Notes under the pieces: generated by a model | What the model saw: the letters and a program-made list of their open reading frames with translations, nothing else | Database searches by the model: none | Told to the model about the DNA's origin: nothing | From: Ignavibacterium sp. | Lineage (GTDB): Bacteria; Bacteroidota; Ignavibacteria; Ignavibacteriales; Ignavibacteriaceae | Direction: 5' to 3' | NCBI GenBank assembly: GCA_018059515.1 | Contig: JAGOXU010000002.1 | Span: 1 to 41,523, forward strand | Length of the DNA stretch: 41,523 nt | Translations under genes and position numbers: made by a program | In this document: piece after piece, positions 1-41,523 of the stretch | How the letters are laid out: every line of letters starts with the position of its first letter | How positions within the stretch are numbered: the stretch's first letter is position 1

Positions 1-58
1 CAATTAAAGTAATATGCACTAAAAAGTTCTACCAAAAATTCCGCTAGAAAATATTATC

Positions 59-99
59 AAAAAAGCCTCAAGAACGCATATTAAAAACGTAATTGAGGC
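59..99 (-). terminator. Rho-independent terminator of tRNA-Ser
   Basis: Read on the minus strand, GCCTCAA (99-93) pairs with TTGAGGC (71-65) and six T follow (64-59). It lies just downstream of the tRNA-Ser gene on the same strand. The loop is long (about 21 nt), with a possible inner ACG/CGT pairing, so the hairpin is weaker than an ideal one. Confidence 0.6.
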
Positions 100-113
100 C
101 TATTTTTAAGTAG

Positions 114-200
114 CGGAGAGTCAGGGATTCGAACCCCGGAAGGACTTGCATCCTTAACGGTTTTCAAGACCGCCGCATTCAACCGCTCTGCCAACTCTCC
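114..200 (-). tRNA. tRNA-Ser (anticodon TGA)
   Basis: On the minus strand the acceptor arm GGAGAGT (200-194) pairs with ACTCTCC (121-115), followed by discriminator G at 114. The anticodon loop CTTGAAA gives anticodon TGA, reading UCA. The T-arm contains GGTTCGAATCCC. The length of 87 nt and the extra stem in the variable region fit a class II serine tRNA. The 3' CCA is not encoded; CTA follows the discriminator base. A terminator-like hairpin lies downstream. Confidence 0.96.
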
Positions 201-309
201 GTTAATGCAAATATTTAGCACAAATTTGAGTGGCAAATATAATCATACTTGCTGTTTCTACAAACTGATTTTAGTTATCTTATGATTAAAATATTCTCAG
301 GATTATTAT

Positions 310-1071
310 ATGAATCTGCAATCTTTATCCTCGTTTTTACAATTACTTTCAAAAGAAAGTTCTGAAATAATTAAAAAATATTTCAGAACCTCGTTAACTG
401 TTGAAAGCAAGTCTGATTATTCTCCTGTTACAATCGCAGATAAATTGGCTGAAGAAAAAATGCGCGCTCTTATTCAAAAGGAATTTCCTTCTCACGGAAT
501 TATTGGGGAAGAATTTGGCAGCGAAAATTCTGATGCAGAATATGTTTGGGTTCTGGATCCCATTGATGGAACTAAAAGTTTTATTTCCGGTGCTCTAAGT
601 TTCGGAACTTTGGTTGCTTTATTAAAAAATGGGAAGCCAATTATCGGAGTTATAAATCACCCAATCTTAAATGAGTTATTGGTTGGTGATAATCAAACTT
701 GTTTGTTAAATGGTAGTAAAACTCAAATAAGAAACTGCTCTAAAATTTCAGATGCTACGTTATTAACTACCGAGCATTTTAATATCGGTAAATATCAAAA
801 TCAAACAAAATTTGATGAGCTTGCAAATAAAGTTAAGCTCTACAGAAATTGGGGCGACTGTTATGGGTATTATCTTTTGGCAACTGGTTATGCAGATATT
901 ATGATCGACTCAATAATGAGCATTTGGGATTCGATGGCACTTATTCCGATTATAAATGGTGCGGGTGGAATGATTACAGATTATCAAGGTAATGATCCAA
1001 TTATTGGAAATAGTATTGTTGCATCAAATAAGAGCATTCACTTAGAGGTTATTAAAAACTTAAATAATTAA
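310..1071 (+). CDS. hisN: Histidinol-phosphatase of the inositol-monophosphatase fold (HisN-like)
   Basis: A 253-residue soluble IMPase-superfamily phosphatase. Metal-binding residues are visible: Glu67 in GEEFG, Asp83 and Asp86 in WVLDPIDGTKSF, and Asp207 in SIWDSMALIP. The DGTKSFISG...FGTLVALL stretch is typical of HisN-type histidinol-phosphatases, which dephosphorylate L-histidinol phosphate in histidine synthesis; general inositol or 3'(2'),5'-bisphosphate phosphatases usually have GT.NF/Y instead. Length matches the family (about 255-270). No other his gene is in the window, so the substrate rests on the motif alone; inositol or sugar phosphatase activity is the alternative. It stands alone and converges with the membrane-protein gene that follows. 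Confidence 0.82.
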   Translation: MNLQSLSSFLQLLSKESSEIIKKYFRTSLTVESKSDYSPVTIADKLAEEKMRALIQKEFPSHGIIGEEFGSENSDAEYVWVLDPIDGTKSFISGALSFGTLVALLKNGKPIIGVINHPILNELLVGDNQTCLLNGSKTQIRNCSKISDATLLTTEHFNIGKYQNQTKFDELANKVKLYRNWGDCYGYYLLATGYADIMIDSIMSIWDSMALIPIINGAGGMITDYQGNDPIIGNSIVASNKSIHLEVIKNLNN

Positions 1072-1077
1072 TTGTTA

Positions 1078-1845
1078 TCATCGAAAAAAAACTGCAAGAA
1101 TTATTGTTAGTCCCGCACTAACTATTGGCAAAAATTTAAACTTATCAGTTCTAAAAATTATTATCAGTGTTATAATCCAGATAAAAAAGATTGCTATGTC
1201 ACTCCATAAAAAAAGCCGTGTTATGGGCGGGACGGAAGTGTTTATAAATCCAAATTTGTAGGTAAGATAAAGAGGATTTATCAAAGCAATAAGAGTTAGA
1301 AAAATCACGACTGTAAAAATTCCAAATACTTTGGATTTCTTTCCATCATTAAAAAATTCTAATCCTGTTCTAACAGCTAAAATCAATCCTAAATACATTA
1401 ATAAATATTCAAGTATATTTATCGTAGAAGGTATCTTTCCAAAAAAAGTTAAAGTTAAATTCGTTTTGTGATTATCAGGCAGAGTAAAAATTCTGTCGTT
1501 GTGATAGAGTTCAACATAATAATTTAATTTATGTTCAGGTTTTAAGCCGGGAATATCTTCAAACAATATCAAATTAGATTTTTTTAGATCTTTTGATTGC
1601 CAGTCCTGTTCACCAAAATTTTTCCAAAAAACTTTTCCGGTAAGTTCAGCAACATCGGTACGTATTATTATTTTAAAATCATCTTTGCCATAATGTACTT
1701 TTTCAAATCTATATGAAACTTTTTTGCCATCAATTCCAAACGTGGATGTTATTGGATAATCTTTATCAATAATGTTAGCGATGTAAGCAGCCATAAATAC
1801 AATTACAAATGACGCTATCCACAAAATTATAATTTGTTTTTTCAT
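1078..1845 (-). CDS. Hypothetical integral membrane protein
   Basis: A 255-residue protein I do not recognise. One hydrophobic segment lies near the N-terminus (about residues 5-25). A roughly 110-residue polar, beta-rich stretch follows, probably outside the cytoplasm. Three or four hydrophobic segments occur in the C-terminal half (about 140-160, 172-192, 208-228, 236-254). The layout of an anchored extracytoplasmic domain followed by a C-terminal membrane bundle gives no function. Its stop is 6 nt from the end of the convergent hisN-like gene. A 12-bp hairpin upstream separates it from the next minus-strand operon, so it probably has its own promoter in 1846-1912. Confidence 0.7.
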   Translation of the reverse strand: MKKQIIILWIASFVIVFMAAYIANIIDKDYPITSTFGIDGKKVSYRFEKVHYGKDDFKIIIRTDVAELTGKVFWKNFGEQDWQSKDLKKSNLILFEDIPGLKPEHKLNYYVELYHNDRIFTLPDNHKTNLTLTFFGKIPSTINILEYLLMYLGLILAVRTGLEFFNDGKKSKVFGIFTVVIFLTLIALINPLYLTYKFGFINTSVPPITRLFLWSDIAIFFIWIITLIIIFRTDKFKFLPIVSAGLTIILAVFFR

Positions 1846-1912
1846 TTTTTGTTTGATTTATTTTGTGGGCAAAGTTAAGAAGATTCTTTACTTGCAAAAA
1901 GTTTAAAACATA

Positions 1913-1945
1913 AAACCTTCGAGGCTTTTAAAACCTCGAAGGTTT
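1913..1945 (-). terminator. Perfect 12-bp inverted repeat, likely terminator of the 5116-1980 operon
   Basis: AAACCTTCGAGG (1913-1924) and CCTCGAAGGTTT (1934-1945) form a perfect 12-bp stem with a 9-nt loop, about 35 nt past the stop of the minus-strand outer-membrane protein gene. The T-run on the minus strand is short and interrupted. The core resembles dispersed palindromes of Bacteroidota-type genomes, so it may be a repeat-family copy serving as a terminator. Confidence 0.6.
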
Positions 1946-1979
1946 GATTAATCTAAAAAAGTTATTGCAGAAAAATTTG

Positions 1980-3152
1980 TTAAAGCGAAGTTCCGATTTT
2001 AAATCTTATATTTACAAAAATTTTAATAAAACCAAATCCGCCGTCATCCAATCTTGATAAGCTCGCAGAAGGACCAATTGCAAAGGCACTAAATCCCCAT
2101 CCTTCCATAATCTTTTGAACCAAAAGATTTATATTGTACTGCGGTTCTCGGTATTTGCTTCCGGGCATTCCATCAAAACTTATATCAAAAGTGCTGCCGG
2201 CAAGTGAAGCTTCGCGCAAAGCAAATCCAAAATGCCATTCATCAAGAAACTGTGCAACATAAACTCTGCCTCTTGTTGATCCAAGAACTGAAAGGGGATA
2301 ACGGAATTCCCAATTAAGATAAGATTGTTCATCATCAATAATTCTTGCTTGATATTTTGCTGTTGAATCAGGGTTTAAGACAGTAGCCCCTTCACTAACA
2401 TTTAAATACCTGTTACGTCTATCAATACCAATTTTTGATGTGGCTTTGAAGTATCCGAATTCAAAAAAGTTACCAAAGGGAACAACATAATTAATTTGAA
2501 AGCCCTCGCTAACAATGATGTTATTTTGATTTTGAGTTTTTACAGCTTCAATCATTGCATCAATGTGACTAAAAATTCCTGCTTTAACTCCAAGAATATG
2601 AAAATTAACTTCCATCATATTTGTTTCAAGCGCACCTGAGTATGGTGTTCCAATACCGAGTGATAATCCAACATCTTGTTTTAAAGATAATCCGAGTCTT
2701 TCTCCGCCCTGTAGTTGAAAGAATGGATTTACATAACCAACTGTTGGTGATATCTGCATTTTAGTTGGCGGTTGTGTTACTTTACTGATTCTTATTTTTT
2801 GGAAAACTCTAGTAAAAACACTTCCGTAATTAATATCTTCTTCAAGATTTAATTTAAAAGGATAAGTAATAACTCTTGCTCGTAATTCCGGTGGAACAGC
2901 AAGAAAAGGATATAGAACACTTTTTATTGAAATAGTTTGATTGTTAGCATCTCTCAAATCAACAACTATCTCTGCTTTAGGATCCGGCGGGTCTATAAAA
3001 AGAGCCGTTTGTATATTGATGAACAAACTATCATCCAATGGTTCCATTTGATAATATCTTATTTGTTCTTCTTCATCCTGTGCAAAGACAGAATTAAATC
3101 CGAGATTGATTACAATAATTAAGAATACAACAATTAGCCTAGATGCTTTCAT
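1980..3152 (-). CDS. Outer-membrane beta-barrel-like protein in a GldLM-like operon
   Basis: A 390-residue exported protein. A signal peptide of about 24 residues ends at SVFAQ. The mature protein is rich in alternating hydrophobic/polar strands and Gly/aromatic residues, and ends in strands typical of an outer-membrane barrel (FIKIFVNIRFKIG). About 110 mature residues before the barrel-like part could be a periplasmic or surface domain. It is the last gene of a minus-strand operon, 19 nt after the GldM-like gene. The context suggests it is the outer-membrane partner of that motor-like pair. It is not an obvious PorP/SprF, GldJ or GldK homologue. The barrel call is by eye; function is inferred from position only. 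Confidence 0.65.
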   Translation of the reverse strand: MKASRLIVVFLIIVINLGFNSVFAQDEEEQIRYYQMEPLDDSLFINIQTALFIDPPDPKAEIVVDLRDANNQTISIKSVLYPFLAVPPELRARVITYPFKLNLEEDINYGSVFTRVFQKIRISKVTQPPTKMQISPTVGYVNPFFQLQGGERLGLSLKQDVGLSLGIGTPYSGALETNMMEVNFHILGVKAGIFSHIDAMIEAVKTQNQNNIIVSEGFQINYVVPFGNFFEFGYFKATSKIGIDRRNRYLNVSEGATVLNPDSTAKYQARIIDDEQSYLNWEFRYPLSVLGSTRGRVYVAQFLDEWHFGFALREASLAGSTFDISFDGMPGSKYREPQYNINLLVQKIMEGWGFSAFAIGPSASLSRLDDGGFGFIKIFVNIRFKIGTSL

Positions 3153-3171
3153 TTCATTTTTACCTGATCAA

Positions 3172-4119
3172 TTAATTAGAAAACTCTGTAAAGAAAAACG
3201 AATCACCAACCTGTACTCGATCTTTTGATCTTTCATCTACAGCAGTAAAGAAAAAGTTTACTTTGTATCTGCCGTCCGATTCTCGCAAGCTGCCGTTTTT
3301 ATCCAACCAACTATCAAAAGCATTTTCTGTTGATGCAATTTTTAGTGAGACATTGTATATAATATTTCCGTTGCTGTCTTTAGTTGGACCTGAGACTGAG
3401 ATAGGTCCAGTATAAGTTACTTTTAACTGATCTGGTCTTTGATCGATAATTGTAACTTTAAATGCGGTTATGCGCTGCAAATCTTTTACATAAATATCTG
3501 CTGAGTTCATTTTTGTAGTGACACGTTCAATTTTTATTTCAGGAGCCTTGTTAGGAAGAACTTTTATTCTTTCTTCCTGTGATCCAAACTTTAATACAAC
3601 TTCTGTTTGATCTGTTAGATCAAATTTCTTTTCCTGTCCCGCCGGAACAGTTACAATCGGTGTATTCATATTTTTAGGATCATAAATGCTTGTAGATACC
3701 GTCCCGGTATTTCTTGCAACATTCCATGTATGTTGGATAAATGTTTGTTTTACAGAAATAGGGGATTGCATTTGTATTTGTTCTTCAACTACTTCTTCTT
3801 TTTTTGGTTCTTCTTTTAAGGGTGGAACGTAATCTTTGATTGTTTCTAATTTTCTGTTAAGCTCCGCTAACTGTTGTCTCATATGTTCATTTTCCACAAC
3901 AACATTTGGATCAATCTTTATTGAAAAATCTATACCGAGCGAATAAAGGGAATCTAACACAGCAATAAGTGAATCTCTAACAGATTTTTGAACTGTATTT
4001 TCTTCAAGTGCAACTCTTCGTAAATCAAGATCTGCTCCTTTAAGCGCAAGCACTGTAATAACAAAGATGTACAGCACCTGGTAAATAACAAATTTACTGT
4101 CTCTGTTTTTATTTATCAT
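3172..4119 (-). CDS. GldM-like periplasmic protein with one N-terminal membrane segment
   Basis: A 315-residue protein. A short basic N-terminus is followed by one membrane segment (about residues 11-27) ending in a charged patch (KGADLDLRR), then a helical segment to about residue 97, a Pro/Lys/Glu-rich linker (about 98-118), and beta-rich periplasmic domains to the end. This order (cytoplasmic tip, single TM, long periplasmic beta domains) is that of GldM, the T9SS/gliding rotor component; GldM proteins are usually above 500 residues, so this would be short. The preceding gene encodes a multi-TM partner with a long helical tail, as GldL precedes GldM. An ExbD/MotB-like role is the broader alternative. 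Spacing is 13 nt to the upstream gene and 19 nt to the downstream one. Confidence 0.55.
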   Translation of the reverse strand: MINKNRDSKFVIYQVLYIFVITVLALKGADLDLRRVALEENTVQKSVRDSLIAVLDSLYSLGIDFSIKIDPNVVVENEHMRQQLAELNRKLETIKDYVPPLKEEPKKEEVVEEQIQMQSPISVKQTFIQHTWNVARNTGTVSTSIYDPKNMNTPIVTVPAGQEKKFDLTDQTEVVLKFGSQEERIKVLPNKAPEIKIERVTTKMNSADIYVKDLQRITAFKVTIIDQRPDQLKVTYTGPISVSGPTKDSNGNIIYNVSLKIASTENAFDSWLDKNGSLRESDGRYKVNFFFTAVDERSKDRVQVGDSFFFTEFSN

Positions 4120-4132
4120 TTTAAAATCTTTT

Positions 4133-5116
4133 TTATTTCTTTAATACAATTGCTTCTAAATGTTTTAATCCGGTTAATGTTTTTTCATCGCCCAAAGATT
4201 GTGAAGCTTGATTTAATGCATTTGCCAAACCGCTAAGCTCAACTATTTTTTGTGAACTTACGCCTTCAATCTGATTAACTTTATCAGCAAGCACACTTAT
4301 AGAAGTGAAATTTTTGTTCATTATTTCACTAAGCTTTGCTGACTGCTCAACAAGCAATTTGAATTTTTCGACATCTGCAAGCGATAATTCTGTACCGCCA
4401 ACACCTGAACCGCCGCTGTTAAGCTGCTTTAAAATATTTTTAGAATTTTCAACTTGTATTCTTGAAAAATATTTATCTCTAATATCCGAAACGTGATTTA
4501 CAACTGTTTGAAATTCAACACCAAGTTGATCCAATACAGGTTCAAAAAGTTTACCGAGTGCAAGAACTATCAAAGCTTTTACTTCAAATGGAACGGATAA
4601 TCCTAAAAATATTTCTTCTCCAAGCTTAATACTTATTAAAAGTATTGCTGCTCCTATAAGCGGCAGCGCAGTTGCAACGCTATCAATTATACTTGTATAA
4701 GAATTAATTATTCTGTCAATTGTTCCTGAGGCAGGAGTTCTGATTATTTCTAACTTCAATTTGTTGAATGCTAAATATGCCATCAAAACAAAAAACGCAT
4801 AAGCAACTAATGGAAGCCACCAAAATCTAAACGGTATAACATCACCGGTTGCAGGCTGCCAGGATGGAAAAAGTGATCTTGCAAGATCAATCGTGATGTT
4901 ACCTAAAATCGGTACTTCAGACAGATCTAAAAAAAAAGATATTAATAAAGCAAATAATGATATGATTGCTGGTTTTAGTACTACTGTAAACTTAATATTT
5001 CTTACAGCCGATTTGGTGTATTCCTCAAGTTCTAACTCAAGCTCATTGTTTGCTACATCGGGATTCAAAAGACTTCTTGTTGTGCTGTCTTTTGGTTTAA
5101 TTGTTGTGTTTGACAT
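4133..5116 (-). CDS. GldL/ExbB-TolQ-like membrane motor subunit
   Basis: A 327-residue protein with a polar N-terminal 40 residues, four likely membrane segments (about 42-64, 97-117, 145-165, 175-195) and a C-terminal helical tail of about 130 residues. The segment SVATALPLIGAAILL recalls the conserved TM region of ExbB/TolQ/MotA stators, and a membrane bundle plus long helical tail also recalls GldL. Proton-motive stator proteins power outer-membrane or gliding machinery by pairing with an ExbD/MotB/GldM partner, which here would be the next gene. The start is supported by GAGGAG six bases before the ATG. The similarity is at the level of layout; no canonical signature is fully matched, so confidence in the family is moderate. 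Confidence 0.5.
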   Translation of the reverse strand: MSNTTIKPKDSTTRSLLNPDVANNELELELEEYTKSAVRNIKFTVVLKPAIISLFALLISFFLDLSEVPILGNITIDLARSLFPSWQPATGDVIPFRFWWLPLVAYAFFVLMAYLAFNKLKLEIIRTPASGTIDRIINSYTSIIDSVATALPLIGAAILLISIKLGEEIFLGLSVPFEVKALIVLALGKLFEPVLDQLGVEFQTVVNHVSDIRDKYFSRIQVENSKNILKQLNSGGSGVGGTELSLADVEKFKLLVEQSAKLSEIMNKNFTSISVLADKVNQIEGVSSQKIVELSGLANALNQASQSLGDEKTLTGLKHLEAIVLKK

Positions 5117-5568
5117 CAGTCTCCTCAGTATTTCTTTTTTAAAACTCTATTTATTGAATTTGCTTAAAATTAATTTTCAACTAACCAAAACGGATTGTGA
5201 TTAAGACAATTATCATACCAATACTCCTTTTGTTGTTTTTAATGTTTGGATTTATCTTTTATTAGATGCGCTTTTTCATCACTAAAAAACATCATTTCCA
5301 ATTAAATATCGAGCTATTTAATAGCGCACAATAATCTTATATATTAAAATATTGAATTATCAGACAATAATTTATTCATTCTGAATAAAAGTTTTTATTT
5401 AGATGTACAACAATCGGTAATAGGTTAAAAATTCTTTACAATTGCGTAATTATTACCTGAAAAAATTTAAATTATTTTTTACAATTATTAATTCTTAATT
5501 AACATCTGTTTTATTTCTATCTTTAAAGCAAGGCTTTTAATAATTTTAACTGTTGATATAAAGTGTAA
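5117..5568. other. Divergent intergenic region (452 bp)
   Basis: AT-rich DNA between the divergent motor-like operon and the amylase gene. No open frame or RNA was recognised. It must hold the promoters for both directions. The only clear site is the GAGGAG ribosome-binding site before the minus-strand gene (about 5122-5127). Short T/A tracts are abundant, but I could not choose a convincing promoter. Confidence 0.5.
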
Positions 5569-7068
5569 ATGAAACAAAATAATAACCCAAGATTGCTTGA
5601 AATAAATGCTCGTATTTGGATAAAACGATTTGGGAGTGATTGTACTCTTACATCTATACCGGATGAAGAAGTAGCTAAGTGGAAAGAGCTTGGTATTGAT
5701 ATGATCTGGTTGATGGGCGTTTGGGATAACAACAAATCCGTAATTGATGAATATTGTTTTGAACCCGATTTAATCTCATCATACAACAATGCTTTAAAGG
5801 ATTGGCAGAAAGAAGATGTTATCGGTTCGCCCTATTCCATTGATAGGTACGAGGTAAATTCTTTATTAGGCACTAAAGCCGATTTGCTCACTTTCAAGAA
5901 AAGATTGAATGATGTAGGTATAAAACTTATACTTGATTTTGTTTGCAATCACTTTAGCGCTAAATCATCCATGATATGGACGAACAAGGAAATTTTCCTT
6001 CATGCGGATGAATATATTTATAAGAACGATCCTTATACATTTTATCCATCGCCGGCTAATAGTAAAGAGTATCTTGCACACGGGCGCGATCCATTGTTTC
6101 CGCCTTGGAAGGATACAGCACAAATAAATATTTACAGCATAGAAGCGCGTAAATATCTTACTTCTGTTTTGATAGAACTTACTGAACTTTGTGACGGTGT
6201 TAGATGCGATATGGCGATGCTGCCGCTAAATAATATTTTTTATAACACTTGGATTGGTGTACTTAAAAAATATGGATTTGAAAAACCTGAAAAAGAATTT
6301 TGGGAAGAAGCAATCACTTCTGTAAAAAATAAAAGGAGTGATTTTATTTTTATTGCAGAAACGTATTGGGATCTTGAATGGCAATTACAAAATCTTGGTT
6401 TTGATTTTACTTATGATAAACGCTTAACGGATAGACTTGCTGCAGGCAATGTTCATAGTATTATAGAGCATTTGCAGGCGGAAATAGAATATCAACAGAA
6501 GTCGGTTAGATTTTTAGAAAACCACGATGAAGATCGCGCGATAATAAAGTTTGGAAGAGAAAGATCTATGGCGGCGGCGGTTATTATTAGTACAATTCCG
6601 GGAATTGCATTTTATTTTGATGGACAGTGCGATGGGAAAAAAATTAAATTGCCTGTGCAGCTTGGCAGAGAGCCTGAAGAAAAGCAGGATGAAAAGATAA
6701 AGGAATTCTATCGCAACCTATTTAACATTACAAAAGCTGATGTGTTTAGAAATGGAAACTGGAAATTGCTCGAAACAAATTCTGCTGCGGAAAATGATTA
6801 TACTTTTGAAAATTTGCTCGCGTGGGAATGGCGCCTGGAAAATGAACTAAGAATTGTTGTTGTAAATTATAATCATTCAACATCACGCTGCAGATTAAAG
6901 TTTGAAATAAAACCCAATTCAGATGAAATAGTTTTATCAGATTTGCTTAATCAAACAACATATAAACGTTCTACAAAAGAAATTTTGGAAAAAGGATTGT
7001 TTGTTGAGCTTAAATCTTTTAACAGTCACATTTTTTCTTTTAGTGAAACTGTTTCTGATAAAACATAA
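5569..7068 (+). CDS. Alpha-amylase family (GH13) glycosidase, cytoplasmic
   Basis: A 499-residue GH13 enzyme without signal peptide, so probably cytoplasmic. All four GH13 regions are visible: DFVCNH (Asp123-His128), GVRCDMA with the nucleophile Asp214, the acid/base Glu264 in IAETYWD, and LENHDEDR with His319-Asp320. A C-terminal beta domain (about 400-495) is present. GH13 enzymes hydrolyse or transfer alpha-glucosidic bonds; the specific activity (maltodextrin hydrolysis, branching, trehalose or sucrose chemistry) cannot be told from these motifs. No other glycogen or starch gene is adjacent. The ATG has no obvious Shine-Dalgarno, which is common in Bacteroidota-like genomes. Confidence 0.9.
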   Translation: MKQNNNPRLLEINARIWIKRFGSDCTLTSIPDEEVAKWKELGIDMIWLMGVWDNNKSVIDEYCFEPDLISSYNNALKDWQKEDVIGSPYSIDRYEVNSLLGTKADLLTFKKRLNDVGIKLILDFVCNHFSAKSSMIWTNKEIFLHADEYIYKNDPYTFYPSPANSKEYLAHGRDPLFPPWKDTAQINIYSIEARKYLTSVLIELTELCDGVRCDMAMLPLNNIFYNTWIGVLKKYGFEKPEKEFWEEAITSVKNKRSDFIFIAETYWDLEWQLQNLGFDFTYDKRLTDRLAAGNVHSIIEHLQAEIEYQQKSVRFLENHDEDRAIIKFGRERSMAAAVIISTIPGIAFYFDGQCDGKKIKLPVQLGREPEEKQDEKIKEFYRNLFNITKADVFRNGNWKLLETNSAAENDYTFENLLAWEWRLENELRIVVVNYNHSTSRCRLKFEIKPNSDEIVLSDLLNQTTYKRSTKEILEKGLFVELKSFNSHIFSFSETVSDKT

Positions 7069-7181
7069 ATCAAAAACTAAAAATCGGAATAATTTCTACC
7101 TTATAATTCCTTTTAATTTTAACCAATCATTTTTATGTTAATGAAACCAAATAATAATTAAGACATCTTACGGAAAGAAGC

Positions 7182-7403
7182 ATGGCAAAAAAAAATAACA
7201 ACGCAAATCGCGAAAGAAAAATTGGAAAGCAGGTTGTTAATAATAAACCTGGAATGGATCCAAAGTTAAAAAGTACAATCTGGACTGTAATTACAATAAT
7301 AATTTTGCTGATATTTTTTATAGTGAACAATACCAGAACCGAGCCGGAAGAGGGTCCATATCCACCAAATTATACTCCAACAAAATTAAATACTGAAAAA
7401 TAA
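7182..7403 (+). CDS. Small single-span membrane protein
   Basis: A 73-residue protein with a basic, Asn/Lys-rich N-terminal 28 residues, one strongly hydrophobic segment (about 31-49, WTVITIIILLIFFIVNN) and a short Pro/Glu-rich tail. By the positive-inside rule the N-terminus is cytoplasmic. GGAAAG stands upstream of the ATG. It lies 23 nt before the TlpA-like lipoprotein gene, suggesting co-transcription and an envelope role, perhaps with that thioredoxin. I do not recognise a family. Confidence 0.68.
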   Translation: MAKKNNNANRERKIGKQVVNNKPGMDPKLKSTIWTVITIIILLIFFIVNNTRTEPEEGPYPPNYTPTKLNTEK

Positions 7404-7426
7404 ATTATTAAAAGGAAGGACATTTA

Positions 7427-7990
7427 ATGAGCACAAAAATTATTTTATTAATTATGATAGCATTTAGTGTTAACGTTTTAGGCTGCGATAGAGACAATAG
7501 TAAACTTGCTAATCAAAATTCTGAGACCAATAACTCAGCAAACGTTATGGAAAATTCCACGGTTGTAAATAAATCTGATGATAAGGCGCCGGATTTTGCA
7601 TTAAAATCTATTGAAGGAAAAACAGTTAAACTTTCTGATTATAAAGGTAAAGTTGTAATAATAGATTTTTGGGCAACATGGTGTCCTCCATGCAGAAAAG
7701 GAATTCCTGATTTAATTTCAATTCAAAAAGATTTTAAAGATGATCTTGTTATTATTGGTATTTCTCTAGATGGTGAGAAGACGATAAAAGATGTTCCCGG
7801 ATTTGTTAAAAGTTACGGAATCAATTATCCAATTGTTTATGGGGATGAAAAAGTAGTAGCTGCTTATGGCGGAATTGAAGGAATACCAACTGCATTTATA
7901 GTTGATAAAGAAGGATACGTTGTTGATCAACACGTTGGACTTGTTCCTATTGAAACTTATGTAAATAAAATTAAAGAACTGATAAAGTAA
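7427..7990 (+). CDS. TlpA/ResA-type thioredoxin-fold lipoprotein
   Basis: A 187-residue lipoprotein with a short signal sequence, lipobox ending VLGC (Cys20) and a low-complexity Asn/Ser linker to about residue 52. An AhpC-TSA/thioredoxin domain follows with WATWCPPCRKGIP (Cys86 and Cys89). The cis-Pro loop is GIPTAF. TlpA/ResA/CcmG-type proteins reduce disulfides in the periplasm, commonly for cytochrome c maturation. No cytochrome biogenesis gene is nearby, so the target is unknown. AAAGGAAGGA precedes the start. The unit ends at a strong terminator. Confidence 0.9.
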   Translation: MSTKIILLIMIAFSVNVLGCDRDNSKLANQNSETNNSANVMENSTVVNKSDDKAPDFALKSIEGKTVKLSDYKGKVVIIDFWATWCPPCRKGIPDLISIQKDFKDDLVIIGISLDGEKTIKDVPGFVKSYGINYPIVYGDEKVVAAYGGIEGIPTAFIVDKEGYVVDQHVGLVPIETYVNKIKELIK

Positions 7991-8010
7991 ATTTTTAATT
8001 CTTTAAAATA

Positions 8011-8047
8011 AAAAATCCTTATTCAGAGATAATGAATAAGGATTTTT
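8011..8047. terminator. Bidirectional Rho-independent terminator
   Basis: A perfect 15-bp stem pairs 8011-8025 with 8033-8047 around a 7-nt loop, with A-run on the left and T-run on the right. It sits between the convergent TlpA-like gene and PorV-like gene and can serve both. Confidence 0.93.
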
Positions 8048-8074
8048 TTTGTTTCGTTTCGATGTACAAAAAAA

Positions 8075-9115
8075 TTAAATACCACTGCGTAAAAATCTTG
8101 GTTCTTCTAATGTTAACATTATAGAAATTCTATGTGAATCATCTAATCTTTCAACTGCTGAAGTGCTAAATCTAGCGAAAGAATAATCGATATTAAGTTT
8201 TGGCAATTTAACACCTGCACCGACTGTAAATTGTTTTACATCGTTGTAGCCGCCTCTAACGTAAATCAAATTCTTAAATGTATATTCTAATCCGGCGTGC
8301 ATATCAAAACTAACAGGTCCAACATTAAAGTTTGATGCAAAACGTCTGTTTTCAAATCTTATATCAAAATCTAAAGCAGGCATAATATATCCGCCAAGAA
8401 ATTCTATAACTTTGTAAGCCGCACCAACTTTTAGAGTGGGGGATACAAGTTCATTTCTGCCGGTACTCCAGGCAACCAAGGTAGTTGTTGCATCTTGTAA
8501 GTTTGCACCAAGAAATAAATTTTCCATTGGTATGTAATAAGCGCCAACATCAAATCCGATTCCTGTTGCGCTAAACTCTGCTAAATCTCTTCTGATAATT
8601 TTAGCATTTATACCCCAATAAAAATCATCAGTTTGTCTTTTTGCAAAGGTTAGATAAAACGCCCAATCTTGATTACTGAATTCACTTATTCTGCTGTAAT
8701 CAAGTCTATCATTATCATTGATATCTATTACACCATTATTATTAGCATCAATTAAGGCTTTACGTGTATCAGGAATTCCATCAACGCCTAATCTCATTAT
8801 GCTTAATCCAAAACTCATATCATTTTGAAAGGGAATAGCGACGGAGCCGTAATCGTAATTAACCAAATTGCCAAATTGCTCCGAGTGCATTAAAGAAAGC
8901 TGTGGATAATTTATATTTGCAAGCCCTGCAGGATTGTAGTAGCCGGATGTAACATCATTTGCAACGGCAACAAAGGCGCCGCCCATTCCAAGTGCACGAC
9001 CGCCAACGCCAAGTGCCATAAACTCACCTGCGTATTTTGCAATTACCGTTTGTGCTTGCAATGAAGAGCTTAATAAAATTAGAGTTGTAAAAAGAAAAGC
9101 TGATTTTTTGAACAT
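8075..9115 (-). CDS. PorV/PorQ-family outer-membrane protein
   Basis: A 346-residue exported protein with signal peptide ending SLQAQ (about residue 22). The family signature region is clear: a Gly/Ala-rich start (MALGVGGRALGMGGAFVAVANDV) then GYYNPAGLANI, as in PorV/PorQ/UPF0164 proteins, which are FadL-like 14-strand barrels. PorV carries T9SS cargo to the attachment complex. It stands alone, so a PorV homologue or a separate transport role are both possible. Odd feature: residues 123-134 (DANNNGVIDIND) look like an EF-hand/dockerin calcium loop within an extracellular-loop position. It shares the terminator at 8011-8047 with the convergent gene. Confidence 0.85.
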   Translation of the reverse strand: MFKKSAFLFTTLILLSSSLQAQTVIAKYAGEFMALGVGGRALGMGGAFVAVANDVTSGYYNPAGLANINYPQLSLMHSEQFGNLVNYDYGSVAIPFQNDMSFGLSIMRLGVDGIPDTRKALIDANNNGVIDINDNDRLDYSRISEFSNQDWAFYLTFAKRQTDDFYWGINAKIIRRDLAEFSATGIGFDVGAYYIPMENLFLGANLQDATTTLVAWSTGRNELVSPTLKVGAAYKVIEFLGGYIMPALDFDIRFENRRFASNFNVGPVSFDMHAGLEYTFKNLIYVRGGYNDVKQFTVGAGVKLPKLNIDYSFARFSTSAVERLDDSHRISIMLTLEEPRFLRSGI

Positions 9116-9255
9116 ATATTGTAACTCCTGTTAGCAAAGGATTATATCTTGGTTGAGAAAATTGAGAATTTGGAATATAAAGTCAAGGCTAAATTAATTA
9201 GAATAAATTGATTCTTCTAATTTTTTGAGAAAATTAACCTGAAATTATTACCAGT

Positions 9256-9752
9256 TATTAAGAGCCATATCCTTACAGGTACTTATTGAACTGTAAACGA
9301 ATTGCTAATTAGTTCATTTTCAAAAACATAATTGGAATTAAACGAATATGGAATCCTGATACGGTATGTTCCGTTTTCATTTAATGATAAACTATTCGTT
9401 ATAGTTTCCATATAGCGTATTGTTAGATCGATACCTGGACACATCGCAAGACAAGGTAATCCAAAATTAGAATGTTCAAGCCAATTTCCATTTTCATTTT
9501 TATCAATATAAAATGCTAACGATGTACAGCAGCTTGCAAGATGCGCAGTTGAAGAGTTTGAATTATTTATGATAAAGCTAATTGAGTCGTTACTTTGATA
9601 GGATGATTTGTTGGTTTGTACTTTTAGTTTTTGATTATTTTCATTCGGATCTTCAGAACAACTGTAAATGAATAAAACAAAAATTATTAGAAAGAATTGC
9701 GGTTTCATCTTTTAACTCCTTTTCACAATTATCACTATGCTATTAAGAGCCA
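9256..9752. repeat. 12-bp direct repeats flanking the small lipoprotein gene
   Basis: TATTAAGAGCCA occurs at 9256-9267 and again in the same orientation at 9741-9752, and both copies are followed within a few bases by a CTTAC-like stretch. They bracket the lipoprotein gene at 9283-9708 closely on both sides. This could be a recombination footprint or a shared regulatory element; no recombinase is nearby. Confidence 0.5.
9283..9708 (-). CDS. Small hypothetical lipoprotein
   Basis: A 141-residue protein with signal peptide and lipobox IYSC (Cys17), so likely lipid-anchored. The mature part has a beta-sandwich look: SISFIINNSNSS, then NGTYRIRIPYSF near the C-terminus. Four further Cys (about residues 60-61, 85 and 89) could form disulfides outside the cytoplasm. 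The pattern is loosely like Ig-like or BsuPI-type domains, but I would not assign either. It is monocistronic and flanked by 12-bp direct repeats. Confidence 0.65.
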   Translation of the reverse strand: MKPQFFLIIFVLFIYSCSEDPNENNQKLKVQTNKSSYQSNDSISFIINNSNSSTAHLASCCTSLAFYIDKNENGNWLEHSNFGLPCLAMCPGIDLTIRYMETITNSLSLNENGTYRIRIPYSFNSNYVFENELISNSFTVQ

Positions 9753-9910
9753 CTTACGGTAGTAACTTAGAACATTTTTTGGGAATTATCAAACTACTTT
9801 TTCTGCATCAACTTAATCGTTGGCAATAAATTTGGTAAAGCTAAGTTTGATGGCGTTGGAGATCAGTACAAAATTCCGTTTGAGAATGTTGGAAAGTAGT
9901 TTTAAATGAA

Positions 9911-9956
9911 AAAGAGATGACAACTTTAATAAATGAATTAAAGTTTCCATCTCTTT
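9911..9956 (-). terminator. Two-part hairpin terminator of gpmA
   Basis: An outer stem of 9 bp (9911-9919 with 9948-9956) and an inner stem of 9 bp (9922-9930 with 9937-9945) are separated by a 2/2 internal loop, with a 6-nt apical loop. On the minus strand a T-rich tract follows. It lies about 40 nt past the gpmA stop. Confidence 0.8.
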
Positions 9957-9995
9957 ACATAAAAAAATAATAATTAAATTCCTCCTTAGGGTGCT

Positions 9996-10742
9996 TTATT
10001 TCACCTTCCCCTGATTTGCTACTGCAGCCGCAGCTTTTGCAATTGCATCCTGATCGCCGAGATAATAATGCTTAATTGGTTTTAAGTTTTCATCTAACTC
10101 GTAAACCAATGGAATTCCTGTTGGAATGTTTAACTCAACAATTTCATTTTCGGGAACATTATCAAAATACTTTACAAGCGCACGCAAGCTGTTTCCGTGT
10201 GCAGTTATCAAAACACGTTTACCTGATTTTACCATTGGTGCAATCGTGCCCTCCCAGTAAGGTACAAAACGAGCAACTGTATCTTTTAAACATTCCGTTA
10301 ATGGAAGTTCATCACCCTTTAAATCTGCATAGCGCGGATCTTTTCCGGGAAATCTTTCATCACTTTTTTCTAAAGCCGGCGGTTGTGTATCGTAACTTCT
10401 TCGCCAGATTTTTACTTGATCTTCACCAAATTTCTGTGCTGTTTCAGCTTTGTTTAATCCTTGCAAAGCTCCGTAATGTCTTTCGTTTAATCTCCAGTGG
10501 CGAATAACAGGTATCCACATTAAATCTAATCCATCAAGTGTAATCCATAAAGTTCTGATTGCTCTTTTTAAAACTGAAGTGTAAGCAATATCAAATTTAT
10601 ATCCTTCTTTTTTTAAAACTTCACCGGCGCTTTTTGCTTCAACTAATCCTTTTTCGGAAAGATCAACATCGGTCCAGCCTGTAAATCTATTTTCCTTATT
10701 CCAGGTGCTTTCCCCGTGGCGTAATAAAACTAGTTTATACAT
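9996..10742 (-). CDS. gpmA: 2,3-bisphosphoglycerate-dependent phosphoglycerate mutase
   Basis: A glycolytic/gluconeogenic enzyme interconverting 3- and 2-phosphoglycerate in the cytoplasm. The catalytic [12 protein letters not shown] is at the N-terminus with the phospho-histidine at His9. [23 protein letters not shown] and the second active-site His in [11 protein letters not shown] are also present. I prefer the ATG at 10742 over one four codons upstream (10754), because a GGAG precedes it by six bases and the resulting 248 residues match the family. Single gene, ended by the hairpin at 9911-9956. Confidence 0.95.
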
Positions 10743-10833
10743 TTTAATCTCCATACTTGTTAAAATATCTATTCAAAATTGATGTTCAAAAATAGGCAAT
10801 GATAGAGAGATGTGAAATGTTAAAAATCAAAAA

Positions 10834-10857
10834 CTTGTCCTGAACTTGAGGAAGGAT
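10834..10857. repeat. Degenerate dispersed repeat (CTGAGCTTGTCGAAGG type)
   Basis: CTTGTCCTGAACTTGAGGAAGGAT is a degenerate copy of the short motif that also appears in the hairpins near 40350 and 41400-41465. It lies in the 222-bp gap upstream of gpmA. No other content was recognised in that gap. Confidence 0.45.
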
Positions 10858-10964
10858 TAAAACTTTAAAAGAATTAAAGCGATAACAAAAACTCAAATTA
10901 AAAATCTATCTCAGCTTTTTGATCAAGCTAACAATGAAGCAATTAAACAATTTTACAATTGAAA

Positions 10965-12290
10965 TTACATTTTCTTCAATGCAGATTTAAGAATTAAAAA
11001 TCCAATAATTCCTGAAATTAATGATGCTGAAAGAATTCCGACTTTTGCAATATTTAAAAGTTCTTCCGAATCAAACGCAAGATTAGCAATGAACAAAGAC
11101 ATTGTAAATCCGATACCGGCAATAATTGAAGCCGCATATATTTTTTTCCAGCTAACTCCTTCTGGTACAGAAGCAATTTTTAGTTTTACTGCTAGATATG
11201 AAAATCCAAATATTCCAATTTGTTTACCAATAAATAATCCGAATATTATACCAAGACTAACAGAATGAGTAAGTGCGGAGGAAAATCCTGCGCCGATTGT
11301 AACGCCTGCATTTGCAAGCGCAAAAACCGGCATAATAAGAAACGAAACCCATGGGTGAAGCCCCTGTTCAAATCTTTGCAGCGGAGTTAATATTTTCTCA
11401 CAGTTATTTTCTATATGATCGATAATTGTTAATCGCTCCGAATTTGTTAAAACATCTTCGCCATGCTCTCCGGCATTATCAAAATCCTTCAACAGGTTCT
11501 CAGTTTCATTTTTAAATTTCTTCGTATTTATCCTGGATGAAACAGGAATTGTAAAAGCAAGTAAAACACCTGCAACGGTTGCGTGCACACCGGATTTTAG
11601 AAATGCCAGCCAAAGAACAATTCCAACAAATGTATAAATAAGTAAATTTCTTACACCCATTTTGTTCAGGGCAATTAATAAGACTATTAATCCACCCGCA
11701 ATTATTAAACTTGTAAAAGAAATATTTGAAGTATAAAAAAACGCAATCACTAAAACAGCGCCAAGATCATCTACAATTGCAAGGGCAAGAATAAAAATCT
11801 TTAATGAAAGTGGTACGCGTTTACCAAGCAGTGCAAGTATTCCAACAACAAAAGCAATATCGGTCGCCATTGGAATTCCCCAGCCGGATGATGCTTCGGT
11901 TCCCGAATTAAAAAAGAAATAAATTAATGCGGGAAAAACCATTCCGCCTAAAGCAGCGGCAATTGGCAGCGCAGCTTTTTTTGCTGAGGATAGTTCACCC
12001 ACAAATAACTCTCTTTTTATTTCCAATCCTACAACAAAGAAAAATATCACCATCAATCCATCATTTATCCAATGATGAAGGGAATACTTTAAACTCATTC
12101 CAGCTAAATCAATTGTAAAATATGTATGCCATAGGCTGTGATATGAATCTGCGAAAGGTGAATTTGCCCATGCAAGTGCAATTACAGTTGCGATTATTAA
12201 TAATATACCGCCAGATGCTTCTTGATGAAGAAATTCCTGAATTGGATAAGTTAATCTCTCAATTGGAGTTTTAGGTTGATCATGTTTCAT
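10965..12290 (-). CDS. nhaA: Na+/H+ antiporter NhaA
   Basis: A 441-residue inner-membrane antiporter exporting Na+ in exchange for protons. Family motifs: VVGLEIKREL, PMATDIAFVVGILALLGKRVP (Asp144) and the ion-binding pair Asp174-Asp175 in AIVDDLGAV. The protein is longer than E. coli NhaA (388) because of a charged cytoplasmic loop (about residues 255-300, NTKKFKNETENLL and onward), common in non-enteric NhaA. It stands alone, about 60 nt upstream-side from the thiamine-binding gene, with no adjacent regulator seen. Confidence 0.96.
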   Translation of the reverse strand: MKHDQPKTPIERLTYPIQEFLHQEASGGILLIIATVIALAWANSPFADSYHSLWHTYFTIDLAGMSLKYSLHHWINDGLMVIFFFVVGLEIKRELFVGELSSAKKAALPIAAALGGMVFPALIYFFFNSGTEASSGWGIPMATDIAFVVGILALLGKRVPLSLKIFILALAIVDDLGAVLVIAFFYTSNISFTSLIIAGGLIVLLIALNKMGVRNLLIYTFVGIVLWLAFLKSGVHATVAGVLLAFTIPVSSRINTKKFKNETENLLKDFDNAGEHGEDVLTNSERLTIIDHIENNCEKILTPLQRFEQGLHPWVSFLIMPVFALANAGVTIGAGFSSALTHSVSLGIIFGLFIGKQIGIFGFSYLAVKLKIASVPEGVSWKKIYAASIIAGIGFTMSLFIANLAFDSEELLNIAKVGILSASLISGIIGFLILKSALKKM

Positions 12291-12353
12291 TTATGTGATC
12301 TCAAATTATTTGTTTGGTGATTATATATTAACGATAAAAAATTAAAGATAGTT

Positions 12354-12668
12354 TCAAACAATATTATCTTCTGAAATTTTTAGCTGTACACTTTTTATTT
12401 TATCCTCCATCGTTTGATCGCGATCAGTTCTTGTCCCAACTCTTAATGTTGTTGATATCCTTGGTGAACCCATTTCGTGAACTCGTTCGTGACATTTTTT
12501 AACAACATTAAATACAACATCCCACTCGCCTTCAATGTTTGTTCCATAAGCATGAAGCATTGAATTTAGTCCCGCTTGCTTTATTATTTTTTCACACTCG
12601 GCGATATATTTTGAAACGGACAGACCAACTCCTATTGGAACGATGCAAAAATCAACAATTACTTTCAT
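12354..12668 (-). CDS. MTH1187-family thiamine-binding protein
   Basis: A 104-residue small ferredoxin-like fold protein. Family features: DFCIVPIGVGLSVSKYIAECE at the N-terminus, the LHAYGTNIEGEWDVVF segment, and GSPRISTTLRVGTRTDR near the end. Members (YqgV/MTH1187, formerly DUF77) are cytoplasmic and bind thiamine or hydroxymethyl-thiazole; their exact role is not settled. It could share a transcript with nhaA (63 nt apart, same strand), though no functional link is evident. Confidence 0.9.
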   Translation of the reverse strand: MKVIVDFCIVPIGVGLSVSKYIAECEKIIKQAGLNSMLHAYGTNIEGEWDVVFNVVKKCHERVHEMGSPRISTTLRVGTRTDRDQTMEDKIKSVQLKISEDNIV

Positions 12669-12745
12669 TTAAACCTCATATTAAAAAATATTTTTATTTA
12701 GTTGTAACGTGCTTTTCATTTTTAATGCTAGAATGCAAAATAATA

Positions 12746-12798
12746 CGAAGTAATCTTACAATTATTAGATTGCTTCGGCTTATCGCCATCACAATGAC
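12746..12798. repeat. Dispersed palindromic repeat
   Basis: CGAAGTAATCT (12746-12756) pairs with AGATTGCTTCG (12767-12777) with one mismatch. The right half continues to 12798 as a sequence whose reverse complement begins GTCATTG and ends CGAAGCAATCT, the same pattern as the repeat at 40302-40332. It lies just past the stop of the AEC transporter gene and may help end its transcript. Confidence 0.6.
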
Positions 12799-12806
12799 TT
12801 TCTCTA

Positions 12807-13754
12807 TTAAATCAAACTAAAACTTTTTAAAATTAATATTCCTAATGATATTGTAAATACCGAACCGAGTGTTGTTATCATTATAATATTTCCTGCAAGT
12901 TTAGAGTTTGCACCCATTACATCAGCCATAACAAAGCTTGCAATTGCTGTTGGACAGGCAAACAAAATAAACATGATTCCTAAATCAACATCTTTATAAT
13001 CTAAAAGATAAGCTCCGAATGTTAGTACAATTGGTATTACGATAATTTTTATCGCTGATGCGGAGAACGCAAGTTTAGATGCACGTTTTAGATTTTCAAT
13101 ATTTAGTGAGCCGCCTATTCCAATTAATGCTAGCGGCAAAGCAAGATCAGCAAGAAATGTTCCTGTTGTTACAAACATACCGGGTAGTTTTATTTTTAGA
13201 TATGAAAACGGTAAAGCAAAAACAACTGCAAGTATTAATGGGTTTAACAGTACATCTAAAAAAGCGGATTTGATTATTGGTGATTCTTTTTTGCGTAATG
13301 GAATAGTTAATACAATCACTGCAAGCACATTATACAAAGGAAGCAAGAAAGCTAAAATTATTGTTGCCTTGCCAAGTGCATTGAGTCCAAATAAATTTGT
13401 GATTAATGCAAGTCCAACAATTGCATAGTTGCCTCTAAATGCACCTTGAATGAATGCGCTTTTATCCGCAGGATTTTTAATGTATGGAATTGTGCCGAGC
13501 CAAATTAAAAGATAAGTAATCGTTGTACCGAAATAGATGTATGCGATTTGGCTAAACTCAAAAACTTGTGATAAATCCAGAACGGAAATTTTTAGAAAGA
13601 TAAAAACCGGAAGTGATATTTGAAATACAAATTTTGAAGTAACATCTACAAAGACCTCATTTATTATTTTTCTTTTTCTGGCAAAAAACCCAACTGCAAT
13701 TATTAAAAATACAGGTGCAACAATGTTTGCGGTAAATAATATGTTATCAAACAA
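12807..13754 (-). CDS. AEC (auxin efflux carrier) family transporter
   Basis: A 315-residue membrane protein with about ten hydrophobic segments arranged as two five-helix repeats. The N-terminal VAPVFLIIAVGFFARKRKIIN and the FACPTAIASFVMADVMG segment near the end are typical of the bacterial AEC (MleP/MdcF-like) carriers, which move organic acids such as malate or malonate. The substrate cannot be read from the sequence. Its start overlaps the thioesterase gene by 8 bp, suggesting translational coupling. Confidence 0.9.
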   Translation of the reverse strand: MFDNILFTANIVAPVFLIIAVGFFARKRKIINEVFVDVTSKFVFQISLPVFIFLKISVLDLSQVFEFSQIAYIYFGTTITYLLIWLGTIPYIKNPADKSAFIQGAFRGNYAIVGLALITNLFGLNALGKATIILAFLLPLYNVLAVIVLTIPLRKKESPIIKSAFLDVLLNPLILAVVFALPFSYLKIKLPGMFVTTGTFLADLALPLALIGIGGSLNIENLKRASKLAFSASAIKIIVIPIVLTFGAYLLDYKDVDLGIMFILFACPTAIASFVMADVMGANSKLAGNIIMITTLGSVFTISLGILILKSFSLI

Positions 13755-14208
13755 AAGAATTACCCATTACATTTCTATTTTTTTGATTCTCAATTAGCTC
13801 TTTAAATTTTCCAGGGACAGAAACAAGTTTATTAATTTTATAATCAAAAAAAGCAATACCTGTTTTAGCACGAGCAATTTCTTTACCGTTTGCTTTGTTT
13901 GTTATTTTAAAAATAAAATCACATCCGTTTTTAATAAAATTATCAACCGTTACTTCAAAAAGTAAAACATCGCCGTGGTAGCCTTGTGATTTGTACTGAA
14001 GAGCTGCATCAAACATAATAATTCCAGCACCGCACGTATCAACTTCTGAGTAGCCCCAATTTTTTAGAAATAATATTCGTGCTTCATGCACCATCGAAAG
14101 AATTGAATCGTTACTTAGATGCCCTGCAAAGTTAACATCATAAACTCTAACGGAAATCTCCGTAGAAAAAATAAATTTATTTGGAAGGTCAATTTTTACT
14201 CGTTGCAT
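13747..14208 (-). CDS. Hotdog-fold acyl-CoA thioesterase (4HBT family)
   Basis: A 153-residue protein. The segment EISVRVYDVNFAGHLSNDSILSM, with Asp in VYDVNFAGH and a following helix VHEARILFLKNWG, matches the 4-hydroxybenzoyl-CoA thioesterase/YbgC active-site region. It should hydrolyse an acyl-CoA thioester in the cytoplasm; the acyl group is unknown. It overlaps the AEC transporter gene by 8 bp, so an acid released by the thioesterase might be exported by the carrier; that link is inference. Confidence 0.85.
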   Translation of the reverse strand: MQRVKIDLPNKFIFSTEISVRVYDVNFAGHLSNDSILSMVHEARILFLKNWGYSEVDTCGAGIIMFDAALQYKSQGYHGDVLLFEVTVDNFIKNGCDFIFKITNKANGKEIARAKTGIAFFDYKINKLVSVPGKFKELIENQKNRNVMGNSFV

Positions 14209-14223
14209 TTACAATGATTATAA

Positions 14224-14634
14224 TTAGTTGTTAAGAATATTTAAAGCCCACGATTGAAATCTTTCCGCATACTTCTGTAATTGAGTTATATCCTTTTTGT
14301 TATATTCATCACCGGAATATGATACCAAGTTCTTTTGATCAATTATTTTTCTTAAGTGATTTAATGCTTTAGATTTTTCCAAGCTTTCTTTTAAAATTTC
14401 ATCGAGAAATGTTATAATTTGCATATGATTATTACCGCTGCTTTTAGCCGAACTTAGTTTTATTGTTATCGCATCAGAATAAGCGATGGCAGAATGTACA
14501 AATAATACACCTGCTGCGTTATAATAATTAAATTCAGTAGAAACAATTGCAGCATCAAAAAAACTTTGAGCAATTTTTTTGTAAGATAAATATTTATTGT
14601 AATTGATTTTTATGTGTGGTGATTTTTTAGTCAT
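14224..14634 (-). CDS. HEPN-domain-like protein paired with a nucleotidyltransferase
   Basis: A 136-residue all-helical protein resembling HEPN domains: YNAAGVLFVHSAIAYSDAI in the second helix region and YAERFQSWALNIL at the C-terminus. I see no R-x(4-6)-H motif, so ribonuclease activity of the usual HEPN kind is not supported. It overlaps the upstream wHTH-nucleotidyltransferase gene by 8 bp, the classic arrangement of MNT/HEPN modules, which often act as toxin-antitoxin pairs in which MNT modifies HEPN. Without the catalytic motif this may be an inactive or structural variant. Confidence 0.65.
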   Translation of the reverse strand: MTKKSPHIKINYNKYLSYKKIAQSFFDAAIVSTEFNYYNAAGVLFVHSAIAYSDAITIKLSSAKSSGNNHMQIITFLDEILKESLEKSKALNHLRKIIDQKNLVSYSGDEYNKKDITQLQKYAERFQSWALNILNN

Positions 14635-15244
14635 TTAATATTCTTCTGATCGATAAACCACTAAACACAATTCCATCTTCAACTATGTTATTTGCCGGCG
14701 GTGATTTACTTTTTATTTTTTTCATAAATTCTTTTTGTGTAAAAATTATTGTAGATAAATTTATTCCAAATCGTTTCTTCAAATTCAAAATTAGTGTGGT
14801 AAGTTTATCTTCAATTTTAAGTTTATTCTCGGAATTCTTCACAATAACCGCAACATCAAAATCACTTTCGTAATTTTCTTCAATTCGAGCAACACTTCCA
14901 AATAAAATTAAACTTAAAGATAGTTTGCCTATTGTTTTTTTTATTTCAGATTGAATCTTGCTTAATAGATTTCTTTCAAAATCAAGTATTGGCAAGATAG
15001 CTTCATTTAAAATTACGCTATCAATATTTAAAGTAAACAAATGATCTCTTCCGCCTTTTTGTCTGATTACAAGGTTAAGTTTTTCAAGTTTAGTTAAAGC
15101 TTGTAAGCAGGAAGGAGCGCTTAATCCAGCCTTTTTAGAAATTTCTCGACCCGAGGCTCCTAATTTATTATCCTGTAAAGCGCGAAGCACAGCAACGTTG
15201 GAATAAGTTGAAAAAATTTCATTTAAGATTTTATGTACTATCAT
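14627..15244 (-). CDS. Winged-helix / minimal nucleotidyltransferase fusion protein
   Basis: A 205-residue two-domain protein. Residues about 10-75 form a winged helix (ASGREISKKAGLSAPSCLQALTKLEKLNLVIRQ). Residues about 105-205 form a minimal nucleotidyltransferase with LFGSVARIEENYESDFDVAV (Gly116-Ser117, Asp128, Asp130). The usual third carboxylate strand reads NLSTIIFT, without an obvious acid, so catalysis may be altered. Known MNTs can AMPylate their HEPN partners. The fused winged helix suggests it also binds its own promoter; two CCTTACA repeats lie just upstream. It overlaps the HEPN gene downstream by 8 bp. Confidence 0.8.
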   Translation of the reverse strand: MIVHKILNEIFSTYSNVAVLRALQDNKLGASGREISKKAGLSAPSCLQALTKLEKLNLVIRQKGGRDHLFTLNIDSVILNEAILPILDFERNLLSKIQSEIKKTIGKLSLSLILFGSVARIEENYESDFDVAVIVKNSENKLKIEDKLTTLILNLKKRFGINLSTIIFTQKEFMKKIKSKSPPANNIVEDGIVFSGLSIRRILND

Positions 15245-15290
15245 CTGACTGTCAGTTTATCCTTACATATGTTAGTTATTCCTTACAAAC
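15245..15290 (-). promoter_or_regulatory. Candidate operator of the wHTH-MNT/HEPN operon
   Basis: Immediately before the start codon is an 11-base palindrome, CTGACTGTCAG (15245-15255). Upstream lie two copies of CCTTACA (15261-15267 and 15281-15287) exactly 20 bp apart, about two helical turns, each in a TTAT(T)CCTTACA context. The spacing fits a dimeric or tandem DNA-binding protein. Binding by the adjacent winged-helix protein is inference. Confidence 0.45.
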
Positions 15291-15343
15291 ATAAAGCTCA
15301 AAATTATTTTATCCAATAGATGTTTTAATAATAATTTACAGAA

Positions 15344-16636
15344 TCAAATTAATTGATATATATTCATTGGATTTGGAATCCCCTTAATAACAACATCTTG
15401 ATGTTTGATGGTTTCAAAATTTATTTCAGCATTATTATAAACTGATTCTGATATGAGAATAGTAGAATTTAACTCTTTATTTATTTGTTCAAGCCTGGCG
15501 GCAACTATTACAGGCTGACCCGTAATTGAATACTGTTTTCGTTCACTTGTTCCAACGTTTCCTGTCACAACCTCACCGGCATTTATTCCAATTCGAATAA
15601 CTGTTTCGGGAATTATTCCGCTGTCACTTCTTCGTTTTAATTCTTTATGTATCTCCAACGCCGTATTAACAGCAAGTTGGCAATCATTATCATGCTCAAT
15701 CGGGGCTCCAAAAATAGCCATCAAACCATCGCCCATAATTTGATTTACGATCCCTCTATTCCTGTTTATTATTTCTATGATAAATGAAAAAACATTGTTT
15801 TGATAAGCAATAATTTCTTCAGGCGATTTATTTTGAGCAAAGATTGAAAAATTTTGTATATCCAAAAACATTATAGCGGCAAATCTAACCTTACTTTGAA
15901 CCTCATATTTATTTTCTACTAATTCATTTACAACCTCAATAGAAATTTGCTGACCAAAAAGTTTTTGAATCTCGTTTCTTTCTTCGCGTACTTTATAATG
16001 TTTTAGTAATCCTTTTTTTATTTGATTGGTAATTAATCCTGCAGTATGACCAGCAATAAAAAACAAAGCTGCCGTTCCGATGTAAGAAGGGAAGAAGGAA
16101 ACTGCACTAATAAACTCATCCGGAAAAGGTTTTGTTGTTAAGTACCATGCAATTGCAAGATATTGAAGTGCAGCAACCGAACCGGTAAAAACACAAAGTT
16201 TAAAATCAAGTTCTAATGCGGAAAGCATAATTATTAAAAAGTATAACAACACAAGTGGAGTAAACAACGGATAAACCGATGGAAGCTGAAAGGAATATAA
16301 AACAAGTATAACACTTGGGATGCTGATTTCTATAAACGCATTTATATATCGTATAATAATAAACGCTTTTACTCCAAAGCGATTCCATCTTTTAACAGCC
16401 CGACTTACAAAAAGCGCACGTACAAGTATCGCCCCAAGTATAAGTAATGTTAATTCAATTATAATTGGGAAATGAGAGATGTCTTTGAACTGTTTGTTAA
16501 ACACTATCGAAAGCAATAATACAAGTACGATTAAAAATCCAATTATACCTGCAAGCACTTTTGAGCGAAAACTTTCGTTTGAGATAATCTCTTCCGAAAA
16601 TATTTCCTCAAAAAGTTTTGTAGCGTTTTTAATCAT
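15344..16636 (-). CDS. Membrane-bound class III adenylate/guanylate cyclase
   Basis: A 430-residue protein. About six membrane segments occupy residues 28-205, followed by a linker helix and a cyclase domain (about 248-430). The metal-binding Asp259 (FLDIQNFS) and Asp303 (MGDGLMAIFG) and the transition-state Arg381 (AARLEQ) are present. The usual base-specificity Lys position is Gln299, the second specificity residue is Ser370, and the transition-state Asn position is Ile377 (VIVAAR). Cyclases with QIMGDG and YSITG...AAR look like a recognisable subgroup, so this is probably family character and not decay. Substrate (ATP or GTP) cannot be predicted. Single gene. Confidence 0.88.
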   Translation of the reverse strand: MIKNATKLFEEIFSEEIISNESFRSKVLAGIIGFLIVLVLLLSIVFNKQFKDISHFPIIIELTLLILGAILVRALFVSRAVKRWNRFGVKAFIIIRYINAFIEISIPSVILVLYSFQLPSVYPLFTPLVLLYFLIIMLSALELDFKLCVFTGSVAALQYLAIAWYLTTKPFPDEFISAVSFFPSYIGTAALFFIAGHTAGLITNQIKKGLLKHYKVREERNEIQKLFGQQISIEVVNELVENKYEVQSKVRFAAIMFLDIQNFSIFAQNKSPEEIIAYQNNVFSFIIEIINRNRGIVNQIMGDGLMAIFGAPIEHDNDCQLAVNTALEIHKELKRRSDSGIIPETVIRIGINAGEVVTGNVGTSERKQYSITGQPVIVAARLEQINKELNSTILISESVYNNAEINFETIKHQDVVIKGIPNPMNIYQLI

Positions 16637-17153
16637 AAATACTAAACATTGTAAACATATTTTAATTATATAAGCTAAAGGTAAGTCAATTTTTAAATTT
16701 GTTAAATCAGCGGATTAAACAAACAAACTATTTTTATTATTTAAAATATAAGTATTGTCAGTGAATATTTATTTAATCTATTGTGTTAATTCTTTTTGAT
16801 CAAATCCGCTATAGCAAAGCATTAAAGACAGTTTAAATAACTAAAAATGGTTTTTTGACAAGTTCCACTACTGTAATTTCAGGTTTACAGAATTAAAAAC
16901 AAAGAGAACCACCAACAGGGTTTACTTTGTAGAAAATGATAAAATCGCTACTTGAAAATTTTACTCTGCAATACAAAAAATCAATTCTTGATCGACAACA
17001 TAAGCCATAAGAGAGTTATTAGATAAAATTTTCAGCTTAAAAATATCATGAATTTCGTAATCAATATCGGATTTGAGAAACAATTATAACCTGCTTGCAG
17101 AAATGATTATTATTTATAAATTTTAAGATATAATTAAATAAAGAGAGGGCTTT
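16637..17153. other. Intergenic region with no recognised gene (517 bp)
   Basis: AT-rich DNA between the divergent cyclase gene and the small exported-protein gene. No convincing open frame, tRNA or strong hairpin was seen. It should contain promoters in both directions. AGAGAGGG (about 17143-17150) is a good ribosome-binding site for the gene starting at 17154. A diverged remnant cannot be excluded. Confidence 0.5.
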
Positions 17154-17507
17154 ATGCGATTTTATCTGTTTCTGCTTCCAATATTTTTATTAACTCAAAA
17201 CATTTTTTCACAATCAAAAATTGAAAGTGATATCGAGTCATCGCTGGTTAATGCAAAGAAAGGCGTTTATTATGCTTTATCAAATCTGAAGGGCAAAAAA
17301 GCAAAATTTGAAAAATCTTTGATTGCTGACGATAAACTTATTTCAAAAGTTAAAGTGACTAAAGAGCTTAATGGAATTAAAATTGAGTCCACAGGCTTTT
17401 ATCAAACTGATGAACTTACAATCGTGCTTTATAAATCCAGCGAAAATTTGATTAAAGACGGCTATATCAAAAAAGGAGATTTGGAAACCTACTCCGAAGA
17501 AGAATAG
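17154..17507 (+). CDS. Small exported hypothetical protein
   Basis: A 117-residue protein with a clear signal peptide (MRFYLFLLPIFLLTQNIFSQ, cleavage near residue 20). The mature part of about 97 residues is Lys-rich with alternating beta-like segments (KVTKELNGIKIESTGFYQTDELTIVLY), and ends in an acidic tail. I do not recognise a family. AGAGAGGG precedes the ATG. It lies 98 nt before the M20 peptidase gene on the same strand; whether it belongs to that operon is unclear. Confidence 0.65.
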   Translation: MRFYLFLLPIFLLTQNIFSQSKIESDIESSLVNAKKGVYYALSNLKGKKAKFEKSLIADDKLISKVKVTKELNGIKIESTGFYQTDELTIVLYKSSENLIKDGYIKKGDLETYSEEE

Positions 17508-17605
17508 TTAAAATTTTTAATAACTCTTCTTGACTTAAGTAAATATTTTTTGTAAATCTGTAACGGTTATTACACACAATTATCAATTTGTAATTAGAGT
17601 TACAG

Positions 17606-18700
17606 ATGAACAACCAAAGATTAATAAATCTTTTCTTAGAAGTTGCAAGAATAAACGCACTTTCCGGCAATGAAAAACCACTCGCCGATTATATTAAATC
17701 CTTTCTAACAAAAAACAATTATTCTGTTACAGAAGACAAATCCAAAGAATTTACAAAAAGCAATACAGGCAATTTAATCTGTAAGATTGGAAGCGGCGGA
17801 AATTTTATTTTACTTTCACACATGGATACCGCACGCCCCACAGAAAATGTTAAGCCAATTATTTTAGAAGATAAGATTACTTCATCGGGCGATACAGTTC
17901 TTGGTGTTGATAATAGAGCTGGTGTTGCAGTTTTGCTTTACACGTTAGAAAAGATTGCTAATGAAAATATTCCTGTAAAAGATTTTACTGTTGCATTTAC
18001 AACTTGTGAAGAAACAACTTTGTTTGGTTCTAAAAATCTTGGCGTAAATGGTGAGATTAAAAAAGGATTTATTTTTGATTCAGGTTATCGCCCAGGTAAT
18101 TTTATTTATTCAGCCTGCGGTGCAATAGGATTAACTATAAAAATTGTCGGCAAAGCTTCACATTCAGGAATCTCACCGGAAAAGGGAATCAACTCAATGC
18201 TGGCTGCGGCTAAAGCCATTAGCAGATTACCTCTCGGAAGAATTGATGAAGAAACTACTATGAATATTGGTTTGCTAAAAAGCGGTTCTGCTGTAAATGT
18301 AATTCCGGAATTAACCGAACTTGAAGGTGAAGTAAGATCTTTTAATTTAAAGAAAGCAGAAAATTATTTTGATCAGCTTGTAACAATATTTAAGGAGGAG
18401 TGTGAAAAAGTTAATGCTAAGTTTGAGATAGATTATTTCTGGGATTTTATGCCTTATACAATTCCAGAAAGTTCGTCAGTATATATAGAAACTATAAACG
18501 CAATTAAAAAAGTTGGATTAGACCCAGTGCCTGCAATTTCGCTCGGTGGCAGCGATGCAAACTCATTAAATGCACGCGGAATTGAATCAATTAACCTTGG
18601 TATCGGCGCACAAAATCCACACTCAAATGATGAATTTATTTTTATTGAAGACCTTAACAAAACAGCAGAGATAGCTTTAGAGTTAATCAAAAAGGATTAG
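17606..18700 (+). CDS. M20-family metallopeptidase (PepT-like)
   Basis: A 364-residue cytoplasmic enzyme. Zinc ligands and catalytic residues of clan MH are visible: His72-x-Asp74 (LLSHMDTA), Asp102 (GVDNRAG), the Glu135-Glu136 pair (TCEETT), Asp158 (IFDSGYRPG), and a C-terminal His in NPHSNDE. A dimerisation/lid domain sits between about residues 170 and 285. It is nearest in look to tripeptidase PepT and PepT-like aminopeptidases, which release N-terminal amino acids; acyl-amino-acid hydrolases share the fold. It starts a tight operon with the S51 enzyme (4 nt) and the YfcC carrier, so it may finish the degradation of imported dipeptides or remove N-acyl groups. Confidence 0.88.
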   Translation: MNNQRLINLFLEVARINALSGNEKPLADYIKSFLTKNNYSVTEDKSKEFTKSNTGNLICKIGSGGNFILLSHMDTARPTENVKPIILEDKITSSGDTVLGVDNRAGVAVLLYTLEKIANENIPVKDFTVAFTTCEETTLFGSKNLGVNGEIKKGFIFDSGYRPGNFIYSACGAIGLTIKIVGKASHSGISPEKGINSMLAAAKAISRLPLGRIDEETTMNIGLLKSGSAVNVIPELTELEGEVRSFNLKKAENYFDQLVTIFKEECEKVNAKFEIDYFWDFMPYTIPESSSVYIETINAIKKVGLDPVPAISLGGSDANSLNARGIESINLGIGAQNPHSNDEFIFIEDLNKTAEIALELIKKD

Positions 18701-18704
18701 TTAA

Positions 18705-19559
18705 ATGCAAAAAATATTTTTTTCAGTTTTTGTTTTGATGTTAATATTTTCTTTTGAAAGCATTTCGCAGACAAAAGGTAAACTTGTAATTGTTGGCGGC
18801 GTTCAAACACGTGATATTGTTAAAAAGTTTGTAGAACTTGCAGGCGGATCAAACGCTAAAATTATTATTATTCCCAATGCAGGGTCTAATCCTTTAAAGT
18901 GGAGTAAAGTACAAGTTGAAGAATTTGCAGAGTTTGGAGCTAAATCAGATTATCTATTATTCACAAAAGAAACTGCTGATGATGAAGTTAATCTAAAAAA
19001 AATGGATTGGGCAAATGCTGTTTTTTTTCTTGGCGGTGATCAAAGTGATTTAACTCGCGATATGCTTGGAACAAAACTACTCGCAAAAGTTTTTGACATT
19101 TATAACAATGGCGGCGTTGTTGGGGGTTCAAGTGCCGGTGCTGCTGTTATGAGTGAAGTTATGATTACCGGAAATGAATTAGTTAATTCAGATTCAAACG
19201 ATGCATTTATCACAATTGAAAAAAATAATATTGAGACAAAACAAGGTTTTGGATTTTTAACCAATTCAATTGTAGATCAGCATTTTTTAAAACGCAAGAG
19301 ACACAACAGAACAATTACTGCTTTGATTGAACATCCAAATCTTTTTGGAATTGCAATTGATGAATCAACAGGAATAATTGTCTATCCTGATGAAACTTTT
19401 GAAGTTATCGGCAACAACCAGGTTTTAATTTATGATCCAACAGAAGGGAAAAATATACGCGAAGATAAACATGGAAATCTTGGGATATCCGATATGAAAC
19501 TTAATGTATTAATCAACGGCGATAAGTTTGATATGAAAACTAAAAAAGTAATCGAATGA
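18705..19559 (+). CDS. Exported cyanophycinase-family serine peptidase (S51)
   Basis: A 284-residue protein with an N-terminal signal sequence (to about residue 22, SISQ), so periplasmic or secreted. The S51 fold is clear: KLVIVGG at the start of the core, FFLGGDQSDL, the nucleophile Ser143 in GGSSAGAAVMSE, and His193 in DQHFLKRKRHNR. Cyanophycinases cut the Asp-Arg polymer cyanophycin to beta-Asp-Arg dipeptides; S51 also includes Asp-specific dipeptidase PepE. It lies between an M20 peptidase and a YfcC carrier whose start overlaps its stop (ATGA). A second S51 enzyme with a T9SS tail is at 30728, so the pair probably share a substrate type. Confidence 0.88.
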   Translation: MQKIFFSVFVLMLIFSFESISQTKGKLVIVGGVQTRDIVKKFVELAGGSNAKIIIIPNAGSNPLKWSKVQVEEFAEFGAKSDYLLFTKETADDEVNLKKMDWANAVFFLGGDQSDLTRDMLGTKLLAKVFDIYNNGGVVGGSSAGAAVMSEVMITGNELVNSDSNDAFITIEKNNIETKQGFGFLTNSIVDQHFLKRKRHNRTITALIEHPNLFGIAIDESTGIIVYPDETFEVIGNNQVLIYDPTEGKNIREDKHGNLGISDMKLNVLINGDKFDMKTKKVIE

Positions 19560-20968
19560 CAGAAACAAAAAAGAAATTTAAGTTTCGTGTACCAAACACT
19601 TACTTATTAATTTTTTCTCTGCTTGTTCTGATTGCAGGAATGACCTGGATAATTCCCGGCGGTGAATATGAACGAGCAGTTGTAAACGGAAGAGAAGTTG
19701 TTGTTCAAAACTCATTTAAATATGTAAACAGCAATCCTCAAGGTTTTTTTGATTTATTTATCGCACCTTTAAAAGGATTTGTTGAAGCCGGATTAATAAT
19801 TGGATTTATATTAATAGTGGGCGGTGCGTTTAATGTGCTTGCAAAAACTGATGCGATAAATTCTCTTATCAACAAATTGGCAAGGGCACATCGTTCATCA
19901 TCGTTTTTGCAAAAAATGTTTATTCCGGTTTTGATGTTTATGTTTTCATTGGGCGGTGCAACATTTGGAATGAATGAAGAAATAATTCCGTTTGTATTGA
20001 TTATAGTTCCAATCTGTCTTGCACTTGGTTACGATTCAATAATTGGAGTTGCAATTCCGCTTATCGGCGCGCACGTTGGTTTTGCAAGTGCATATTTAAA
20101 TCCATTTAACGTAGGAATAGCGCAGGGAATCGCAGATGTTCCATTATTTTCCGGAATCGGTTATCGCATAATTTGCTGGTTGATTTCTACTTTTGTTGCA
20201 ATAGCATTTTTGCTTTATTATGTAAAAAGAGTTACGAGCAAACCCGAAATTAGTCCGATGTTCGATTCCGATAATGAGCGAAGAAAGAATGAACACTTTG
20301 AAGCAGTTTACAATAATGAAAATCTTTTTACAGTAAGACACAAGCTAGTGCTTTTAACCTTTGCTCTTTCTCTAATAATGATTGTAGTTGGTGTTATTTC
20401 ATTGGGCTGGTATATTGAAGAAATTTCTGCTGCATTTTTTATAATGGGAATTGCCGCCGGAATTATCGGTGGATTAAAAAGTGATGAACTAATAAAAGGT
20501 TTTATTGATGGTGCTAAAGATTTAGTGGGAACTGCTCTAATTGTTGCCTTAGCAAGAGCAACTTTAGTAATATCGAGAGACGGACATATTATTGATACAG
20601 TGCTGTACGGACTTGCACCGTTTATTCAATCATCATCACCAATTTTTGCATCTCAAAAAATGTTTGTAGTGCAGGCAGTAATAAATTTCTTTGTTCATTC
20701 CGGCAGCGGACAGGCAGCACTAACAATGCCGATTATGGCTCCGCTTGCTGATCTTACAGGAGTATCAAGGCAAACTGCCATATTAGCTTTTCAGTTTGGT
20801 GAGTACACAAATATTATTATTCCTACTTCTGCCGTTACTATGGGTGCGCTTTCAATGGCAAAAGTTCCTTGGGAAAAATGGGCAAGGTGGGTTATTCCAT
20901 TACAAATTATTTTAATGCTTTTAGGACTACTATTGTTAATTCCGCCAAACATTTTTGGGTGGCAGTGA
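19556..20968 (+). CDS. YfcC-family (C4-dicarboxylate/amino-acid) carrier
   Basis: A 470-residue inner-membrane protein with about 11-12 hydrophobic segments. TYLLIFSLLVLIAGMTWIIPGGEYER at the start, the GGATFGMNEEIIPFVLI segment, and the C-terminal FGEYTNIIIPTSAVTMGAL are typical of YfcC/DcuC-like carriers (PF03606). Relatives carry C4-dicarboxylates, and some are linked to arginine/ornithine or dipeptide use. It overlaps the cyanophycinase-family gene by 4 bp, so uptake or exchange of that enzyme's products (Asp/Arg-type compounds) is a reasonable inference. Confidence 0.88.
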   Translation: MTETKKKFKFRVPNTYLLIFSLLVLIAGMTWIIPGGEYERAVVNGREVVVQNSFKYVNSNPQGFFDLFIAPLKGFVEAGLIIGFILIVGGAFNVLAKTDAINSLINKLARAHRSSSFLQKMFIPVLMFMFSLGGATFGMNEEIIPFVLIIVPICLALGYDSIIGVAIPLIGAHVGFASAYLNPFNVGIAQGIADVPLFSGIGYRIICWLISTFVAIAFLLYYVKRVTSKPEISPMFDSDNERRKNEHFEAVYNNENLFTVRHKLVLLTFALSLIMIVVGVISLGWYIEEISAAFFIMGIAAGIIGGLKSDELIKGFIDGAKDLVGTALIVALARATLVISRDGHIIDTVLYGLAPFIQSSSPIFASQKMFVVQAVINFFVHSGSGQAALTMPIMAPLADLTGVSRQTAILAFQFGEYTNIIIPTSAVTMGALSMAKVPWEKWARWVIPLQIILMLLGLLLLIPPNIFGWQ

Positions 20969-21012
20969 TTTTTTAGTTAATTAATTGTTCAATTATTTAT
21001 AAGAGGTGCGTT

Positions 21013-22140
21013 ATGAAAAAACTACTACTTTTTTCGGCAATAGTATTTAGTTTATTACTAAGTACAAGCAAACCAATGTTTGCGCAAGTAGATCTATATC
21101 TTGACAATATAAATGTCTATGTTACAACTTATGGAAGAATAGCAATTTATTCATTACCCGATACAATCAGGCAGGTTTATAAAACCGCAATTCTTGTGGG
21201 TACCGGTCCAACGACAGTTTTTGATCTGGAAAATGATTACGAAGTTGAGGACCCAACACAGTTATTAGCCGCACCAACATTTGGCGATTATGAGATTTAT
21301 GGAAGTTACAATAATGATTATTCAGCTAATCCTCCAAATGTTTTAACTAAACAAAATGTTTATTGCTGGCAAAATCAAAACTCAATAATAGTTAAGTACA
21401 CACTTATAAATAGAGAGCCAAATGCTATTGATGCAATTGTTGGTCATGAACTGATTCCGGAAGTACAGGGTACCTATAACGGTAACGACACAGTTCAATA
21501 TTCGTCACTGAATAAGATTATTAGCGTTACTAAAAATGAAGCTGTGGGCTATAAACCACTCTCAGATAATTTCAAATCTCTTGGAGTTTTTGTTTATTAT
21601 TCAGAATATTGGCTTGGTGATACTACATTTTATAATTGGCTAACATATTCTTCTTTCGATTCATTATTTATTACGGACCCAAATGATCCGAACGTAGATA
21701 GTCCGGTTTTAATCCCAGCTTACAATTCCACAAATATTGCATCTGGTGATTCGGTAATTGTTTATCTGGCAATTGCTTATGGAGCAAACAAAACAGCAAT
21801 GTTAGCCAGTTTGGAACAAGCACAACAAAGGTATAACCAAATTGTTTCTGTAGAATCTGATTTAAATAACATTCCATTAAACTTTACTCTTGATCAAAAT
21901 TATCCAAATCCGTTTAACCCATCTACAAAAATATCTTTTGGATTGCCGGAAAGATCGAATGTTGTTTTAAAAGTTTTTAACACACTCGGTCAACAAGTTG
22001 CAGAGCTTGTTAATCAATCGCTTGGGGCAGGAACACATAATTATAATTTTGATGCATCTAAGCTTACTTCCGGAGTTTATGTTTATTCTTTGCAGACAGA
22101 TGCAGGTATGATTTCCAAAAAAATGACATTGATTAAATAA
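21013..22140 (+). CDS. Secreted protein with T9SS type A sorting domain
   Basis: A 375-residue protein. The signal peptide ends near residue 25 (MFAQ). A beta-rich region of about 260 residues of unknown fold follows, then a C-terminal T9SS sorting domain from about residue 295: DQNYPNPFNPSTKISFGLP, FNTLGQQVAELV, LTSGVYVYSLQ and final KKMTLIK. T9SS cargo crosses the outer membrane and is usually anchored at the surface. It lies 44 nt after the carrier gene, with AAGAGGTG before the ATG, and is closed by a hairpin terminator. The body of the protein is not recognised. Confidence 0.88.
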   Translation: MKKLLLFSAIVFSLLLSTSKPMFAQVDLYLDNINVYVTTYGRIAIYSLPDTIRQVYKTAILVGTGPTTVFDLENDYEVEDPTQLLAAPTFGDYEIYGSYNNDYSANPPNVLTKQNVYCWQNQNSIIVKYTLINREPNAIDAIVGHELIPEVQGTYNGNDTVQYSSLNKIISVTKNEAVGYKPLSDNFKSLGVFVYYSEYWLGDTTFYNWLTYSSFDSLFITDPNDPNVDSPVLIPAYNSTNIASGDSVIVYLAIAYGANKTAMLASLEQAQQRYNQIVSVESDLNNIPLNFTLDQNYPNPFNPSTKISFGLPERSNVVLKVFNTLGQQVAELVNQSLGAGTHNYNFDASKLTSGVYVYSLQTDAGMISKKMTLIK

Positions 22141-22149
22141 AAATAAAGA

Positions 22150-22177
22150 AAAGGCTTACAGTAAAATGTGAGCCTTT
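22150..22177 (+). terminator. Hairpin terminator directly before the RpiR start codon
   Basis: AAAGGCTTACA (22150-22160) pairs with TGTGAGCCTTT (22167-22177) with one G-T pair and a 6-nt loop, followed by a short T-rich stretch. It begins 9 nt after the T9SS-protein stop. The RpiR ATG is only 6 nt past the stem, so the hairpin could also affect regulator translation. Confidence 0.75.
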
Positions 22178-22183
22178 GTTATT

Positions 22184-23047
22184 ATGGATAGATACAAAGA
22201 AATAAAAGAAAAAATTACGAGTAAGTACAACTCGTTACCAAAAAATCAAAAAAAAATTGCTGATTACTTTATCAATAACTTTGATAAAATTCCTTTTGTA
22301 AACGTTCAGGATTTATCTGTTGCTACAGGTGCAAGTGTTGCATCAATCGTAAGGTTTTCTCAACGTGCAGGATTTAAAGGCTTTAGCGAGTTACGCGATG
22401 CGATAACAGGGTCTCTTCAAAAAGAATTAAAGAGTAAACAAATTTTTCCTCTTTTTGAAAAGCGCAGAATTGAAGAAGATTTACTAACTGAAGTTGCAAA
22501 TCTGGATATAAAGAATATTAATGAAACTCTTAATCTTGTTGAACGAAAGACTTTTAATTATGTGATTGATCGTATCTCTAAATCAGAGCGTGTTTTTACT
22601 GCGGGATTAGGAATCTCATTTTTGCTGGCTGAAATTTTGGCGTATCAATTAACTCAGGTTGGAATCAGTTCGTCGGTTTTGCTGCATTCTCATACACTGT
22701 TTAATGAGCATATACTTTTTTTAAATCCAAAAGATTTGCTTATCGTGTTCTCATTTCCACCATACTCAAAGGAAACAATTGAAGCTGCTGAATTTGCTAG
22801 CGCAAGAAAAATTGATGTTATATCCATTACAAATAAACATGCATCACCGGCAACGTTTTTTACTAAAGCAAACCTAATTGTAAAAAGTGAAAATATGCTA
22901 TACACAAATTCCTTTGCAGCCATTTCTGTTTTGATAAATGCAATTGCAACTGCCTGTGCAATCAAAGATAAACAGAGAGCAAAAAAAATCCTTAAGGAAT
23001 CAGGAGAAATTATGATTAACCAGAATCAAGTTATAAACGAGAGTTGA
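22184..23047 (+). CDS. MurR/RpiR-family transcriptional regulator with SIS domain
   Basis: A 287-residue regulator. The N-terminal HTH_6 domain has the family pattern (NQKKIADYFINNF, then ASVASIVRFSQRAGFKGFSELRD at about 48-70). A SIS domain (about 125-265) normally binds phosphosugars. It is the first gene before the TonB receptor (2-nt gap) and the long gene run after it, so it probably controls that operon and itself. A sugar-phosphate-type sensor in a peptide-degradation locus is odd, but MurR-type members respond to MurNAc-6-phosphate, which would fit muropeptide salvage. There is no Shine-Dalgarno; a hairpin ends 6 nt before the ATG. Confidence 0.9.
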   Translation: MDRYKEIKEKITSKYNSLPKNQKKIADYFINNFDKIPFVNVQDLSVATGASVASIVRFSQRAGFKGFSELRDAITGSLQKELKSKQIFPLFEKRRIEEDLLTEVANLDIKNINETLNLVERKTFNYVIDRISKSERVFTAGLGISFLLAEILAYQLTQVGISSSVLLHSHTLFNEHILFLNPKDLLIVFSFPPYSKETIEAAEFASARKIDVISITNKHASPATFFTKANLIVKSENMLYTNSFAAISVLINAIATACAIKDKQRAKKILKESGEIMINQNQVINES

Positions 23048-23049
23048 TT

Positions 23050-25509
23050 ATGAAAAAATTATTTTTACTATTTCTGTTCATACCGTTTTTTGTATTTGCC
23101 GGAACTACCGGAAAGCTTTCCGGAACAATTAAAGATAAGCAAACCGGTGAGCCATTAATCGGCGCTAACATAATTATCGAAGGAACAAACTTTGGCGCTG
23201 CTACAAATGTTAATGGTGAGTTTGTAATTCTTAACATTCCACCCGGCAGATATAATGTTAAGTTTAGTTTTATTGGATATGAAACTACTTTGATGCAGGA
23301 TGTATCCATTACAGTTGATCAAACAACTTTACTGAATATTGAATTAAACTCGCAGGCTTATCAAGTTGATGAAATTGTTGTTACTGCCCGAACGCCGCTT
23401 ATTCAAAAAGATGTAACAAGCAGTATATCTGTAATTACTCGCGAAGAAATTGATGCCTTACCTGTTTCAACTTTTACTGAATTACTTTCTTTGCAAGCAG
23501 GAGTTACAGGCAGTGGTTCAAATCTTCATATCAGGGGCGGAAGATCAAATGAAGTTGCGTATATGATTGACGGTACTATTGTTGTTGATCCTCTACTCGG
23601 AGGACTTGCAACGGATATAAATAATGATGCGATACAGGAAATGAGCTTGTTAAGCGGAACTTTTAATGCAGAATATGGAAATGCACTAAGCGGTGTTGTA
23701 AATATTGTTACAAGAGATGGAGCTGATAAATTTTCCGGCAAGCTGGAAGCACGGACAAGCGAGTTTGGTGTTGAGCGTTATTCAGCTTTGCATGAAAACA
23801 GAATTAACGGAAGTATCAGCGGTCCAATCATACTGCCGGAATATAATTTTTTCATTTCGGGTGAACTTGATAAACGCGGCAGTTATCTTCCATTCGGTTA
23901 TAATAATACAAAATCATTTTTCAGTAAGATAACAACTACCGCAATTCCATTTGTAAAAGTTGCATTTTCAAACAGAGGTAGTTTGGGAGGCTGGCAAAAT
24001 TACAGACATTCATATAAATATATTCCTGAACAATATTACAGACAGCGCACAGATAGCTGGCAAAGTTCTTTAAATTTTACTCATACAATCGAGAATAATT
24101 TTTTCTATGATGTAAGAGCATCATACTTTAACCAGGGATATTATTCTGGAATTGATAAAGATACATCACAATATTTGTCTTCAACTGAAGATCAATACTT
24201 TTCAAACATAGGAACAGGATTTGAATTTTACAGCTTGTCTGATCCACCGGAATTAGTAGATAGTCGAACCGGAACCGTAGATTTTAAATCAGATGCTGTT
24301 TGGCAAATCGGAGCAATGAATGAAGTTAAGTTTGGATTATCATACAAAAAACACTGGTTAAAATTGTATGAAATTTATGATCCCAAAAGAAACTTTCCTT
24401 ATGTAGATGATTATAACACACAACCGTTTGAAGCCGCTGGTTATGTACAGGATAAAATTGAGTTAGCATACCTGGTTATTAATATTGGTTTGCGATATGA
24501 TTATCTAAATTCTAATGTTGAGTTTAGAAGTAATCCACTTGATCCAAACTCAATGGTTAAAGTAAAATCCAGATCTCAATTCTCTCCAAGGTTTGGAATT
24601 GCACATCCAATATCCGATAGAACTAAACTTCATTTTTCTTACGGACACTTTTTTCAAAACCCGGATTTTCAATATCTATTTGAAAACAACACGTATGATT
24701 TAAATGTAAGAGAACCACTTTTCGGACAGCCAAACCTTGATGCACAAAGAACGATTTCTTATGAGGTTGGATTGTCACATCAATTTTCCGATAACGTTGC
24801 CATGAATGTTACAGCCTATTACCGCGATATAACAGGCTTGATTGGAACTCGTTACTATTTTCCGTTTATAGATGGACGCTACACAGGCTACACGCTTTAT
24901 GTTAATGAAGATTACGCGAATATAAAAGGATTTGAAGTTACTTTGGATGTTAGACCGAATAAATATTTTTCCGGCGGACTTACATACACTTATTCTGTTG
25001 CTAAAGGAAGTGCATCATCGGAAACTGAGCAGTATCCGGGCACATCAGAATCAACTCAATTGTACTTTTTAGATTTTGATCGCCCGCACGTTTTTAATGC
25101 AAGCGGCACTTATACAATTCCGGAAGAAGATGGTCCAATGATTTTTGGTTTACCGGTTTTTGAGAATATGGATTTTAGTATGATACTTAAGGCAAGCTCA
25201 GGTATTCCATATACGCCATCAGGAAGGGACATTGGATTTGTTGAGAAAAATTCTTTAAGAATGCCGGGATTGTATAATATAGATTTGATGATCGGAAAAG
25301 AATTTAAGTTTGATGGAAAACTAAGATTAAGATTATTCGCAGAAATTTTAAACTTAACTGACCACCGAAATATTTTATATGTTTATGGCGATACAGGCGA
25401 TCCTGATTTTACTACTAGCGGCGGATATTCAACAGAATATATGCGCGATCCTTCCAATTACGGACCGCCGCGTTCTGTTCGCTTAGGTTTTACGTTTAGA
25501 TTTAATTAA
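23050..25509 (+). CDS. TonB-dependent receptor with CarboxypepD_reg-like N-domain
   Basis: About 819 residues. The signal peptide is MKKLFLLFLFIPFFVFA. A CarboxypepD_reg-like beta-sandwich (about 20-95: TGKLSGTIKDKQTGEPLIGA) is followed by a plug (about 105-220, LHIRGGRSNEVAYMIDG) and a beta barrel ending in the classic RSVRLGFTFRFN. It imports a ligand through the outer membrane using proton-motive force. I start at the ATG at 23050; a TTG two codons upstream is less likely. The 2-nt gap from the RpiR gene and 24 nt to the next gene indicate an operon. No SusD follows; the partner is a large secreted protein and a PorV protein. Confidence 0.92.
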   Translation: MKKLFLLFLFIPFFVFAGTTGKLSGTIKDKQTGEPLIGANIIIEGTNFGAATNVNGEFVILNIPPGRYNVKFSFIGYETTLMQDVSITVDQTTLLNIELNSQAYQVDEIVVTARTPLIQKDVTSSISVITREEIDALPVSTFTELLSLQAGVTGSGSNLHIRGGRSNEVAYMIDGTIVVDPLLGGLATDINNDAIQEMSLLSGTFNAEYGNALSGVVNIVTRDGADKFSGKLEARTSEFGVERYSALHENRINGSISGPIILPEYNFFISGELDKRGSYLPFGYNNTKSFFSKITTTAIPFVKVAFSNRGSLGGWQNYRHSYKYIPEQYYRQRTDSWQSSLNFTHTIENNFFYDVRASYFNQGYYSGIDKDTSQYLSSTEDQYFSNIGTGFEFYSLSDPPELVDSRTGTVDFKSDAVWQIGAMNEVKFGLSYKKHWLKLYEIYDPKRNFPYVDDYNTQPFEAAGYVQDKIELAYLVINIGLRYDYLNSNVEFRSNPLDPNSMVKVKSRSQFSPRFGIAHPISDRTKLHFSYGHFFQNPDFQYLFENNTYDLNVREPLFGQPNLDAQRTISYEVGLSHQFSDNVAMNVTAYYRDITGLIGTRYYFPFIDGRYTGYTLYVNEDYANIKGFEVTLDVRPNKYFSGGLTYTYSVAKGSASSETEQYPGTSESTQLYFLDFDRPHVFNASGTYTIPEEDGPMIFGLPVFENMDFSMILKASSGIPYTPSGRDIGFVEKNSLRMPGLYNIDLMIGKEFKFDGKLRLRLFAEILNLTDHRNILYVYGDTGDPDFTTSGGYSTEYMRDPSNYGPPRSVRLGFTFRFN

Positions 25510-25533
25510 TCATTCTATCTTAAGGCAGAAAAA

Positions 25534-28278
25534 ATGAGAAGAGTTTTATACATACAATGCTTAATCATATTGTTGATGCTAACCTCAACAAGTTTTTCAC
25601 AATATGATAAAGATGTGCCGGAAAAAGATCCGCTTCAAAAAACATTAAGAATACAGGATCGTGCAGCAGGCATACACAATGCAAGCAATATTGGATTATT
25701 TTTTGAAAATCGTGGTAAACTTTATCCAAGAAGTATATCACAGGGTCCATCGGGTGAGTTTCCAATCAACAGCGGGAAAAATTATATTTATCGTGTAAAT
25801 CAGTTTGTTGGAATTCCCGGTAATGTTATTCAAGGTCGCTTTACTACAAATGAAGAATGGGAGGCTGCATTTGGTTATCACAATAGTGATACTGCAAGAG
25901 TTGCAATGAGTGATGATCCAAACTCGTGGAATTTGCAGCGCGGCTGGCCCATAAAAGATGCAAATGGAAATAATATTATTTTATCTGATCAAGACAGCTA
26001 TTGTGTTTTTAATGACAGCAATAATACTGTTCAGATTTTAGGATTACAGTTAGCACAAACAGGCTATGCGTTTGGAACTAACTTTGCTAAAAATGCGCTT
26101 TACTTTAAGTATGAACTTACTAACACAAGCCAAAATACATATCAAGGTGTTTACTTCGGTTTGCATAATGATATTGATGTTGGAGATATCAGCGGTGGTT
26201 TACCTGAATGGGGCGATGATAAAATTAATTTTATTAAGGATCAAAATCTTTTATACTTTTATGATGATGGAATTTCCGGTGAATGGCCGGACGGTAAAAC
26301 AGGATTTTTTGGTATAATGTTATTGAAGACACCTGAAGTTAATGGAACAGAGTTAGGCATAACAGATATGCATTACATGCTCTATGATGATGATAATATT
26401 TCGGATATCGATTCTATTCAATATGGATTTATGTCTTCAAATCCCAATCTCTATAACTCCTCCATCGGAAATAAATATTTTCACGTTGCCAACAGTTCGA
26501 ACTTACATTTTGATGATCCTGCACAAATTCCAGCATCGGGAATGGATATACTCGCACACGTTTCATCAGGTCCATATACATTAGCCCCAGACGATACTTT
26601 GATTTTTTACACAGCATTTGTTGCGGGTAATACACTTAATGAGTTAATTAGTGCAGCTACAGTCGCCCAAAATGCTGTTGATGCAAACTTCAATTTACCC
26701 AAGCCTCCGAGTCGTCCTAAATTATTTTCATCAAACGGAGATTTTAAAGCAACTTTATATTGGGATGATTCAGCAGAACTAAGTTATGATGAATTTTCCG
26801 GTTATGATTTTGAAGGATACAGGCTTTATAGAAGCAAAGATAAAGGAATTACATGGGATAATGTTGTTGAGTTTGATCTTGTAAATACAACAGGCAGCAA
26901 CACCGGCTTGCAGTATAGTTATGTTGATACAACAGTTATAAATGGATTTGAATATTGGTATTCAATTACTGCTTATGATAGAGGAAGTTCACTTGTAGAA
27001 AGTTTAGAAAGCCCGATTGGAAATTCACTTGATGCAGTAAATACAGTTTCTGTTACTCCCAGATCAAATGCAATAGGCAGAACATCAGTTTCGGCTATTG
27101 ATGTAATTAATTTAAACACCGGAAATTCAAACTACTTATTTGAAGCAGTTGCAATTGATGATGAATCACTTGCCGGTAATGAGTATAAAACAACATTTAG
27201 CTTTATACCGAGAAAAGAGGTAGGTGATCTTGCAACTGATGTTTCAATTCTGGTTACTGATTCTGCAGCAACTAAACCATACAAATATGCGTTGGAATTT
27301 ACTAGCCCCAGCTCATTTGATTTAAAGAATGTTACTTTAAACTCTGTTATAAGAGCCGGATATCCTTATCCAAACGGCGGAAGAGACCTTGTAATTTCAG
27401 GCGATGGTTTAAGAGTAAGTATGCGTGATAGTTCAGTAACTGCGCCCGAATTTAGACCGGAACAGGGTGATGTAATTTCAATTAATTATGCGATGACGGT
27501 TGTTCGCAATCAGCAGGATTCAGTGATTAAAAAGCGACCGCATCAGTTAGATCAAATTCAAACAACTTTTGATGGTGTTTCTATAAAATTTGTTGAGCCG
27601 CAAATTATTAATAATGTATCAAGAATTGGCGGAACAGATAATGTTGAAATGGTTTTTACAGTTGTAGATGCAAGTTTAGTTCAAAATAAAATTTATATCG
27701 CTTCAATAGAAGAAAATGGATCAATAAATAATAATGGTTTTGTTTTATTATCTGTTACTGATACAGATATACAACTCGATACTTTATTTTCATCGGATAC
27801 ATTTACATTTGATGGAATTGAAGGGAGAATAGTTTTTCCATCAGCAACACCACCTGCGGCAGGAAATAAATTTTCAGTTGAAACGATTAAACCAATTCAA
27901 CCAAATATTAATGACTCGTATTCATTTAAAATAAAAGGCGCACAAATTGATCAGCAGCGGGTTACGAGTGAATTGAATAAAATACGCGTGGTTCCAAATC
28001 CATATATAGTCTCTTCTCTTTATGAACCTGAGTTTGGAGAATTAAGAAGAGAGCCGTTACGGCAAATCCAATTTGTTAATCTGCCGCCGGAGTGTACAAT
28101 TTATATTTTTACTGTTGATGCAGATTTGATTAAAACTTTAAATCATAATTCTACAAACGGAACTGAAATTTGGGATTTACGAACTGAAGGCGAAAGAGAG
28201 TTAGCAGCCGGAATGTATATCTATGTTGTTAAGACAAAAGATTCCGAGTACAAAGAACGATTTGCAATAATTAAATAA
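25534..28278 (+). CDS. Large secreted FN3-containing protein, probable T9SS cargo
   Basis: A 914-residue protein with signal peptide (ending FSQ near residue 23). A fibronectin type III-like region lies at about 390-490 (GYDFEGYRLYRSKDKG ... YWYSITAYDRGS). The C-terminal 95 residues (from VVPNPYIVSS to YKERFAIIK) look like a T9SS/FlgD-type sorting domain with AAGMYIYVVKTKD, though without YPNPFNP. The N-terminal 380 residues include Asp/Asn-rich stretches suited to calcium or glycan binding, but I cannot assign them. It sits between the TonB receptor and a PorV protein, so it is probably a surface partner that captures or processes the receptor's ligand. Confidence 0.78.
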   Translation: MRRVLYIQCLIILLMLTSTSFSQYDKDVPEKDPLQKTLRIQDRAAGIHNASNIGLFFENRGKLYPRSISQGPSGEFPINSGKNYIYRVNQFVGIPGNVIQGRFTTNEEWEAAFGYHNSDTARVAMSDDPNSWNLQRGWPIKDANGNNIILSDQDSYCVFNDSNNTVQILGLQLAQTGYAFGTNFAKNALYFKYELTNTSQNTYQGVYFGLHNDIDVGDISGGLPEWGDDKINFIKDQNLLYFYDDGISGEWPDGKTGFFGIMLLKTPEVNGTELGITDMHYMLYDDDNISDIDSIQYGFMSSNPNLYNSSIGNKYFHVANSSNLHFDDPAQIPASGMDILAHVSSGPYTLAPDDTLIFYTAFVAGNTLNELISAATVAQNAVDANFNLPKPPSRPKLFSSNGDFKATLYWDDSAELSYDEFSGYDFEGYRLYRSKDKGITWDNVVEFDLVNTTGSNTGLQYSYVDTTVINGFEYWYSITAYDRGSSLVESLESPIGNSLDAVNTVSVTPRSNAIGRTSVSAIDVINLNTGNSNYLFEAVAIDDESLAGNEYKTTFSFIPRKEVGDLATDVSILVTDSAATKPYKYALEFTSPSSFDLKNVTLNSVIRAGYPYPNGGRDLVISGDGLRVSMRDSSVTAPEFRPEQGDVISINYAMTVVRNQQDSVIKKRPHQLDQIQTTFDGVSIKFVEPQIINNVSRIGGTDNVEMVFTVVDASLVQNKIYIASIEENGSINNNGFVLLSVTDTDIQLDTLFSSDTFTFDGIEGRIVFPSATPPAAGNKFSVETIKPIQPNINDSYSFKIKGAQIDQQRVTSELNKIRVVPNPYIVSSLYEPEFGELRREPLRQIQFVNLPPECTIYIFTVDADLIKTLNHNSTNGTEIWDLRTEGERELAAGMYIYVVKTKDSEYKERFAIIK

Positions 28279-28296
28279 TCTGAAGCAGGAAATAAA

Positions 28297-29292
28297 ATGA
28301 AAAAAATATTATCACTTATATTATTTGTAGTTAGCTTCGGGAATTTATTTGCACAAAACCCAAATCTTGGAACTTCCGGAGCACAATTTCTTCAAATACC
28401 TGTTGGTGCGCGTGCAGAAGCAATGGGAGGCGCTATTGTTGGCTTGGCTGATGATGCATCTGCAATTTTCTGGAATCCTGCAGGAATTGTAAAAGTAAAT
28501 AATGTGCAGGCGCATTTTTCTTACATGAACTGGTTTGATCTTTTTGATTTTAATGCTGCATCACTTGTTTATAATGCTGGCGAGATGGGAACGTTTGGTG
28601 CAAGCATGGTTTTATTTACAACTGATAAAATGGAAATAACAACTGAAGAACAGCCAAACGGAACCGGAAGATACTTTGATGCAGGCGATATCGCATTGGG
28701 AATTTCTTATGCAAAATATTTAACAGATAAATTTAGTGTTGGTTTAACTGTTAAGTATGTCAATCAAAGAATCTGGAATGAAACCGCTGCCGGTATTGCA
28801 TTTGACATTGGTACACAGTACAGATTGGATTTTCAAAATCTTACAATTGCAATGTGCATGACAAACTTTGGTGCCGATTTGAAATATGACGGACCTGATC
28901 TTGATTTTATTTATCGCAAAGATGATAACTATCCGCAAAGCAGATTAACACCAAGCCGCTTAAGTACGGATGATTACCCGCTGCCTTTAAATTTTCAAGT
29001 GGGAATTGGGTTTGATGTTTTTGAATATGATTTTATAAAGATGCGCGGGGCAATTGATGTAACTCATCCAAATGATAATAATGAACGTGCTCACTTTGGA
29101 ACTGAGTTTTCATTCTTCGATAGATTTTTTGTACGCGGCGGCTATAAATACAATTATGATGATCAGGATTTTACATTTGGTGCAGGTGCTAATGTTCCGT
29201 TAGGCGGAAGTGCGGTTTATTTTGATTACGCATTTTCACTTTATGATATTTTACCAAGTGTACATCGTATTTCAGTTAATCTAAGTTTCTAA
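28297..29292 (+). CDS. PorV/PorQ-family outer-membrane protein
   Basis: A 331-residue exported barrel. The signal peptide ends LFAQ (about residue 20). The family start is LQIPVGARAEAMGGAIVGLADDASAIFWNPAGIVKV; Gly-rich amphipathic strands run to the C-terminal HRISVNLSF. PorV binds and shuttles T9SS cargo. It follows the large T9SS-like protein by 18 nt, so it may be a dedicated shuttle or surface partner for that cargo. This is the second PorV-type gene in the window; the one at 8075 is a lone gene. Confidence 0.88.
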   Translation: MKKILSLILFVVSFGNLFAQNPNLGTSGAQFLQIPVGARAEAMGGAIVGLADDASAIFWNPAGIVKVNNVQAHFSYMNWFDLFDFNAASLVYNAGEMGTFGASMVLFTTDKMEITTEEQPNGTGRYFDAGDIALGISYAKYLTDKFSVGLTVKYVNQRIWNETAAGIAFDIGTQYRLDFQNLTIAMCMTNFGADLKYDGPDLDFIYRKDDNYPQSRLTPSRLSTDDYPLPLNFQVGIGFDVFEYDFIKMRGAIDVTHPNDNNERAHFGTEFSFFDRFFVRGGYKYNYDDQDFTFGAGANVPLGGSAVYFDYAFSLYDILPSVHRISVNLSF

Positions 29293-29332
29293 TTTTGAAT
29301 TCGTGTTTATTAAAATAAGTTATGTGTTGATT

Positions 29333-30715
29333 ATGAAAATATTAGAATCCATTAGTCGCAAATATCATAGTGTGCCGCTAAAATCAATTCGGTGGCATTT
29401 CGACCAAAGGGAGAAATATTTTCGTAGTACAATAGAAAAACTGCTTATCCCGAAAGCATTCGGGATCCTTAGAAATGTTTCTTTTAGATTTTTGCAAAAA
29501 AGCCTTAAGCAAGTTAGCCTCTTACTATTTTTTATTCTCTCACAAACTATACAGCCTTGCACAACCGCAGTGGTATCAGGCAAAGCAACTGACGATGGAA
29601 GACCATTGTTATTAAAAAATCGTGATGCTGATGCTTTGCAAAATAAATTAGTTTATTTCTTTGATGGCAAATATAGATTTATCGGGTTGGTAAACTCCGA
29701 AGATAAAAATAATAAAGAAGTTTGGTGCGGATTTAATGAATTCGGTTTTGGGATAATGAACTCAGCATCATACAATCTTAAAGTTAACGACACAACAAAA
29801 ATCTCCGATCTTGAAGGTATTGTTATGAAGATGGCATTGGAACAATGCAAAACCTTGGAGGATTTTGAAAAGATGCTTAATGATTTTCCTAAACCTCTTG
29901 GTGTTGAAGCAAACTTTGGGGTTATCGATGCAATTGGCGGCGCAGCATATTATGAAACAGGTAATTTTAAGTTTATCAAATATGATGTTAATGATCCGGC
30001 TGTTGCGCCGAATGGATATCTTATAAGAACAAACTTTTCGATTTCCGGACAAGAGAATAAAGGTTATGGATATATACGGTATCAAACAGCATCAGAAATA
30101 TTTTCTAAAAAATACGATAACGGAAAATTATCTTTTGAATTTTTAATTAATGATGTTCCAAGATGTTTAATCCATTCATTTACTAACACCGATCTTACAA
30201 AATCTTTACCAGTAGATGAGAACAAATCCGATTACGTTTATTTTCGGGATTATATTCCAAGACATTCTACTTCTGCTGCAATAGTAGTTCAGGGTGTTAA
30301 AGAAAATGAATCTGCATCCTTAACTACAATGTGGACAATACTTGGTTTTCCGCTTACTTCTGTTATAATTCCCGTTTGGCTTTTGGATGATGGAACAATG
30401 CCAAAAATTCTTCAAGCTGATGAAACAGGAAATGCACCATTATGCAATCTTGCATTGCAGTTGAAAGACAAAGTATTCTCAGATCAAAATGATGCAAGCG
30501 AAAATTATCTTAATATTGCGGCGCTGATGAATAAAGAAAATTCTGGTGTGCGTCAGAAATTAATTCCTATTGAAAAAGAAATTATGAATCAAGCAAAAGA
30601 AAATTTATCTGATTGGCATAAATCAGGGATAGATAAAACTAAAGCTGAGAATTTTTATAAATGGATTGATGAAAACATTTTGAATGAAATCAATTCACGG
30701 TTTCAAAAGAATTAA
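29333..30715 (+). CDS. Ntn-type amidohydrolase (C45 acyltransferase-like), N-terminus altered by repeat DNA
   Basis: An exported protein of 460 residues from the ATG at 29333; a GTG at 29303 would give 470. After a hydrophobic signal segment (SLLLFFILSQ) comes PCTTAVVSGKATDDGRPLLLKNRDAD. The Cys (coordinate 29558) fits the N-terminal nucleophile of Ntn hydrolases of the C45/PbH1 and acid-ceramidase/choloylglycine-like group, which cleave linear amide bonds. GNR(D)-type pattern LLLKNRD and GFGIMNSAS also match. The N-terminal 50 codons before the signal segment are unusual and contain palindromic-repeat sequence (HFDQREK, IPKAFGIL), giving an abnormally long n-region. It belongs to the operon (10-40 nt after the PorV gene, 12 nt before the S51 gene). 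Substrate unknown; N-acyl amino acids or short isopeptides are possible. Confidence 0.75.
   Translation: MKILESISRKYHSVPLKSIRWHFDQREKYFRSTIEKLLIPKAFGILRNVSFRFLQKSLKQVSLLLFFILSQTIQPCTTAVVSGKATDDGRPLLLKNRDADALQNKLVYFFDGKYRFIGLVNSEDKNNKEVWCGFNEFGFGIMNSASYNLKVNDTTKISDLEGIVMKMALEQCKTLEDFEKMLNDFPKPLGVEANFGVIDAIGGAAYYETGNFKFIKYDVNDPAVAPNGYLIRTNFSISGQENKGYGYIRYQTASEIFSKKYDNGKLSFEFLINDVPRCLIHSFTNTDLTKSLPVDENKSDYVYFRDYIPRHSTSAAIVVQGVKENESASLTTMWTILGFPLTSVIIPVWLLDDGTMPKILQADETGNAPLCNLALQLKDKVFSDQNDASENYLNIAALMNKENSGVRQKLIPIEKEIMNQAKENLSDWHKSGIDKTKAENFYKWIDENILNEINSRFQKN
29394..29466. repeat. Palindromic repeat element inside the N-terminus of the Ntn hydrolase gene
   Basis: GGCATTTCGACCAAAGGGAG and following bases (29394-29417) match a second copy at 32573-32595 with three mismatches over 23 bases. 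Downstream, ATCCCGAA (29447-29454) pairs with TTCGGGAT (29459-29466) around a 4-nt loop. The stretch stays open in the gene's frame, so it is translated if the upstream start is used. Confidence 0.65.
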
Positions 30716-30727
30716 TGAAACTGCAGT

Positions 30728-32782
30728 GTGAAGTTAATCTATAAAATATTTATCGCAACTTATCTTTTCTTATCTGTTAATGTTAGCGCACAAGGTTATG
30801 TTTGTGCAATTGGCGGCGGCTCGGAAGATTATAACAATTGGAGCGATGCACCTTACAGTTGGATAGTTCAAAAATCAGACAGCGGAAAAATAATTATTAT
30901 TGATGTTGCAGATGCTACAAGCTGGCTGCCAACTTATTTTATGTCTTTTGGTGCTGATACTGCTTACAACAAAACAATTCCATCAATCGCTGTTGCAAAT
31001 CAACAAGCAACTTACGATGAACTAATTACAGCTAAAGCAATTTTTATTCGAGGCGGAGATCAGTGGGAATATATCCGATTGTGGAAAGGAACTAAAGTTG
31101 ATTCAGCAATAAATTTTGTTTTTCAGAATGGTGGAGTAATTGCCGGTACAAGTGCTGGCGCCGCAGTGCTTGGCAATGTTGATTTTAGCGCGCAAAATGG
31201 TTCAGCTTATCCTGATGAAGCTCTTCGAAATCCGTTTTACAATAGAATGAAATTTGAAAATAATTTTTTGAATCTTGTTCCAAATGTTTTGTTCGATACA
31301 CACTTTACCGAAAGAGCGAGACAGGGTAGATTGATTGCAATGATTTATAATCAGCACTACAATACGAGTGTAGATTTAATAGGTGTTGGTATTGATGATA
31401 GAACAGCAATTTGCATTTCTCCAAATGGAACTGGCGAAGTTATGGGCAGTGGCGCTGTTTCAATTTTTTATAAAGATGCCATAACAAATTATTCCGCTAT
31501 CAATACAGGCAAATACACAATTGAAAATTTGAAATCCCACCTTTTAACAAAAGGATGGAAATATGATTTTATAAATAATGAAATTTCATTTATTCCAACA
31601 TCCGCAAAAGATTTTGATGTTAATCGTCCATGGTTCTATCCCCAGACTAGTTTTACTTTGACTGGTAATAATAATCTAACAGCACAATTAAATAATCTCA
31701 ATTCATTCTTAACGGAAAACAACAGCAATAATGTTTTAGTTATCTCACATCCGGGTTTTGGTAACTCGCTGATTACAATTACAGATTATTTGAGTAATAA
31801 TAGTTACAATTATGATGTATTAAACATTACCACTTCAAATCTTAATGATCCGGTTGAAGCGAGTAAAATAAACCAGGCAACTTGTTTTATTTTTGCTGGT
31901 GATTCATTAAACGTTTTAAGTTATCTCAATCAACCTGTTGGATTAGTCAAAGCTGCGTTTTATAATTCGTTAGCGCAGCAAATACCGGTTATATTTTTTG
32001 GTAATACGGGAAAAATTTCCGGTCATTATTTTATTGGAAACACAGATACAGATTTATATGCTGGATATCGAGGCAAGATGACTATCAATGAAGGGCTGAA
32101 CATTTTTAGTGATTTAATTTTTCAACCGATGATTTATGATAACTCTGATTTTTATGAAAATAGAATGAGCGCTGTACTTTGGGGAATGATGCGCAACAGA
32201 AAACGCATCGGTGTTTACCTGAATGGAAACGATAGATTAAAAATAAATTCATCTTCTTCCGGTAATTGGATTAGCGGCAGTGTTCAAACTCCATATTTAA
32301 TTGTTGATGCACAAGCAACAACAAAAGTGGACTCATCGACCTATCGTGCAAGCGGAAGTATTGGGCCGCGACAAATTGTTGCCATGAATGATGTACGATT
32401 TTCCTTAACTAATTATTCGGATATAAAATACTTACTTGCAGAAGGAAGATTTGATAATCTAACGAATGTTGATAATAGCCTTGATAATTCGGTTCCAAAC
32501 GAGTTTGTGCTTTATCAAAATTATCCAAATCCATTTAACCCAACTACAAAAATTAAATATACAATCGCTTCTGTCATTTCGACCGAAGTGAGAAAACTGA
32601 ATGTTACATTAAAAATATACGATATTCTCGGTAAACAAATTGCTGTTTTGATTGATCAAGAAATGAGTCCGGGTTTTTACGAAATTGAATTTGACGGTTC
32701 CAAATTCTCCAGTGGAATCTATTTTTTTAAACTATCCACTTCCAACTATTCTGAAACAAAACCAATGGTACTTTTAAAATGA
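30728..32782 (+). CDS. T9SS-sorted cyanophycinase-family serine peptidase (S51)
   Basis: A 684-residue secreted enzyme starting at GTG. The signal peptide ends VSAQG (about residue 22). An S51 domain (about 23-255) has AIGGGSEDY, FIRGGDQWEY, nucleophile Ser142 in AGTSAGAAVLG, and His192 in FDTHFTERARQGRL. A middle region of about 340 residues has no clear assignment. The tail is a T9SS sorting domain (from about 598, YPNPFNPTTKIKYTI ... to MVLLK). So this cyanophycinase-like enzyme should work on the cell surface on a polymer, in contrast to the shorter S51 enzyme at 18705. The sorting domain carries an in-frame insertion (SVISTEVRKL) from a dispersed repeat. Its stop overlaps the M14 start (ATGA). 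Confidence 0.85.
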   Translation: MKLIYKIFIATYLFLSVNVSAQGYVCAIGGGSEDYNNWSDAPYSWIVQKSDSGKIIIIDVADATSWLPTYFMSFGADTAYNKTIPSIAVANQQATYDELITAKAIFIRGGDQWEYIRLWKGTKVDSAINFVFQNGGVIAGTSAGAAVLGNVDFSAQNGSAYPDEALRNPFYNRMKFENNFLNLVPNVLFDTHFTERARQGRLIAMIYNQHYNTSVDLIGVGIDDRTAICISPNGTGEVMGSGAVSIFYKDAITNYSAINTGKYTIENLKSHLLTKGWKYDFINNEISFIPTSAKDFDVNRPWFYPQTSFTLTGNNNLTAQLNNLNSFLTENNSNNVLVISHPGFGNSLITITDYLSNNSYNYDVLNITTSNLNDPVEASKINQATCFIFAGDSLNVLSYLNQPVGLVKAAFYNSLAQQIPVIFFGNTGKISGHYFIGNTDTDLYAGYRGKMTINEGLNIFSDLIFQPMIYDNSDFYENRMSAVLWGMMRNRKRIGVYLNGNDRLKINSSSSGNWISGSVQTPYLIVDAQATTKVDSSTYRASGSIGPRQIVAMNDVRFSLTNYSDIKYLLAEGRFDNLTNVDNSLDNSVPNEFVLYQNYPNPFNPTTKIKYTIASVISTEVRKLNVTLKIYDILGKQIAVLIDQEMSPGFYEIEFDGSKFSSGIYFFKLSTSNYSETKPMVLLK
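32573..32595. repeat. Dispersed repeat inserted in frame within a T9SS sorting domain
   Basis: GTCATTTCGACCGAAGTGAG and the next three bases interrupt the region between TTKIKYTIA and NVTLKIYDILGKQ, where other sorting domains have only a few residues. It is read as SVISTEVRK and keeps the frame. A related copy is at 29394-29417. Confidence 0.75.
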
Positions 32783-34272
32783 TAAAAATAATTTTTCTTT
32801 TTTTTGTTTTTGCTTCAATAAATATTTTTTCACAAAATATTTTAACCCCGTTAGAAAAAAATAATTATCAAAAAATAACTTCATACACAGAGCTTGCACA
32901 ATTCATTAAAGAAGTTGATGAAGAATCAGATTTGATAACGAGTGAAGTGATTGGAAAATCTATTGAAGGCAGAGAATTATTTGCTGTTTATTTTTCTAAA
33001 AATGGATTTGGGAAAGATGAATCAAAAATAAAAGTATTAATTTTTGCGCAGCAGCATGGCAATGAACAGTCTGGAAAAGAAGGTTCGCTTCTTTTGATTA
33101 ATGAATTATTAAAACCTGAAAATCATTATCTGTTTGATAAAATAGATTTTGCATTAGTTCCACAAATGAATCCTGACGGTTCTGAGAAAAACCAGAGACG
33201 AAATGGTAACAATATGGATTTAAATCGGAATCATTTAATTCTTACCGAACCGGAGACGATTGGACTTCACAATTTATTTAACAAATATCTTTTTGAAGTT
33301 ACGATGGATGTACATGAATATTTTCCTTATGGTGAAACTGACAAGAAGTTTGGTTATAGAGAAAACAATGATGAAGAAGTTGGAGTAACAACAAATATAA
33401 ATGTTTCACAAAAGATTCGGGACGTATCCAAAAACATTTACCTGCCATATATTAAAAAATATTTTAATGATAGAAACTTTTCCTACTTTGAATACACTCC
33501 AGGTGGACCACCCGAGATTGATTACATAAGATACAGCACTTATGATATTAACGATGGGCGGCAAAGTTTGGGAATACAAAACACTTTTTCTTTTATTCAA
33601 GAAGGTATGAATGGAGAAGACGGTTTCATCGAGAACATTAAACATCGTGCCGAAGGACAAATGACTGGAATGCTGGGTTTACTTGAGTTTGCTAATAATC
33701 ATAAAGACGAAATTATAACGCTTGTTCAAAATGAAAGATTGCAACTTATTAATAATACTGTCAGCGATACGGTTGGGATTCAATTAAATCATGTTGCAGA
33801 TGGTACTAAATTAGAACTTCCGCTGCTCTCTTATTATTCAAACAAAGATACAGTCATAACTGTGAATGACTTTCGCCCAATTGTAAAATCAATTTATGAT
33901 GTTATAAGACCTAAAGGATATTTAATTCCCAAAGACCTTAAAGAAGTTATTGACTGGGCAGATAGACAGGAACTTACATATTACGATTACAAAAAATCAA
34001 GTGATGATAAAATTGAACAATATTTTATAAGCGGAATAGATTCAATAGATTTTGAAAGAGATATAATTGTAAATCCAATAGTTGAAGTGAAAGAGTTAGA
34101 AAATAATTTTAAATGTGATAATTACATTTTTATTCCGGTAAATCAGCTAAGAAATAATATGATTGTTATTGCTCTCGAACCCAAATCTGAACTTGGATTA
34201 GTTACATATAAACAGTTTGAACATCTTCTTAAAAAAGGAGAAAATTTTCCAATACTTAGAGTTGTAAATTAG
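32779..34272 (+). CDS. Exported M14-family zinc carboxypeptidase
   Basis: A 497-residue protein with signal peptide (to about residue 19, NIFSQ). The M14 zinc site is clear: His93 and Glu96 in QQHGNEQSG, Arg150 in NMDLNRN, and His179 in MDVHEYF; a catalytic Glu is likely in FIQEGMNGEDG. After the peptidase domain (to about 315) there is a roughly 180-residue C-terminal beta-rich part. M14 enzymes trim C-terminal residues from peptides; some cut gamma-D-Glu-diamino acid bonds of murein peptides. It overlaps the T9SS-sorted S51 gene by 4 bp, so it probably handles that enzyme's products in the periplasm. Confidence 0.9.
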   Translation: MIKIIFLFFVFASINIFSQNILTPLEKNNYQKITSYTELAQFIKEVDEESDLITSEVIGKSIEGRELFAVYFSKNGFGKDESKIKVLIFAQQHGNEQSGKEGSLLLINELLKPENHYLFDKIDFALVPQMNPDGSEKNQRRNGNNMDLNRNHLILTEPETIGLHNLFNKYLFEVTMDVHEYFPYGETDKKFGYRENNDEEVGVTTNINVSQKIRDVSKNIYLPYIKKYFNDRNFSYFEYTPGGPPEIDYIRYSTYDINDGRQSLGIQNTFSFIQEGMNGEDGFIENIKHRAEGQMTGMLGLLEFANNHKDEIITLVQNERLQLINNTVSDTVGIQLNHVADGTKLELPLLSYYSNKDTVITVNDFRPIVKSIYDVIRPKGYLIPKDLKEVIDWADRQELTYYDYKKSSDDKIEQYFISGIDSIDFERDIIVNPIVEVKELENNFKCDNYIFIPVNQLRNNMIVIALEPKSELGLVTYKQFEHLLKKGENFPILRVVN

Positions 34273-34342
34273 AGATATTAGTAAGCAGTAAATACTTTGA
34301 AATCATTAAAACAAAATATTAACAGTTACACAGTCAATTTCA

Positions 34343-34354
34343 TGAATCGATTCA
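34343..34354. promoter_or_regulatory. Perfect 12-bp palindrome upstream of the dehydrogenase gene
   Basis: TGAATCGATTCA lies 81 nt before the ATG at 34436, in the only sizeable gap (163 bp) of this part of the gene run. It could be an operator. No second copy was noticed upstream of other genes. Confidence 0.3.
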
Positions 34355-34435
34355 GTGGATTATAAAATTTCTTCATCTATTTAATTAACACAACAAAAAT
34401 TGTTGTAATCAAAAACATAATAATTTGGAGAAATT

Positions 34436-35575
34436 ATGAAAGTACTTGTTTTAGGTTCCGGTCTAATTGGTCGCCCAATGGCAATTGATTTAGCAAATGA
34501 AAAATCTTTTGATGTTACTGTTGCTGACCTTAGCAAAAATAATCTTGATAAAATTCCTTCAGTGCTTCCAATAAAAAAAGTCCAGATAGATATTTCAAAT
34601 CAAAAAGAGTTAAGTTCATTATTAAAAGATTATGACATTGTGTTAAACGCTGTTCCCGGTTTTATGGGATTTAACACTCTTAAAGAAATTATTAAATCAA
34701 AAAAAAATGTAGTTGATATTGCCTTCTTTCCTGAAGATCCTTTTGAACTTGATGAGCTTGCAAAAAATAATAATGTAACTGCAGTTGTTGATTGCGGTGT
34801 TGCACCGGGAATGAGTAATATTTTATGCGGCTACGCTTATTCAATTCTTGATAAAACAGAAACAATATTAATCTATGTTGGTGGTTTACCAGTTGTGCGA
34901 GAATATCCTTATGAATACAAAGCAGGCTTCTCACCGATTGATGTGATTGAAGAATACACACGTCCAGCCAGGTATATTGAAAATGGAAAATTAGTTATTC
35001 GTCCTGCTTTGTCTGATCCTGAGTTTCTAAACTTTGATGAAGTTGGTACCCTTGAGGCATTTAATAGCGATGGATTAAGGACATTAGCCGATACATTAAA
35101 CGCACCAAATATGAAAGAAAAAACACTTCGTTATCCCGGTCATATTGAAAAAATGCGGATGCTGCGGGAATCTGGATTTTTCAGTCAGGAAGAAATTGAA
35201 GTGAATGGAAATAAAATTAAACCGATAGATTTGACTTCCAAATTATTATTCCCGATGTGGGAACTTAAAGAAGGTGATGAAGAATTTACAGTGATGAAAA
35301 TAATTGTTGAAGGTGAAAAGGATAAAAAGAAAATTAGGTGCACATATAATTTATTAGATCGTCATGATAAAAAAACAAATACTCACTCAATGGCAAGAAC
35401 AACTGGATACACAGCTACGATCGTATTAAGATTAATAGCTAATGGATTGTTTGATAGAAAAGGAATTTGTCCACCTGAGTATATTGGACAAAAACCTGAT
35501 TGCGTAGATTTTGTTCTGAATGGATTAAAAGAACGTGGAGTTATTTATAATCAAGTTGTTGAAAATTTAGGATAA
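34436..35575 (+). CDS. Lysine 6-dehydrogenase / saccharopine dehydrogenase-like oxidoreductase
   Basis: A 379-residue cytoplasmic enzyme. A Rossmann fold (VLVLGSGLIGRPMAIDLA) is at residues 3-20. DCGVAPGMSNILCGYA at about 118-133 is typical of saccharopine-dehydrogenase-like and lysine-6-dehydrogenase enzymes. These oxidise lysine at the epsilon-amino group or make/split saccharopine, using NAD(P). GGAGAAATT precedes the ATG. It opens a second plus-strand transcription unit with the broken PLP gene, HEAT-hydrolase and racemase. It implies that a basic amino acid is among the final products of the locus; the precise substrate is not shown. Confidence 0.82.
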   Translation: MKVLVLGSGLIGRPMAIDLANEKSFDVTVADLSKNNLDKIPSVLPIKKVQIDISNQKELSSLLKDYDIVLNAVPGFMGFNTLKEIIKSKKNVVDIAFFPEDPFELDELAKNNNVTAVVDCGVAPGMSNILCGYAYSILDKTETILIYVGGLPVVREYPYEYKAGFSPIDVIEEYTRPARYIENGKLVIRPALSDPEFLNFDEVGTLEAFNSDGLRTLADTLNAPNMKEKTLRYPGHIEKMRMLRESGFFSQEEIEVNGNKIKPIDLTSKLLFPMWELKEGDEEFTVMKIIVEGEKDKKKIRCTYNLLDRHDKKTNTHSMARTTGYTATIVLRLIANGLFDRKGICPPEYIGQKPDCVDFVLNGLKERGVIYNQVVENLG

Positions 35576-35580
35576 TAAAA

Positions 35581-35984
35581 GTGAGTCACTCGCTAAGTAA
35601 AATACCAACTTTAAAATTGATTAATCTTCCTACTCCTTTAGATGAAGTCAAACGATTAGCAAATAAAATTGGTTTGTCAAAATTATTTATTAAGCGTGAT
35701 GATTTAACCGGATTTGCCTGCGCTGGAAACAAAGCAAGAAAACTTTAATATGATTTTGTAGAAATTGTAATAGGTAAATATGATGCAATGCAAATCTTGA
35801 AAGGATTTTAATTGATCCGATTTATACTGGAAAAGTTATAGCTGGTTTAATTGATTTAGTTAATAAAAATATTATTGATAAAAAGACTCCTGTTGTATTT
35901 ATTCATACAAGCGGAATGCCGATAATATTTTCTTTTGAATCTGAACTTGGTAGTAAAATTAATTGTACAAAGATTCATCCATAA
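35581..35984 (+). pseudogene. Broken PLP enzyme (D-cysteine desulfhydrase / ACC deaminase family)
   Basis: Two pieces of one family are recognisable. The N-terminal piece (35581-35748) reads LINLPTPLDEVKRLANKIG then FIKRDDLTGFACAGNKARKL, the PLP-lysine region, then a TAA where the family has Glu (a GAA to TAA change fits). The C-terminal piece (about 35790-35984, another frame) reads ILIDPIYTGKVIAGLIDLV and VVFIHTSGMPIIFSF, the conserved end. About 200 middle codons are missing. The functional enzyme deaminates D-cysteine or other D-amino acids, or ACC. It begins 5 nt after the dehydrogenase stop, so it was part of that operon. The remainder of the gap to 36099 holds only a hairpin repeat. 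Confidence 0.88.
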
Positions 35985-36009
35985 TAATTTAATGAGATTT
36001 TTTTGTGCA

Positions 36010-36072
36010 GTTTAGTGACTTTGTGTTTTAGTGGCGAATTGTTTTTTGCCACAAAAGCACCAAAACACAAAA
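36010..36072. repeat. Imperfect palindromic repeat
   Basis: TTTGTGTTTTAGTGGC (36020-36035) pairs with GCCAC(...)CAAAACACAAA (36049-36071), with an 8-nt bulge on the right arm. The words GTGTTTTAGTGGC and GCCACAAAAGC are of a type often dispersed in such genomes. It lies between the pseudogene and the HEAT-hydrolase gene, where it may end transcription. Confidence 0.5.
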
Positions 36073-36099
36073 TTTAAAATCATAAATTCAATATTTTAA

Positions 36100-37602
36100 A
36101 TGAAACAAATCATTCTAATCCTTTTGGCAACATTCATCTTAATTGCAAATTTATTTTCACAAGAAATAACTTCATCAGATGAAAAAGCAATTCAATCACT
36201 TATACAAAAATTCAGCGACAAAGATCAATTTGTAAATGGTGATGCGATAAATGAAATAGTAAAGATTGGGGAACCTGCTGTCGAGTACTTAATCAAATCA
36301 TTGCAAGCTGCAGACGAAAATATTAGATGGTGTTCTGCAATAGCATTAGAAAAAATTAGTCCAGCCGGTAAACAAGCAATTCCATTTTTAATTAAAGCAC
36401 TTCAGGATAAAAACACAAATGTAAAATGGTGTTCTGCACTTGCACTTGGTAAATATCAAACTGATGCAAGCTCAGCAATTTCTGAATTACAAAAACTTTT
36501 ATCCGATGAAGATTATGATGTTCGTTGGGCAGCATATATTTCATTAAGTAAGATTGATAGAGGGTCACTTAACATAGTTCCTGATTTTTCAAGTACAATA
36601 GAAAAAATAGAAACTTTGGCTCCGCAATTAATGAACGATTTAAAAGTTCCAGGAGTTTCAATCTGTTTAATTCAGAATAAAAAAATTGCGTGGTCTAAAT
36701 ATTTTGGTATTTCTGACGCTTCATTGAAAACCAAAGTAACTGATAAAACTATGTTTGAAGCCTGTTCAATGAGTAAACCTGTATTTGCATATCTTGTCAT
36801 AAAATTAGTTGAACAAGGTAAACTGGAATTAGATAAACCTCTTTATGATTATCTCCCCGAAAAATTTGTAAGTCAGGATGAAGATTATCCAAAACAAATT
36901 ACTGCAAGAATGATATTATCACATACGAGTGGAATGCCTAATTGGCGAAAGGGGAGTGAAGAGAATGAAAGTCCGCTACCAATTTATTTTAAACCGGGAA
37001 CAAAATTCAATTACTCCGGTGAAGGAATTTATTATCTGCAAAGAGTAGTTGAACACATAACAAATGAATCTTTGGAATCTTTTGCAAAACGAATTCTGTT
37101 TGATAAACTTGGATTAGAATCTACAAGCTTTGTCTGGACTGAGAAATTTAATTCACAAATTTCTACCGGACATAATGAAGAAGGAATCTGTAATGAGCGA
37201 AAAAAATATTTGCACAGCAATGCTGCGTACACGCTTTATACAACGCCTGATGAATATGCAAAGTTTCTTATTGAGCTAGTGAATCCGAAAGATCAAAAAG
37301 ATTTTTCGTTATTCGATTCAATCAGAAAAGAAATGTTAACTCATCAAATTCGGGTTGATACTCGAGATGCTATTGATAGACCCGGAAGAAATTTAGGTTT
37401 ACAGGGATTCAGAGGATTAGGTTGGGTAATTGATTCAACAATTACGGGAGATGTTGTTTATCATAGCGGAGCTAATCAAACAGGATTCAGATGTTATTCT
37501 CAATTCAGTCCAAAGGATGGTTCAGGAATTGTGATAATGACTAATGGAGAAAATGGAAGTGAACTTTGGCAGAGATTAATAAAAGTTATTGGTGATTTAT
37601 AG
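36100..37602 (+). CDS. Exported HEAT-repeat / serine beta-lactamase-like (S12) hydrolase fusion
   Basis: A 500-residue protein. The signal peptide ends LFSQ (residue 21). About three HEAT-type repeats follow (about 25-155: AVEYLIKSLQAADENIRWCSAIALEKI and AIPFLIKALQDKNTNVKW repeats), then a serine hydrolase domain (about 165-500) with Ser223-x-x-Lys226 (CSMSKP), Tyr305-Ser-Gly (NYSGEG) and an HSG motif (VYHSGANQTG) in place of KTG. S12 enzymes include D-aminopeptidases, D-Ala carboxypeptidases and esterases. HEAT repeats usually bind a protein partner. The neighbours suggest action on D-residue peptides, which is inference. Confidence 0.85.
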   Translation: MKQIILILLATFILIANLFSQEITSSDEKAIQSLIQKFSDKDQFVNGDAINEIVKIGEPAVEYLIKSLQAADENIRWCSAIALEKISPAGKQAIPFLIKALQDKNTNVKWCSALALGKYQTDASSAISELQKLLSDEDYDVRWAAYISLSKIDRGSLNIVPDFSSTIEKIETLAPQLMNDLKVPGVSICLIQNKKIAWSKYFGISDASLKTKVTDKTMFEACSMSKPVFAYLVIKLVEQGKLELDKPLYDYLPEKFVSQDEDYPKQITARMILSHTSGMPNWRKGSEENESPLPIYFKPGTKFNYSGEGIYYLQRVVEHITNESLESFAKRILFDKLGLESTSFVWTEKFNSQISTGHNEEGICNERKKYLHSNAAYTLYTTPDEYAKFLIELVNPKDQKDFSLFDSIRKEMLTHQIRVDTRDAIDRPGRNLGLQGFRGLGWVIDSTITGDVVYHSGANQTGFRCYSQFSPKDGSGIVIMTNGENGSELWQRLIKVIGDL

Positions 37603-37645
37603 TGGTAGAATTAAAAGCAGTTTCAAAAATTGTAGAAAGAATTAA

Positions 37646-38773
37646 ATGAAAATTGAAAAGATCGAACTCCGCCACATTAAAATGGAATTAGTTTCTCCAT
37701 TCACCACATCAATGGGAACTGAATACGATGAAGAACATATAATTGTTCGTGTTGATGGAGAAAGCTTTACAGGCTGGGGCGAAAGTGTTGCTGAATCCAC
37801 TCCGTTTTACTCTTACGAAACAGTTACAACAGCGTGGCACATCTTACAGGATTTTTTAATTCCATCAATTCTTGGTAAAGATATTTCAAGCGTTGATGAG
37901 GCAATTACATCTTATGAAAAAGTACGCGGACACAGAATGGCGAAAGCCGGACTTGAAGCAGCATTGTGGGATTTGTTTGCCAAATCAAAAAATATTTCTC
38001 TTTCAAAAATGATGGATGGAACCAGAAATAAAATTGATGTTGGTGTCAGCATTGGTATTCAATCTTCTGTGCCGGAATTGATAAAAAAAATTGAAGGTTA
38101 TCTTGCCGAAGGTTATAAAAGAATAAAAATAAAAATTGCTCCCGGAAATGATATACAATTTGTTAGAGCAGTAAGAAAAGAATTTTCGGACATTCTCTTT
38201 CAGGTTGATGCAAACTCCGCTTATGAATTAAAGCATATAGATTTGTTTAAGCAGATGGATGATTTAAATTTGTTATTGATTGAACAGCCGCTTGGTTATG
38301 AAGATATTTATGATCACTCAAAACTTCAGAAAGATCTTAAAACCCCAATTTGTCTTGATGAAAGCATTCATTCGTTTGATGATACTCGTGCTGCAATTGA
38401 ATTAGATAGCTGCAGAGTTATAAATATTAAACCTGGTCGCGTTGGCGGATTTACTGAATCAAAACTTATACACGATTATTGTGCATCTAAAAATATTCCT
38501 GTTTGGTGCGGCGGAATGTTAGAAAGTGGAATTGGACGAGCAGGAAATGTTGCACTTGCATCACTGCCAAACTTTACCTTACCTGGGGATATATCTGCAA
38601 GCAAGCGTTATTACAAAGAAGATATTGTTGAACCAGAATTTGTTGTTAATAAAGACGGAACAATGGATGTTCCAACCAAACCGGGAATTGGTGTTGAAGT
38701 GAATATGAAGATGTTGGATAAGGTTACAGTTAAGAATAAAATTTATACAGGGCAGTCACGAAATGATTCGTAA
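37646..38773 (+). CDS. OSBS / N-succinylamino-acid racemase-like enolase-superfamily enzyme, C-terminus rewritten by REP DNA
   Basis: A 375-residue cytoplasmic enzyme. Acid-base Lys161-x-Lys163 (RIKIKIAPGND), metal ligands Asp188 (VDANSAY), Glu213 (IEQPL), Asp238 (CLDESI) and second-face Lys262 (NIKPGRVGG) match the o-succinylbenzoate synthase / N-succinylamino-acid racemase (NSAR) family; GHRMAKAGLEAA and WCGGMLESGIGRA also fit. OSBS acts in menaquinone synthesis; NSAR inverts N-acylated amino acids. No men genes are near and the neighbours are peptide hydrolases, so racemase is favoured. The last codons (GQSRNDS) come from a REP repeat; a second copy of the 3' end, with what looks like the native tail, is at 39431-39600. 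Confidence 0.88.
   Translation: MKIEKIELRHIKMELVSPFTTSMGTEYDEEHIIVRVDGESFTGWGESVAESTPFYSYETVTTAWHILQDFLIPSILGKDISSVDEAITSYEKVRGHRMAKAGLEAALWDLFAKSKNISLSKMMDGTRNKIDVGVSIGIQSSVPELIKKIEGYLAEGYKRIKIKIAPGNDIQFVRAVRKEFSDILFQVDANSAYELKHIDLFKQMDDLNLLLIEQPLGYEDIYDHSKLQKDLKTPICLDESIHSFDDTRAAIELDSCRVINIKPGRVGGFTESKLIHDYCASKNIPVWCGGMLESGIGRAGNVALASLPNFTLPGDISASKRYYKEDIVEPEFVVNKDGTMDVPTKPGIGVEVNMKMLDKVTVKNKIYTGQSRNDS
38582..38736 (+). repeat. Direct repeat, copy 1 (3' end of racemase gene)
   Basis: This segment is repeated at 39431-39585, offset 849 bp. The first 66 bases differ at nine positions, mostly third codon positions; the last 89 bases (38648-38736) are identical to 39497-39585. The mobile element at 38751-39422 lies between the copies. 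Confidence 0.93.
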
Positions 38774-38813
38774 CAATATTACACGGCAGTCACGAACCAC
38801 TTCGTGACTGAAG
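38751..38813. repeat. Two left-hand REP sequences
   Basis: The first copy, GTCACGAA (38755-38762) with TTCGTAAC (38767-38774), has one mismatch and supplies the racemase stop codon. The second, CAGTCACGAA (38787-38796) with TTCGTGACTG (38801-38810), is a perfect 10-bp stem with a CCAC loop. Both begin with the 12-base word GGCAGTCACGAA. Confidence 0.9.
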
Positions 38814-38828
38814 TTATAGGAGAAGGAA

Positions 38829-39389
38829 ATGGGAAGAAGAGGCAGATTAAATTTAACCGAAGAAAGTATTTTCTTTGTAACAACTACGATTGTTGATTTC
38901 ACAAGAGTATTCATAAAAGATATTTATTGTGATTTGTTGATAAGGAATATTCTTTACTATCAAAAAAAATATCATTTTATTATTCTTGCTTATGTTATAA
39001 TGCCATCACATTTCCATTGGATCATTATAGTAAACAGTAAGTATGGAACAATCTCTGATATTATGAGGGATATAAAAAAGTATTCTGCCTGGGATATTAT
39101 GGAAGAAGTTGAGAAAAATGACGAGAATTTAACGACTATTTTCAAGAATGCCTCGAAAGGATTTCAAAACCAGAAAAGAAAATTCTGGATGCAGAGGTTT
39201 GATGACGAAGTTATTAGAAATGAAAAGATGTTTTGGACTAAGTTGCATTATATTCACAGCAATCCAGTAGAGGCTGGATTGGTAGGAAGACCAGAAGATT
39301 TTAAATATTCTAGTGCAAGAAATTATATAAATGGTGATCATTCAGTTTTATCTGTTGATACTGAGTATGCTGGAATTGAAATAAAATAG
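38829..39389 (+). CDS. REP-associated tyrosine transposase (RAYT, IS200/IS605-like)
   Basis: A 186-residue Y1 HUH transposase. The metal-binding His61-x-His63 is in MPSHFHWI, and the likely catalytic Tyr141 is in KLHYIHSNPVEAGLV, followed by DFKYSSARNY, a family hallmark. RAYTs are domesticated relatives of IS200 transposases that recognise and probably mobilise REP hairpins by single-strand cleavage. A strong ribosome-binding site (AGGAGAAGGA) precedes the ATG. The gene appears intact and is flanked by REPs in inverted orientation. It sits between the two copies of the racemase 3' end, which implicates it, or recombination around it, in that rearrangement. Confidence 0.93.
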   Translation: MGRRGRLNLTEESIFFVTTTIVDFTRVFIKDIYCDLLIRNILYYQKKYHFIILAYVIMPSHFHWIIIVNSKYGTISDIMRDIKKYSAWDIMEEVEKNDENLTTIFKNASKGFQNQKRKFWMQRFDDEVIRNEKMFWTKLHYIHSNPVEAGLVGRPEDFKYSSARNYINGDHSVLSVDTEYAGIEIK

Positions 39390-39396
39390 CAGCATT

Positions 39397-39420
39397 CTGT
39401 CACGAAATGGTTCGTGACAG
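39397..39420. repeat. Right-hand REP sequence (inverted)
   Basis: CTGTCACGAA (39397-39406) and TTCGTGACAG (39411-39420) form a perfect 10-bp stem with an ATGG loop. Its reverse complement matches the left REP nearly base for base, so the two REPs point toward each other across the transposase gene. Confidence 0.92.
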
Positions 39421-39430
39421 CCTAGGAAAG

Positions 39431-39600
39431 CCGGGAGATATTTCTGCAAGCAAGCGATATTATAAAGAAGATATTGTTGAACATGAATTTCTTGTCAATA
39501 AAGACGGAACAATGGATGTTCCAACCAAACCGGGAATTGGTGTTGAAGTGAATATGAAGATGTTGGATAAGGTTACAGTTAAGAAAAAATCATTCTTATG
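39431..39600 (+). pseudogene. Detached 3' end of an OSBS/NSAR-like racemase gene
   Basis: The frame reads PGDISASKRYYKEDIVEHEF, then a segment identical in sequence to the intact gene's end, then KVTVKKKSFL and stop. No start or catalytic region is present, so it is a fragment. Its stop codon overlaps the ATG of the next gene (ATGA), which suggests this is the original gene end and that the copy before the transposase is the rearranged one. Nine mostly silent differences in the first 66 bases show that the two copies are not a simple recent duplication. Confidence 0.9.
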
Positions 39601-39834
39601 AATTATAAATTAATATTGTTTGCTGTTTTGATGGTTATTGTCGGGATGATAGCCCTTTATCGTAATTGGGAATTACCAGCGAGAGGGGAAGGTAAAATAC
39701 TCTTAATGTCCAAAAAACAGATAAGAAATCATGGCTTTGTAGGTGGATATGCTTCCATAATTATCGGAATAATTATTTTATTATACGTTATTTTTTTTAG
39801 TAGAGAATTAGTTTTTGGAATTACTATTCTCTAA
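39598..39834 (+). CDS. Small two-span membrane protein
   Basis: A 78-residue protein with two hydrophobic segments (about 4-20 and 48-76) separated by a basic cytoplasmic-like loop (GEGKILLMSKKQIRNHG). I do not recognise a family. Its start overlaps the stop of the detached racemase 3' end (ATGA), implying it was translationally coupled to the racemase before the transposase arrived; it may now be poorly expressed. Its 3' end overlaps the convergent Rrf2 gene by 27 bp. Confidence 0.62.
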   Translation: MNYKLILFAVLMVIVGMIALYRNWELPARGEGKILLMSKKQIRNHGFVGGYASIIIGIIILLYVIFFSRELVFGITIL

Positions 39835-40287
39835 CTCCTCAGTAATATTTGTAACAAACAATTCCACTTGCTCCTCGTTACCAAGTAAATCCTGTAAAGT
39901 GATTTTACTTAAGACACCATCAAGCATTGTCTGAATTGTTTTCCACAAAGAACGAATTGAACAATCAATGGAATGTGTGCAGATATTTTCTACCCCTGAG
40001 TGAGTATCACAAAAAGATGATTCGTAAAGTTTTCCACCAAGAGCGGTTAAAACATCTCCGGTAAGAATTTCATTAGCAGATCGCGCAAGTTTATATCCGC
40101 CTGTTTGTCCGCGCGAGCTTTCAATAAATCCGGCAAGACGTAAAGCGCGTAATATCTTTCCAACATTTGCTTCAGAAAGCTTTTCCTCTTCGCTTAGTTC
40201 GGGAATAGTCATTCCTTTATCGGAATCACTTTTCCCGATTCTAAGTAAAAGTCTTAATCCGTATTCTTCTTGTGTACTAAACTTCAT
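39808..40287 (-). CDS. Rrf2-family iron-sulfur transcriptional regulator
   Basis: A 159-residue protein. The N-terminal winged helix matches Rrf2 (MKFSTQEEYGLRLLLRIG; RALRLAGFIESSRGQTGGYKLAR). Three Cys (Cys93, Cys103, Cys109; C-x9-C-x5-C) lie in SFCDTHSG...CTHSIDCSIRSLW and probably ligate a 2Fe-2S or 4Fe-4S cluster, as in IscR/NsrR/RirA-type members. It lies at the end of a minus-strand block with bacilliredoxin and SufT, so control of Fe-S assembly in response to cluster demand is likely. It is separated from the bacilliredoxin gene by a 146-bp array of three hairpins. Confidence 0.92.
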   Translation of the reverse strand: MKFSTQEEYGLRLLLRIGKSDSDKGMTIPELSEEEKLSEANVGKILRALRLAGFIESSRGQTGGYKLARSANEILTGDVLTALGGKLYESSFCDTHSGVENICTHSIDCSIRSLWKTIQTMLDGVLSKITLQDLLGNEEQVELFVTNITEELENSNSKN

Positions 40288-40301
40288 TTGTTTCTCAGTG
40301 T

Positions 40302-40428
40302 CATTGCGAGTCCCGACAGGGGCGAAGCAATCTATTTTATTTAACGACCGTCACTCTTCGACAGGCTCAGAGTGACATCTGGTTTTGTCATACTGTCCTC
40401 GGCGGCGGATTATCGAAGTATGACAGTA
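40302..40428. repeat. Array of three different palindromic repeats
   Basis: ATTGC...GCAAT (40303-40331) encloses GAGTCCCGACAGGGGCGAA. GTCACTCT (40350-40357) pairs with AGAGTGAC (40369-40376) around TCGACAGGCTC. TGTCATACT (40386-40394) pairs with AGTATGACA (40417-40425). They fill nearly the whole gap between the bacilliredoxin stop and the Rrf2 start. The repeats resemble other copies near 12767, 10834 and 41396. Confidence 0.8.
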
Positions 40429-40433
40429 CTGAA

Positions 40434-40967
40434 TTATTCTTTAAATAACGGAATCTTTGATCCGCATTGTTTTGCATACATTATTTGCGAAAATTGTTCC
40501 GGTGTAATTGATGGACCTTTTGCAGAACATTTATCATTAAAAATATTTTTAAGATTTACTGCTATTTGTTCAGCAGAATAACCTTCAATATTTAATCTTG
40601 GTACAAAGTGAACCAACTCACCATTCTTAAATAAACCAATACTTGGTGAAGAAGGCGGAAAACCTTTAATGTATTGTCTTATGCGTTCAACCGCATCTCT
40701 TTCCTGTCCGGCAAATCCGGTGTAAATTTTATCGGGAATTATATCATTCTGTAATGCAAGTGAAACTCCCGGTCGTGCACTTCCTGCAGCACAGCCGCAA
40801 ACAGAGTTTATCATTACTAATACAGTTTTGTCGTCATTGTTTTTTATTGCGTTATCAACATCTTCTGCTGATAATAATTCTTCAAAGCCAACCGCAATTA
40901 ATTCATCGCGCATTGGCTGAACCGCATCTTGATCGTACAATGGTGAAGGTGAAGTTGTGTTAAACAT
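40434..40967 (-). CDS. BrxA/BrxB-family bacilliredoxin
   Basis: A 177-residue cytoplasmic thioredoxin-fold protein (YphP/YqiW family). The Cys57-Gly-Cys59 motif in NSVCGCAAGSARPG and the conserved GQERDAVERIRQY and PSSPSIGLFKNGELVHFVPR segments are present. Bacilliredoxins remove bacillithiol from mixed disulfides. AAGGAG stands a few bases before the ATG. The neighbouring SufT and Rrf2 genes place it in an Fe-S/redox unit; whether the organism makes bacillithiol cannot be seen here. Confidence 0.93.
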   Translation of the reverse strand: MFNTTSPSPLYDQDAVQPMRDELIAVGFEELLSAEDVDNAIKNNDDKTVLVMINSVCGCAAGSARPGVSLALQNDIIPDKIYTGFAGQERDAVERIRQYIKGFPPSSPSIGLFKNGELVHFVPRLNIEGYSAEQIAVNLKNIFNDKCSAKGPSITPEQFSQIMYAKQCGSKIPLFKE

Positions 40968-40986
40968 TTTTTGCTCCTTTTTTTAA

Positions 40987-41050
40987 GTTCAAGTTTAGGT
41001 TCAAGTTCAAGTTTAATAATTTCTTCTTGAACTTAAACTTGATCTTGAAC
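40987..41050. repeat. GTTCAAG-based inverted and tandem repeat
   Basis: GTTCAAG or close variants occur three times on the left, and the complement CTTGAAC twice on the right with a near match between them, forming an imperfect palindrome centred near 41017. It fills the gap between SufT and bacilliredoxin genes. Confidence 0.7.
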
Positions 41051-41056
41051 TATGTT

Positions 41057-41377
41057 TTATAAAAATCCTAATTCTAATTTTGCTACTTCAGACATCATAT
41101 CTTTTTCCCAGGGTGGATTCCAGACTAAATCGATCTTTGCATCTGTTACTTCCGGAATTTCTTTTACTTTCCCTTCAACTTCCGGCGGAAGCGAACCGGC
41201 AACAGGACACATTGGTGATGTTAATGTCATTTTTATTTTTACATTATAATCATCATCAATCGCGATCTCATAAATCAATCCTAATTCAAAAATGTCCACA
41301 GGAATTTCAGGATCGTAACATGATTTTAATGTATGAATTATTTTTTCTTCTAGTTCTTGTTTTGTTATTTGTGCCAT
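41057..41377 (-). CDS. sufT: SufT / MIP18-type Fe-S assembly protein (DUF59)
   Basis: A 106-residue cytoplasmic protein. DPEIPVDIFELGLIY (about 22-36) and the LTSPMCPVAGSLP segment with Cys57 are family hallmarks, and VWNPPWEKDMMSEVAKLELG closes the domain. SufT/MIP18 proteins help mature Fe-S clusters, often encoded next to SufS/SufE/SufBCD. Its length matches single-domain members. It lies upstream of the bacilliredoxin gene and downstream of a gene that ends at 41474, all on the minus strand. Confidence 0.92.
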   Translation of the reverse strand: MAQITKQELEEKIIHTLKSCYDPEIPVDIFELGLIYEIAIDDDYNVKIKMTLTSPMCPVAGSLPPEVEGKVKEIPEVTDAKIDLVWNPPWEKDMMSEVAKLELGFL

Positions 41378-41395
41378 AATAGTATAAACTCTAAT

Positions 41396-41465
41396 GTCAC
41401 ACTGAGCGAAGTCGAAGTGTGACTTTTCACTTAATATAAGCCATCCTTCGTCTTCGCTCAGGATG
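41396..41465. repeat. Two adjacent palindromic repeats
   Basis: GTCACACT (41396-41403) pairs with AGTGTGAC (41416-41423). CATCCT (41442-41447) pairs with AGGATG (41460-41465). The loops contain the same core, CTGAGCGAAG-n-CGAAG, in opposite orientation. They lie between the SufT start and the stop of the partial gene. Confidence 0.75.
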
Positions 41466-41473
41466 ACAATGGA

Positions 41474-41523
41474 TTACTCCGTTACCACTTTTTCTTTTTT
41501 ATTATTCAAAGCATTTATCATTT
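41474..41523 (-). CDS. 3' end of an unidentified gene (partial)
   Basis: The minus-strand frame entering from the right edge reads MINALNNKKEKVVTE and a TAA stop (41476-41474). About 16 codons are inside the window. The low-complexity Lys/Glu tail does not identify a family. Given the SufT gene next to it on the same strand, a SUF-system gene such as SufE or SufS is a reasonable guess, no more. Confidence 0.4.
   Translation of the reverse strand, partial: MINALNNKKEKVVTE

Follow-up and report, generated by a model that had tools for sequence, protein, structure and literature searches.

The window analysed here is a stretch of 41,523 nucleotides from an Ignavibacterium draft genome (G000; 3.4 Mb, 86% complete, Ignavibacteria-type Bacteroidota). 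It carries three adjoining open reading frames on the minus strand, P1, P2 and P3, which form one operon with gaps of 13 bp between P1 and P2 and 19 bp between P2 and P3. The genes and their main features are:

4133 to 5116, minus strand: P1, 327 residues; inner-membrane protein with four transmembrane helices and a cytoplasmic helical tail, the proposed pentamer-type (ExbB/MotA/GldL-like) subunit.
4541 to 4609, minus strand: fourth transmembrane helix (TM4) of P1, residues ~170-192, with the motif PFE(V/I)K...LA..KLFE.
3172 to 4119, minus strand: P2, 315 residues; N-terminal transmembrane helix, linker and two Ig-like periplasmic domains, the proposed axle or shaft subunit.
4042 to 4101, minus strand: N-terminal motif of P2, D7 plus transmembrane helix 8-26, RD.KF.IYQ.LYIF.
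3190 to 3741, minus strand: periplasmic beta domains of P2, residues 127-310; where the gene is split, the second (188-315) is found in a secreted protein of its own.
1980 to 3152, minus strand: P3, 390 residues; exported, with an N-terminal domain and a predicted outer-membrane beta-barrel.
2769 to 3071, minus strand: N-terminal domain of P3, residues 28-128, joined at locus L052 to the C-terminal domain of P2.
1913 to 1945, minus strand: terminator-like hairpin at the operon end, 15 pairs with a T-rich tail, directly 3' of P3.

None of the three proteins gave a credible match in a search of Pfam and NCBIfam family profiles. The initial annotation had described a three-gene operon encoding a tailed multi-span protein, a single-span protein with beta domains and an exported barrel-like protein, and the reading frames, the predicted anatomy and the gene order all bear this out. 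Every one of the 21 neighbourhoods read has the three genes on a single strand in the order P1, P2, P3, in most cases closely spaced, and since this linkage persists at protein identities of 25-90% among operon homologues, P1, P2 and P3 are real genes. The annotation was also right that gldK and gldN are absent from the operon.

Several neighbouring genes deserve mention. Behind the terminator lies the gene for a 255-residue membrane protein (1078-1845) with an N-terminal transmembrane helix, a periplasmic part and about four C-terminal transmembrane helices; it has no family match above cut-off and comes after P3 in several genomes of the host's own family, f1. On the other side, positions 8075-9115 encode a PorV/PorQ-family protein (NF033709, 133 bits, above cut-off), and in several f1 genomes a cluster of reading frames of the same size lies upstream of the operon. 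By eye, we also recognised a second PorV-like reading frame at 28297-29292 and proteins ending in apparent type 9 C-terminal sorting domains at 21013-22140, 25534-28278 and 30728-32782.

The predicted anatomy of P1 comprises four hydrophobic segments followed by a long helical C-terminal tail. Its structure model, which is modest (mean pLDDT 66, pTM 0.50), places helices at residues 43-62, 100-126, 130-165 and 167-234, with further helices in the tail. P2 starts with the transmembrane helix at residues 8-26, continues through a helical, low-complexity linker and ends in two Ig-like beta domains at 127-310 (mean pLDDT of the model, 73); no OmpA-like peptidoglycan-binding domain was detected in it, and its profile gave one marginal match among PDB sequences, to transferrin-binding protein B (E 0.0016). 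P3 has a signal peptide, an N-terminal domain and a body in which beta-type alternation is strong, with 73 alternating windows where shuffled sequences have 30 ± 11, and from this pattern the body is predicted to be an outer-membrane beta-barrel.

A single-sequence search found P1 homologues in 48 of the 245 genomes of the class, and a broader profile, which left a clean gap between true matches and noise, found them in 49. By family label, carriers make up 28 of 29 genomes in family f8, 14 of 15 in f15, 6 of 15 in f1, 1 of 27 in f2 and none of the remaining 159; the operon is thus near universal in two families and patchy in a third. A search of 395 genomes from across the phylum gave no P1 match outside the class, and none was found on plasmids (by tblastn) or on viral contigs. 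At one locus (L038, genome G130) P2 has only 231 residues and lies 261 bp from P1, which suggests a frameshift or an assembly error near the P2 N-terminus. In f8 loci, the genes directly downstream of P3 frequently encode a small coiled-coil lipoprotein, weakly matching Lpp, and a LysM protein (for example, L129:9017-10301); both are possibly part of the operon's envelope function.

Genomes of family f8 also carry the operon in split forms. At L053, L125, L126 and L127, P1 lacks the long tail, P2 is reduced to its transmembrane part, and two extra secreted proteins precede P3; at L053 (9773-11237) these two have no fold assigned. At L052, the break in P2 falls behind the first beta domain, and what follows has become a secreted protein of 280 residues (L052:10994-11836), which has a P3-type N-terminal domain (iE 2e-8) at its beginning and the C-terminal domain of P2 (iE 6e-26) at its end. 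A comparable, weaker fusion is found at L124 (4883-5692; P2 C-terminal domain at iE 7e-12, P3-type domain weak at 0.005), next to a small lipoprotein with a P3-type domain (4507-4866; iE 4e-6). By a rosetta-stone argument, the fusion of P2 and P3 domains suggests that the tip of P2 meets the N-terminal domain of P3.

The membrane motifs of P1 and P2 are kept in every variant, despite loss of the P1 tail or splitting of P2. In P1, E178 and K180 are invariant in 33 of 33 (A1) and 18 of 18 (A3) aligned homologues, and K189 is present in 94-97%. When split and short variants are included, the P1 charges that 90% or more of the members keep are limited to D145, E178, K180, K189 and K326; the last sits at the tip of the tail, and the other four lie in or beside TM3 and TM4. 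In P2, D7, K9, F10, L16 and Y17 are invariant, split-gene variants included, and D7 and K9 are the only charges that reach the same level of conservation. P2 has no mid-membrane aspartate of the ExbD/MotB type; its conserved D7 lies at the cytoplasmic edge, just before helix 8-26. Such membrane-located conserved charges are the pattern expected for an ion-driven membrane motor.

None of the sequence tests applied identifies P1 and P2 as GldL/GldM, ExbB/ExbD or MotA/MotB. P1 had no match at E<=10 to PF22827 (GldL_N), TIGR03513 or PF01618 (ExbB/TolQ/MotA), the last being equally absent from the families listed for 18 P1 members, and P2 matched neither TIGR03517 (GldM) nor ExbD. Profile searches found no GldL or GldM elsewhere in the host genome either, part of the gldKLMN check that the initial annotation had called for, here on an assembly 86% complete. 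Motif-restricted HMMs ranked against all reading frames examined gave no cross-detection between P1/P2 and the motor families, and a search of PDB sequences with the P1 profile returned coiled-coil and chance matches only. We also used hhalign to compare P1 and P2 with alignments of GldL, GldM, ExbB and ExbD, at full length and over the transmembrane parts, with reversed-profile controls. Nothing rose above control apart from a mild score of the P2 beta region against GldM (33.6; reversed profile, 22.9). Known pairs behaved no better, with GldM against ExbD failing and GldL against ExbB giving a weak signal only, so this comparison lacks power. The profile check proposed in the initial annotation therefore yielded no match and is uninformative: because the known motor families cannot be detected by each other in this way, a missing match for P1 or P2 cannot be read as an absent relationship. 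In line with this, GldLM has been described as having no obvious sequence homology to MotAB (PMC9389320).

Fold comparison points to the 5:2 stators. When the P1 model was compared with the PDB by Foldseek, ExbB, TolQ or PomA chains took 38 of the 50 highest-ranked rows, each weak alone; the best of these stator rows is 6ye4_A (E 0.045), and no match reached E<=0.001. In VIA-align, P1 residues 96-241 lie over TM1-TM3 of ExbB and TolQ with Z ~7, a score that is not decisive because unrelated helical bundles reach similar values, AcrB and de novo bundles scoring equal or higher. Judged from these models, TM2-TM4 of P1 would be the counterpart of the ExbB core, P1 having an extra N-terminal helix and almost no cytoplasmic insert.

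The operon shares features with each of the closest known systems and differs from each. It resembles ExbB-ExbD and TolQ-TolR in the superposed membrane helices, in the order of multi-span gene then single-span gene and in its proposed action on the outer membrane. It differs from them in the additional helix, the near absence of an insert and the long C-terminal tail of P1, in the Ig-like domains of P2 in place of the ExbD/TolR fold, with no PF01618 or ExbD match, and in having a barrel as partner rather than TonB or TolA. The four transmembrane helices of P1 recall MotA-MotB and PomA-PomB, as do the PomA chains among its Foldseek matches, whereas the large TM2-TM3 cytoplasmic loop, the OmpA-like peptidoglycan-binding domain and any profile match are missing. 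Like ZorA of the Zorya defence system (ZorA-ZorB), P1 spans the membrane several times and carries a long cytoplasmic tail (ZorA row in VIA-align: Z 7.3, rmsd 24). However, PADLOC reported no Zorya: the proteins of the window and the short forms of P1 gave nothing at all, and one long-tailed P1 matched coiled coils only; no defence genes were recognised among the neighbours read; and near universality in two families is unlike a defence island.

The comparison with GldL-GldM and PorL-PorM bears on the initial annotation, which had read the locus as a diverged GldL/GldM-like motor operon. The gene order does mirror theirs, the multi-span subunit has a cytoplasmic helical tail, and the single-span subunit has an Ig-like periplasmic arm. 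P1 also has an invariant transmembrane glutamate, E178 in TM4, which is an analogue of GldL E49 but not an aligned homologue. The likeness of layout holds in part: P1 has four membrane helices where GldL has two, and P2, as the annotation noted, is much shorter than GldM (315 residues and two beta domains against ~515 residues and four periplasmic domains). With a barrel instead of GldK and GldN in the operon, no match to GldL_N, TIGR03513 or TIGR03517, and ExbB, TolQ and PomA as the closest folds, the label of a diverged GldL/GldM is not supported.

What survives of that first reading is the notion at its centre, a distinct envelope machine for energy transduction, made of a stator-like pair and an outer-membrane protein of its own, outside any canonical gldKLMN context; this is the best explanation we found. 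We consider it probable that the three genes encode an envelope motor that is confined to this lineage, has not been described before and operates in the manner of the 5:2 ion-driven motors ExbBD, TolQR, MotAB and GldLM. In its favour are the preponderance of stator chains among the fold matches of P1, the conserved charges at the membrane, the constant gene order, the fusion of P2 and P3 domains and the survival of the membrane motifs in the variants. P1 would form a multimeric membrane ring, with the N-terminal helix of P2 inside it as an axle and the two Ig-like domains of P2 as a short periplasmic arm. Ions passing E178 and K180 in TM4 of P1 and D7 and K9 of P2 would make the arm turn or flex, and the arm, by engaging the P3 N-terminal domain, would act on the barrel in the outer membrane. 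The 5:2 stoichiometry, the use of ions, the rotation and a surface role for P3, be it gated transport, secretion or adhesion, are what we infer. An essential transmembrane acid is a hallmark of 5:2 ion-driven motors. In the studied case of GldL, the transmembrane glutamate E49 is essential (PMC8986121). Speaking against a motor are the lack of a profile match, the modest P1 model, a VIA-align score no higher than that of unrelated bundles, the location of the conserved acid of P2 outside the middle of the membrane and the lack of significance of the ungapped alignment between the N-termini of P2 and GldM.

It is also conceivable, though unlikely in our judgement, that the three proteins form a trans-envelope complex that is not a motor, either a static tether between the inner and outer membranes or a transporter, in which P1 would be a scaffold and P3 a channel or anchor. 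The coiled-coil lipoprotein and LysM protein downstream of f8 loci would fit envelope tethering, and the helical-bundle match of P1 is, as stated, not decisive. Nevertheless, the invariant Glu and Lys in the membrane part of P1 and the Asp and Lys at the start of the P2 helix are hard to explain in a passive structure, and Foldseek prefers stator chains over other bundles.

Could P1 and P2 power the SprA translocon in the families that carry them, in place of GldLM? SprA_N, which marks the type 9 translocon SprA, is found in 239 of the 245 genomes of the class. GldL_N is found in 0 of 245, in a search that was positive in 8 of 8 GldM-bearing control genomes, and GldM is above cut-off in 0 of 245, compared with 36 of 148 in a phylum-wide set of genomes. 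A published remark notes that BLAST suggests type 9 secretion in Ignavibacteriae (PMC5837995), and in the species studied this secretion requires a proton-driven motor (PMC8986121); among the papers searched, none was found to join Ignavibacteria, type IX secretion and gldL. The near universality of P1-P3 in f8 and f15 fits such a role, as do the PorV-family genes and apparent sorting domains in the window. On the other hand, the translocon can evidently do without P1, which is missing from 196 of the 245 genomes although nearly all of these have SprA, and the operon does not adjoin SprA in the neighbourhoods read. A role as the universal type 9 motor of the class is ruled out by this phyletic distribution, most SprA-bearing genomes having no operon; for f8 and f15, P1-P3 stays a candidate as type 9 motor, and we regard even this restricted role as rather improbable.

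That P1 and P2 are true, highly diverged orthologues of GldL and GldM is very improbable, given the differences in helix number, domain number and operon content and the lack of family-HMM matches, even though the gene order is the same, the P2 beta region scores weakly against GldM and the P2 N-terminus aligns without gaps on that of GldM (PRQK..N.MYLV in the sequences compared), K9 over R9 and Y17 over Y17 at the expected offset, an alignment that 10% of local shuffles equal and that is not significant.

Returning to the envelope motor that we favour, the known proton-driven 5:2 motors fall into few families, which have opened the fields of uptake, envelope stability, swimming, gliding and secretion, and phage defence. 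We tentatively suggest that P1-P2-P3 may represent a new family beside Ton, Tol, Mot, Agl, Gld and Zor. Its Ig-type arm would directly drive a dedicated barrel encoded in the same operon, and in this class, which has the type 9 translocon but no detectable GldLM, it may energise protein export as well. The presence of SprA without GldL or an above-cut-off GldM poses the concrete question of how type 9 secretion is powered outside Bacteroidia, and, if true, a motor family with its own barrel would be another route by which inner-membrane energy reaches the outer membrane.
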